Shown piece by piece: positions 1 to 64,000 of a stretch of 64,000 bases of DNA (position 1 is the stretch's first letter; each line of letters starts with the position of its first letter). Below the pieces are notes generated by a model that saw nothing but the letters and a program-made list of their open reading frames with translations, was not told where the DNA came from and did not search any database. The position numbers and the translations under genes are program-made. The stretch comes from Acytostelium subglobosum LB1. Lineage: Eukaryota; Evosea; Eumycetozoa; Acytosteliales; Acytosteliaceae. The DNA lies in NCBI RefSeq assembly GCF_000787575.1, contig NW_012236532.1:746612-810611 (forward strand), given 5' to 3'.

Positions 1-239
1 CCAGCCAGTGCTTCATAAAGCTTCTCTGTGGTCTCTGAGCCAGTAAAAGAGAGAAACGTCACACCATCAAAAAAAAAAAAAAATCTGGATAGTGAAAAAC
101 GAAAATAGACAATCTGTGCAACTCCAATCTCTGTTGGCTTTCGATTGTTCTTATTCATCTTGGCTCCATCGAGCATAAGGTGAGTGACGAGTTCAATCGG
201 GTTTTCTTTTGAGCTGCCTGGTGTTGGAACAGCATCAGA

Positions 240-440
240 CCTGTGTGTTACAGTCGATGGTGGTGGTAGTGGAGCAGCAACAGACGTATGAGATGTTGAC
301 GACGATTGCTGAACTGGTGGAGGAGCAATCGATGTTGGTGGTGGAGCAGCAGACGTGTGCAATGTTGACGACGATTGCTGACTTGGTGGAGGAACAATCG
401 ATGGTGGTGGTGGAGCAGTAGCGGACAAATGTGACATAGA
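240..440 (-). repeat. Tandem repeat of about 72 bp encoding a Pro/Ser/Gln-rich repeat
   Basis: On the minus strand successive units read PPPSQQSSSTLHTSAAPPP, then PPPVQQSSSTSHTSVAAP. The nucleotide units are nearly identical on the plus strand (GTTGACGACGATTGCTGA recurs). All three minus frames stay open through the array, which is usual for a multiple-of-three repeat, so the frame alone does not prove coding. The Pro/Ser/Gln frame joins naturally to the downstream SSKENPIELVTHLML segment. Confidence 0.6.
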
Positions 441-825
441 CGATTGTTGATCTGCCTGTGGTGGAATAGTCAATCATGACAAGAAGAGAGTGAGGATGGT
501 GGGCATCCGATCATTGATGAGTGGTCCATCATCTTGAAGTATGCCGCATCAGATTCAAGTGCTCTCTTCAATGTAGACGGCAGGATATTGTAGTATCCAT
601 TTCGGATCGTTCTGAGGTCTAGTTTGTTCTTGGATATATGCTCCAACGCCAACTTTATCCTGCGCAGAGAGTAGACCCTTGTGTGAAACCGCAATTCTCT
701 CATCCTCTCAAGCCACTAGTCATCTGGAATCTTGGATTGTACCTTCAACTTGGCAATCTCGAGCAGAGGTATATCTGAATAAGAGAAGGATGTTGAGATT
801 GATTAGTAAATGATCTAATCAAATG

Positions 826-879
<54 letters not shown>

Positions 880-880
880 A
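826..880. repeat. (TTG/CAA)n microsatellite
   Basis: An almost pure run of about 18 trinucleotides. On the coding (minus) strand it is CAA and would read as polyGln, but it lies inside the inferred intron of the broken gene at 1-1224. Confidence 0.9.
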
Positions 881-1488
881 GTTGTTCTTTGGTTAGCAAT
901 TCATACCCTTTCTTGCAGTTGCATTGTGTACCTTGTCAGTCGCTTTGATTCGATTCTTAAACTTGACAATCATGCACCTGTTGCATATCTCTGCCAATGA
1001 CTGCTCGTTATTGATTACTTTGTGATGGTAATTGAGGTTCTGGACGTGCCGGGCCCAGTTGCTGTTGGCCACTAGATCGTGACATCCAAAGTGATCGCAC
1101 AACTTGTCGCGAGCCTTGCCATCTTCTGTTCTCAGATTGGTCAATGTTGTTGTTGTTGTTGGAATGACCTGCCTCTCTTTTTTCCTTTGCCATAATTGAA
1201 GACAAACAACTGGTTGTTTGACATCTTAGTATTTGAATGTTGTATAATTGTTTAATTTAACAATGACAATGTTTGAATAATAAATAAATTTTTATTTGGT
1301 GTGGTGTTGATCTATAATTATAAAAGATAGATATTATTGTTACTCTTGCACAGCAGAATGCTATTACTACTATATTAAGCATCAATTGGCAAGTTATCAA
1401 TCTTTCTTGTGACTAACAGGTGAAAATATTAGTCATTTCATTGCTGTCCTTCAAGGATATAAACAGACAAGTTCTCACCTCCCATTGG

Positions 1489-1914
1489 TCAACCACACGT
1501 GGGGGTCCTTCCTTTTACGTCATCCCAGGTACACAATAAGGTGAAGAAGCCTTGGAGGGACACCCCAATCGATTGGGGTAGTTGTCCAACTTGAAGAGGT
1601 TTGTTGAAATAGGGCAGTGATAATTGTGGTAAATCTTCTCCGGCTTGAGGAAGCTCGTGCAAACTCCAAGGGTTTGGTTTTGAGAGCTCTTTAGAAAACG
1701 TAGACAGGTATTTATATAGGCTTTCTTTCTTCGGTGTCGGTTGTCGTGAAGGTGATGATGATGGTATAGCTCCAAAGTGGTGCTTCAGTGACGGTGTGAT
1801 GAGTTTATGAAGTGAGAAGATGCTTCTGCTTACTAAGAGAAAACATAATACATCAATAATGTCAAGATGTAGCAAAATTATTCTTAGAACGTAAGTTGGT
1901 AGTAATATTAACAT
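1489..1914 (-). pseudogene. Truncated F-box/FNIP-repeat gene
   Basis: The 141-residue frame opens with a hydrophobic F-box-like segment (LPTYVLRIILLHLDIIDVLC, then FLLVSRS). This is the usual start of dictyostelid F-box/FNIP proteins, which are thought to act as substrate adaptors of SCF ubiquitin ligases. Only one recognisable FNIP unit follows (LPYFNKPLQVGQLPQSI), where intact family members carry ten or more. After it the frame turns into unrelated sequence and stops (TWDDVKGRTPTCG). Intact relatives lie at 4766-6751 and 12443-13967. A 5' relic of a once longer gene is most likely; a short functional protein cannot be ruled out. Confidence 0.55.
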
Positions 1915-2153
1915 TGTGTAGTTGGATTAGTTAGGCTCTGACAATACAAAATACAATCAAATTCGTAGTGCGCTCTCTCGAGGGCGTTGCTGCTGTTTTG
2001 TTGCCAATTTCTTTTCTTTTTTTTCATTGATTAGTTGTATTTTTATTTTTTAAGTTTTAAGCGCGTTTTGTGTTTTTGAGGCATGAAAGCACAAAGGCAA
2101 AGCAATCACTTCCATTTGTCATCCAACACAACACACACAGACGCACAACAAAA

Positions 2154-2300
2154 ATGACATCTCTATCTCTGTATACTATAATAATACTTCTCATAATGCT
2201 CATTGCCCCTCAAGCTATCAGCAGTAAGAAAATCAGTGCTGCTCTCAATATTATCCTTCCGGGACATGTAGCGGTGGACACACATAAGTGGATTTGTTGA
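2154..2300 (+). CDS. Small secreted peptide precursor, 48 residues
   Basis: The ATG at 2154 (context AAAATGAC) opens a 48-residue frame. A strong signal peptide comes first (MTSLSLYTIIILLIMLIAPQ, then AIS), with likely cleavage after AISS or nearby. The predicted mature peptide is only about 24-26 residues: a basic start (KKIS), a hydrophobic middle, and an end in HKWIC with a single Cys. An in-frame ATG at 2070 would add a non-conserved leader that hides the signal peptide, so the inner ATG is preferred. An AATAAA (2300-2305) overlaps the stop codon, supporting a real transcript end. I do not recognise the family. A secreted signal or defence peptide is only a guess from size and signal sequence. 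Confidence 0.45.
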   Translation: MTSLSLYTIIILLIMLIAPQAISSKKISAALNIILPGHVAVDTHKWIC

Positions 2301-2305
2301 ATAAA
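2300..2305 (+). terminator. Poly(A) signal AATAAA overlapping the stop of the small secreted peptide gene
   Basis: The final A of the TGA stop is the first base of AATAAA. Very short 3' ends are common in compact dictyostelid genes. Confidence 0.4.
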
Positions 2306-2536
2306 ACATTCCCTCTCAAATTCAAACTTTTAAGTTGATTCATCAAAAAACTACTCATTTTGGAGGGTTGTAGTTATAACTTGTTCAAACACAGTGGCTT
2401 TAGTTGTGTTATTGGCTACAGATAATATAAAGTAATACTACATGTTGTAGTTGTCATTAATAATAATAATAATATTATTATCTTTTATTAAACGAACGAA
2501 CGAGCAAAAATCAATCAAACAAACAAATAAACAATA

Positions 2537-4510
2537 ATGAGTAGCAGTAGTAGTAGTACGGCGACAGCAACGTCGACGAATGAACTGTCAGAGAATATAT
2601 CGGTGGTGGTCAGAGCAAGACCTTTTAATACAGACGAGATCAAAGCATCATATTATGAATCATGGAGTCTAGATCAATCGACAAATACCATCGTCTCATT
2701 GCCTCCACCTCAGACAGCTCCCTCGCCAAAGACTACATCGTCAATGGTTGGCGGCATGCCTCGCACACCTGGCAAGGCGACATCTGCTGCCGCTGCATCA
2801 TTGTCAGCGTCAACTGGCAGCAGTGCAACAGGCTCCAAATTCATTGCCAACAGCTATACATACGACCACCTGTTCTCACCATCGATGGACACCCCTCAGA
2901 TATATGATACGGTGGCCAAGCGCATCATTTGGAGCACGATGGAGGGATACAATGGCACGATCTTTGCATATGGTCAGACGGCATCGGGCAAGACCTTCAC
3001 GATGAAGGGCAGCGGCAAGAAGAACCCAGGCATCATCCCAATGGCCATTCGCGATGTCTTTGATTTCATCCAACAGGAGCCTGGGCGCGAGTTCCTGCTG
3101 CGTGTCAGCTACATGGAGATTTACAACGAGGTAATCAATGACCTCCTAGCGCCAGAGAGTTTGAACCTCAAGATACATGAGAAGCCAAATGTAAGCATCG
3201 TCCACCACTCGCGCTGGCACGCTCACTCACTAATTCATTCTCGCGCGACAACAGGGAGAGATATATGTTGGAAACTTGAAAGAGGAGATTGTACTGTCGC
3301 CTGATCATGTCATGTCACTGATCTCGGCTGGAGAGGCATACAGACACGTTGGCAGTACGAACTTCAACGAGCAATCCTCTCGCTCACACACCATCTTTCG
3401 ACTTGTAGTCGAGAGCAAAGAGACAGCATCCACTGGATCAGCAGTCCGTGTATCATTCCTGGTATGTTGATTGATTGATTGATGACCTTGGACCATCACT
3501 CATACTTACCAACTTGACCTGGACCTCATCAGAACCTCATCGATTTGGCAGGAAGTGAACGTGCATCAGAAGGAGTACAAGCAATACGTAACAAGGAGGG
3601 AGCGTATATTAATAAGAGTTTGCTGACGCTTGGAAGTGTGATCAGCAAGCTGAGCGAGAAGACGACTGGTCATATCAATTATCGTGATAGCAAACTGACG
3701 AGGATCTTGCAGAACTCATTGAGTGGCAACTCAAAGATTGCCATTGTCTGTACAATCACATTGGCCAGCAACAACTTTGAGGAGACGCACTCCACACTCA
3801 AGTTTGCCAGTCGCGCCAAGAAGATCACCAATCACGCCAGGCTCAACGAGGTGGTCGACGACAAGACTTTGATCAAGCAGTATCGCAATGAGATTGCCGA
3901 GCTGAAGCTCAAGCTGGAGGAGGCACAGCGCAAGGAGCTTGATCTCGAGAAGAACAAGACCGCTGAGGAGTTGTCCAAGAGGCTGCACGACGCCGAGAAG
4001 CACAAGAACTTGCTCGAGTCCAAGATACAGCACTTGACCAAGCTGATCCTGGTCAGCAGCTCAATCTCCAAGGCCAAGCAGGGCTCAACGTCGTCCTCGT
4101 CCGAGGCATCCCCGCTGAGTTCCAGCGTGGAGGATATTGACGCGCATCATATCAGCTCGCATCTCAAGTCCAATCCACTGGTCGATGGCAAGGACGTGGC
4201 AAAGATGGCCAAGTTGGAGAAGGAGCTGGAGGAGAAGAACAAGACAATCGAGAGCGATCAGAAGAGGATCAAGGAGTTGGAGCTCAAGCTCAAGGAGAAA
4301 GAGGATAGCGTGGCAAGTTTGGAATTTAGGATCAATGGATACATGGAGAAGTTTAAGACCCTGATATCACAGAACGACAGTCTCAAAAAACAACTGAGTT
4401 CAACTCAAAAGGAGCTGGAAGAACACAAGCTGCAGCTACTCGAGGCGCAGGAGCAGGAGCAAGAGCAGGAACAAGATCAAGAACAAGACGACCCAGATGA
4501 GATGTACTGA
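2537..4510 (+). CDS. kif11: Kinesin-7 (CENP-E-like) motor, N-terminal motor domain
   Basis: Exons 2537-3190, 3255-3461 and 3533-4510 join in frame to 612 residues. The kinesin motor fills residues 20-380: ATP-binding loop GQTASGKT (about 146-153), switch I NEQSSRSH (256-263) and switch II DLAGSE (291-296). The block EEIVLSPDHVMSLISAGE, then AYRHVGSTNFN, is typical of the kinesin-7 (CENP-E) subfamily, which links kinetochores or other cargo to microtubule plus ends. After the motor come coiled coils from about residue 390 and a Glu/Gln-rich end (EQEQEQEQDQEQ). The protein is far shorter than animal CENP-E but similar in size to D. discoideum Kif11, on which the symbol rests. A Ser/Thr/Ala-rich insert (about residues 60-95) lies between the first motor strand and the rest. 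Both introns are short, and the second has TTGA repeats just inside its donor. Confidence 0.88.
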
Positions 4511-4765
4511 TCGAGGTTTGATTGATTAGTTCTCGATGTGGATGTTGGACTCACTGGACTATAGCCCACAGCGGTGGTCTATAGGCGACACTCACTCGCG
4601 ACTCACTTGTCGAATGCTCTCTCCCAACAACAATATATAATAATAAATGGTGTAAATAGACTTCGGACTTTATTCCTGATCCATTTTGGAAGGGCAAAAC
4701 TATCACCTGATCATCAATCACTCAATCAATCAATCAAAAACACAAACATATAACTAATAACTAAT

Positions 4766-6751
4766 ATGATTGATACACTTTCAAATGTTGTGATAAGATG
4801 TATCATTGAACAACTTGCAAACGAGTTGGATATGGTCTGCTTTGGTATGTCATGTAAGAGGTTCTATTCAATCTTACCATGGTCTATATTATTGCGTGGC
4901 AATCAAATGCGCACGTGGCACATCAACGAAGAGATTACCGAGGGTGATCTACAGCCATCACTCCTACATCTTCATTTTGGTCTAAAGTTCAATCAACCGA
5001 TTGATGTTGGACAGCTGCCTCAATCCTTGCTCACGCTGACCTTTGGAGATAACTTTGATCAAACACTACCAGCACACAGTTTGCCCTCATCCTTGACTTG
5101 TCTAAGGCTAGGCCACGACTTCAAGATAATTGGACCCGACACACTGCCACCTAGGCTCGTCATTCTGGAGTTTGGCTCGATGTTTAATCAAGATATTGGA
5201 GTTGGCATCCTCCCGCCCACTCTTACCGACCTCACCTTTGGCTTCTACTTTAACCGCTCCATCTCAGTCGGCGCGCTGCCACAGTCTCTGATCCAACTCA
5301 AGTTTGGATACAGCTTCAATCAACAGATCGAACCAAATGTACTTCCTTCAAGCCTCAAGCATCTTGAGTTTGGACAGACATTCGACTGCCCTCTTGTTGG
5401 CACCGATGGTGTCACACCCTGGCTTCCACCAATGTTGGAGTCACTGACCTTCCTCGAGGGAAGCTTCGACCACCCTATCGAATCAGTGATGCCATCAACA
5501 CTCATGACATTGTCACTTGGGTCGTCTTTTAATCATCCCATCGCCCCTTTATCACTTCTCAACTCACTTGTCAAACTGGAGGTTGGAACTGCCTTTAACA
5601 AACAACTCACGAGAGGCTGTTTGCCCGAGTCCTTGCGTACTCTCTCGATTGAAGATATTTTCACGTTTGTCCTCGAGCCAGGAAGTCTGCCAACCAATCT
5701 AACAAGGTTGACATTTGGCTTGAGGTTCAATGGACCCCTCTTCCCAGGTGCACTGCCCCGTGGCCTGGTACATCTTTGTCTCAATGGTGAATTCGATCAG
5801 CCACTCATTTCCGGAGTGCTACCATTAGGTCTGGAAACACTTCGACTTGGACATCGATTCAATCATGTTCTGACTCCCTACGTCTCACTGCCACCCAATC
5901 TACGCGATCTTACACTCAGCTTCTACTTTGACTACAGCCTCGCACCTGGCGCACTCCCCGCATCACTCACAAGCCTTGAGTTCAAATATGCGTTTGACAA
6001 GATGCTTGAACATGATAGTCTGCCCATCGGCTTGACCAAGCTCACACTCAGTGGATTGTACAACTATCCACTGAGTAAGGGATTGCTCCCTTCATCATTG
6101 TTGGAGCTGAGGTTTGGCCAGAAGTTCAATCAACCCTTGAAGGTGGGAGACCTACCCGACTCAATCACCAAGTTGTCATTTGGTACTTCTTTTAACCAAC
6201 CTATTGAGGCTGGTGTCCTCCCGGCAAGCCTAACATACTTATCGATCGAACCAGGATTAAGACAACCAACTTTAGTGTTCCCAGATGGTCTCAAACACCT
6301 TGACTTGTGCTCACTCGCATACTTGGTATCATTCATTCCCTCATTGCCAGACTCTCTCGAGTCCATTACAATTGGAATGGTATATGATGTGATTGACACT
6401 ATTCACCTTGAGGGTCACAAGAATATTGAAGAGGGATGGCGATCACTATTTGCACATCGACAACGTCCCTTGGATACATTGAACTTGAAGTGCGATGCCA
6501 ATATGCAAGAGGCCAGATATGTGTTGGAGTTCTTGGTTGATTTGGCACCAAACGTTGGAACTTATCAAGTCACAATGAGATACCTAAAGAGTTTGACCAA
6601 AGTACTTCTTCGGCGAATAGATGACATCAATGGAATACTATCTATTATATCCTTTGAAAACGAGGGAGTTATTGAAGGAGAAGGAGTAGGATCCAACAAA
6701 TATTTAATAAGATTGATAACGAGAGTGAGTGAGAAGCTTCTCTCTTCTTAA
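4766..6751 (+). CDS. F-box and FNIP repeat-containing protein, 661 residues
   Basis: This is a single uninterrupted exon. Residues 1-40 (VVIRCIIEQLANELDMVCFG, then MSCKRFYSI) form a divergent F-box. About twenty FNIP repeats of 21-25 residues follow, each with the pattern FG..FN.PI..G.LP.SL..L. They are expected to form a leucine-rich-repeat-like solenoid. The last ~130 residues lose the repeat and form a mixed C-terminal domain. F-box/FNIP proteins are a very large dictyostelid family; the F-box predicts binding to Skp1 in an SCF ubiquitin ligase, with the solenoid choosing the substrate. The target is unknown. The second gene of the type at 12443-13967 is not a close copy at the level I can see. 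Confidence 0.88.
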   Translation: MIDTLSNVVIRCIIEQLANELDMVCFGMSCKRFYSILPWSILLRGNQMRTWHINEEITEGDLQPSLLHLHFGLKFNQPIDVGQLPQSLLTLTFGDNFDQTLPAHSLPSSLTCLRLGHDFKIIGPDTLPPRLVILEFGSMFNQDIGVGILPPTLTDLTFGFYFNRSISVGALPQSLIQLKFGYSFNQQIEPNVLPSSLKHLEFGQTFDCPLVGTDGVTPWLPPMLESLTFLEGSFDHPIESVMPSTLMTLSLGSSFNHPIAPLSLLNSLVKLEVGTAFNKQLTRGCLPESLRTLSIEDIFTFVLEPGSLPTNLTRLTFGLRFNGPLFPGALPRGLVHLCLNGEFDQPLISGVLPLGLETLRLGHRFNHVLTPYVSLPPNLRDLTLSFYFDYSLAPGALPASLTSLEFKYAFDKMLEHDSLPIGLTKLTLSGLYNYPLSKGLLPSSLLELRFGQKFNQPLKVGDLPDSITKLSFGTSFNQPIEAGVLPASLTYLSIEPGLRQPTLVFPDGLKHLDLCSLAYLVSFIPSLPDSLESITIGMVYDVIDTIHLEGHKNIEEGWRSLFAHRQRPLDTLNLKCDANMQEARYVLEFLVDLAPNVGTYQVTMRYLKSLTKVLLRRIDDINGILSIISFENEGVIEGEGVGSNKYLIRLITRVSEKLLSS

Positions 6752-7546
6752 AATATCTGGACCATTGGGTATTGTTACACTCAAGACCTGGAGGAAGAGG
6801 ATGTTGGGTGCCATGGCACTATTGTAATTGCCAAGGTAGGTAAATAAAAGACGTGTAAAAAGAATCGCCAAGATCATCAGAGACTTCCACAAAAAGTTTT
6901 ATCTCAGGCCAATATTTCATTATTTTTTTTGTTAAGGGGCCTGGAAGATATCTTCTATCCAAGCGAACTTGGAACCATAATGAAAGTTTCTATGATCAAG
7001 TATGATATCTGATCAAATTGAAGACAAATATTTAAAAAAAAATTTTCATGATTGTTGGATTATTAGCCCATATAACACCGATTATCATTAGCAATGTTAT
7101 AAACTTCTATGTTAACAAAATGCTTGGCCGTCTAACCCCGATCCTGGTTGGATGGCTCGGAAACCTCCGTACCGCAGTAGTAAACTACTTTGCACAGAGA
7201 CGGGGCCCTGCTCTACCTTTACTTGAGACAGTTTAGGGATGTGTCCAGGAAAACACAATTTTCTCTCTCTCGATCATGAGAGACGCAATATTAATGTTAA
7301 ATATAATTAATCATTTTGATAGGTATTAATAATCATTTTGTACCTATTAATACACGGGAAAAACGATGTCCCGATGACCAAATTAATCACTTTGGCACCA
7401 GGTCCTGTTAGTTTGAGATTATGATGAAAAACGAATGAAGTGGTGGTCACTAATAGTTGAACAATCTTCAACAACATGTTGTTCATTTCACTTTGTTGAC
7501 GACATCAATAAAACAAATAAGTTATAAAACTACCTCTACCTATACT
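6752..7546. other. Intergenic region with a GC-richer island
   Basis: This AT-rich spacer lies between the FNIP and neurochondrin genes. A GC-richer block at about 7120-7215 stands out. It contains GTAGTAAACTAC (a short hairpin) and a CCCCG/CGGGG pair about 65 bp apart. A 62-codon open frame (7048-7236) covers it but has no recognisable product. I see no tRNA signature. Confidence 0.4.
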
Positions 7547-10224
7547 ATGTCAACATCACAAACAACGACAACAACAATAACCGACAATGTGATTGATGAT
7601 GCAAGCAAATCATCATCATCATCATCAACATCAACCTCACAGACTCAGACACAGACAGATGAAAGTATTAGTAGTGACGACACACTAGAGAAGTCATTGT
7701 CAACATGCATGAAGTTGCTGTCGGCAGACTCTGATGAAGAGAGATTCGTCGGTATAGTGCTCGTGAAGAACTTGATCAAACCTGATGATATAACGAATAT
7801 GACAAGAGTGTATAGATCATTGGGCTTGGAGTTCTTGCATCGTCTACTGCAAACACCATCATTGCCCAGTGTCGATTCAGTATCATATCACAACTTGGCC
7901 ATTGCCATCCTATCGACATTTACAACAATGGACACGACACAATGCTCGCTCAGTGACCTAAACACAACAATAATATACGATGTATCTCAACATACATTGT
8001 TATCACAGATAATATATAATGTATTGAAGAACGTCAGTCAATCGTATGTATCGACTCGGCAGATCAGTTACTCGACCGCGACGACGATGATGATGATCAA
8101 TGACTCACACACGCTCTCTTCACAATCATTCAGGGAAGAACTGAGTGAGGCGTTCATTCAAGAGTCACTTTCATTCATATACTCATTGCTGTCATTCGAG
8201 AGCAGGCTAATAGAGTTGTCAAAGACCGCGAGCGACACACCCTCATCATCACCATCATCGATCAATCTAACGAGCAAGCTCGTGCTTCAAGAGGACAACC
8301 TTACACACTTGGCAACAATCATTCAAAGACTACACAAGGCTACAAACAACTTGACAAATCTGCATGTGGACGACAATGGTCATGATGACAATGCCATCAC
8401 GCTACTCTCACTCTTTGAACACTCCATTCATACATTGAACGTCTTGATCATCGATGCACAACAACAATCAACACAATCTACAACATTCATACCTATTGTT
8501 CAAACGATTGCTACAATATTCAGAGAGAGGAAGGACCAGCATCGACTGTCTCTCCTCCCAATACTCGTGGCAATCTTCCAACTTGATGGCTTCCCCGCTG
8601 TGTACCCGTCGAACCAATGTCCGGCCCCGGTCACCCATGCAGCGGCCAACATCAGAGAAGCGATCGCGCAGTTGTTCCAAGCAAAGAAACTAAAGGAGGC
8701 ACATCGCGATCATTCAATAATCCTATTCTCAACGTTGTTTGATCTGTTTGGTGGACAATGGCTATTGACAAATTCACGCGACACCTTCTCAAGCGAGAAG
8801 TTGCTGGTGCTGGCATGTCAATACGCTCGAACAGAGATTCAAATGATACTCCTCTCACAGCAGGCCACCGAAGAGATACCGAGCGACAAGATCAATCTGC
8901 TGCTCTCATGCTACTCCATTCTGGACAATGTGGTTGCGATGCTGGTGGCTCAGTTCGACCTTGGCGACGAGGCCAGCCTCACTGCCGACACCCTGCTACA
9001 GATTCGCAAGATACTGATAGACTCCAACTTGATCATGTTGGAGTACCTCAAGGACGTGGCGGAGGAGTCGCCCTCGACCGAGCCAACACACGTCATGGTC
9101 ATCACGCTGAAGAACGCCGGCCTGTTCCTGGCGGAGGAGGCGGCCGAGTCCATGAACGAGGTGCTCAAGAACTCGCTGCACATGATCATGAAGTACTTCC
9201 TCTCATTCAAAGAGGACTATGGCTTCTTCATCTCCTACCTGCTGCCAGGCATTGCCAACTACATTGATGTAGGCGCCTATGAGAAGAGTAGCCAGGCCAA
9301 AGACTTCTTTAATAGACAGAATGGACATCTATTGCTGGCACAGTACCTTATCGACTATCTACCTACATTGGTTGTGATGGCCATTGAGGACTCGGCGTCC
9401 TCGCCATCAACCTCGTCGACAGCGCCATCAGAGAACTCATTGATCAATGCAATGCGTAGCTATGGCGTCACTGGCGAGATCGTTGGCAACACTTACCTCC
9501 CGCATGCCTGCTCGATACTATACTTCTACCTCAGCTGTTGGGACACGCCAATCGACATTAACAACAAGGGAACATTCATCGCTCTGTTCAAGGCAATCAC
9601 CGAATCTGTGGAGTTGGTCACATCCAGCATCGATCAATCAATTGGCGACCTCATTGAAGGATCGCCAAGTATACCTGGTCAACCTCATTCTCGTGTCCAT
9701 GTCCATTCTTAAGCGATTGGAAGAGCAGGACTTTGCACTGCTGGCAAGGCCACATGTTAGCAATGACGAAGACAACAATGAAGACAACAATGACAACATA
9801 CTACAGAGAGCAGCACTTGGCTACCTTGAGTTCTACCAAAGCATTGAACTACCGCCTTCTGATCAAGCCTCTTGCAATTTATGGGAGGACATCAAAGTGC
9901 ATTGGCTAAACACCATGGAGTGTAAGTTGAGAGGACGATGGCATGCTGCCAGGCGAGATACTAACGAACAGTTTAATCAACGTGTTAGTGCTACTTCAAT
10001 GTCTGGACAGATATCCAACTGTTGCCAAGCAGGTGATTGAATCGAGATGGCCACCAACAGACTTCAACATTTCAACGACATGCGATCGAATGGATGCAGA
10101 TACAGTGATTGGCGTCAACCGAAGCGTCAGCCAGATTGTCCGAAAGTTGATAAACCTGAGGAGTGTGGCGACGGCATCGCCCAAGGCAGCGGTGGTGCCA
10201 CCGCCATCGTCAATGAACGAGTGA
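7547..10224 (+). CDS. Neurochondrin homologue, frame interrupted near the 3' end
   Basis: From ATG 7547 the protein begins with a Thr/Ser/Gln-rich leader, then the neurochondrin core: acidic LLSADSDEERFVGIVLVKNL, then LGLEFLHRLLQTP, and later QLDGFPAVYP and FDLFGGQWLL. Neurochondrin is an armadillo-like alpha-helical protein found across eukaryotes and linked in animals to signalling and neurite growth; its role in amoebae is unclear. An upstream in-frame ATG (7457) lies in leader-like sequence and is less likely. Two frame changes occur late. Near 9670-9690 the frame passes into VNLILVSMSILKRLEEQDF. Near 9921-9952 it passes into EILTNSLINVLVLLQCLDRY and ends at 10224. The second could be a 31-nt GT..AG intron, unusually short here; the first could be a 55-nt intron or an indel. 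The convergent neighbour ends only 47 bp away. Confidence 0.68.
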
Positions 10225-10271
10225 CAGCGCTGTCACTTGTTCCTTCCAAATGCTTGTTTGTTGTTGTTACT

Positions 10272-11249
10272 TTATTTCTGTGTGATACTCTTGGTGTGGA
10301 TGAGCTTCTCGAGGATGGCAGGGTTGTGGATGGTGCCACCGTTCAGGTCGCCCATGTAGTGAGTGGCAGTGCCCGCCAGCTTGAGGTAGAACATCTGTTG
10401 CTGCTTCTCAACAGTGGTGATGCTGGCGTTCTTCTTGACATTGTTGAACTTGCTAACAGTGACGACGCGATGCACCTTTGGATTACCAAACTGATTGTAA
10501 GTGACCAACTCAATGATCCTACCCTTGTTATATGCGAATATCTTTGCAATCGACATCCTACCATGCTTCCTGTTGTTGTTGTCGCGTACGATGTGTGATT
10601 GAGTCAGTGATGTAGCCGCGTCGACAAGTAGACAAACAACATACCTGATGAAGTAGAATGTTGCAAGGACAAAGCCTGTGCATACACCAAAGACTAGTGC
10701 AGTAGTAGCAAAGCCTGGGTCGGGCAGCTCAAAGTACCAGTCGTAGATACCAAACAGCAGACCGATCTGAAGGAAGCCAATGAATGAGATACCCTTGAAC
10801 TTGAACTCCTTGACATCTTCAAACACCAACACCTTGTCTTGATCAAATAGATTCTTATGTTGTTGTTGTTCATTCTCTGCATCATTGTTGTTGTTATTGT
10901 TGTTGTTGTTCGATGAAGATGATGTAGTTGATGTTGAAGTGAATGACCTAAGATGATGTTGACGACCAAAGTGTGGAGCAATGCTTCGTAGCAATGTACT
11001 CGATGATGTGATGATGCAACCCTTACTGCTGTTATTGTTATGGTTGATTGTTATATATGATCGGAATGACTTGTTGTTGATGTCTGTGAAGGTGACTCTT
11101 GCCGCTACCTTTGATGATGAAGTCGCTGTCGCCGCACCGAACAGTGAACCCATAGCAGTCTGGGCATCGGCACCCAAACATGCTCTAAACGTTGCAACAC
11201 TCTTTGCTGTAGTGTTACTCATCAATAGTCTTGAATTCCTTGTCAACAT
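10272..11249 (-). CDS. TMEM223-like mitochondrial membrane protein
   Basis: Exons 11249-10645 and 10569-10272 join in frame (FYFIR to KHGRMSI) to 300 residues. The first ~130 residues are a basic, Ser/Asn-rich leader that could carry a mitochondrial targeting signal. Next come VLVFEDVKEFKFKGISF, two membrane segments (about FIGFLQIGLLFGIYDWYF and ATTALVFGVCTGFVLATFYF) and a C-terminal soluble region (IAKIFAYNKGRIIELVTYNQ, then MFYLKLAG, then NPAILEKLI). The order of charged N-terminal block, two helices and a beta-rich tail recalls TMEM223, an inner-membrane factor for cytochrome oxidase assembly in animals. This is resemblance by eye only; TMEM186 is the main alternative. A poly(A)-signal-like AATAAA overlaps the stop codon. 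Confidence 0.55.
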   Translation of the reverse strand: MLTRNSRLLMSNTTAKSVATFRACLGADAQTAMGSLFGAATATSSSKVAARVTFTDINNKSFRSYITINHNNNSSKGCIITSSSTLLRSIAPHFGRQHHLRSFTSTSTTSSSSNNNNNNNNNDAENEQQQHKNLFDQDKVLVFEDVKEFKFKGISFIGFLQIGLLFGIYDWYFELPDPGFATTALVFGVCTGFVLATFYFIRYVVCLLVDAATSLTQSHIVRDNNNRKHGRMSIAKIFAYNKGRIIELVTYNQFGNPKVHRVVTVSKFNNVKKNASITTVEKQQQMFYLKLAGTATHYMGDLNGGTIHNPAILEKLIHTKSITQK

Positions 11250-11310
11250 CTCTATCTCTTTATCTTTATCTTTGTTCGAAGTATTAAAGTGGACACGTGA
11301 CCTGGTTTGA

Positions 11311-12323
11311 TCAAAACGATTCGTCGACTTCCCATTTCATGTCGACTTGTGGTTGTTTATTGAACTTGGACATCCATACCAATGCAGGCTCTGATGAAGA
11401 TGATGACTCCTTCTTATCTTTGACCTGGTCATAAGGTGAGGTAGTGGTGGATGTTGGAGCAACAGGTGCGGGAGTGGGCTTGCCACCTCCGCCTCCAAAG
11501 ATTCGTAGTAATGCGCTTGTTCGGTCATTCGATCCATCCTTGGCCATGAATGCCGATGTGAACTTTGATGCAGCCAATGGTGCACATACATTATATCCAA
11601 GTCTCATGTAGAACTGTGATTGATCATGTGTATTCAAATAGAACTTTGTGTATCCCTTACTACAAATTGATCGATTGATTGATTGATTGATGGTGGATGA
11701 TGGATGGGAAGTGAGTTAGTTGGACTGGATGGATGGCTGACTGGCCGAACAATGGTCTGATCCAACATACCTCAGTGCCACTCTTTCAAGCTCCTCAACA
11801 ATCAAACTTCCATAACCTTTGGATCTAAACTCCTTCTTGATCAATACTAAGTTGGAGGGGAGGGAGGGATTGAGTGAGTGAGATGATTGTTGACTGATTG
11901 ACCATGACCCTACTACTCCATGGTATGCCATTGGTACCTACCATTCTCAATTAGGATTGAACTGTGTGAGTCATTGGCATCGACCACTCCAGACATTGAT
12001 GCACATCCAATCAACTGTCGTTGTTGAGGATCATTTTCTTTATCTGTGTTGATCAACATTAATAGATAGTATGGTAGATATTCTGATGACTTCATAATCA
12101 TCACACGTCTATATGTAGATGATCTAGGCCATTGGCTATTCAACAGCTCTATCAAATCCTCTGTCAACTCTAATTCTTTGTGAAATGGTTTGAAGCTAAT
12201 TGTTGGACTTGTGATGGCTATAGTGGCTGTAGACCTGGATGCGTCTGTAGTTGTGTCCACTGAGGCACTGGGTGTCTGTTCCTCACTCATATTGTCCGAT
12301 GGTAACATGTATATAACTAACAA
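11311..12323 (-). CDS. naa80: NAA80-like N-terminal acetyltransferase (actin acetyltransferase family)
   Basis: Exons 12323-11942, 11846-11771 and 11659-11311 join in frame to 268 residues. A GNAT fold is clear: the acetyl-CoA loop is RSKGYGSLIVEELE (R-x-x-G-x-G). The flanks match animal NAA80 (NAT6/FUS2) closely: LLNSQWPRSSTYRR near the start, IGCASMSGVVDAND, then KFYLNTHDQSQFYMRLGYNV. NAA80 in animals acetylates the freshly exposed acidic N-terminus of processed actin and uses a Pro-rich loop to bind profilin-actin. Here a Gly/Pro stretch (GGGGGKPTPAPVAPT) sits near the C-terminus, in line with that. An inner ATG 33 bp downstream (MSEEQTPS) may be the real start, since the first 11 residues are hydrophobic and look like leader. 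Confidence 0.78.
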
Positions 12324-12442
12324 GGTGATTGCATTAATGTATTATTTGATAAGAGAGAGTGTGGTTGACGATGATCAGATGATCAGAAGACAGATCTTTT
12401 TGAAGAAACACAAAGATCAAAAGAGATACACAATACTTATAA

Positions 12443-13967
12443 ATGGACTCACTACCTATAATCATTATACAACATATAGTTAATCATTTGAATGATCAAT
12501 TAGATGTAAGTTGTTTATTGTTGACATGTGATAGACTTTATCAAAGACGACTGGCCATCACTTGTCCTCCAGCACCCAACATTTGCACATGTCAACCAAC
12601 ATTCTGCACCAACTTCAACAAGTTGACCAACTTCCATCGTTGTGACCCTCCTCCGAAAGGTATCTATCTTGGTCATAACTCGCTCGCTCAATCACTAACT
12701 TCTCACCCACCCTATCCCTAATGGAATGATTACAATCACATCATGTGACACACAATCAGGGATCGATATACATAGAGACTATCATCATCACTTGATGAGA
12801 GATGAGAATATGACACAAACAATCTTTCGTAAACATGACTTGACATCACCTATTATGCCAGGAGACCTCCCAGACTCAATCACAGAGTTGATATTAGGCG
12901 ACACATTCAACCAACCCTTGAAGCCAGGCTCCATCCCTGAGTCTGTCACAACCCTATGGCTAGGTAACCTTTATGATCATCAACTTGAACAAGGTATCAT
13001 CCCGTCCAAAGTCAAGTCACTGTGGTTGGGCTGGAGCTATGCACACCTGCTCCACCCTGGTATACTTCCATCAACTCTCCAATCTCTCCACACAGGTGGC
13101 TTTGACAATCTCCTGTCAACACCAGGTATACTGCCCCCCTCATTGACATCACTATGCCTTGCCGAGTTCACACAACATCTAGCGCCAGGCATACTACCCG
13201 CATCCCTTACCACGTTGGAGTTGGGCAATTACTTCAATCGAGACATTGAGCCAGGCATCCTTCCAACAAGACTCTTGTATCTCAAGATTGGCAATCGATT
13301 CAATGGCCGACTCATGCTTGGCAGTCTGCCCCAATCACTTCTCAAGCTCAAGTTTGGCTATAACTTTAATCAAGTATTGTCACCTGGTGTCCTACCGGCA
13401 TCTCTTCAAACATTGATTCTAAGTCAAGAGTACAATCATCCACTGGAGCCATCAACTCTGCCCAGCTCACTCAAGCGCATCTCATTTGGTATATCATTCA
13501 GACAGGAACTATCCCAAGACAACCTACCATCGTCGATCACATCGATCTTTTACTCTGAGAACTTGTTCCAACTGGCCACTCCAGACGTCATCCATCACTG
13601 TCCGATGATCAAACGATTAGAGTTGTCGATTGCTACCAATCTGAATCACCCAAGGTGTGATAACATCATGCCCAGCAAGGCACAGCTATCCATGGGCAAC
13701 GTTCATTCATTGGCATTATGCTTGCCTCCACGACACATGACATCCAACCATGGTTATACAAACTTTGTTCAAAGATGTTTGGATACAGATATACCCAACA
13801 TCATTATACTACCATCAAATTATTATATCAAAGGAGAACAAGGTATCATACGTAGAGTTGATAACAACATAATGTTGGTAGTTGATAGTAGTTCAAGATT
13901 ACACTTTATCACACAAGACATATTATTCAATCATTGTGGCAATATATTCAAGGATGTCCTTGACTAA
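12443..13967 (+). CDS. F-box and FNIP repeat-containing protein, 474 residues
   Basis: Two exons, 12443-12659 and 12760-13967, join in frame across a 100-bp intron (PPKG to IDIHRDYHHH). Residues 1-35 are an F-box-like segment (IIIIQHIVNHLNDQLDVSCL, then LLTCDRLYQRR). About nine FNIP repeats follow (for example ILGDTFNQPLKPGSIPESVT). The last 150 residues are repeat-free. As with the gene at 4766-6751, a role as an SCF substrate adaptor is inferred from the domain pair. Both parts also look like separate open frames, because the intron shifts the frame. The splice joins codons cleanly and makes a normal family member, so one gene is preferred. Confidence 0.8.
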
Positions 13968-14188
13968 CTAAATGACAATCAACCTTGACATGAAGATAAG
14001 TCTTGTCGAGTCTTTGGTTGTGTCGCGGAGCCACGACATGTCCTTGGAATTCCCAAAAAAGGACAAAAGTTAGATCTGAAAGTTTGGAATTGCAAGTCGA
14101 CAACAACTTGTGGGTCTCACTTCACTTCACTCATTCATTGAATAAGTACAAACAAATAAACATATATATACATATAAATAATAATAAT

Positions 14189-15040
14189 ATGGAGACACAA
14201 CAAAAGCATGATACACCAGAGAATCTAGAGATACATCATAATGATCATCGTCAACCTAGAGCATCTTTGATTAGTGAGGATGCTAATTTGATGGATAGAG
14301 GAATGATGTCCAGTCCCGTATTGTCAAGAATGAGAGAAGATTATAAGTTGGGACACTTGGACGAGTCTACTATACTACACAACCCATTCATTCAGTTTGA
14401 CAAATGGTTCCAAGATGAGTTACAATGGAAGAAGATCGCTGAGCCCAATGCAATGACCCTCTGCACCTGTTCAAAAGAAGGCAAGCCATCTGGTAGAATA
14501 GTATGTTGTTGTTATAGTTGTTGTTGTTCTTCACTCTCTAATCATTCATTCAAACATTCAAACATATACAAGGTACTTCTCAAGTTCTTTGATGAGAATG
14601 GTTATGTTTTGTTTACAAACTATAATGGACGCAAGTCAAGGGAGATGACTGATAACCCTAATGCATCACTGGTGTTCTATTGGTCAGAGAGACAAGTGCG
14701 TGTTGAGGGTACGGTAGAGCGTACAACACGTCAAGAGAGTGAGGACTACTTCAAGACACGACCAAGGACAAGCCAGATAGGCGCATGGGTGTCAGAGTAC
14801 CAGAGTGCAGAGGTCACTGAAAGCTACATGCGTCAACGTCAACTAGATATAGAGAAGCAGTTTGAAGGTGTCGAGGTGCCCGTGCCCAGCTTCTGGGGAG
14901 GCTGGCGAATCAAACCCACCTACTTTGAGTTCTGGCAGGGCAAAGGTGGTCGCATTCACGATCGCTTCAAGTTCACAAAGAATACAGATTTCAATGAGGG
15001 CAGTGACACTGAGTGGACGTTCAAGAGACTGTCGCCATAA
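14189..15040 (+). CDS. pdxH: Pyridoxamine 5'-phosphate oxidase
   Basis: Exons 14189-14500 and 14573-15040 give 259 residues; the 72-bp intron is a multiple of three and stays open if unspliced. The enzyme oxidises pyridoxine or pyridoxamine 5'-phosphate to pyridoxal 5'-phosphate using FMN and oxygen. Family marks are MREDYKLGHLDE, DPF-like NPFIQFDKWFQDEL, the FMN-binding stretch YNGRKSREMTDNPNASLVFYW and the exact C-terminal signature FEFWQGKGGRIHDR. The ATG at 14189 follows an AT-rich leader and starts METQQKHDTPEN. The longer frame from 14003 runs through leader sequence and is rejected. No targeting signal is evident, so a cytosolic site is likely. Confidence 0.93.
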   Translation: METQQKHDTPENLEIHHNDHRQPRASLISEDANLMDRGMMSSPVLSRMREDYKLGHLDESTILHNPFIQFDKWFQDELQWKKIAEPNAMTLCTCSKEGKPSGRIVCCCYSCCCSSLSNHSFKHSNIYKVLLKFFDENGYVLFTNYNGRKSREMTDNPNASLVFYWSERQVRVEGTVERTTRQESEDYFKTRPRTSQIGAWVSEYQSAEVTESYMRQRQLDIEKQFEGVEVPVPSFWGGWRIKPTYFEFWQGKGGRIHDRFKFTKNTDFNEGSDTEWTFKRLSP

Positions 15041-15064
15041 TGACACGTGCTCAATGCACTTTAG

Positions 15065-15070
15065 AATAAA
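15065..15070 (+). terminator. Poly(A) signal AATAAA after the pyridoxamine-phosphate oxidase gene
   Basis: AATAAA lies 24 bp past the TAA stop, in the usual distance range for compact dictyostelid 3' ends. Confidence 0.5.
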
Positions 15071-15192
15071 CAACCCATGGTCAAGTGAACCTTAGGTTGT
15101 GTTTAAATGTACATGGGATGGATTGGAGAGCACTAGCTTCCAACGTGAAGGCTGACCTAAGTTTAATGAATGAATGAGATAATGGTGCTTGC

Positions 15193-16809
15193 TTAGTTGC
15201 TGGATACCATGGAGTGATTGTCTAACTCATCGTCGTCATAGCCAATGACACCAGGAGCATCGAGATAGAAGTGGAATGTGTCATTGGGGAGACTTGAGGA
15301 CAGGACAATCTTCATCTCACGCAGTGTAACATCGCCATTGGAACTGTGGACGGAGCGTCCAACACACTTCTTGACCATGATACGAGTGTTTACAAAGTTG
15401 GCCCATGACAGGCCCAGTGCTGGAATGATCGTCGTCTTGTTTGGTAGTTGATTGGATGTCGATGGCAATGAGACAGTGGAGTGTTGCTGCTTGGTATTCT
15501 GGAATGATGGAATGTATGACTTTCTACGCTTCTTCCTTGGCCTGTTCTGATAGTTCTCCACAACAGTAGCTGATTGATTATCGAGATTGATCAATGCATT
15601 TGAAGTTGTTGTGGTCGCTGTCGCATCGTCACTCTGGGAGGCATTGCCTATTGAGGCAGACGATGAAGACGAGTCATTCTTAAAGATATGGCTGTCAAAG
15701 TAGTCTGAGACTTGATTGACAACCACCACTGTGATTCCATGCTCTTCACTGATGAGCTTAAGTTGATTTGAGAGCTCCCAGAGCACATTGGTCTTGTCGA
15801 TAAGGTCCTTCTTGTCGTTTCCATACTCTGATCGAAACAGTGTGGCGATTGAGTCGATGACCAACAGACGAATAGTGCGCTTCTCAATGAGCTCTGAGAA
15901 TCCATTGTTCAACAAGTGCATCAGCTGATATACGGTGGGCACCAGACGGATGAATAGGTTGTCCTCAAACTTGATTGAAAGTGGTGGCTGATTGGCATTC
16001 TGACGCATCTTCTCAAACACGGGCATTCGATGTGAGACGATCTGTTTCAGACGCTTCATTTGTTGTGAGATATCGGTGGAGCTGATGTACAACACGCCTC
16101 CCTCCAGCCCGCCCATGTCAAAGGGCAGCTGAGTCTGCACAGCCAGCTGGAGACACAGCTGTGTCTTGCCCGAGCCAGCCTCACCAACAATCTCTGTGAT
16201 GCCACTGGGCAAGATACCGCCTTGCAGATGTCTATCCAGTATGTTTGAGCCAGTGGACAATCGTATGCTTGATATTGGCAATGATTCAATATGTTTGGCT
16301 GAGACCAATCTTAGCATTTCTTGCATGTGGCCATTGTTGTCATTGTTGTTGATGGACTGAAGAGGAGGAGTAGGTACAGAGTAAAGTCGATATAATAGAG
16401 TATTTGAGAGGTAGGCCAGGAATATATTAACATTATCAATTGTGAGTGATGTTATACGTTGTATCTCTGTCTTGTTCATAAGTATTATATCTTCACATGT
16501 TATCAACTCTGGTCTTGCTCTCTGTATATCACTTAATGCATTGATAACAAATATTGGTAATTGAGTATGTTGTTGTTGAGGTTGTTGATGTTGTTGTTGT
16601 ACTTGTTGTTGTCCTTGTTGTTGATCGGTTGAAATAGTTATATCATTATCAAAGTCTATATCACCAAAGTCTACACCATTATAGTTATTATTATTATTAT
16701 TATGTACATGAGATTGATGCAAGAAATAACTTATTGGGAATGTAGGAGGTAATAGTATTGATTTCTGTACTCCAATAACAACATCATTGAATTCATCTCT
16801 TGTCTGCAT
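15193..16809 (-). CDS. xrcc3: XRCC3-like RAD51 paralogue
   Basis: A single exon of 538 residues. Residues 185-380 form a RecA/RAD51 ATPase core: Walker A GEAGSGKT (209-216), a Walker-B-like LLVIDSIATLF, and the VNQVSDYF strand. GITEIVGEAGSGKTQLCLQL, then GGLEGGVLYISSTD, and the later LGLSWANFVNTRIMV match XRCC3 best among RAD51 paralogues. XRCC3 works with RAD51C in homologous recombination. The protein is longer than human XRCC3 because of a polyGln/Asn region (about residues 36-85) and a disordered insert of about 75 residues between VNQVSDYF and the final strands. That insert carries a basic RPRKKRRK motif, a likely nuclear localisation signal. RAD51C or XRCC2 are possible but less good fits. 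Confidence 0.75.
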   Translation of the reverse strand: MQTRDEFNDVVIGVQKSILLPPTFPISYFLHQSHVHNNNNNNYNGVDFGDIDFDNDITISTDQQQGQQQVQQQHQQPQQQHTQLPIFVINALSDIQRARPELITCEDIILMNKTEIQRITSLTIDNVNIFLAYLSNTLLYRLYSVPTPPLQSINNNDNNGHMQEMLRLVSAKHIESLPISSIRLSTGSNILDRHLQGGILPSGITEIVGEAGSGKTQLCLQLAVQTQLPFDMGGLEGGVLYISSTDISQQMKRLKQIVSHRMPVFEKMRQNANQPPLSIKFEDNLFIRLVPTVYQLMHLLNNGFSELIEKRTIRLLVIDSIATLFRSEYGNDKKDLIDKTNVLWELSNQLKLISEEHGITVVVVNQVSDYFDSHIFKNDSSSSSASIGNASQSDDATATTTTSNALINLDNQSATVVENYQNRPRKKRRKSYIPSFQNTKQQHSTVSLPSTSNQLPNKTTIIPALGLSWANFVNTRIMVKKCVGRSVHSSNGDVTLREMKIVLSSSLPNDTFHFYLDAPGVIGYDDDELDNHSMVSSN

Positions 16810-17002
16810 CCTATCTTTATATGTATATATGTGTAATAATAATAATGATGTCCCTCACTTTCATGAATTCAAACAAAGAGGAAAGAGACGTCTGTTCGAA
16901 GAAACCCGAAATTGAAGATGGGATGGGGGTCGATTCGAAACCAATTTCCATTTATGAACTAATTTGGACATGTCCACACGACGATGTCATGACTCGACTT
17001 GA

Positions 17003-18473
17003 TCAAGGATGAAGTTGACTACTTTGTTTCTCGTATGATGATAGGAGACCTTGTCTACTGCCATCGTCTTCTTCGTCATAACTACTACTAAATATATGTG
17101 GTGGAATTGTTATAACTGTATCTCTCTGTGATGTTGATGAACTTGTGTTTGTGTTTGCTGATTGGTATCGAGTTGCATAGGCAAACGATGAATCACTATA
17201 TGTTGGATATGTCGGACCCTTGTTGTCCAACACAAAGTGGCAACAAGCCTTCGTTGATCCCTCATCGTATGGATTCTTCAATCCCTTGAGCTAAAGTATG
17301 ATTGAATGAATGATTGGTTGTTAGGATATGACCTGGACACGCTTGGAATGATTAAACATACATCCTCCTTGGTTGTGACGTTCTTGCATATTAGATGCAG
17401 GTGATATCCTCCAAGACCAATCAATGTCCAGAAGAGGAAGAAGGCATATCCTCCAAGTAACAATGCAATAGGTGCATGAGCAACTGCTTGTATAAATGAA
17501 TGTAGTTCCTAAATTGATTGATTGATTGAATGAGTGCCATGTCGATCTACTTCATCTTCCACTACCTCCACCTTACATTTGTTAGCATGATAATGGTAAC
17601 TAAACTGGTGGACATTGTTATAACGGCCAGCAAGACAGTGGACCAGACAAAATATACAAAGTGTCTATAGTTCCTTTTACCGACACAGTTACTGATCCAA
17701 GGACCTAAACATAGAGTGTGTCAGTCACATGATTGATTGATTGAGTCAGTTGATCGATCAAACAACTTACAATGATGATCAAACTCTAAGACGCATCGAT
17801 TACAATCTCCGCAATGTGTAGACCTCGGCGGTCGATATATGTTACATGATTCTTTGCGATGTGATGTGTCAGTTGACTGGTGATGGAGCAGGTAAGGGAT
17901 GTTATACATACTACAATATACTAATGCAACTTCACGATTGTTGATATATACAGTCTTCTTTGGCATTGATGTCGTCGAAGTTGATGAAGATGTTGTTGCC
18001 TTGTGTGATTGGATTGTTGATGATCCACCTTCGTCGTCATCATCTGAATCGTCGTCGTCTTCATCATCTTTGTCAACATCAATCTCTTGAAGTTCACCAG
18101 TTGATGATGAAGATGATGCTCCTGCTCCTGATCCCGCAGCTGTTTCTATTATATATGAATGATCAATAACAACATCATCATTAACCTTTGGAGGAATACC
18201 CTTTGGTATATAACCAGGATCTAATAATCTAGCCGTTAATAAACATGTCAATGATGCTACGAATGATATTGCCCATGCTATTATAAAGTAATAACCTATT
18301 CTAACGTATAGAACTGGTACGCTACATTGATTGATCGATTGATTGAACATCACAAGTTAGTCATGTGATATACAATGTTGTATGACATGTACTTACACAA
18401 AGATTAAATAGAATATAGATGGTATGACTATAAGTAACAGTGATACAATAATAAGATGATCCTTTACTGCCAT
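17003..18473 (-). CDS. DHHC-type protein S-palmitoyltransferase
   Basis: Six exons (18473-18397, 18321-17912, 17851-17771, 17704-17577, 17508-17362, 17290-17003) join in frame to 376 residues. The catalytic Cys-rich domain is intact once spliced: [20 protein letters not shown], then [20 protein letters not shown]. Four membrane segments frame it, two before ([19 protein letters not shown] and [17 protein letters not shown]) and two after. The enzyme moves palmitate onto Cys residues of membrane-associated proteins, probably at the Golgi or endolysosomes. A long acidic Ser/Asp loop ([18 protein letters not shown]) sits between helix 2 and the DHHC domain, and the tail is Ser/Thr-rich. The DPG motif (LLDPGYIP) before the loop is also typical. 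The exact DHHC subtype cannot be told. Confidence 0.9.
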
Positions 18474-19001
18474 CCTGTTACTAACCTATCTCTATCTCTA
18501 TCTCTTTACCTATATCTGTATCTATTACATGTCTCTACTAATAACATTCATTAACCCTTTGGCTCAAGCAAGCAAGGTTGACGAATCACGAAGGTGGTTA
18601 ACAATGAGATTGAATGAATGAGGGGGTACTGGGGTTGTTCGGGTTCATAACCTTCGTGTAGTCAGTCCCAGGCTTCTAAGAATGACGAATAAATGTAACC
18701 TGGTACATTGAATTTGTGAACAAAAGCATGTAAGTGTATTAGTCTGAAAGAGATAGATAGATAAATAACAAATAGTTGGAGTCTATTAAAAGAAGAACTT
18801 CAAGTCCTCGCAATTTAGATACATGTCAAGTCATCTTGATCAAACCAACAGTCGTGCTCCAGATCGATTCAATTTTACACATATCATGATATTTGTAACC
18901 ATTGTATTAGGTCGAATTGATGATTGATCAATGGTGAGTAGTGCCCTCTACGACTGATCAGTTAATTGATGGTCAATCATAGTTAGACAGAGATATATAG
19001 A
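18474..19001. other. Intergenic region, shared 5' flank
   Basis: About 530 bp between divergent genes (DHHC on the minus strand, the glycanase-like gene on the plus strand). It is AT-rich with GATA-type repeats (GATAGATAGATAAATA near 18750). No frame or structured RNA is evident. Confidence 0.4.
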
Positions 19002-20842
19002 ATGACGATAATATATAAGTTGTTTATTATTGCCTTGGTACTTGCAGGTGTGATAGGTGGACCAAGTGCACCAACAAGTTCATGTAGGTTCGCTAAAGAC
19101 TACTCTTTGGACAAGTTGATATCAAGTTCAGACGAAAGACATTCATTCATCAATGATGTATTGTATTGGGAAGGAAATGTATGTATCATCAAGATTATAA
19201 AGTTGATTGATTGGAATCATTCCACTCACACAATCACACACAGTTCCATCAACACCTTATTGGAGTCAATACACTATCTGGATATACTTATGATGGTCAC
19301 GCAATCAATTATACAACTGGTGAACTTGCTGCACCTTTGCATAATTTCAGTGCACCATCAAAGGAGTCAATACATCTTGGAATGTTGGCATTGGCCTTGT
19401 TAGACAAGACGTCAACAGGCTTTGATGCATCAATATTCTTTCACGTCCCACTCAATGGAACCAGTGGCGGTGGCAGTCCATTGGACAACATCATCACCAT
19501 CCTCACCAACAAGATCACCACCTACGAGGCATTCAACAAGCAGTTCCCAGGATATGGTGGCTTCATGCCTTGGGTTGGAGTGAATGACACTGGTGTCTAC
19601 CCTTTGCCCGGTGCATGGTCGATCAGTGTACCAGGTCTGGACAATGGTGAGATGATCTGGGGTATGTATGCGGTAGTCCAAGCACTTGAAATGAAGGCTG
19701 CTTCCAGCGCTGGTTCATCATCACAATCAGTGTATACTGAGTTGGCTCAGAGATACCAAGCCTACCTTGACCTTCTGGCCAACAATGCCAAGATGATCTT
19801 CTACACTCAACCCGGCTACATCAACTCTGTCACACACATCAATGACATCTACTCTCAGCCAACTCCATCAAACTATGCCAACAATTGCAATTGCTTCCTT
19901 GATGACCCAGTAAGTACATCTCCGGAATGATTCCAATACATCACTCACCCACTCACTCACACCGATCAATCAATCAATCAGTATGAGGGCGAGATGTTGA
20001 CTGTGTTCATGGACCTGTTCTGTGAATGGGCCAATGACACTGAACGTGACCAATTATGGGTCAACAAGAGACCGTTGCTGCAGAGCACTACTTTCCAGGC
20101 ACCAGAGGGCGAGATAACAGTGCAGCGAGGATGGTGGTTCTCCAGCCATGAGCAATGGAAGTACTTGATGCTTCCCTATCAAGACGTGGACATCAACCGA
20201 CGTGTGTTTGAGAATGGCGAGCGTGCAAGAACATCATTCTCCTCAATGCATGGATATCCTGGACTGTTTGCATCATGCAACAACATCTCATCAGTAGACT
20301 CTTATGTGTACAACTACTTCTCGGCCAATGGAATCCAAGAGATTGCATTCGAGACTGTGTTGTCCAATGATGTGATGACTCCATATGGTTCATTCCCACT
20401 ATTCCTCGTGCAAGACGTTGATCTCTTACATGGAACTGCATGGTATTACAACATGATCAGTGCGCCAGCCATGCAGAACCAATACGGTTCCACTGAAGCC
20501 GGTAACAATCAAGGAAGTGAGATAAGTCCACTCGTCACATGGGATTCAAAGAGTGAGTAATTACATATATTCTTGGAATGATTCCACTCACTCAATCACT
20601 CAATCTCTTACCAAACTTTCAATCATGGATATTTAGTTACAACTTTGTTCGCCATGATGGGTGGCGCGGTGGACTTGAACAGACAAGGACTGGAGAAAGC
20701 TGGAAAAATAGGAAGGTTCATGGAGGTGATTAATAGAGAGTGGACCATGGCATTCCCATCATTAGAAGGCGAGAATATTGACTTCAAGTTACCTCAAGTG
20801 ACAATCCCCAATGCTTTGGCAGACTTTACAACATGTCAATAA
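19002..20842 (+). CDS. Secreted glycoside-hydrolase-like protein (GH162/GH144-like fold suspected)
   Basis: Exons 19002-19178, 19244-19909, 19982-20552 and 20637-20842 join in frame to 539 residues. A signal peptide (YKLFIIALVLAGVIGG) starts the protein and there is no membrane anchor, so secretion or lysosomal delivery is likely. Conserved-looking blocks are PGYGGFMPWVGVNDTGVYPL, PGLDNGEMIWGMYAVVQALE, WWFSSHEQWKYLMLPYQD and HGYPGLFASCN. Trp/Gly/Asp-rich blocks of this kind recall the alpha-toroid endo-beta-1,2-glucanases (GH162, GH144) and fungal proteins long labelled as VPS62-like. This is from memory of the family and is not certain. Several N-glycosylation sites are present. Introns 1, 2 and 3 each hold a TGGAATNATTCCA-type palindrome. 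Confidence 0.7.
19212..19224. repeat. TGGAATCATTCCA palindrome in intron 1 of the glycanase-like gene
   Basis: Perfect 13-bp palindrome (arms TGGAAT and ATTCCA). Sister copies lie in introns 2 and 3 of the same gene. Confidence 0.65.
19923..19935. repeat. CGGAATGATTCCA near-palindrome in intron 2 of the glycanase-like gene
   Basis: 12 of 13 positions match the TGGAATGATTCCA form. Confidence 0.6.
20574..20586. repeat. TGGAATGATTCCA palindrome in intron 3 of the glycanase-like gene
   Basis: Perfect 13-bp copy, followed directly by a CACTCACTCAAT run. Confidence 0.65.
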
Positions 20843-20878
20843 ACCAAGTTGGGTTTTGGTTGATGATTTGTAAATTTA

Positions 20879-21113
20879 TTAATTAATTTTAATTTTTAAT
20901 TCAACCGTTGGTACTATTTTATCTAGAATATCATTATAGGCAGGTGTAGATTGCAATGGAACAATGGGAAGGATTGTGTCGTCATTGGGTGTACCACCAT
21001 CCAGTACTTGTATGTCAGAAGGACTCTTTCTTCTGTTTTGATATATTGTTATTCTTGAATCGTAGAATCCACTAAGCAAACTTAAACGATTGAATAATTT
21101 CAGACTTTGATCC
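20879..21113 (-). pseudogene. Possible gene fragment, minus strand
   Basis: After a TTTGTAG acceptor (minus strand) a frame reads DQSLKLFNRLSLLSGFYDSR and goes on to a tail ending VPTVELKIKIN and TAA. Composition looks coding, but no upstream exon with a start and donor is visible before the GTP cyclohydrolase gene at 21545. It may be a remnant, or the last exon of something whose first exon I missed. Confidence 0.25.
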
Positions 21114-21544
21114 TACAAATAGTAAAGAGACTAGAAATATAAGGATAAACTATTAAAAAAAATTATTCTTCATTGTCCAAATAAATTTATATTATTATTT
21201 TGATTAATTAATATACTGATTGATTAATTGATGAAAGATATTTATATTGATAATAGATTGGAAAAATTGATGATGATGTGGATTACAAATAACAATCTAC
21301 CACCAACCATCAAGATTGCTCAGAGTGTTGCTTCCAACTCTTCAAACGAGTAACTTCCAATTTTAATCATTCGGATATATAACCATATTTATCTGTTTAT
21401 AATGTATTATCGGAGATAGCCAGCTCGTTCTTATGGGTGGACTTGGCGAATACCCTACGATCATGTGATTGATTTGTTGGTGATAACTTCGAATAATTTG
21501 AACGAAATGGCTACGTATTTTATATTATATTATATTATATTTAT
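21114..21544. other. AT-rich spacer with a short coding-like stretch on the plus strand
   Basis: On the plus strand about 21240-21352 reads IDNRLEKLMMMWITNNNLPP, then TIKIAQSVASNSSNE and a stop, which looks like the end of a protein. No upstream exon is evident. The rest is AT-rich, with a TATAT run near 21520. I see nothing else. Confidence 0.3.
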
Positions 21545-22332
21545 TTACTTCTGACTTCTAATCAGACTGAAGAACTCTGCTCTGGTCCTTGAGTCCACCT
21601 CAAAGACACCGCACACTGATGAGGTTACTGTGCTGGAGCCAGGCTTCTGTACACCACGCATGACCATACACATGTGACTGGCCTCAATGACGACGGCCAC
21701 GCCCAGTGGATTCAGGGCCTCCTGGATAGCCAATGCAATCTGTCTGGTGAGACGCTCCTGGACCTGTAGACGACGGGCAAAGATCTCGGCGATTCTGGCC
21801 AGCTTGCTCAGACCCAGTACCTTGTGATCGGGGATGTAACCAATATGGCACTTTCCATAAAATGGAACCATATGATGCTCGCATAGCGAGAAGATATCAA
21901 TATCCCTTACAACAACCATCTCATGATGGTTCTCATTAAAGATTGCACCTCCAATAATCTCTGTTTCATTTGATTGATTGATGTGATTGAATGAGTGAGT
22001 GAATGAGTGATTGAATGAATGAATGAATGAATGAGTGTATACATACCATCGACAGACAACTCATAACCATGTGTAAAGTACATTAAAGCTTTGGCCATAC
22101 GTAGGGGTGTCTTTTGGAGACCCTCACGCTCGGGGTCCTCACCAATAGACTCTAGCAATGACTTTACATTATCTTGCATCTTGCCCAACACCTGTTCACA
22201 CTTGGCCGATGCTGGATCTCTTGTCTTTGTCTTTACAGACTTCATCAAAGCCTTTGAACCATTCTCATAGATCTCCTCATCATCATTCTCCTCCTCCTTA
22301 TGATGATTGTTATATACTTTTAAGTTATCCAT
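21545..22332 (-). CDS. gchA: GTP cyclohydrolase I
   Basis: Exons 22332-22047 and 21960-21545 join in frame (SVDGE to IIGGAIF) to 233 residues, the normal family length. The enzyme turns GTP into 7,8-dihydroneopterin triphosphate, the first step of tetrahydropterin synthesis; D. discoideum makes D-threo-tetrahydrobiopterin from it. Signatures are [18 protein letters not shown], the zinc and substrate site [20 protein letters not shown], the loop [20 protein letters not shown], and [14 protein letters not shown] with the second zinc Cys. The N-terminal ~50 residues are acidic and variable. The intron is packed with CATT/CAAT/CACT tetranucleotides on the coding strand. A minus-strand ATG at 22332 follows an AT-rich leader. 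Confidence 0.95.
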
Positions 22333-23797
22333 TATTATGTATGTTTATATATTGTATTGTATGTATATATATATATATGTTTGATTGATTGATTGATTGA
22401 TTGTATGTGTATAAGTATAGATAGTTATACTTTGTGAATATATAAAGATAATAAGTATGTTTATGTGTGTGTGCAAGTGTTAATTAAAGATGGATTGAGG
22501 TTCGAGAAGAAGACGAATGTTTATTGAGCCCAAATGACAACAGGGTTCGCGAGTTATGTGTTTATGTGGTGTGTGTGTGTGTATTGGGATTCCAACAAAG
22601 ATGGAGAAGTGCGTTGCTTTTTATAAAGAGTGCTTGTAAACGAGTTTGTGGTTAAATAGTGCCACTAGTGGGGTGGTCCACACTAACACATGGACACATC
22701 ATAATTGGATAAACTTAGGACCAGGCCCGACCACAGGTACCACACCCACCCCACCAATATAAACATGCTCATTACTGCAATGTAGGTGTGATGTTTGCAT
22801 CAATTAACTGGTGTCATTTGCTAAAAAGGTACAACAATGATGTTGGCAGGACAGTTCCCAATCGAACATAAAATCAAGAGAGTGATCTAGTGTGCGGGCT
22901 AGTATTGGGTAGAGCATTGTTCAGGAATTGGTTGGAAGTTTTGGATAAATGGATCTAATTAATTGATATGTTTCTCGAGACTTTTCTCAAATATAAGCAT
23001 AACATTTAAATGAATTGAATGACATAGATAATACGTAAGTTGATTATTCGTAATGCCGACAATATAAATGAACGAATGAACGAATGATAAAGATATCGAG
23101 GGTCAGTAAGAGGCCTTTGCCAAAATAAAAAACACAAATGTTTACAAGTGGCACTTGACAGGTGTCACTCGTGCTGCAAATGAAGGAGATATACATGACC
23201 CTACATGATAAGAATTACGTTGATCTGATCATTTACGTAATGTTTGAGTGTGTGATTGATTGATTGTTGATTGAACAACGTATAGACATGCATGCCTTGA
23301 AACTTCTTTCCAAGATATACTAAAGTTATAAATGATTGATTAAAGTAAAGAGAGAGAATTGAATGTCGGTGGAATATTTGGTGGTGTTATCTCTTTGTTC
23401 CAATCAATAATTATGAGTTTGTTGGAATCAATGTGTTTTTGAACAGTTGGCGCTCAAATTGAAGGGTTTTTGGCGCCAATTTTAAACAATGTCTATTTTC
23501 AAATCAATGATGATCTGAGTCTTATCACTTACTTGTACTTATTACTTTATCTCTATCTTATAAATATACATTACGACATTATCTTAATCAGAGCAATACA
23601 GGCCATATTGATCACTCATTCAATCGATCAAACGATCAATCAAACGTTTAGAATCAAGTCTGTCAAGTAGTTAGTATGACTTGATTGAACAAAAGATACT
23701 ACTCAACCAACAAACAACATCATATATATTCAACAAACTACCAACGAATCAATCAATCAATCAATCCAATCAAATCAATCATATTTAAATATATATA
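22333..23797. other. Long intergenic region
   Basis: This spacer of about 1.46 kb separates divergent genes. It has a (TGAT)n run near 22380-22402 and a TG-rich patch near 22560. A 9-bp inverted pair (GTGGGGTGG near 22670 and CCACCCCAC near 22750) flanks a GC-richer stretch of about 75 bp. A 66-codon frame at 23470-23670 is low-complexity and not convincing. Promoters for both neighbours presumably lie here. Confidence 0.4.
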
Positions 23798-26700
23798 ATG
23801 GAGAAGTTAAAGAACAAGTTGTTCAAGGCGATAGAGAACAGTGGACATTCAACATTTGTAACACTGGCCTCACCAAAGAGTGAGGATGGCGCTAAAATGC
23901 AAGAGTTTCTCGCATGGCTCCCAGCAAAGCATCATGAGCAACTCTTTGATATATTGCTCCGCGGCAAGATGGTGCCACTGATCGAAGAGGAGATGTTGAC
24001 ACCATCGGACGACACCAACATGGACATGGACAAGGACACTGCCAAGTCAATACTAATCGAGTCGCTCAAGAGCTATGAGTGCGTGCTCCATCTCTGCTCA
24101 TCATACCTCAAGCTCAAGACCTTGGACCCCCCCGAGCAGCTCTTTCAAATCATCAATATATCACATGGTACGTTGTGTTTTGTCGGCGGCCAGGTCAGAT
24201 CCGCGAGCACATCATATACTAACTCAATCATGTTTAGACCTCTTGCTGCCAATCGTTAGTCTGCAAATGAACATTGAGACACAGACACAACTGTTTGCCA
24301 AGGATGTGCTGGCTAGACTGGCCAAGATGTATGGCAAGCTGGCCAACGATATCGCCATGCTGTGCGAGCTTTGGTACAAACAGGATAGGCCCAGGAAAGA
24401 GGAGCTGGCGCCCCAAACCATTGCATATCTTATCCAAAAGGCATATGAATCAACTGTTGTGGCAGGTATGTTGTTGGCGACCGCGACGCGACACACTCAC
24501 CCGCACGATACCCAATCACTCACTCACCGGAACCATCCCAATCAATCAATCAATAGACATCACAAGACTGTATAATATGAGGAATGCACTGTTGGCGCTG
24601 GACTTTGGCGATGAGAGCTCAATGTCCATCCAGGAATTGCTGCTGGGCTGCTTCATCCAGCCTCAGTTTGTAAAGACGGTGGATGGCCGCAAGATGTTGG
24701 CCTTCCTATTCACCATTCGTCCACAATTCATCGATGCCATTCATAATGTGGTCAAAGGTCAGCTGCTGTCTTGCTCGCGCACCATCATGGACGCCTACGC
24801 AGAGGTCTACTACAAAGCCTGGAGGGTTGCCACCGGCCCTTTCCTGCTGCGCATCGAGTTTGGTTGTCTCCAAAACGTGGCGCAGTGCGCCATCCACGCC
24901 GCCAACACCAAGTTGTTCAAGGCCACAATGGCCTTCTTGCACTACTTCCACGAGATGAAGGCCAAGGACAAGACGGTCGACTCAATGCTGCTGCGCGTCT
25001 ACGAGCCCATCCTGTGGCGCTCGCTGTCGGTCGCCAACTCTGGCGTGCGCGCCAATGCCACCCGCCTGTTTGTCGACTCCTTCCCACTGCACGACCGCGA
25101 GGCGCCACAGCGCGAGATCGACGAGGTGCTCCAAAAGCAGTTCATCGAGCTCCAGAAGCTGCTGTTCGATCCAGCGATCACTGTTCGCCAAACGGCCATC
25201 CACGGCGTTCTCTGCAACGTGTTGGCCAAGTTCTGGGAGATCATTCCCGTGTCCACATCGCGCGTGCTCCTGTCCAAGATCATTGGCGACTTGGCCCGCG
25301 ACAAGTCCAGCGGCGCGGTGCGCGAGACCGTGTTCGAGGGCATCAAGTACCTGCTCGATAACCAGGCTCTGTCACACAACATGCTCAAGCAACTGCTACC
25401 ACAGATGTCGGTGCTGATACACGACAGCTCGGAGCGTGTGCGTGAGGCCTTTCTGGACCTGATGCTCTTCCTCAAGGGCATCTCGACCATCCGCTTCCTC
25501 GACATCGTCCCGCTCGACCATTTGTTGGAGCGCATGGTCGTTGATCACAAGAGCGCCACACTCTCCAAGAAGCTCACACAACTGCTGGTGGAGGCCTACT
25601 TCCCCGAGAACGAGAAGTCATCCGAGATGGTCAACCGCTGCATCATGCTAGTCAAGAGCAAGAGGAATGCCACGGTGGGCTTCTACTCCAACATTGTCAG
25701 CTTTGTGCCCATCGTCTCCATTGCCAAGTTCCTGTCGATCACTTTCAAGTTCATCATCACGTTCCTGACTCACAACCCCGACGTCAGCCAGCTGCACCAA
25801 CCCAGCAGCAGCGTTGATGCCAAGTCGGCCAAGGGACGCGGCAAGGCGGCTGGCCAGAAGAAGGCGGCGCGTGGCAAGGGTAAGGCGGCCGCATCAAAGA
25901 AGAAGCAGCCAGAGGTGGAGGTTGAGGTCGAGGAGCAGCCAGCTGACGAGGAGGATGGTGAGCTTCAAATCACCCTGGAGGACATCGAATGTCTGTTGGA
26001 GATTGTAGAGAACACATTGTCATCGATCAAGCCTCATCTGGAACTTGAAGAGAATCAGTATATTGTCAAGGTATGTTTGATTGCAACGCAAGTCACACTC
26101 CATCACTCACCCACTCACTCAATCAATCACAGGGCTTGCTGGCCAAGTTCAATGATCAGAGTATCACATCACTCTACATTTGGTTGTTCTCTGCGGCCAC
26201 ACCACGAATCAACTCGATGTGCCTCGCCATCAACATCGCCTCATTCTTTAGCATGTCCAACTTCCCAATGCTCAAAGAGGTGTTGTTGCAGAACTTCCAA
26301 GAGATCGACCAGACCACACCAGACAAGCTGAAGCAGACACTGTTGCTCTGTTTGTTCTCCTGGAACATTCCCGACCAGGTGCTACAGATCATATTTGAGA
26401 ACATTGGCACTCCGTTGCTTTTGCTCAACGAAAGAAACAGTCATCCAGACACCTCTGGTCGCAAGTCCATCACCAACAACAACAACAGCAAGAGGAAGAG
26501 AAAGACTGGCGATGAGGACGAAGACCAGGACGATCATCCCGAGGAGGTACCATTCGAACTCAAGATGGCCGCGGCAACTGACAAGGCAATGATATCCCTG
26601 ATATTCTTGGACATTCTTTTGGTATGTTGATCATTCTCCATCGATCAATCAATCAGTCGACCAACCGACCATGCACTAACATGTAGCCAACTGTTGTAGA

Positions 26701-28076
26701 AACATCACGAGACACGTAGCAGCACTCTGGCGCAACTGGAGGTGTTGATGTTGCTCATTGAGAACTTGTTGGCGTATATGCCACACACTCAGATGCGCCT
26801 GACTCATCTGTGCCGACCTGATGATGACACTGTGCAGCGTTCCGATGTGTACATCAGTGAGAAGCTATTGGTGTCCTGCTTTGTAATGTACTGCAAGATC
26901 CTGTTCCATGCTGAGGGCGCCTCCGAGAGACTCCAGAAGGACTCGGAGCTGTTCCAGGAGCTGTTCCGCTGGGGATTCGAAGTGCTCATGCCAATGATCC
27001 AATCATACATTGAGAATGGACAGCAAGTGAGCTCGAGCAAGCGAAAGAGATCGTCGTCAGACGATGAAGACGAAGAGGATGATGAACCGCAGGAGGAGGC
27101 CCCAAAGTTCCCTCTCGATATCCTGCACAGCTACCTGCTGTTCGTCACGGAGAACATCACGCTCGGACTCTGTGGACCGACCACTCTGTTTGAGCTGTGC
27201 CAGCGCATTGATGTCCTGCTCGAGCTGATGCCAAAAAATGGCGCATTCGACGCCGTCATCCCCGTCATTGCCAAGTTCACCTACCAAGCCTACTACGCCT
27301 CGCAGGACGATCAGATGCTGCTGCAGGCATCGTTCAAGCTGGTGCGCACATTGCTGGACGTGATCGACCACTCGTCGAGACGCGAGCTGGCCTGCTCCGA
27401 GTCGCCTCTCAGCTTCTTTAGGCTAGCGGACCTGCTCACACTGCACTTCCAGCGCGGCACACTCAGCAACTTTGTCAAGTTGATCATGGAGCCGGTAATC
27501 ATCAACATCACCGAGATTGGCGAGTATCTGGCGCCGAGGACCATCAGCAGTCTGGACAAGTTGACGCCCATGTGCAACTTTGTCATCTCCACCGTTGCCA
27601 AGTGCACGCCTGCCATCAACTCATTGGCCGAGCATCTACTCAACTATGTCAAGTTTGAATCAATGAGCAAAACATCCATCTATCACAGTCTCAACGTCAT
27701 CTCCATCATCATACACACTGCCACTCAATACTCTAGTATGTTTCCAGTCCAATCCAATCAATGGAACCATTCCACGCTTGACTCGATCAAACACTAACCA
27801 CTTCACTTCACACACCTTACAGGAACCACCGACTTCTCATCACTCCAGAACATATTAATCAGTTTCATTTCCAAACTGCCACACATGTCGTCCAACTCTT
27901 ATGATGACGACGATGAAGACAATCATGACACAAACCAAGATGACGGATCATTATGTATAGACTATCAACAACTATTGAAGTTGTCCAATGATATACTGAA
28001 CATCAGTATGTCCAAGAAGAGATCATCCGCCAAAGACAAGGCTAAGGACATGGCTGCCAACAACGCCATAGTGTAG
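23798..28076 (+). CDS. ncapg2: Condensin-II complex subunit G2 (CAP-G2)
   Basis: Six exons (23798-24167, 24238-24465, 24557-26070, 26133-26621, 26700-27735, 27823-28076) join in frame to 1296 residues. HEAT-like helices dominate. The match to NCAPG2 is strongest in SLSVANSGVRANATRLFVDS, FPLHDREAPQREIDEVLQKQ, FDPAITVRQTAIHGVLC and LLDNQALSHNMLKQLLPQM. The protein is the HEAT subunit of condensin II, which compacts chromosomes before and during mitosis. A basic disordered loop with KGRGKAAGQKKAARGKGKAA follows residue ~690, and two acidic, KR-flanked loops (SKRKRKTGDEDEDQDD and SKRKRSSSDDEDEEDDEP) look like nuclear localisation or phosphorylation regions. The tail is acidic, then basic. Exon 3 has higher GC than the other exons. 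Confidence 0.88.
27762..27774. repeat. TGGAACCATTCCA motif in intron 5 of the CAP-G2 gene
   Basis: Arms TGGAA/TTCCA with one mismatch from the full palindrome. Confidence 0.5.
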
Positions 28077-28082
28077 AATAAA
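28077..28082 (+). terminator. Poly(A) signal AATAAA directly after the CAP-G2 stop
   Basis: AATAAA starts on the base after the TAG stop codon. Confidence 0.45.
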
Positions 28083-28421
28083 GGATACATCATGGTGGTG
28101 GACATGTCCCTACCACATTAAATGACAAATCTAAGATTGTTTGTTATATTATTATACAAATCCATAACTCATTTTTGGAAGTAGTCGTTTTAATAATAAA
28201 AATAATTCAAACATCCAACCATTCAACGGATAAAAGTGCCGTTTGGAACTCATCGTCTCTCATTGTTCTGACTTTGAGGTCAAATTAAAGATCTGACAAT
28301 GGTCCCATTGAGAACAAAGTGTGTGTGTCCAAATTAGGATAAAATAGTGCAGACCAAACGGTCCCAGGTCCAAAGCTTCATGACAATGACGATAGAGTCC
28401 TTCTTGAGGTGGTATTGATAG

Positions 28422-28479
28422 TTTTGTGACTTGTGAGCCTTAGACCTTCAGATGTCTGAGTCACAAAAGGACCTCACAA
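28422..28479. repeat. Nested inverted repeat
   Basis: TTTTGTGACT (28422-28431) is the exact reverse complement of AGTCACAAAA (28459-28468). The adjoining TTGTGAG (28431-28437) is the reverse complement of CTCACAA (28473-28479). The two pairings are competitive or coaxial. No gene is nearby. Confidence 0.6.
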
Positions 28480-29623
28480 ATTAGATGGCAAAACCACCTC
28501 CATCCCCAAGGAATGAACGAATGAAAGAATGAGTGTTGGGGTCGGTCGGAGCAAGATTGGGGCGTGGACACGACTTGTGGGTGTTGGGGGTGTTGGGCCT
28601 TCGTCAAGCCTCGTTGTATATGTGTGGGGGTTGGGTTTGCGTAGAATGTTTGTAGGCATCTCTAAAGATTTGCTTCCAATATATCCTTTTTTGGTAAATT
28701 AGCTCATATTTGTAACCCTTCATCCAATAAAGAATAATTATAAAAGTATCATATATATCGAAAGTTGATGGAATATATATGTCCAACAATTTGGAAACAA
28801 GTATCATTATCAAACATTAAACTTAAACAAATAATAAGAAAGATACATATATCCGCCCCTCCTCATAAAGGTTACATACATTATATTTATAAATATACCA
28901 GGTCAATTCAATCGATCCATTTATTTAGGTATGCCTCCCAAATACATCATATCATTAATCAACATGCAAACATACAAATAATTACATCAAACCGATTGAA
29001 GGAACACATTTCTAGAACAGCCCCACACACAACTTAGATTTTCACACCTTCACTTCGAACAACCCCTTCGCCTCACTACACTTCACTTCACTTTGACTAT
29101 GAGTCATTCATTCATTCCACACCCTGGATGATTTCCCGGGAACCATTATGTTTGTTGTTGTAGAATGTGTTTACTTCTACAAGACGGCCGACCTAAGATA
29201 TAAATGGCCTAAAGTCTGCAAAGAGTACACTTCTATTTCTAAACACACCACATCTACATCAACATTCATCCATCCGTCGATTCATCAATCATTATCAACA
29301 ATCTGATTCTTCTTTACATATTGTATTCCTCGATTGTTTACTTTCCAAACGAACTCTTTTTAAAGTTAATCAATTCTACCCATTTTTCATCTTTCAAACA
29401 AAGAGATAACAAGGTATTATCCCTTAACCCCACTCACAAGCGCAGACCCATACATAGAGACACTACATCTCTTCCTCATTTCAGATCTAAAGCAAACCAA
29501 CAGTCTATCTCTCGTTCATTCATACCCACCCACCCAGCATCTCTCACATCTTCACACCTACCCCCACACACACACTCTCTACCATAAGCACACACACACA
29601 CACACACTTGTCTCATGTGAACA

Positions 29624-29711
29624 TAGTGCGCCATGCAGTTCATTTCAATGTATTGGCGCGCTAAGTACTGTCCTGGCCTCTACCACGTTTGGTAGGTGGC
29701 TCTCGCCCACC
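29624..29711 (+). ncRNA. Hairpin cluster, candidate structured RNA or leader element
   Basis: Three hairpins follow each other. First, TAGTGCGCCA (29624-29633) pairs with TGGCGCGCTA (29654-29663): ten pairs with one G-T wobble and a 20-nt loop. Second, CTACCA (29680-29685) pairs with TGGTAG (29690-29695) around CGTT. Third, GGTGG (29695-29699) pairs with CCACC (29707-29711). The block is GC-rich in an AT/CA-rich setting, about 320 bp before the OSBP start codon. It could be a small RNA gene or a structured 5' leader. No known RNA family was recognised. Confidence 0.35.
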
Positions 29712-30027
29712 ACACATACCAACGGACACTCAGTTGCTCGTTCATTCTCACTCAACTCCCTTTCAAAGTTACCATACTAACCAACCAATCTTTATTGTTG
29801 TTTCCCATCTCATCCCATCCGCCTCTTCTAGATTCATTCAAGATTTCCCTCTATTCTTTAACTCTACGCACACATTATTATTATTACATTTATAATTATA
29901 TCTTTATCTTTACACAATTCAAACAAATAATTCACATATCTCTTTTAAACATTTAGGGATAATACCATATTCATCTTAATAATTATATATTATTCAATTT
30001 ATCAACATATATTACAATCAACAAACA

Positions 30028-31744
30028 ATGTCATTCTTAAAGAAGTTGTCCAAGAAGGACAAGAAGAATAATGAAAAGACAACATCATCAAATGATGATA
30101 AGGTTGGTAACTCTGCAGAGGACCAGGATTATATGGACCATGTAGATTTTGGAAAGGACGGAGAAGCATTGGAGCCACCAGAGGACAAGAAGAAGTTATG
30201 GACCAAAGTCAGCGGCCTGATAGGCAAGGACACAATGTCATTGGTGTCACTCCCAGTCTACTTCTTTGAGCCACTGACCGTTCTCCAATCCCAAGTTGAG
30301 CCACTGCGTTTTGTCCGTCTGTTAGAGAAGGCCTGTGATCTTGACAACTCAATCGATAGACTGGTCTACATCACAGCATTCAATATTGCATTATTCAGTT
30401 CATATGTCAGAACTGGTAAGTTATTATTATATTTATTATTATACTACCCATATATTGATACTAATATTCAATCAATTAATTAAATAGCAAAACCATTCAA
30501 TCCACTACTCGGAGAGACATTTGAATATATTCCAAAGAATGGAAGTTACTGTACATTGAGTGAGCAAGTGAGCCATCATCCCCCCATTGGAGTTTGTGAG
30601 ACTTCAAGTGCTCGATTTAACCTTCAACAAGAGTCATGGATTACAACCAAGTTCTGGGGTAACTCTGTCGATATCTTCAGTATGGGTAACAACCATCTCT
30701 ATCTCAACGATCATAATGAGCACTACTCATGGAAAGTTCCATCGTAAGTTTCCATCTACTCATTCAATCAAACAACCATACTAATATATCATATTCAATC
30801 TAGATCATGTTGTCATAATATATTGGTTGGCAAGATGTGGGTGGAGCATCATGGCACTCTGTCCATTGTTAACCATGTCACTGGTGACAAGGCCATTATA
30901 ACCTTCCACAAGTCAGGTTGGTTCGAGGGTAATGCCGCCAGGAAGATCTCTGGAGAGATTTCCGATGCCAACGGAAAGAAGAAGTTCTTGGTCAGTGGAC
31001 GCTGGAACGAGTACATTGTGATGACCAAGCTCGATGACAAGGGAGACAAGATCGACGAGTTCACCATCTGGAAGGCTGGCGCCGACCCCCTGGAGAAGAC
31101 CAACAAGTGGAAGCTTGGTTCCTTCATTCAATCATTGAATGGTATGTGTTGACAGAGTTGTGTGACCTAGTTCTAATCATCAACATCAAACTAACAATCA
31201 ACGAATCAATCAAATATAAACAGAGATCAACCCAGACTATGAGCACATCCTTCCACCAACAGACTCAAGACTCCGCTCAGATAGAAGGAGCTTGGAGGCC
31301 GGTGATAATAAGCTGGCCAACAAGGAGAAGAGTAGGATAGAGGACAGGGAGCGTGAGAAGAGAAGAGAGCGTGAGAGAACCGGAAAGCCATTCACTCCCA
31401 ACTACTTCAAGAAGGTGGACGACCCCCAGTTTGGCTACAGATGGCTGTTCAACGGCGAGTACTGGAAGGAGAGGGAGATGAGAATCCAAAAGTACGATGC
31501 AGAGAAAAGCAACAACCAGGCCCTCACCGACATCAGTTCGCTGAGCATGAGCGATGATGTCTCGGTCATTTCGACTAACACTGTTTCCTCTAGTCTCAGC
31601 CAAGGCAGTTCGGTTGCATCGATGCCCACCTTTGTCGACGAGTCCAAGACGGCAGACGACATGGCTGCAGACAAGAGGAAATCATTCAACTCGGCCAAAC
31701 CAATCTACACCAACGTTGTGCCCATAGGGCAGTCGTCTCACTAG
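30028..31744 (+). CDS. Oxysterol-binding-protein family lipid transfer protein
   Basis: Exons 30028-30415, 30488-30743, 30804-31141 and 31224-31744 join in frame to 500 residues. The protein has the ORP lipid-binding barrel without a PH domain: SLVSLPVYFFEPLTVLQSQV, KPFNPLLGETFEYI and the family signature EQVSHHPP. KMWVEHHG and the final FTPNYFKKVDDPQFGYRWLF, then NGEYWKERE, close the barrel. ORPs move sterols and often PI4P between membranes at contact sites. The N-terminus is Lys-rich (LKKLSKKDKKNNEK) and might bind acidic membranes. The last ~80 residues are Ser-rich and probably disordered. Short ORPs of this layout are the usual dictyostelid type; I cannot tell which paralogue this is. 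Confidence 0.92.
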
Positions 31745-31998
31745 TCAGATAGTCAGCCAGTTTAAGTCAGTCAGTCTGTTAGTCATTCAGGACATTCAGT
31801 CGACACAGCTCAAACCTTATCAAAAACAACGATTGTAATATGTACATTTAAATGATTATCTGTGTTCAATTATTTGACGACAGTCAGTCTGTGAGATCAC
31901 TTTGAGAAGCCTTCAAACAATCAATCACACATTCATTGTTGTGATCACTCCCCAAACACACACACACAAACATCATACATACTCAGTTCTCAATCAGG

Positions 31999-34508
31999 AT
32001 GGGAACGACAGGTCTTTTGTTGGACTGGTTGATGAATTGGATNGGATGATGGGTAGGTGCCCTACCTCCTACCTCCTACATTCCACATCACCAATAACAA
32101 TGATATTAGTCTGTATTATCTCTATTCATTATATATATTTACATGTATTAGAAGATGGGAGTGTATAGGTCATATCGCTATATCAAGTACTTTGAGACAA
32201 TGCCGCAGGGTCATAGAGTTGGCCAAACAATCAACCTAAATGAACTTGATAGTTCCAGAAGTATGTTACAGTATCCAGAGTCATTGAAGGGCCATCAATC
32301 TTAACAACATCATAATCCATTCATCCAGGGTTATGGTCATTGATGCCAATGCATTGGCCTACCACTTGGCAACCCATGATCCTTTAATCTCATGCGGTGA
32401 TCTTCAAAGAGTATGTCGTTTGGAACATTACTTGAAGTTTGTACCAACATCCATTACCCAGCCATTAACATCATAACTTAGTATGTTGATACAATCAAAC
32501 AATACCTACAAGACAAGATCAAGAAGTTTGGATTGGACGTTGTTTTCTTCTTTGATGGCAGTACTCCAGATCACAAACACCAGTCAAAGCGTGGAGACAG
32601 CCATTTGGAACGACTTAGAAACATGATGGGCCTGCTCAAAGAACATGACCACCCATCTCCCTGAATACTTCAAACAGTTCCCTCCACCAATGCTCATGGA
32701 TGTAAGTCAATATCCTCCTCTCCTTCGATCACATTCCTAACATTCGTTCCACCAACAAAGAGTGTGTTCAAGCTCACTATTCGAGAAGAGGGATATGAGA
32801 GCTATACTTCATTCCAAGAGGCAGACACTGACATTGTTAGATTCGCAATCATCAACCGTGCATTTGGTATTCTATCCTGTGACTCTGACTTCTTTTTCTT
32901 CAAAAACCTGTCCTCTACCATGTACTTCAACATCAATCATTGGTGTACCAAGGATGAAGGGGTAGCCATTGGATACAATATCCATAATGTGGCTGACCAA
33001 GTATTTCGAATCCCTACGGAGGTAGGGTACCATCCAAAGAATTGATTGTGTTGATACCAATGACTGACCATCAATTGATCAAGTTACTTCCAATACTAGC
33101 AACATTGGTTGGCAATGATTATACCAAACAGTTTAGACGATGGAAGGAGTTTGAGACCAATGATGGACTTGCCAATGTTGGTGCCATTGTCAAACATGTG
33201 AGGACAATCAATGAGAATGGCTGTCAGAAGCGAAGTGATCGTATGAAGATATTCTCATCATTATTTGTTGAGGGTAACGTCCACTCTCTCAATCACTCAT
33301 CAATCAACATGGTGATTAATTTTCCACAATCCATTTCAGGACAGAAGAACTTGATGGAGAGATGTGAACAGTCATATAAGTTCTATTGTGTCAGTAGTCA
33401 GCCTGTCATTTCTCACTTGTACATCAAACATATCAAGGATACATACCTCTCTCAGCTCTTTGGTTATGGAAATCATATCATTGATCATAACATACTGTCA
33501 ACCTTGTTGTTGGCGCCTACATCATCAGATAGAGACANTTGGTCAATGCTCATCAACATCAACTACATCCATGGCCATGGAGTACATTGTCCATACCTCC
33601 AACTACCTATTCGAGGAGACCCCAACTGCCATCCCTATAATACCAATGTCTATTTCCAGGTTCATACCTGAGCCAAACTTACCAAGAGATCAATCATTCG
33701 CCACATACACTCAACCCATAGTACAACGTCTGATTAGATTAGTGGAGCACTATCGAGAGACACAACAACGAAATGAGATTGACCAATGTATACGTGAGTT
33801 GTGTTGGGTGTTTGGAGCATCTGATCAAGAGTCCCAACGCCTCCTAGACCATCACATTATTACAAAGATATCAAGTCCATCAAGAAGGAGTACATCATCC
33901 AACCATACTATTGATGAGATACTCATTATCCTGTAAGTATTATATGTATTGGAATGGACCTTATGGACCCACTCACTCTTTCATACATACTTAGGTTCAC
34001 AAGATTGTTCATTCCAAGTGATAACGAATCATTGTCACTTTCAATTGATATTGATCAATGGATGATTGACATATTCTTGCTACATTATGTTTGGTTGAAT
34101 CAGAATGGTAGTGTTCCTGAGAGGGATACATTCACTTCCGAGAGTATCATCTATATCCCAACATTGCTCAATGGATACTTCTCCTACTTGTACAATCTTG
34201 CCTATTCAGCAATCACTCTAATGCAACTGGACCAATTTATCAAACATCCATGTAGAGTCATTGATATAGTCAGTCTTCATCTATTTTGGAGCAAGGTCAC
34301 AGATGTCAAGCCAATAGAACACTCAACCAAAGACCTTGTCCATTCTATACTCTCAGATCCTGAGTTCATTTCACCAGGTGATGCACTCAATATCCAGAAT
34401 GGATATGACCGACTCAAGACACTCTTTCAATATATGTCTATCCAAAGACAACTCCATCTGGTACTGGAGTTGCGTAATCACTACATATTTATCATTAATC
34501 AATATTAA
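31999..34508 (+). pseudogene. Asteroid-like XPG-domain nuclease gene, frame interrupted several times
   Basis: The start MGTTGLLLDWLMNW is the classic N-terminus of XPG/FEN1-fold proteins. Further exons give VMVIDANALAYHLATHD (metal-binding Asp), VVFFFDGSTPDHKHQSKRG, EADTDIVRFAIINRAFGILS, then CDSDFFFF, and LPILATLVGNDYT. This set fits the Asteroid (ASTE1) branch of structure-specific nucleases. The C-terminal half (RFIPEPNLPRDQSFATYTQP to FIINQY) has no motif. I count about four frame breaks: around 32050-32330, near 32640, near 33020 and near 33540. N bases stand at 32043 and 33539. Introns with good GT..AG sites (for example 32412-32479) remain. Since two breaks lie beside Ns, low sequence quality may explain part of this; true decay is the alternative. 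Confidence 0.6.
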
Positions 34509-34702
34509 TTCAATAAATATAAAAATAAATCTTCCAATCTTCCAATTAAATAGCCTGGGCATTTCAACATTTAGGTACTAGTATGTAGATTAAGATATAT
34601 ACACTGATACTCAAACAGACAAACATAATATTATCCATGGGTATCTTTTTTTCGACATCATCATTCTTCAATAGTGTAAGTATATTCTATTGAATATTTA
34701 TT

Positions 34703-35131
34703 TTAAATTATCCAAAAGATTTTATTAATATCAATCAGTACCAACCTTCCCCAAGAGGTGATGGTATGAACACTCTCTTTGAGAATATTCCACCAAGCAA
34801 CATATGCCAATTTAGTATTGGATATCGCTCCAGGTCTTGGAAGAAGTACCATATGACTCCTCTTCAAAAAATACCAACTCAACTTCATCTTCTGGATCCT
34901 GTGTACCAACTGGTCAGCACCACGCCCTACCATTTGTCCATCATTGGACTTTGCCATTTCGGTCAGTTCATCAAGAACGAAAGTGGGGATACCTGTACCT
35001 GGGGAGCAAGCTAACTGCCAACACTTTGCCAGGTACCTAGCAATAGCCTTTGGATTATCGTGGCCGGAATATATACCTGTCTCATCCCAAGAATATCCGT
35101 GGATATCGAAGTGGAATAATATAGCCTCCAA
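34703..35131 (-). pseudogene. Unrecognised open frame, possible gene remnant
   Basis: The 142-codon minus frame reads like protein (AILFHFDIHGYSWDETGIYS, then NPKAIARYLAKCWQLACSPG, TFVLDELTEMAKSNDGQMVG). The same frame extends upstream to KTIDLDKEFLE before a TGA, with no clear start or acceptor. The plus strand also has open frames here, but their composition is less protein-like. I do not know the family. It lies between the tails of two convergent genes. Confidence 0.3.
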
Positions 35132-35252
35132 GAATTCTTTATCTAGATCAATTGTCTTCCTTCATCCTTGGTATGATTCTAATCTTTATATACAACTGAT
35201 GTGGATGGAGTATAGATTGTTATTTATTCTTTTGGAGGTCAGTGCTGCTGAA

Positions 35253-38200
35253 CTACTTCTTGATCGCAGCGTCCTTCTTCCTAAAGAAGTTCCTGCTTAA
35301 AGTGTTGAATCCAGTGATGGCAGCATTTCCTTTCTTTTTGTCATCCATTGAATGCTTTCCAAGTGTACCATTGATGTTACCACTACTACTGCTACTGCTG
35401 CTGCTGCTGCCACCCTCCATTGAAGGATCCACCATCATATAGTTGTTATCAAATTCCAACATACTCTTTGGACCTCCACCGCTCATCGTCGAATGTCCAC
35501 CATTGGACACCAGCTGTTGTTGCGACATGGTTGGACGACGCAGCGAGATGGACGCTGTGTGACTGCGATATGGTACCAATGGATGCTTTGCCCTGAACAG
35601 GGCGGCGCGCTCCTCGATCTGCTTTTCGAATGCCAGACGTATGAAGTTCTCTTCGTTCTCGTAGCACTCAGTCTCGGAGAGAGGGAAGTAGATCTGCCTC
35701 CACACCTTCATCTTCTTGATGGAGCAGTCGGGGAAGATGACGTCGCGGTCGTCCGAAGGCTGGTACAGTGGGTTGAGGTAGCTAGCGATCGCCTGGTCCA
35801 TCTCCATCCACAGACTGATCGTCTTGCCGTATGAGTGCGCCATGATTCGCTCGCGCTCGCAGTTGAACAGGAAGTTGCCGTACCTGCCGCTGTACACGTG
35901 CGTGTAGATCGTGCGCAGGAAGTGCGAGTTGAACTCAAACTTGTTGGGATACTGATTAATGATCTGGTAGACGGCCTCGAGGAACTGGATAAAGACGGGC
36001 GATCGCTCGTCCTCATCCTTGCCATAGACCATTCCGCAGCGATGCGCAAACTTGTGTCCGAACGACAGCCACTCCTTCTCGATCAGCACCTGGAAACCGC
36101 GGATTGTGCGGTAGTATGGGTCCAGGAAGATCTCTGCCAGGCCCACCAGTTGACTCGTGCGGTCCCAGCCGTCGGAGCAATGCACCAGCACATTGGAGTG
36201 ATTGATGTGGATCAGCTTGGCGATGCGAACTGCGCCAACCAGGATCAGCTTGAGGTGGTGGAACCATCCCGATGACTCTAGTGTGGCAAACCAGTTGTCC
36301 TCCTTATTGATGCTGGACTCGACAGCCTCACGTAGCTTCAGCAGTGACGTGCGCATCACACATGTATGTTGGCAATGTCCATGAACTCAATCTCACAGTT
36401 TGGATAGTTGGTCATGATCTCCCATCCTGCACCCTTAGCCCTGTTGCCCACGGCGTTGGCATAGGGTCTCGCGTCTATAATATACAAAGTCTTCTCGCTG
36501 CCACTCTTCTTGCCGTCCATGGTCGACCCCGTAGCGTGGACCATCGTCGACGAGCTTGGCGCTGCGCTGCTCGTTGTGGCGGCGACGGCGGTGAGACGGA
36601 TGGCGTTCACCAGTTGCTCGTCCTCCTCGCATCTGTTTCTGCCAATGCCCACACGAGGTTGACTGCAACGTGTGATTGATGTCTTGTTGCTCCAGTGGCG
36701 GTAGGAGAGCGCAGGTATCCTGCCCTTGGATCGGAAGTTGGCCACTGCCTTGAGCTGCTCGTCCGAGATGGTGTCTGGCACGACTAGCAGCGAGGGGTAC
36801 GTCTCGCAAATAAAGTGCGTGCTGTTGATATGTGTGTACTTCCAGTCGGGCGAGGGGATGCCCATACGGGCAAACTCGTCCTTGGGGTCGTAGATGTTCC
36901 AGCCAAGGTTGGTCACCTCGTTCTGAGTGTACTCTGCCTTGTACAAGAAGCAGAACAACGATGTGGCGATTGTGTTCTCCACGCACTTGCGAACATCCTT
37001 CAGAGAGTTGCTCGACTTGTCGAATGACAATGAGATTGTTCTTGCATCCTTGCACAAGAAGTTCAATCTATACGAGAATGAGTTGCCAACAGACTTCTTC
37101 TTTCCAGACTTGTCCATCTTTTGGATCGAGTGCAAACTGAATGATTTCTGGATTTGAGTGTAAGTTTGAGTTTGAGTTTGAGTTTGAACGATTGGAAATG
37201 ATTCCATGGATGGTACATACTTTGAATAGACTGTTTTGATGAACTCCATTGAATATGATCTGGTAGTTTGTGATGAAGCAGGTGCCTGGAACATACTCCT
37301 CTTCGTTGGTGGATACTGTTGGGGCGGTATTGTTATCGCGTGGAGATGTCAGACTGCCAAATCCATGTGAGTTGGAAGTGCCATGTGTTCCTGATGCCAA
37401 CTGTGTGGTCACGTTGTCGTAGAGATGGTAGCGACACTCAACCTTGAACAAGATCTTCTCACCATCACACAACACCACCGAGTCTGGCAGTGACAGTGTC
37501 CTTATACTATTGAGCTGATTCCTAATATTCCTTATGATCTCGCCATAACTAACTGCTGTGGGCACTGATGTCTCCTGCGCCAACTGTCTCTTCATCAACA
37601 GCACCTTATTCCTAATATTGTCCAGACATTGCTGCAGCACAGTATGCAGCGAATCGATGCTGTTTACCGAGCGTTCGGTGGCTGGGATGAGGAAGTTAAG
37701 GTTAGATTATGGGTTCGCGAGCCTGACTATCCGGGCTTGCTTACCTTTGGACTTCCTCTTGGTGTGCACTGACTTGGAGTGAATGATCTTGATGAGCTCG
37801 GACGCAGAGTCGAGCTTCTCGGATGCACCAGCTGAGCCTGTGGATGTGGATGGCTGGGAAAAGTCGATGATATCGATGGGCTCCAACATGCGCTCAATGT
37901 CCACGAGTGACTCAGAGATCTTCATGATGTCCTTGAATGATTGATGGAACTGCTTCTCGCGCTTCATCTCGCTGATCTTGAATATAATGTTGTCAATTGT
38001 CTTTGTTGTGATGTCTTTGAGTTTATCAAGTTTCTCATCGGGTGCCATCATCAGTGACGATGATGATGTGGACGATGGTGTGCCTGAGCCCAGTTGCGCA
38101 CTACCATTAGCCAATGACACCAAATTACTCAGACTATTACTGCTACTCATTGTTGGAGTTGTGGATAGTGCCGGTGTCGATGTGTTTGATAGTGGCGTGC

Positions 38201-38525
38201 GAGGTGCAGGCGTCGATGGAAGCGAAGGCGAATGTGAAGCCGAGGTCGAGGGCGATGTTGAACCTGTTGTACCCATGCTGCTGCTGGATGTCTGTGACGT
38301 GGAGTGTGAAGTGGCCATTGGTTTGGATGTGGGATGCAGGGGCGGTGATCGGGTGGGTGGAGAAGATGTATTTGGCGAAGCAGAGGTCGTGCCAGGTGAG
38401 GAAGCACCTGACTTTGTGACGGGTGGTCCCTGGGGCTTGGGTGGGGGTGGCGACGACTGTGAAGTATTATTATTGTTGTTGTTGGACAACAACGATGTTT
38501 GAGGTGGCGGCAGTCTGGAAGTCAT
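35253..38525 (-). CDS. Myotubularin-family phosphoinositide 3-phosphatase, one frame break
   Basis: Exons 38525-37745, 37681-37221 and 37147-35253 give about 1044 residues. The first ~170 residues are Pro/Ser/Thr-rich, followed by a predicted helical region. A GRAM/PH-like part (VVLCDGEKILFKVECRYHLY) comes next, then the myotubularin phosphatase: GRIPALSYRHWSNKTSITRC, TLYIIDARPYANAVGNRAKG, and the active site VHCSDGWDRTSQ with Cys-x5-Arg intact. The enzyme removes the 3-phosphate from PI3P and PI(3,5)P2 on endosomes. In exon 3 the frame breaks at about 36360, where CATGTGTGATGCGC stands and the family needs IHVMR. The break is exactly two extra bases in a TG dinucleotide, so a sequencing slip is likely. 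The C-terminal tail is Ser/Gly-rich and ends KKDAAIKK. Confidence 0.88.
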
Positions 38526-40176
38526 TTTCTAAAGCTTAAGCTTAGAAGCTAAAGAGTTGGATTGAAGAGAGGAAGATGGAGGGAGGTCGCAATAAGGCTG
38601 GATCGTTGGCTGGCTTGCTGGCTGACTGGCTGGGATTGATTGTTGTATGAGTATGTTATGTATATACAGAGAGGTTTCGACGTCGTCGTGGATGTTTGTA
38701 TAATGATTGATTATTAAATGTTGATGATGTTGTTGATGATGAGCCTGGATTGCTTCTGGTAATTGTTGATGGATGGATGATGGTTTATGATGATCTGTGA
38801 TCCAATAAGAGAGGGATACGAGATTTGGCTATCTTATCTTGGTATGATTGATTGATTGTTAATATAAAAATTATGAGTGAATGGATCATCCAATCAGTTT
38901 GGCAGACGGGCTAGCGGGTGTTGTCTCTATCTTTCCTTTCTCGGGCGAGTGTGTTGGGAAATGATTGATTGAGTGTGAATGTGTGAATGATCAATCAGGT
39001 GACAGACGGAAACTTGGATCGTATGGGCACGTGATGTGTTGTGTTGACTTGAGAGTTGTGTTGAGTAATGATGAATGTGTGGATGTTGGGAATATGGTGT
39101 GTGGTGGTGTCGACTCGTCTGATATGATCAAAGTTCGATTTGTAAATCAGGACAGTGACACTGATTGATTGATTGATTGATTGATCACTGTGTCTAAGTA
39201 TTATGATGGTAATAAAACAAAAAGTGTGTGTGATTGTGTGATTGAATGTAACAATGTTGTACCTGTTGCTATTGCTCTATCCTGTAGCGTATGGATAATG
39301 TTCCTGTTGCTATTGCTATTGCTGAATGCTATTGTTGATTGCTATTGCTAATATGTTGTTCACTCCAAATGTGAATGTAATATTTAGTCAGTCAGACGAA
39401 AGTAAGTTAGTGATAAAGAAGGTAAAGGGAGTAAGTGAGGTGGATTGGATTGGATTGGATATGACTCGGATTGATTGATTGATTGAATTGGTGAATGATG
39501 ATTGCAATAAAATTAATATCAATATATTTAATAGTTTATTCAAACAATCAAACCCTGTATCTTTCTTTTCTCTCTCCCTCTTTGTCTGTTGGTACCAACT
39601 ACCTTTGCACCCCTGCTCCATTGACATAATGGTGGGCCTAAGGGGTGATGCTTAGGCCATTGAAGCACTCTGTTTTCATGATGAATGGGCACTTTTTCGC
39701 AATGTTTCATCAGAAATTCAAATAAAACATGGGTCTGAAGGCAGAATGAAACCCAAGAGGTACCCCATTGTTTGTTTGTGGTGGGACCTATGGTGAAAGG
39801 GTCCACTCAATCATTCCTTATGATCTGTGGGGTATAGGTCATAGTAGATACTAATCTCCCCTTTTAGAGTGTCTCGTCTCTATGAGCTGACCTACATCAT
39901 TCAAACTTTACCTGAAAAGCCCAAACCCAAGTGTCCATGTTACGATACCCTTCATTATAACCTTGGTCACCTGACAATCATTCTGGACTGAAAGACAATT
40001 ATTATGGATTCATTCCAGACTCTGGACACACATGGTCGATAAATAATGAATGTGTAGGAATCATTCCAAATCATATGATTGATCAGATGAATTCCCACAT
40101 TCCACAAGTCATTTCGACTCAAAATCTTCATCCAAGATCATTCAATCAATAATTGAGCGTGCAAAGAGAGAGTACA
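38526..40176. other. Long intergenic region
   Basis: A spacer of about 1.65 kb between divergent genes. It has TGAT repeats (39162-39184), a TGCTATTG repeat cluster (39260-39350), the palindrome GTTGGTACCAAC near 39588 and a GGAATCATTCCA motif at 40056-40068. Open frames at 38965-39168 and 39540-39806 have no gene-like features. Confidence 0.4.
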
Positions 40177-41234
40177 ATGACACAATTACAAGAACAAAGA
40201 AATAGAAGAAGAGTTGCATTGGTGACAGGTTGTTCATCAGGCATTGGAAAGGAGTTGGCCAGATCATTACATGCTCATTCTGATATCAAGGTCTATGCAA
40301 CAGCCAGAAGACAACATTCAATCAAAGAATTGGAGAATGAGGGCATGTCCATCCTAGAGTTGGATGTTACAAATGATCGTTCAATCAAAGTATGTCAATG
40401 TCATGGTTGATTGTTTGATTGAATGATCACTGACTGACCATGTGTGATGATCATTAGGACTGCGTGGCGACCATCATGTCCAATGAAGGACACATCGATA
40501 TATTGGTCAACAACGCTGGAATCACACATTACTCACCAACCATTGAGTTACCTGATGCTGAGGGCCGAGCAATCATTGGTAGGTCGCCACACTCACTCAT
40601 TCATTCATATGATCACTCACTCACTCATTCAATCATGATTGACGACTAACATGGCAACCAACATTTAGACACCAACTTCTTTGGACTGATCAATGTAACA
40701 AAGGCAGTGTCAAAGATAATGATTGATCAACGATCGGGATTGATCGTGCAGTTGGGTAGTGTCTCGGGCTTGGTGGCCAACCCTTTCTGTGCGATGTATT
40801 GTGCGAGCAAGGCGGCCGTACACGCATGGAGTGATGCACTACGTATGGAGTTGGCACCGTTTGATATCAAGGTGGTAATAGTCAAGCCTGGTTGTGTAAA
40901 GACAGAGTTGGCAAACAATGCCATACCCGAGATGAACCTGCGACTGGACAGCTACGGAACGTTGTACGAGCGAATCAGAGAGTACATTATCAAACGATCG
41001 ACCTACTCTCAGGAGCGTGGCATTACAGCCAAGCAGTTTGCCGATCAAACCATCACAGCGGTGTTGAGGGACAATCCACCAGCGCACTTTGCCGCGGCGC
41101 CCTTGGCCACACTCATGCGCATCTTCTCTCATCTTCCATCATGGGCCTCCGACTACTTCCTGTCACGTATCTGTGGTCTAGACAAGCTTGCTCAGATGGT
41201 CAAGCGTGAGACTCAACACCAGCATCAACAATGA
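40177..41234 (+). CDS. Classical short-chain dehydrogenase/reductase, copy 1
   Basis: Exons 40177-40389, 40458-40578 and 40669-41234 join in frame to 299 residues. SDR marks are complete: cofactor loop TGCSSGIG, ATARR after strand 2 (an NADPH-type hint), NNAGITHYSP, catalytic Ser in QLGSVSG and Tyr/Lys in MYCASKAAVHAWSDAL. The protein resembles AYR1-type 1-acyl-dihydroxyacetone-phosphate reductases and 17-beta-hydroxysteroid-like SDRs, acting on lipids. The substrate is not provable from sequence. A C-terminal hydrophobic or amphipathic stretch (LMRIFSHLPSWASDYFLS) may touch membranes. The ATG at 40177 (context ACAATGAC) is preferred to 40153, which lies in the leader. It is the tandem partner of the gene at 41438. 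Confidence 0.9.
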
Positions 41235-41437
41235 TCGTCATCTTCGTCATGGACTGGACCGTGACTCATCAAGGCCTTGTCCGTTCCATAAATTCAAACT
41301 AAACCCCACCCACAACATGATCATCGCCCAATTTGATCACAAGATGATCATTATGATGTAATATATATCTGGTGCCATTCATTCATTCATTCATTTGTCA
41401 AAGACAAGTAAACATACTTATAACAAACAAACAAATA

Positions 41438-42476
41438 ATGACAACAAGTGAGCAACAACATAGAACTAAAAGGATTGCTTTGGTAACAGGATGTTCATCG
41501 GGCATTGGCAAAGAGTTGGCAAGGGCATTGAATGCTCAATCAGATATTAGAGTTTACGCCACAGCCAGAAGGTTACAATCAATCAGGGATCTGGAGAATG
41601 AGGGTATGGTCATTCTAGAGTTGGATGTGACCGATGCCAAATCAATCAAAGTAAGTATACTCAAGGACACATCATCACATCACCCCAGCTGACCCTCCCA
41701 TCTCATTCATTCATCCAAGAACTGTATATCGACGATCAAGTCAAACGAAGGAAGAATAGATATATTGGTCAACAATGCTGGAATCACTCACTACTCGCCA
41801 GCCATTGAGTTGCCTGACAAGGATGCACGAGACATCATAGGTACGCGTCCTTGATCACCAACACCATCACTCATACTAACTCAATCAATCAAACATGATC
41901 CATGGTCAATGAACAGATACCAACTTCTTTGGATTGATCAATGTTACAAATGAGGCTGCAAAGATTATGGTTGATCAACGCTCTGGACTTGTGGTTCAGA
42001 TTGGTAGTGTCTCGGGATTGGTGTCCAACCCATTCTCAAGTATGTATTGTGCAAGCAAGGCCGCGGTACATGCATGGAGTGATGCACTTCGTATGGAGTT
42101 GGCACCGTTTGGCGTCAAGGTGGTGATCGTCCAGCCAGGCGCAGTCAAGAGTGAGCTGGCAAACAATGCCATACCCGAGATGAATCAGCGATTGGAGAGC
42201 ACGGGCACGCTATACGAGCGAATCAGAGAGTATATTGTCAAGCGATCGACATATGCTGTGGACCGTGGCATGCCAGCAAAGGACTTTGCCGAGCGCACCA
42301 TTAACGCGGTGCTGCGCGCCAACCCACCCGCACACTACGTCACTGCTCCACTCTCCATGCAGATGCGCATACTCTACCATCTGCCGGCCTCGATCACCGA
42401 CTACATCCTCTCCTACGTTGCTGGACTTCACAAACTTGCCGAGATGGTACGTCGTGAATCAAATGAACAGAAATGA
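41438..42476 (+). CDS. Classical short-chain dehydrogenase/reductase, copy 2
   Basis: Exons 41438-41650, 41720-41840 and 41917-42476 join in frame to 297 residues. Sequence and both intron positions match copy 1 exactly in place: 213-bp first exon and 121-bp second exon in each. All SDR motifs are kept (TGCSSGIG, NNAGITHYSP, QIGSVSG, MYCASK). The two proteins are alike through most of their length and diverge mainly in the last 60 residues and at the N-terminus. The gap between stop and next start is about 200 bp. A recent tandem duplication is clear; divided expression or substrate choice is inference. Confidence 0.9.
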
Positions 42477-42862
42477 GACCCATGGCATGCCATTGATCTA
42501 TCGTCAGTCATTCAGTGCCCTAGGTTGGCGCTGAAGTGAAGTGATCACAATATAACTATTCATTCATTCATTCATTCATCCATATCCTGGAATAGTTCCA
42601 ACAACATTGGAGAGTGGGTGAGTGAGTGGCCCAATCAATCATTGAATCTTTCTAACATCTTGTTGTACCATAGACTCGAACTTCCATGGAAGCCCCAACC
42701 CATTCGCCCTATCACATCATCAAAACAAGGGAAAGCCCAAACAATGGTCCAACCCTTGGTGGGGGTGTGGGTCGGAGGCCAAGGCGAAGGGCCTAATAGG
42801 GCCAAAACACTTCAATCTCTTGATAATCAATTAAACAAATACTATCTTTATCTTTATATATA
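42477..42862. other. Intergenic region
   Basis: Contains a CATT repeat (42560-42580), the imperfect palindrome TGGAATAGTTCCA at 42588-42600 and a short GC-richer patch near 42760. It is the promoter side of the beta-helix gene. No gene seen. Confidence 0.4.
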
Positions 42863-44650
42863 ATGTCGCTGCAGCTACTTCTTGTGCTGTTGCTGCATCT
42901 GCTCTGCTGCGCACAGAGTGGCAACGCACAAACACTACAGCCACTCACAGTCTACATTACACCACAGCCAGCAAGCGGTGTTAGAAATATTACGTGTGGC
43001 CTGGACTCGGACCACCCATGTTGGTCACTGGCAGACCTATTTGCATCGCTTGGCAACCAAGACTACAAAGCGTCGCAGCTGAACATGACGATCTACATGG
43101 CGCCAGGCACCTACCCCAGCAAGGGCAACATCAACGCGCAGCTCTTTGGTCTCACAGTCACGATGGCCGCGCAGAATGAATCGGCCCCGACGACAATCGA
43201 CGCCGGCTTTGAGGGAGGTCCCATCTTGGTCGTCCAGGAGCCAACCACCAGCGTCCCGGCCAACGCCTCGACCACGATCAGCGTACGCGGCGTCACCTTC
43301 CAGGGTGGCAACAACAAGAATGGCGACGGTGGTGCCATCTCAGCGATGATCACCAACTCTTCAATGTCTATCACACTGACCAACTGTACATTCAACAACA
43401 ATACGGCCGGCGACAATGATGGCGGCGCAATCAACGTTGTGTTCAACACGAGCTCGTACGACCCCGCGGTCCTTGCACGCGCAGTGCTCAGCGTCGATCG
43501 CTGCCTGTTCACTGCGAACGAGGCGAAAAACGGAGGCGCCATCAACACCGAGTACACTACTCTACTACTCAAACACAGCGAGTTTGTGGAGAACTCGGCG
43601 AGGAACGGAGGCGCCATCAACTCAGCAAGCGCTCCCATCCACGCCATGCACGTTCTGTTCGACTCGAACGGCGTCAACGCCGACGGAGGAGCCATCCTCT
43701 TCTTCAATCAGCACGTTTCCTCCTCAACATTCGACTACTGCAACTTTGTCGACAACGAGGCCGGCGTTGGTGGTGCGATCTACCTCGGCCAGTCCGGTCT
43801 TCACATGCGCAATACCAACTTCACAAATAACGCTGCACGCGGTGTAGGTGGCGCTGTGGCCGCGAAAACCTCGCCCAGCTACCTGAATGTGTCGGAATGC
43901 CATTTGGTCGGCAATGCTGGCTCCAATGGTGGCGCGTTATACTTTGACGAGGCCAACTTTGACATCACTTCCACGTCATTCGTGCAAAACACCGCGATCC
44001 AGGGTGGCGCGCTCTACTTTGGCTACGCCGAGGGCGATATCACCAACGTCCACATCGATGGCAACAACGCATCGCTCAACGGTGGCGCCATCTTCACCAC
44101 GTTTGGCCGCTTCACAATGAACAACGTCACGATCGACAACAACCGCGCGCAACTCGGCGGCACGATGTACTGCAGCGCATCGTCCGTGACTATCCCACAG
44201 CCCGTGATCATTGACAACAACACCGACACCTCACACACGGGCAACAACGGTGACAGCACCGACAACAGCGGCAGTGCCAACGAGTACGAGAACCGCTTCA
44301 ACATATACTGCAGCCTGATACCAGAGTACACGTTCTGCACGTTTTTTGGCGCAAAGGACTACATCGAGCTATGTGGCGAGGTACCCATACCGCAGGCGCA
44401 CAGCATGGCCAAGTGGAAGCTGGTGCTAATCATTGTGGGAGGCGTGCTGGGTCTGGGCGTGGTCGCATTTGGCATTGGCTGTCTGCTGGCTCGCTCCACA
44501 GACAAGGGCGACAAGAACTATGACCCCATCCTCACTGGCATCAACACTGGCGAGGATGACTCTAGCATCCAGGATGCCATTGACGCTATGGATGGCGATA
44601 TTCAATCATCTCTCGCCATTGAGGAAGACTTCAAGGACAGGGAATTATAA
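42863..44650 (+). CDS. Predicted cell-surface beta-helix protein with GGAI repeats
   Basis: A single exon of 595 residues. It has a signal peptide (LQLLLVLLLHLLCCAQSGNA), a long ectodomain, one membrane helix (LVLIIVGGVLGLGVVAFGIG) and an acidic cytosolic tail of about 60 residues. The ectodomain holds about ten repeats of the form N.A..GGAI, with hydrophobic and Asn ladder positions (NGDGGAISAM, NDGGAINVVF, KNGGAINTEY, RNGGAINSAS, VGGAIYLGQS). This is the pattern of a right-handed beta-helix, as in bacterial polymorphic membrane proteins and many dictyostelid surface proteins. Many N-glycosylation sites are present. Coding GC is high for the window. Adhesion or recognition is a plausible role, unproven. 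Confidence 0.85.
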   Translation: MSLQLLLVLLLHLLCCAQSGNAQTLQPLTVYITPQPASGVRNITCGLDSDHPCWSLADLFASLGNQDYKASQLNMTIYMAPGTYPSKGNINAQLFGLTVTMAAQNESAPTTIDAGFEGGPILVVQEPTTSVPANASTTISVRGVTFQGGNNKNGDGGAISAMITNSSMSITLTNCTFNNNTAGDNDGGAINVVFNTSSYDPAVLARAVLSVDRCLFTANEAKNGGAINTEYTTLLLKHSEFVENSARNGGAINSASAPIHAMHVLFDSNGVNADGGAILFFNQHVSSSTFDYCNFVDNEAGVGGAIYLGQSGLHMRNTNFTNNAARGVGGAVAAKTSPSYLNVSECHLVGNAGSNGGALYFDEANFDITSTSFVQNTAIQGGALYFGYAEGDITNVHIDGNNASLNGGAIFTTFGRFTMNNVTIDNNRAQLGGTMYCSASSVTIPQPVIIDNNTDTSHTGNNGDSTDNSGSANEYENRFNIYCSLIPEYTFCTFFGAKDYIELCGEVPIPQAHSMAKWKLVLIIVGGVLGLGVVAFGIGCLLARSTDKGDKNYDPILTGINTGEDDSSIQDAIDAMDGDIQSSLAIEEDFKDREL

Positions 44651-44679
44651 AGTAAATATTGTGTAATATACTAAAATCG

Positions 44680-44692
44680 TGGAATGATTCCA
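44680..44692. repeat. TGGAATGATTCCA palindrome in 3' flank
   Basis: Perfect 13-bp palindrome between the convergent ends of the beta-helix and NSUN5 genes. See the related intronic copies. Confidence 0.6.
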
Positions 44693-44704
44693 GGTCCAGG
44701 TCAT

Positions 44705-47081
44705 TTATTTCTTCTTCTTCTTGCTGCCACCATCGATGGCTGGTGCTTTAAATGCATTGTCGTCCCATAGCTTGACTGGGGAGTGGCCTCCAGGTGCAAC
44801 TGGTGTGACAGCAGCGCCAGCATTTGGTGTCTTGGCATCGCGTCCTGTCTTTGATTTCTTCTTTGGCTGTTCCTCAGTCTTGATCTTGGGCTCGACTTTA
44901 AATGCTGGCTTGACTTGTTCGATAGCCTTGGGCTTGGCCTTGGCCTGTGTAGGGGTCTTGGTCGTAGGCTTGGGCTTGGTCATGGACTTGGATGCTGTCT
45001 TTCCTTTTACAGTACTCTTGGGCTGCGTAGCCTTTTTGGGTACTTTGGTCTTGTTCGTAGTTGTTGTTGTTGCCTTAGCATTATGTTTGGCAGCTTGTGA
45101 TTGTGATGTTGATGTTGATGTTGATTGATATTTATGATTCGGTTGATGTTGATGATGGAACTTTGGATCAATGTCGATTGGTGGAAGTGGCAATCTGGCT
45201 TCGATCGGATTGATTGGCGTTGGATTGATCTTCTCGAAACAGGCAACAAAGAATCCAATTGTGTTGTCGCTTGCTGGTGACATTCTCAAACAATACTCGC
45301 TGTTCTTGAACAATGACAATCCCCTACTCTTATTCCAATGTGGCAATATGTTTGCCAGTCTCCACTTCTCTCCATCACAATTCAGCTCGTCCAGTGCCCT
45401 TTTCACAACATCCTCATTCTCAACCTGATGTACCGAGCATGTTGAGTACACTACTCTCTTCACACATGGGACTTGAATAGCGTGGCGGGGAGTGAGTTAG
45501 TTCATCAGTCTGATTGCTTGATTGAACGAATGGGTGAGTTGGCCAGCTAGCCTGTATACATACATTGGAATGCATGCATTATGATTGAGAATTGGAAGTC
45601 AGCCAGCAGGGCCAGCCTTTGGGACTCGTCCATGACCTCAACCTCTTCTTCATCTTTGGAAGCATCGCCAGACTTGTCCTTTGAAGCATCTTTGCCTTTA
45701 GATTTGCTCTGTTTCATCTCTTCCAACTTGCGCTTCATTGCTTGTTCCTTCTTCTCTTTCCTCGTTGGTTTCTTTGCATCCTTGTCCAAGGTGTTGGTCG
45801 ATTGCTTCTTGCTCCCTCCACCGCCATTCTTCTTTGCCTGCTCGCCCTTCTCCCTGATCAAATCTTCAATATCATCATTCTCTTCAGCTGTGGCTGGTGC
45901 AGATCCACCAGTGGTCGATGCCAACAAATGATCCAAACGATTGACGATACCAGATCCCGAGCATGATGGATCGCACAAGACATACTCCACATTCTTAAAC
46001 CTTGGATCTGAGTGATCCAAGTCAAAGAAACTCTTGTTCAATGGCTGAATGTCTAATGTGTCGCGAGGTTGTGGCGGGTCAGTGATTGATCGATTGATTG
46101 ATTGATTGATGGGATCATCCCATCCCATCCCCAAGCCAGTACAAACACATACTGTTACATCGCGACCTTCCTGTGAGCTTGACCAATGTGCCCATGCGCT
46201 TGGCATCTTTCTCGATGGCGTAGATCCTGCCTGTGTTCTTCATGAGTGCACTTAGGAGAGATGTCTTGTTTCCTGGTGCCGAGCATGAGTCGATGGCCAG
46301 CGTATTCTCGGGAGGATTGAGAACAAAGGCTGGCAGACAACTAGCCTTGTCCTGAAGGATGATGTGTCCACTCAGCAGAAGTGGATGATCGTGCAAGTCG
46401 ACGTTTGGCGCGAATACCAATATTGAGGGAAAGTCCTGGTCTTGGAAGAAGGTCTTGGCGTCCACGCCATAGTCCAGCTTGGTGCAATATGTGTTGGCCG
46501 TGTTGAGCGTGTACGCTTCATTCTTGACAAAGTGATCGATGACATGTTGTGGTTGACAGACATTGGTATTGACACGGACATAGCGTGGCAGTAGTATAGG
46601 GTTGCGTATCGACTCTGGCAACAAGTCAACATTATTGGCCACCTGTCTCCTTATCTTTAATCTTGCCAAAGCAGCAGACAATTGAACTTTATAAGCCATT
46701 ACCGACTTCTTAGCATGACCTCCACCCTTTATCGATTGATTCGCTCCAAACATCAACTCATACAGCATCACTAGCAACAAACTATATCCAATCGTCTTGT
46801 CATCCTTCAATCCCTGTACAGTTGTTAACAACTCATCAATTGTATCTTTATCTAAGAGTGAGTGAAAGAGTAAGTATGAGTAAGTATGATTGATTGATTG
46901 GATGAGTGATATGTATGTGTAAGTATGTTGACTTACACTTTAGTGTCTCGCAAACTAGAGCGTAGGCAGTCTTGCTGTTTGACTCTGAGTTTGAGGATTG
47001 GAAGGATAGTCCTTTGATGCTACCCTTCTTCTGAAGTAGCTTATCAATAACACCTGCTGCCTGTCTATAATAGTCACACAT
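44705..47081 (-). CDS. nsun5: NSUN5-like 28S/25S rRNA (cytosine-C5) methyltransferase
   Basis: Exons 47081-46937, 46851-46153, 46052-45564 and 45471-44705 join in frame to 699 residues. The SAM-dependent NOL1/NOP2/Sun core is complete: LAIDSCSAPGNKTSLLSALM, IYAIEKDAKRMGTLVKL, DPSCSGSG and the catalytic motif YSTCSVHQVENEDVV. The order and the DPSCSGSG signature fit NSUN5/Rcm1, which methylates one cytosine in large-subunit rRNA. Family members are about 430-470 residues. Here a Lys/Glu-rich insert (about residues 325-425) splits the core after DPSCSGSG, and a tail of about 150 residues is very Lys/Thr/Pro-rich, ending GGSKKKKK. Both suggest nucleolar retention and RNA contact. The introns are rich in CAAT/CACT repeats on the coding strand. 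Confidence 0.9.
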
Positions 47082-47233
47082 TATGTGATATTATATGATA
47101 TATATAAATATTACTTGTAGTCTTTATTACAACGAATACACGAATGAATGAATGAAAAGGGTCAGATTGTGTTTCGTTCGTTTTTCCAATCAATCAAATC
47201 AACTCAATTCTTGAAGTTCTTTTCAAAGTTGAA

Positions 47234-49181
47234 TTACTTGGCGGATACTCTTGACATGTTCTCAAACAGTAGTTTGTTGTTGGATACTACACTGGTTGAT
47301 GAGTTGGTAGTGCCAGACACTTTGGAGCTCGAGTTGGAGTGGGATATGGATGATGCAACTGATGATGTCGATGTCACTCTTGGGATTCCATTGCTTCCAG
47401 ATGTTGTTGAGGTCGTTGTTGATGCTCCTCCAGTGCGAAGACTTGTTGTTGGAATATTATTACCACTATTGCTGTTGTTGTAGTTGCTGCTGTAGGTGTC
47501 TGGCGACTTTGGTTGTACCTTGGCCACACTCTTGAATGTCTCCACTCTTACAACATTACTCTTGATTGGTGTTGCTGTCGATGATACTGGTGCAGTAGTT
47601 GTCTTGGTGGATGGCTCATCCTTGGGCGTCAAAACAACAATTGGTGATGTTGAGAATGTGCTGGACTTTGGCGCGACAACATAGTTGCTGTTGAAGTTAC
47701 TCTTTTGGATATTTAGGTTGCTACCATGACCATTGGATTGGTTGCCATTGGATGATGAAGATGATGAAGATGTGGACGATGTGACAAACATTGACTTTGG
47801 TCTCTCATTCCTCTGGGCAGAGACAGGCTTCAGACTGACATTGTTGAAACCGGGTAACATCACACGGAGTCCGCCACTTAAGGCGGCCGCATTAGGTGTA
47901 GTAGTTTGATGATGAGACGCGTTGGTCGATGAAGTTGAATGACTTGATGCTGTAGTGGCTTCGTCTGGAATTGATGTCGAGGTTGACGATGATGATGCAA
48001 TTGATGATGAGGTGGTGCCAATGTTATCATCTTGAGTTGTTCTTGGAGCATCACTCAAAGGTGACTTGACATGGCAACTTGGTGTCTTGGGTCGACCACG
48101 AGTGATCTAACATTCATACTAATTAGTGGATCGATGAATCAATCATAGACTCTTATTGTACTTACATGAACCAAACGGATCTGTTGCCTCTCCTCAGCCA
48201 ACTTCTTTAACTTCTCCTCAACGGATGCTTCCTCGGAAGGTACTTGGACCACAGGGACACTGGCATCTGCCTTGGGCACAGCGACAGAAGTGTCGGCGGA
48301 AATACCTCTTGGAGATGTAGTATATGCCAACTTTGACACCTCATCCGCCTTCTCTTGACTCCTTGGTGATGTAGTGTCAATCTTTGGTTCGTTCACTACA
48401 GCAGTAGCTGGGGTATGAGTATGGGCATGGGCAGGGGCAGATGATGTTGTCGTAGTTGATGACGATGATCCATTCGTTGTCTCCTTGAATGGACTATAAA
48501 GCTCAGTTCTTTGGAATTGAGATGCAGTTGATGTCTTTCTCTCATAATATGATGAGCCTGATGATAATGTGCCATTACTCTCCGTCGAAGTTGATGATGA
48601 TGATGAGGCTCCGGAGGAGGTGGAGGTGGAGGTACCAGCCAGAGTTGACTTGATTGTCTGTCCTTTTATCCTAAGTGGATAGAGATTGAGTAGTGACTTG
48701 GCATCGATATTGGACAAAGTGAGTACTGCCACACCACTTGATTCCTTCAATTCAATTGCAGTTATTGCCAGATTTATATCCAAACAACCAGAGAGTACCC
48801 TAATAACATCATGCTTCGTAGTATCCTTGCTCAATCCACTCAACATCACCTTTATCTGTGTTCCATATCCACTACCAACTTCCAATTCAAACTTAACCTG
48901 TGGTCAATCAGTTAGTCATGTGATCAATCACATCAGTACCATGTTACTACACTACTTACAATCTTCTTCTTGATTGTTATTGGATACTCGATTAGTCGTT
49001 CGTAATCCTTGTGTGAGGATAGTTGGAATGAGACGGTTGTCGTGTTGGACTTTGATGCTTTGATACAATCTACGTCTGTGATGCATTTGACAATGGCAAC
49101 AAAGTCATCTGGCTTCATACTGAATGGGAGATCCCTAACACACACCAGAGTGTCTACTGTTGTTGCTACTGCAGCTGTCAT
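47234..49181 (-). CDS. Protein with two divergent RRM-like domains and a long disordered tail
   Basis: Exons 49181-48960, 48897-48166 and 48106-47234 join in frame to 608 residues. Residues 8-75 (TLVCVRDLPFSMKPDDFVAI, then CITDVDCIKAS) look like a first RRM, with VCVRDLPF as the RNP2-like strand. Residues 85-160 (TQIKVMLSGLSKDTTKHDVI, then GVAVLTLSNIDAKSLLNLYP) look like a second one. Aromatic RNP1 residues are not clear, so RNA binding is uncertain. The remaining 440 residues are Ser/Thr/Asn-rich and low complexity, with several SPR sites (TSPRSQEK, TSPRGIS) that could be proline-directed kinase targets. I do not recognise a named homologue. Confidence 0.65.
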
Positions 49182-50095
49182 ATTGTTATTATAATTATTA
49201 TACTATTATTATAAATATATATATATATGAATATTAATATATGGATAATGGAATATATGGATTGTGGATTGTGGATATTGATCAATCAAACAATCGTCTG
49301 GTTGTTGTCAATTTCAAGACGATCACTTGGATGATATTTATGGTGATGTTGATGATGATGATGATGATGTTGATGATGTTGATATACTGATGTGTTGACA
49401 ATGATCTACAACCAATACTATTAATGGATATCTGTGTCTAGTACTACAACAATAAACATATACAATATAAGTTCAATTTATGTATGTGTATGAGTGTATG
49501 AGATTGTAGTAGTATCTAATGATGGTGTTGACACTGACTGAACAATCAATCAATTAATCTCACAGAGTGGGTTCATTTAGACAACTAGTTGTTGTTAACA
49601 TTACATTCAATCTCGGGCTCAATAGACACACAACACACTCATTGATTGATTGATTACCCAGTCAAACCATCAAGCAGTGCTCCATCATTCAACCACTCAA
49701 CAACATTTATCATATCTAACTCGCGATTAAGATAATTGCCCATTCATTATTTCATTCATTATAACCAAAGTAAGAAGAAACATCCAATTTCAAGACCCAA
49801 GGACCCAGGGACTATGATGTTACCATCATCATTATGTTGATCACTCTATCTTGAACTTCGCTATAGAATACTAGATTGTTAGTACAATGATAATTACCTA
49901 TTATCTGTATCATTCAATCAATGTTATGATTAATGGGGAACTATTTAGTGCGAGGGTATTGTCCCCCCTCAAACATCTTGTGTTGAGAATCTTGATTTGA
50001 TAGTCAACTCATCATTCATTCAATCAACTTCATTCATTCACCTAAATCAATTTTGTTATATTTATACATTATATTATATATACTTGTTGTTCACA
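49182..50095. other. Intergenic region between divergent genes
   Basis: About 910 bp, with a (GATGATGTT)-type repeat near 49340-49380 and a TATA-rich start. No gene-like frame or structured RNA was seen. It presumably holds the MinE promoter. Confidence 0.4.
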
Positions 50096-50522
50096 ATGTC
50101 TCTTTCATCATTCAGACAGATCATATCAAAGGTGTTCAATCACACCTCACAGCAACAGGTCACAGCCAACATTGCCAAGGAGCGTATGCAGAGCTTCCTT
50201 CGTGATCAACGTGGTGTCCGTTCACTCAAAGATGAGAACCTCAATCAGATAAAGGGAGAGGTGCTGCAAGTTGTATCTGTATGTCATTCAATCATTCATT
50301 CATTCATACATCGGTTGACATGCTCTAACAATGTATCAATCAAACAATGAATAGAAATATTGGAAGGTCAATATGAATGATGTTACATTCTCATTTAGAA
50401 AGAGCGATGATAGGAGCGACTTGGACGTGTTTGAGATGCAGGTCACATTGCCATCAGATCTGTTTGCTTCACCTGTCACTGCAACTGCATCATCACCTCA
50501 ATCACAAAAGTTAACACTTTAA
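50096..50522 (+). CDS. minE: MinE, mitochondrial division-site topological factor
   Basis: Exons 50096-50278 and 50355-50522 join in frame to 116 residues. The core aligns along the whole length of bacterial MinE: TANIAKERMQSFLRDQRG (MinD-binding helix; E. coli has TANIAKERLQ), then IKGEVLQVVSKYWKVNMNDV and DVFEMQVTLPSDLF (dimer-forming beta region). A 25-residue leader (SLSSFRQIISKVFNHTSQQQ) is basic and amphipathic, as for a mitochondrial targeting signal. In bacteria MinE drives MinCD oscillation, which places the FtsZ ring mid-cell. Bacterial-type Min and FtsZ proteins are known in mitochondria of some protists, and dictyostelids keep mitochondrial FtsZ. The spliceosomal intron shows this is a nuclear gene, not contamination. 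No MinC or MinD is in the window. Confidence 0.88.
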
Positions 50523-50951
50523 TGATGATATGATATCAACTCGATGATGTAGACAACGAAACGAATGATGACAACGACGATGATAATGACGAATACTTTA
50601 TAAAGACGATGTCGATGTCGTCTGTCATGAAGAGAAGAGTAGAGCAGAGTAGAGTAGAGAATAGACGACAACATGTAGAAGTAGTAGTAGAATCAGCAGC
50701 GACCAATCAATTAATCAATCAATATAGCTGCAGTGTAATAATAGTTGACTTCAATCAATCGATCAATCGTTCGAACAGCATCAGTATACAATATATATAT
50801 ATAGGTCTAGCGACAACAACAATAAACACAATAGATTGATCAATCAATCAATCATTGTCCCCTCAATATGATGTCCATGGGCAAGTCCCTATCGCTCGAC
50901 TCGACTCGATATCTAGAATTGTTTATTATTATATGTTACACTGTGTATTGA
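50523..50951. other. Intergenic region at convergent gene ends
   Basis: About 430 bp of 3' flank, with TA-rich and TCAA repeats near 50760-50860. A 76-codon frame at 50609-50839 is Ser/Asn-rich and runs through repeat sequence, so it is not called. Confidence 0.4.
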
Positions 50952-51750
50952 TTAGGATTGGCTCGACGCTGGCTGAGGTGTTGTGGTAGTGGCGGTGGCA
51001 GCTGGTGGAACAACAGCAGCAGTAGTAGTAGCAGCTTGTTGCTGTGCCTGCTGTGGCTGTTGTGGCTGCTGTTGTTGCTGTGGCTTAATTGGCAACAAAG
51101 CACTCTTATCGATATTCTTTATCTTTGTCTCCAACCTCTTTGTATATTCATCAATCAACTGAACAGTCTTCTCGAGATCGCCTACATTCTTATCGAGCTC
51201 ATCAATCTTGTCCAAGTATGGCATGAACTCCTCGTCTAATCATCGACAACAACATGTCAGTAAGTAATTCAATTCGTTTGAATATCGTCAATCACACGAG
51301 TCTTGCATGCTTACACTTCTGCTTCAGGTCGCCCATGTACAGGGTCAGACCCTTGGTGATCTCATGCATATCCTTGTACTTGGCAGATGTAACATCATTC
51401 ATCTGAATCAACAAGTTGTAGTCGGCAACAGTAGCTACATCATTGATGATGATTGATGAGATGAATGAGTGAGTGAGTCGAATGATTGATTGATTGAATG
51501 AATGAATGAGCATATACATACCTGATAGCTCTGAACTTAGATACTTGGCAACCTTTGTAAACATCTCTGATGTGGCATCCTGGAGATCAGCCTGTGGAGG
51601 CAGGTTGGGAGTGATGATATCATTGGCAGCCTTTTGTTGATTAGTAGTATCTTGTCCAGTGCTACTATTCAATGATGAAGTGTTTGCCGATGCTGTCGAA
51701 GAAGTCGATGATGACAATATATTGCTGCTTGCTGGTATCCTACTCTCCAT
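50952..51750 (-). CDS. bloc1s2: BLOC-1 subunit 2 (BLOS2)
   Basis: Exons 51750-51522, 51434-51315 and 51235-50952 join in frame to 210 residues. The BLOC1S2 helical core fits well: DLQDATSEMFTKVAKYLSSE, VADYNLLIQMNDVTSAKYKD, and PYLDKIDELDKNVGDLEKTV, then YTKRLETKIKNI. BLOC-1 and the related BORC complex share this subunit and work in endosome-to-lysosome traffic and lysosome positioning. The N-terminus (residues 1-50) is Ser/Thr-rich, and the C-terminus adds a Gln/Ala/Pro/Thr tail (PQQPQQAQQQAATTT) absent from animal proteins. Introns hold CATT/CAAT arrays on the coding strand. Confidence 0.88.
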
Positions 51751-51950
51751 TACTATTATTTGTATATCTATAAGTATGCACGAGATTGAATGAATGAATC
51801 AAAGAATGAATGCCAAAGATATTAGTACATGGACTTTTCAAAGGGGTCCCCCCTTTGCAATTTACAACTTTATTACATTCATCCATTCATTCATCATCAA
51901 GATAGTTGTAGTTATACAAATACATACATACATACATACATACATAATAT

Positions 51951-53853
51951 ATGCAGAAGCTTAACACGGTGATTGACACCTTGGTACCTTCACAATCATT
52001 GGTTGGCCGTGCCACATCCGATAACGATCAACCTACACCAGGTTACATGTTTGTTGACCTTCAGAGTATGTTGTTGATGTCATATGAATGATCGAATGAA
52101 TGATACTAACAAGATAGATTGATTGATATATAGATGAATCCAATCAGTCGGTTGAGAAATGTCAACAGATATTATCACAATTGTTGAATCGTTTGAAGAA
52201 GGACTCACCTGTTGTCAAGCTGAAGTGTCTAAAGTGCATGAAACACTTGGTACTCAAGGGTAGTGCAGTGTTCAAACAAGATTTATCAACATGTTCAGAT
52301 CATCTACAACAATGTACAAGTATGAATCTGTTGACCAATCAATCCATTCATCAATCACTCACACATCATTGCCCTCACTAGATTATAGAGGTCAATTGGA
52401 CCAATTCCATGGAGATGCTCCATATGCTGCAGTAAGGGAGGAGGCCAACAAGTTATTGAACTTGTTGTTTCAATTCACATCGACTCCTACTCCTCATCCA
52501 TCATCATCATCATTATCATTCACACAGACGCCACAGACTGTGGTTCAAGTCCAACCGAGGACTCATCAGCAACAACAAAGCAATGGCAACACAACATCAT
52601 CAACATCATCATCATCATCATCAAACAACCGAGTTATAGTTGGGTTTGGATCAAATGGATCAATGACAAATGCACCATTGCCACCTCAATCAAAGTTGGA
52701 CAAGGTTGTAGAGAAGATTGGCGCGGTCACTGATAAGCTACACGGCAATCACAATAATTCAACAAGACGACCAACATTGAATGATGTTGACTCACGACCA
52801 TCCATTCCAGTGCGTGACGGCACACATCTAATGGGTTCATCACCATCATCATTATCAGACCATGATGATGTTCATAGTGCACCACAACAAGACATTATTG
52901 ATGAGATCATTGGCAATCATACTTCAACTACATTATCTTCTACATCAATTGCAAGATTCATTCAATATTGGAATGAAGTTGGACAACAACAACAACAACA
53001 ACAACAACTGGTGATACTCGATCAACTGGATGCCAAGACACAGAGCAAACATTGGCAGATCAAACAAAAGACATTACAACTGATAGAAACACTGATCAAT
53101 GATGGACAACAACAAACTTGCACAATGTACTTTCAACAACATTCACAATCTCTCATCAACTTATCGACATCATTACACAAGTCCATCCGAGAGAAATCCA
53201 AACAAATCCTCAAGATACTTGGCATCGAGATGCCCATCGTCCTGCCCACGACCAGCAGCAATAACACCAGCGGCGACAGTAGTCCAATCATGGTACCTTC
53301 TCCGCCAATCGATCACAAGAACAACATGTTTGAATTTGACGAGCATCCATCTTCGTCAAGCCCTGGCCGTGGCATTGGCGTTGGCCTTGGGCTTGGCTCA
53401 CATACCCCTCCTCCAACATCTCCTGGAATGTTTGGAGGACTTTCAGTCGTCAATGTAACCAAGACAACCTCACACAATCACACGTTATCCCCAACAACAT
53501 CATCCACAACCACCACAAACACTACATCGTCCAGACATCGATCGTACAACAACAACAACAATAATATCCTGGATCTTGATCTTGATCCACTGTACATTGG
53601 CAATGGTACATCATCGCAGCGCACCATTAACAACAACAAACATAACATAGTTAACTATGACCTATTACTTGGCGAATCATTCGCCATTGGTGATTCCATT
53701 ATACTTCCAAACAACAACACCATTTCGCCCAACCCGATCACAATTTGCGAGGACAACAACAACAAACAATCGACCAATCGTCATGTCATCGTTGGCACTG
53801 TTGACGACCCATTCAAGAACCTTACCACATACGCCGAGAATAAACTGAGTTGA
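51951..53853 (+). CDS. Tepsin-like AP-4 accessory protein (ENTH/VHS-like)
   Basis: Exons 51951-52065, 52134-52319 and 52382-53853 join in frame to 590 residues. The ENTH-like domain (residues 1-130) reads ATSDNDQPTPGYMFVDLQ, KKDSPVVKLKCLKCMKHLVL and QLDQFHGDAPYAAVREEANK, in the order found in tepsin. A second helical domain (about residues 280-375: FIQYWNEVG, KHWQIKQKTLQLIETLINDG, SIREKSKQILKILGIEM) matches the second VHS/ENTH-like domain of tepsin. Between and after are disordered Ser/Asn/Pro-rich segments with Gln runs. Tepsin binds the AP-4 adaptor on trans-Golgi vesicles. Animal AP-4-binding peptides were not found by eye. Epsin-like proteins are the alternative. Confidence 0.75.
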
Positions 53854-54968
53854 GTCAAGCGAGACCTCACTTACGCACTCTTTTACACTGTTCAGTGTCA
53901 TGATGGTCGCACAGAAGCAACATGGATTGTATTGGATTGTATTGGTTGATGACGTGCAGTGATCACACTTGATTGTTTAGTGGTTGTATGGTTTGTGATG
54001 TGCAAGGGCAGAATGGACAACAGAGGCTTTTTTTTGATTGGGTTGAGTCCAAAAAGAAAATCACACAAAAAAATAATAATACAAAATAAAATTGGAAAAA
54101 CAATCAGAAGGAGAGGTCTTTGGTTTACAACATTGTTTTTAGAGAGGCATCACTAAACAAACAAAGGAGAAGGGGTGCATGACGTGTAGACTTATTAAAT
54201 TATTACATCGTGATCAGAGATAAAGAGAGATAGAGCACACAACACATCTTTTTTTTAAAAGGTATCATCATCCAAATCCTTCATTCATTCATTTGCTCAT
54301 CAACATCATTCAGCGTAAAGAGCAAAGAGCAAAGAACAACATTGTCTAGTTCCACTCATTTCACTCATTCACTGATTCTCTGAGGTAGGGCATTCATTCA
54401 TTCATTCGCTCATTCATTGACTCTCATCACATCACCATCGCAAACACACTCGCTCAATCAATACGATCTTGATTCCAACCGTTACACGACCCACACACCT
54501 CATTCTTTCATTCATTCACATCCCCCACACACGACACACACGATACAACGGTTACTTCTAAACACTCTTGTTGTTGTTGTGTTTGCAAACACGCTGTCTA
54601 TCATTCATTCACATCACATCACATCACATCAATCATTCATGCAATCACATAATATATACATATATATATCAATAATCTAACACCTTGTTTCCAATGCTTT
54701 CGCATTGCGCGCACTATCCACAGACAATCAGACAGACAATCAGACAGACAACAGCACAACAATTTTACAGGCATACAGATAGACACAGACACAGACACAA
54801 AGATACACAACAGATGATACAGACTGATTGTTGAGTAGAGTAGTCTCATTCATTCAATCATACATATAATATAATATATAAGCAATAGCTTAAAGCTACA
54901 GCTAGAGCGCCACAGTAGCAGCAACAGCAGCAACAGCAGCAACAGCAGAAACAGCTAGAGCTATAGCT
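53854..54968. other. Intergenic region and long leader
   Basis: About 1.1 kb. The first part is AT-rich with several poly(A)/poly(T) runs (54030-54260). The second is CATT/CACA-rich, with repeated CAGACAATCAGACAGA near 54718-54750 and CAGCAACAG near 54917-54950, as expected of a long 5' leader. No gene or RNA was recognised. Confidence 0.4.
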
Positions 54969-57902
54969 ATGAACTTTACAGCCCCACAAATGTCGGGAAA
55001 GATTGTGACGGCAACGATGGAGTCACATATCACAAACCTCGAGTCACTGCTGGCGAGGATGGAGGACATGATGCACGAAGCAGACTATAAGGACGTGACA
55101 TTCACCAAGCTGCGCAAACGAAAGAATGACAAGGAGGAGAAGTTGTTTGTGGCCAAGATCAACAACTTGATGCGACACCTCATCGAGTTCAAGGCCGATC
55201 GCTCGCTCGTGCACATCTTTCATCTGCGCTTCATCCATTCGTGCACGCCCATCCGGCGCCAGCGCCTCGCCAAGATCATCGCTCAGCTGACAGAATATCT
55301 GCGGATCATCAACAAGGAGTCGCCATTGATTGTCAGCAACCCCAACAGCAGCAACAGCAGTTTGGGCGGCCAAACATCGTCAGGCCCCATCTACGAGATG
55401 TCTGGCTCGATCACGTCGACTGGCACCTCGAACAGCACCAACTCACCCAACTCTGTGCCATCCAGCGCGCAAGGCCACGACTCGTCAGTGATGGAGAACC
55501 TGACGCTGGCCGGCCTGTCCATGTCGTTGCACAGCAATGGCGCGTCGGCCAATCCCTCGCCCATGCACATGTCGCCCAATCTGGCCGCGTCGCCACCCTC
55601 AGCCGCCTACTTTGTCAAGGAGGCGCCAGAGGTCAAGATGGCGCGCGAGCTCTACGACTATCTCACATCGCATCGTACCGATCCCGACAACTCACTCATT
55701 GGCTGCGAGCTCAGCTCGTCGTTCATCGACGGCCTCTTTAAGTTCCGTTCACAGCACTCATACAACAAGCGATCGTTGGTCAGGATGATCAAGAGCTGGG
55801 GTGCGCTCAAAGACGAGTCGCTCATCAAGGAGGTGCGCAAGATGTCCGCCACACTCAATGGTTTGGACTTTAAGCGAGGCGAATTGGTAGTGGTCGACCT
55901 TGGCAATGATGGTATTGGCGGCGGTAGTGGCATAAACAACAGTAATAATGGCAGCGGCAATGGTGGAGCGGATGACGACGACTATGTCTTTGACATTGAT
56001 GATGAGCCTGCTACCACAGTAGCACCAACTTCCAACAAGCCACACAACACAAGCAACATCAGCATTAACAGCAACAACAACAATAACAACAACAACAACA
56101 ATCACAGCAACATATCAATCACAAACAAGAGTAACAGTAGTTTGAGTCACGCGCTAGACGAGTCCATCGAGCTGAGCAATCGACCAAATGTATATAAGTT
56201 TGCGAGATTCGACGACGAGCATCTGAGCCGCAGTTGCAAGATCTTCACGATACCAACCGAGGACGCCAAGACGTCCACGACCATCGTGAACAGCTCCAAC
56301 GTCTACAAGCTCAGCCCCGAGATCGTTGAGCAGATCCGGTCGGAGAAGAACATCGTCAAGCTGATCGTCGACCCGTCCATCCCCTTCAATCTCAGCCTGG
56401 CGCAGCGCGAGAACGACCTCTTGTATCGCTACCTCGAGTCCAAGGGCGTTGAGATTAGCATCTTTGAGCGATGTCGCAGCAACCAGACGTCGTTCGCCGA
56501 GATGCCCGCCATCAAGAACTGTCGTCGCGTGATGGGCCAGCTCGAGAACAACCTCAGCCAGCTGCCCCTGCTGACGCAGGCCATCCAGTTTGCCAAGCAG
56601 GAGTCCAAACCATTCTTGGAGACCACGCGCAAGACCTGCTTCTACATCCCCCTGCTGATGCAGATGGAGGAGATGGCTAAGAACATCGAGGCCGACCGCG
56701 AAAAGAAGATCAGGACGCGCATTCAACAGCTGATGACCTATGTCGACCTCAACCTACAGAAGCTGATGGAGGAGAAGAAGGAGATCCTCGAGGGATCGGC
56801 CAACAACAAGCTGTCTCAATGGTGGATGGCTATAAGCAGGGAGGAGGTCGAGTCCTTCCTCCTGAAGCGTCAATTCGACTTCAACGCCGTTCCACAAGAC
56901 TACATGGAGAAGCCGCCACAGAACATGGCAGCTGTCCGATTCAACCTTGATCTGCTACACGACATATTGACCCCTAATGTAAGTGTAGTCCGTCACTCCC
57001 CTGGGCTGTCCAGTCCAAGACCTGGATACTAACTACCATTCAATCACTCACAGGGAGGAGGACAAACAAAGTCTAGCGTGCAGTTCAGCAAGACGGTTGT
57101 GGAGAAGCTCGTCCGCGACGTGTATCCAAAGATAGAGCTGTTTGTTGTAAAATGTAAACTGGTAGTATTGGATTGTATTGGCGCTTTTGACGTGTCGCTG
57201 GCCGAGCTCGAGGCCAATGGCATGCTGGATATGGATCGCCTGCGTCAGCTGTATCTGATGCACAAGCAGAACCTCGAGCGCCAAAAGTGCTCGCATATCG
57301 ATCGCATCTTCAAGGACATCGAGTACCTGTTGGACATGCGCCGCCTGGAGGACACGACCAGCCCGACCGAGAAGCGTCTGGACATCGTAACCATCAGCGG
57401 CATCACGTTTGGCAGGCTGCATCGCCTGGAGAACGAGATGAGGACTGTCGTCGAGCTGTGGAAGCACCTGGAGACATCTCCATCCAGCAGCAGCCCGCCT
57501 GTCCTGCATACCAAGAACTCATTCCTGAACTATATATCAAAGTCGACTCCGCAGCTGCCCACCATGATATCGGGCGGCAGCCACGCCTCGGAGCAGCAGT
57601 CGACGGCTCCCCAGAAACCGCTGCCGCCAACTCCCAAGAAGGGCTCCAAGGAGGACAAGCGATGGAATGAGCCACTCAAACCCATTGCCCGTCTGCCTCA
57701 GCTGCTCAATCAACAGAGAACCAAAACACAGCCCCTTCAGCACCTCAACCGCAGCGAGCTGTCGCACAGCAGTGGCAGCCTACCGACTGCCGCTTCGATA
57801 TTCAACCTGCAGCGCGACATGAGCAACTCGTCGACCAAGAGCAGCTCCAGCGACTCTGCGTTCAGCGAGGACGCTCAAGAGCAGTTCCAGTCTGACATGT
57901 AA
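54969..57902 (+). CDS. Uncharacterised 952-residue protein
   Basis: Exons 54969-56978 and 57054-57902 join in frame. I do not recognise the family. Residues 15-120 are helical and basic (ITNLESLLARMEDMMHEADY, then RRQRLAKIIAQLTEYLRIIN). A Ser/Asn/Thr-rich linker follows. A second helical block reads ELYDYLTSHRTDPDNSLIGC, then NKRSLVRMIKSWG. A polyAsn linker comes next. The largest ordered block (about residues 400-800) carries VKLIVDPSIPFNLSLAQREN, RKTCFYIPLLMQMEEMAKNI and LVRDVYPKIELFVVKCKLVV. The tail is Ser-rich with PLPPTPKK, a possible SH3 ligand. There is no signal peptide or membrane segment. Coding GC is high. A large cytosolic scaffold is the most that can be said. Confidence 0.75.
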
Positions 57903-58022
57903 TGTAATACCCCTTCTCTATCTATCTAGAGCTCTCTTTCGCATGCGCATTCGCTGCATGTGCGTGCCGCGCGTCTTGTGTATTTGTTATTTGTCTTTTC
58001 CAAGTTGAGGCTGGTCATCTGA

Positions 58023-59507
58023 TCAGAGGCCAAAGACGTACTCTGATATCTTGGAGAATATTGATGGATTGGAGGAGGTGTTTGGTTGATTTGTCGAATA
58101 CTCCATTGGGTCGTAGTTGCTTCTATGTGGAGCATATGCCTCCAACTCTTTGAATGGAACTTGAGCACTTGGTTCTGGAAGTGGTCCAGATTTCTGGAAG
58201 TCGTGTATGATCAAGTTAGCGCGATCATTAAATCAATAAACCGAACAATCAAACAACTGAGCACTTACAATGATGTCTTTGCAGGGAGTTATACCAATCA
58301 TATAGTTGCCATGTATCAAACCATTCTTTGTGAGTAGGTCATTGGCTACGGATTCTGATTCGAGTCGGATGTGTATCCAGTGAGCGTTGGCATGTGGATA
58401 TTTAAGTTCGACAATGTGTGCATGTGTCTCGATAACGTCCAGTATGACATCGCTACTGGCCAGTGGGAAGCCAAATACTGTCACCCATCGCTTATCATAC
58501 TTGTCGCTGTAGAGATGTTGACTGTCTGCCGTGGGCGAGAAGTAGTTGGACGTGGTCTGAATGGATGATGACATCATTGGCGCTGTTGCTCCTGTGCCAG
58601 AGGCCACCATTGTAGAGTTGTTAAAGGCTGATAGTGACAGCTGCTGCTGTTGTTGTTGTAGCTGCTGTAGTTGCTGCTGTTGTTGTTGCTGCTGGGGTGG
58701 CGGCAGCGCCAGCTGGTGCAGCGAGTTGGGTTGGCCGGGCGTCTCAAAGAATGACATGGTGATGCTCTGCGAGGTGGTTGGTAGTTGGTTGTTGGCGCCG
58801 TGCACTGATGAGAGTGCCGATGGGCTCGGGTCGTCGTATATCGATGTCTTGGGGATGTAGTCTTTGTTGATGAGCATGTTCTGCTGTTGTTGCTGTTGCT
58901 GCTGCGAATAGTTGGACTGCGAGGGGTAGCCTGAGAAGCCAGACTGACGCATCGAGTTGTACCCACCACTCTTGACGTTGAACGGCGAATATGGTGTCGA
59001 CGGGGAGTGCTGCATCTGCTGCTGAGTGTGTGGCGGCGAGGTCGTCAGAGAGGAGACGCCAGGGTTCTCCATGATGGGCTTTCGCTTGTCTGTGCTGGTC
59101 GACAGGTCCACGCGATCCTGTGCAAAGATCCTGCTCTGTATGTAATGTTTATCATTCTGTTGTTGTTGTGATTGAAGTAGTTGTTGTTGTTGCAGTTGCT
59201 GCTGTGGTTGTAGTTGTAGTTGTAGCTGTTGTGATTGTTGTTGTGGTTGTTGCTGTTGAGATGATAATGATTGAGTTCCCATGCCCATGCCACCACCGCC
59301 AAGAGAGTATTGACTTAGTGGTTGAGGACGTGATGTCATTGAGAACATGTTATTGCCGCCATTGGCAGTCGTACTTAAAGACGCCAGTGATCCATTGTTC
59401 GTTGTCGACGATGTAGCAGTAGAGCCAATACTACTATTAGCTCCACTATTGAACTGACCAAGAGATGTTGATCCCAATGATGATTGATTAGGGTTTGGAG
59501 CAAACAT
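58023..59507 (-). CDS. nup35: Nucleoporin Nup35/Nup53
   Basis: Exons 59507-58269 and 58193-58023 join in frame (CKDI to IKSGPLPEPSA) to 469 residues. Residues ~340-410 form the MPPN-type RRM fold of Nup35/Nup53: KRWVTVFGFPLASSDVILDV, then NAHWIHIRLESESVANDLLT and MIGITPCKD. This domain dimerises and lies in the inner ring of the nuclear pore, bound to Nup93, Nup155 and membrane. The first 330 residues are Gln/Ser/Asn-rich with long Gln runs and scattered GF/FG pairs. The protein is longer than animal Nup35 (about 326 residues) because of these runs. A final short amphipathic stretch (FSKISEYVFGL) fits the C-terminal membrane-binding helix of the family. Confidence 0.88.
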
Positions 59508-59702
59508 GTATTATATTTATATATATGTATAATTTGTTTGAGTGAATGAATGACATTCACATGAATGTTAACTTGAGTTCGTCTTCAAGTTGAAAACGCG
59601 CCACTTTCTTTCTTTTCTAATTCATGTGGTCATCTGGATTGACACTTGTCCAGGAATGATCATTCTTCATTAGAGTCTTCAAGAAAGTAGTCAGCATCAG
59701 GT

Positions 59703-59906
59703 TCAGCTCGCTGTTGTGCCTCCCTTGATCTGCTTGGTTAAGCTCTCTATAAACTCGTTACTCAACTGGCTGAGTTTGTCATATATCTTGTCAATATTCT
59801 CCTGGATCAAGTTGTGGATGTCAATTTGAGGTTCAGAGCTTGTAGCTCCTCTTCCTACTCGGCTGACTTCAATTATCTTGTTCTTCTTCTCCAGCAACGA
59901 TGACAT
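59703..59906 (-). CDS. Small helical protein, 67 residues, unrecognised
   Basis: A single-exon frame, MSSLLEKKNKIIEVSRVGRG, then HNLIQENIDKIYDKLSQLSN, then EFIESLTKQIKGG. Heptad-like spacing in the second half suggests a coiled coil. The ATG follows a typical AT-rich leader, and the stop is followed by AG-rich sequence. Size and shape recall small subunits of tethering, kinetochore or Mediator-type complexes, but no specific match comes to mind. Confidence 0.55.
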   Translation of the reverse strand: MSSLLEKKNKIIEVSRVGRGATSSEPQIDIHNLIQENIDKIYDKLSQLSNEFIESLTKQIKGGTTAS

Positions 59907-60106
59907 TGTGTTTGCAGTCTCTTAACACTGACCTTTTGCCTCTTCAATTCAATTTAATTGAGCCAGTGACGTCATACAGTAAAGATATTCGGCTTTTCGG
60001 GTTCAGTTTATTCTCACTTTGATCTAAAGACATGATCTAAAGACAATCAAAAGGTCTACTATTTGAAGACATTCAATTCATTATAATACTTACTTAATTC
60101 TACAAC

Positions 60107-60153
60107 ATGAAATCAACAAATATATTAACTATCTTATTCCTTACTGTTAGGTA

Positions 60154-60189
<36 letters not shown>

Positions 60190-60697
60190 AAGGATATCAT
60201 CTCCAAGATAACGTAATACTAACTAACAGTACAACAAAAAGTGTTGCATTCGCCTGCACAACAGTAGAGCTCTGCTACCAGGAGAGCTCAAATCCATTGT
60301 ATTGTTGTACAACTACAAATTCCAATCCAAACAAAGATGACGTCCTACTTGGCGATTGCACTGCAGTGACCTCTTCTGAAACTGTTTCTCTCCAAGTTGT
60401 CCTAATCACAAACAGCAACTATACTTCACCACAAGTGAAGAGCAATTTAGAAGTTAATTACAAAGACTCTGGTATCCAATATGATAGTAAGTCTTTCTTT
60501 GCTGCAACAAACGTAGTTGTTATCCAAATCACTCACTCCATCCATCCATCCATCCATCCATCCATCCATCAACAGTCGACATGTCCTTGCAGAGACAGAA
60601 TTTAACAACTTGGGAGAGTACGACCATTGTTGCATATCAGAATGATGGAAGATTTACAAGATATACATACTATTCATCTGTTACTTGTCTGAATTAA
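60107..60697 (+). CDS. Small secreted Cys-containing protein, 140 residues
   Basis: Exons 60107-60150, 60230-60486 and 60576-60697 join in frame. A short signal peptide is split by intron 1 (MKSTNILTILFLTVS, then TTKSVAFACTTVEL). The mature part has six Cys (ACTTVELCYQE, PLYCCTTT, GDCTAV, SVTCLN) and is Thr/Ser-rich, as for a disulfide-linked extracellular protein. Intron 1 holds a (TA)n run and intron 2 a (CATC)n run, the latter in frame by chance so the middle exon looks longer. The family is not recognised; a dictyostelid-specific secreted protein is likely. Confidence 0.6.
60157..60187. repeat. (TA)n microsatellite in intron
   Basis: About 15 TA units inside intron 1 of the small secreted protein gene. 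Confidence 0.85.
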
Positions 60698-60809
60698 AAG
60701 TATTTTGGAATCTTGATTGTTGGTGGAACCATTCTAGGTCCTTAAAACACATCATCCCCAAGTCAGTCATAGAGTTGGGTAGTCAACGCCCAGCTGGATG
60801 CGGACAATA

Positions 60810-62538
60810 CTAGACTATTCCATTAAACGGTAGAACGTCATCACGGAATGAGTCGCAAACTTGGAGAATCTTGGCATGATCGTTGGTTATAGCTGCTTGT
60901 CTAATCTGATTCCTAAAGTTGATGGTTGAGTCTAATATAGGTTTGAGTGACTCTTCCACTTTGTTGGAATTCGTCCATCCGTGATGGTCACGGCCACCAG
61001 CGCTGTTGGCCACTCCAAACACTCTAAGTAAATACGTTATGTAGTTGGCAATATTTGTGTTGATTGATACACGAGCACTCTCTTGATTGTCGGTCAAATA
61101 GATATTTGTCCGCTTGATCAAATTATTCAATTCATGCATCACATCCACCGTGTTGAAGCTGTCCAAAAGGTATAGGTGTATGTCTTTCTTGGCGGCTAAC
61201 AACTGTGCGTTCAGGTCCTTGTCAACTTGCCTCCATGATTGTGGTTTGCGGCTGGATGACGAGGATCTAGTCTGATCGGCATCAATTCTAAGTACAGACT
61301 TGATCAAGTGAAAGAACTCTGTGAATATCCTCTCAAACTCTATCACATTCTTCATTGTATCGGGTCCATAGTCCAAAGGTTTATCATATCTATGAAGCAA
61401 GAACAACATCCTCTACTGTCTGGCAGTGAACTTTTCAAGAGCAGACTTGATTGATTGATTGATTAATTGAGTGATTGGAATGTTTCCAGTGATTGATTAA
61501 TAAAAGTTACTTACCTTGATGGTAATATAGTTCTTGATTTCCATATGCATTCTCTGTCCACTAAATGTTAGATGTCCAGTGTGGATAGAGTAGTTGGCCC
61601 ATTGATTGCATTCATGATGAGCCTCGCATTGCGCTATCACATTGTTGTGATGAGGGAATGTGAAATCCTCGCAACCAGAGTGAATGTCAATGTTTGATCC
61701 GAGTATATCGCTTGCCATTGCCGAGCATTGTACGTGCCAACTAGGTTGGCCTGGGCCCCAAGGTGATGGCCACGCCAGTTCACAATCAGTCTTGGAATGA
61801 TTCCACATGATAAAATCAGTGGAGGCCTCTGCGACCACTGATGACTTTGATGGATCAAGCTTGCCATATTCATGTCCATACTTCCCGGTCTTGAAACTGT
61901 TGACATCAAAGTACACTGAGCCATTCGACACATAAGCATATCCATTATCAATGATTCTTAGAATGAATGATATTTGATCATTAATAAATAGACCTATCAT
62001 TCAAAAGAATAGAGGTCTGTGAAGAATGATTCCTCCCATTGACGTGAGAGCTCAATGTAAGTGTTGTTGATACCAAGTGGTTGTGGTGGTGGTGGCTGAT
62101 GATGTAATCGTAGTCGATTGGCTTGAAGAAGTATTTGATGATCAATATCATTCATACTCATAATGTATTGAACATCGTATCCAAAGTAATCCATCATTAT
62201 ACGTCTTTGAATATCGAAGCAAACATAAGACCTGGCATGTCCCATGTGCGGTGGTGTCTTTATCGATGGTCCACAAACGAACCAAGTCACCAGCCTTCCA
62301 CCACTTATTGGTATGAATGTAGTCTATAAATATACTTAATGGTCAGTGTATCATTGGAGTGATTGAGTTGATGGAACCAATCATACCTTGTTCAATGTTA
62401 ATGAGTTATAGATCTTCAGATGATCAGAGTGATGTGGTATAAGGCCTTGGGGTTGGTTTCCTGAAAGTTCTTTGTTTCCAGTGATTGCTGTTGTTGTTGT
62501 TGGGTTCGACTCAGTAGTCTCCTGACCTTTTCCAACAT
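60810..62538 (-). pseudogene. Decayed mitochondrial cysteinyl-tRNA synthetase gene
   Basis: The frames match CARS2-type CysRS along the protein: IYNSLTLNK, VTWFVCGPSI, HMGHARSYVCFDIQRRI (HIGH motif as HMGH), GKLDPSKSSVV, SPWGPGQPSWHVQCSAMASD, FPHHNNVIAQCEAHHECNQW and YSIHTGHLTFSG. A start at 62538 gives MLEKVRRLLSRTQ, a mitochondrial-type leader. Damage is widespread. The leader and the IYNSLT part are out of frame. About 14 residues seem lost near 62010, with a frame change. TVYDH reads SIKTPP. HHENEIAQ reads HHNNVIAQ. The KMSKS loop reads RMHMEIKNYITI. A TAG stands in frame after EKFTARQ (61413-61415). Introns at 62396-62324 and 61514-61446 remain. A dead or repurposed copy is the best reading; a functional cytosolic enzyme must be elsewhere. 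Confidence 0.7.
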
Positions 62539-62853
62539 CAATAATTCTTTTTATTTGATTGTTTGATTGTTTGAATGATTGATCGATGGATATGATTGAG
62601 ACTAATGATATACAATATTGATTAGAATCCAGTCTAAAGTGGATAGAATCAATGAATATAATGACCAGTGATCAACTGAAATAGAAATCTATGGTCCACA
62701 TTTAGACAAAAGTCGAAAGAGAATTCGAAAAAATGGATATTTTGAAGTTTTTGGCCCTTTCAATCATCATTCATGTTCATCAACACACAATTCATACTTA
62801 CTTATTATTACAACTAACATTTAAACATACATATATATATATATAAGTAAGGA

Positions 62854-64000
62854 ATGCTACAGTGGAGGAAGTTCCCATTCTTTGATAAAGAGTTGGTGAA
62901 GGATGAAGGCACACAGAGTCCAAACAGTGTCATTCAAGTATGTCATCATCAATCCAATCAATCAATGAATGGACATAGTAGTAGTAGTGATGGATCATCA
63001 ATCTAACTTGTTCGAACAAACATTGTTGTTATTATAACATTATTAGAAACTATCGATATCATGTATAACATCAGGCAGAGGACGACTGATCATTGGTGAC
63101 TCTGAAGGATTCATCAACTTCTTTGATCGCGAGTTCCATTTGAGCTCGTTTCACGCCTATCAAGAGACAGTCAGCTTTGCTCATCAATTAAAGGAACGTA
63201 ACTTCCTTATAACCATTGGATTTGACGAGTCTGGCACATCACCATTGCTCAAGATCTGGAACCTCGACAAGCACGACAAGAATGAAGTGCCACTATGTGT
63301 TCGATCAATCAAGATTGATGTCCTACGTGATCAAAAGTACATGAATGTATGTACCTACGACTTGTCAATGTCATGTGACTCACTCACTCACACTCACTCA
63401 CTCAATCACGATCATTCAATCAGATTACTACACTCACATGTTTGGAAGACTTATCACAGATTGTTGTTGGATTGGTGAATGGAGAGGTGTTGTCAATGCG
63501 AGGCGATGTGTTTAGAGATAAGGTGATCAAACAGAAGACTTTGAAGACACCTGGCGACTCACCAGTGATGGGAATGGGCTTTGTGACCAAGGGCACATCG
63601 TCCCCAGTGCTCTTTGTCCAGACACTGACACACGTCTACACGTATGTGCGCGATCACGAGGAGGTCATCGACAAGATCCGACCAGAGGAGGAGAGTGGCG
63701 ACAACCTGTCGTTCACAATGAGTGACGACCAGGTGCCAATCGTGGCGCGTAAGAATGCCATCTACTTTTACAACGTAGATGGCCGTGGCCCGGCCTTTGG
63801 TTTCACGGGCATCAAGTCCAAGCTGCTGTGGTTCCGTTCGTACCTTGTGGTTGTTGAGGAGCCCGGCTCGCTGAGCGGCGTCGGCTTCCCCAACGCGCTG
63901 GGCTCGCCATCGCTCAACAGCTCGATTGGACAGAAGCAGACCACCGTCAACATCTACGACCTCAAGAACAAGTATCTGGGCTTCACCGACAAGTTTGAAG
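62854..64000 (+). CDS. vps11: VPS11, HOPS/CORVET tethering subunit (5' part)
   Basis: Exons 62854-62937, 63047-63346 and 63424-64000 (open at the window edge) join in frame to about 320 residues of a protein usually near 900-950. The N-terminal beta-propeller matches VPS11: LQWRKFPFFDKELVKDE at the start, TSGRGRLIIGDSEGFINFFD, FHAYQETVSFAHQLKERNFL, PLLKIWNLDKHDKN, LEDLSQIVVGLVNGEVLSMR and NIYDLKNKYLGFTDKFE. VPS11 is part of both CORVET and HOPS, which tether endosomes and lysosomes; its C-terminal RING lies beyond the window. Intron 2 has CACT/CAAT repeats on the coding strand. Confidence 0.92.

Follow-up and report, generated by a model that had tools for sequence, protein, structure and literature searches.

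A nuclear, intron-containing MinE gene in Acytostelium subglobosum, part of a Min-FtsZ gene set with a probable role in the mitochondrion

We analysed a 64,000-nucleotide window of contig NW_012236532.1 from Acytostelium subglobosum LB1 (positions 746,612 to 810,611 of the forward strand), which carries a two-exon MinE gene (Table 1). The gene begins with an ATG at 50096 and its spliced product is 116 aa long. The contig spans 1.34 Mb and eukaryotic genes lie close to MinE, with an NSUN5-type RNA methyltransferase upstream and BLOC1S2 as the next gene downstream. An Rfam scan of the window found nothing at gathering score. The first-pass annotation had placed the window in a dictyostelid genome, and repeats in the assembly agree with this: the Dicty_CTDC repeat, a marker of dictyostelids, had 298 candidates in the genome, of which 150 were scored and all 150 matched, and none was found in 14 prokaryote control genomes.

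Table 1. Features of the MinE locus and of related genes elsewhere in the A. subglobosum assembly.
Feature	Location	Strand	Description
MinE exon 1	window 50096..50278	+	61 codons, phase 0 (sequence, splice-pair scan and Pfam match); encodes MSLSSFRQIISKVFNHTSQQQV (N-terminal segment), TANIAKERMQSFLRDQRG (helix contacting MinD) and the beginning of the dimer domain
MinE leader	window 50096..50161	+	codons 1-22; compared with bacterial MinE N-termini
MinE intron	window 50279..50354	+	76 bp, GT-AG, phase 0, GTATGT...AATAG; predicted from the protein match
MinE exon 2	window 50355..50522	+	rest of the dimer domain (through VTLPSD), C-terminal tail of ~20 residues, stop
NSUN5-type RNA methyltransferase ORF	window 46115-46831	minus	some 3 kb upstream of MinE
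BLOC1S2	window 50952-51750	minus	two exon pieces; next downstream of MinE, convergent
520-aa ORF	window 52291-53853	plus	rich in low-complexity stretches; ENTH match slightly below cut-off
MinD	contig C40, about 37323-38474	+	three exons, 327 aa
MinC	contig C46		open models obtained with several nearby GT-AG pairs; one scanned (345 aa)
FtsZ, one of two genes	C51:301474-302464	minus	two blocks
Dynamin-domain match cluster	contig C25, about 298846-373541		open frames of about 650-990 aa

The MinE gene is apparently spliced, judging from the match to the protein family. We paired GT donors between 50200 and 50349 with AG acceptors up to 50449 and listed the 15 longest products; among these, the pair 50279/50354 restores the MinE core as QVVS/KYWKV (the slash marks the join), which bears out the earlier claim that the intron splits the conserved core. 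Two other pairs with longer frames (130 and 118 aa) were rejected, as they place intron-like residues where KYWKV belongs. The unspliced frame meets a stop at 50350, within the intron, and GC content is 0.32 in the intron versus 0.42 in the exons. An upstream start or exon that would lengthen the leader was also rejected, because the frame, followed upstream to the stop that ends at 49948, contains no ATG and no Lys or Arg codon, and the AG nearest to the start on that side, a potential acceptor, ends at 50003.

The spliced product matches the Pfam MinE family (PF03776) with an E-value of 1.6e-15 and 57.2 bits (cut-off 25), across profile positions 1-68 of 68, confirming both the initial call of a nuclear, intron-containing MinE and its reported end-to-end alignment with bacterial MinE. 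Exon 1 alone scored 29.5 bits over profile positions 1-37, so about half of the score comes from exon 2. Scores against the NCBIfam models were slightly below the cut-off for TIGR01215 (minE; 48.9 bits, cut-off 49.3) and NF001422 (54.2 bits, cut-off 58), and 49.3 bits against a cut-off of 108 for NF010595. The best match among solved structures was 3r9j (E 8e-8), which we take to be E. coli MinE, followed by 6u6q, 2kxo (presumably Neisseria MinE) and 6u6p. This gene was the sole MinE match in the 30.7-Mb, 56-contig genome assembly at E-values up to 10, and a search of viral contigs for MinE gave 13 pattern matches, none of which was confirmed.

We compared the protein with 51 bacterial MinE rows, among which a single residue reaches 60% of rows or more in 37 aligned columns. 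The Acytostelium protein carries the commonest bacterial residue in 19 of these 37 well-conserved columns and differs in 18. The contact helix retains A24, A27, K28, E29, R30 and Q32; R30 agrees with all 51 bacterial rows, and A24, A27 and K28 agree with 50, 49 and 49 of them, respectively. In bacterial MinE this helix binds MinD, and the invariant arginine has a role there. Positions 31, 33 and 36-38 are unlike the commonest bacterial residue (M for L at 31, S for I at 33, D for H at 37), while the dimer core keeps KY and the last strand LP, each the commonest bacterial choice. Like bacterial MinE (3r9j, 2kxo), the protein has the TANIAKER contact helix, the dimer domain and an M-x-L-x-x-F start. 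It differs from bacterial MinE in being nuclear, with an intron inside the dimer domain; it also has about nine extra residues between the N-terminus and the contact helix and ends in a C-terminal tail some 20 residues long. Judged from its sequence, the gene in the window is a genuine nuclear MinE with an intron.

The first-pass annotation had also described a basic, amphipathic leader of mitochondrial type. A leader does exist, with 22 residues ahead of TANIAKER, a net charge of +2 and no acidic residues, but the N-termini of 48 bacterial MinEs (the 51 minus three without a clear start) look much the same, so the mitochondrial character does not stand on these features. The bacterial proteins have 9-22 residues ahead of the contact helix (median 13), a leader net charge of -1 to +5 whose median of +2 equals the Acytostelium value, and likewise no acidic residue in the leader in 12 of 48. 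The best 11-residue hydrophobic moment is 0.65 in Acytostelium MinE and 0.19-0.73 in bacteria, five of the 48 being as high, in a comparison that favours the Acytostelium protein because a longer leader offers more positions to try. M1, L3 and F6 each match the residue seen most often in bacteria at that position (44, 32 and 33 of 51), and S2 is also common at the same place; the likeness of M1, L3 and F6 covers few positions, was noticed after the fact and is suggestive only. The N-terminal helix of bacterial MinE binds membrane. The resemblance of the 48 bacterial leaders, together with the match at M1, L3 and F6, favours reading the leader as the native membrane-binding start of MinE, lengthened by an insertion of about nine residues, over reading it as an added presequence. 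It is possibly an import signal as well. Were it cleaved off as a presequence, the protein would lose the helix by which bacterial MinE binds membrane.

MinD and MinC had been predicted to lie elsewhere in the genome, and both were found there. MinD, whose absence would have counted against the MinE reading, scores 324.5 bits against TIGR01968, above the curated cut-off of 212.9. It has 57 residues ahead of the conserved core, with a net charge of +4 and no acidic residue in the first 30, and its C-terminal end, GLFSKMSKLFG, resembles bacterial MinD ends. In bacterial MinD this end has a membrane role. The Walker A motif reads KGGTGK, with T where V is found in 51 of 51 sampled bacterial MinDs. 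The one MinC splice model that was scanned exceeds the cut-offs for both domains (MinC_N 35.4 versus 27.3, MinC_C 99.8 versus 33.2) and for TIGR01222 (157.2 against 95.25), and its N-terminal stretch has a net charge of +6 over the first 68 residues with one acidic residue in the first 30. By sequence, MinD is a protein with a long added leader, and MinC is probably another. The suggested check for FtsZ returned two genes, on contigs C51 and C54. In the C51 gene the reading frame changes where its two blocks meet, without a gap long enough for an intron, probably through an assembly error or a frameshift. One genome thus holds the parts of a Min-FtsZ system, with MinE, MinD, MinC and each of the two FtsZs on a contig of its own, five in all. 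The genome also has at least 31 pieces matching the dynamin domain, so Min-FtsZ may be neither the only nor the chief division machinery. A cluster of such matches on contig C25 is probably a family expansion.

To place the Min genes, we searched bacterial genomes for MinD at E-values up to 1e-40 and found it in 18 of 190 alphaproteobacterial genomes, 50 of 114 gammaproteobacterial genomes (a set we take to be in the GTDB sense, beta included) as well as in 1 of 58 Myxococcota genomes; the centre genome, which had been picked for having MinD, is part of each count. The MinD tree held 52 rows. It took in every one of the 18 alpha rows, the top-scoring 24 of 50 gamma rows, 8 of a set of 17 loci (the other nine being near-duplicates) and the one Myxococcota row; as the gamma rows were picked by best score, the sample is biased towards those that resemble the query. 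The Min trees are unrooted and consist of proteobacterial rows, with the dictyostelid sequences as the sole eukaryotic ones; the 50 plasmid records listed out of 368 all bear proteobacterial names. Myxococcota was rejected as an outgroup, as MinD was found in only its centre genome and that row fell among the alphaproteobacteria. The row is the MinD of a MAG titled Anaeromyxobacter sp., and its position points to gene transfer or a mixed bin.

In the MinD tree the dictyostelid sequence forms a long branch on the beta/gamma side (95/90), with one gamma row weakly nearest (83/68). Forcing it together with the alpha rows, with the Myxococcota row on the alpha side, cost 5.0 log units and was not rejected (AU p 0.31). 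The joined MinCDE tree, built from the 45 of 51 bacterial rows with MinC in the locus (six were dropped), also places the dictyostelid on the beta/gamma side (split 98/96), and again the alpha grouping was not rejected (AU p 0.223). These trees thus neither show nor reject descent of the Min genes from the alphaproteobacterial endosymbiont. An FtsZ tree was built likewise, taking the top 20 alpha and the top 20 gamma rows by score. Neither FtsZ groups within the beta/gamma clade there (split 100/100), but both sit on very long branches flagged by the program, and holding them with beta/gamma was not rejected (AU p 0.337). The 208-aa block of the C51 FtsZ is 39-58% identical to alpha sequences (55 matches of 58 genomes) and 38-50% identical to gamma sequences (48 matches of 56 genomes). 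FtsZ leans to the alpha side, and the contrast with Min is likewise a lean and no result. It is conceivable, though we think it unlikely, that the Min genes came from a beta/gamma-type source and FtsZ from the endosymbiont, with MinE using its ancestral membrane-binding helix as an uncleaved import signal; if the Min genes did come from such a source, the mitochondrial division machine would be a mosaic.

Identity to the sampled rows is practically level for the best gamma (64%) and the best alpha MinD (63%) and reaches 36% for MinE. The closest rows are beta/gamma ones, as might be expected if a gene resembling MinE had recently been acquired from a bacterium or had entered the assembly as bacterial contamination. 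We regard this as very improbable: introns are predicted in MinE, MinD and MinC, MinE sits near NSUN5 and BLOC1S2 on its long contig, the Min and FtsZ genes are spread over five contigs, and the trees give a long branch with no starred bacterial sister. There was accordingly no sign of the recent bacterial donor that the first-pass annotation had named as a danger to its reading, the closest listed MinDs being 64% identical and the branch long.

A genuine MinE could instead be degenerate or repurposed, with FtsZ placement lost and mitochondrial division left to dynamins or other machinery, and the many dynamin-domain matches, the 18 of 37 well-conserved columns off the commonest residue and the unexplained frame change in one FtsZ of this assembly would fit such a state. 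Still, the contact helix is intact at the six positions listed above, MinD and MinC score above curated cut-offs, and PMC9409391 states that mitochondrial fission in D. discoideum does not rely on Drp1/dnm1-type dynamins, so that we consider loss of function quite unlikely. It is very likely, rather, that the gene encodes a true MinE and belongs to a complete Min-FtsZ gene set, encoded in the nucleus and most probably working inside the dictyostelid mitochondrion. For MinE, MinD, MinC and the two FtsZs, the assembly itself shows that they are present, how the genes are built and which domains they encode; a mitochondrial location is the most likely one given the leaders and published work on relatives, with the leaders in the putative role of import signals.

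Min proteins are, to our knowledge, kept by only some eukaryotes. Plants have plastid MinD and MinE, which resemble the present case in being nuclear Min genes with organelle leaders; unlike the dictyostelid proteins, they are located in the plastid and of cyanobacterial origin, and dictyostelids, as far as we know, have no plastid. Leger et al. 2015 (PNAS 112:10239) reportedly described FtsZ and Min in the mitochondria of diverse protists, amoebozoans included, and is said to have tested Dictyostelium purpureum proteins in yeast; the gene set of those protists, D. purpureum among them, is reportedly the same as the one found here, the comparison being by gene set and not by sequence. The surprise is therefore smaller than first stated: mitochondrial Min in amoebozoans has already been reported, and Acytostelium MinE is a well-supported further case. 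Leger et al. 2015 is cited in PMC8134430, PMC6871780 and PMC5377515. The same gene set, again compared without sequences, occurs in another mitochondriate protist, the jakobid Andalucia godoyi, where FtsZ1, FtsZ2, MinC, MinD and MinE are presented as a mitochondrial division system in PMC7050145, and the Min-FtsZ set is reported absent from diplonemids in PMC12699882. For D. discoideum, PMC9409391 suggests that mitochondrial fission as well as fusion may be controlled by FtsZs. According to its title, PMC7016976 deals with inhibition of mitochondrial dynamics by D. discoideum FszB, and a search of the portion available found no Min terms. Leger et al. 2015 aside, the literature passages surveyed contained no description of Min in dictyostelids.

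By analogy with the bacterial system, MinD-ATP would attach to the inner membrane by a C-terminal amphipathic helix and bring in MinC, which would block FtsZ assembly. MinE would then bind MinD by the TANIAKER helix, trigger ATP hydrolysis and strip MinD and MinC off the membrane, and the division ring would form away from MinD and MinC. As MinE and its partners MinD, MinC and two FtsZs occur in the same genome, mitochondria in this species may still place their division in the bacterial way. Dictyostelids are convenient laboratory organisms, and a genome with MinE, MinD, MinC and two FtsZs offers a place to look for Min patterns inside mitochondria.
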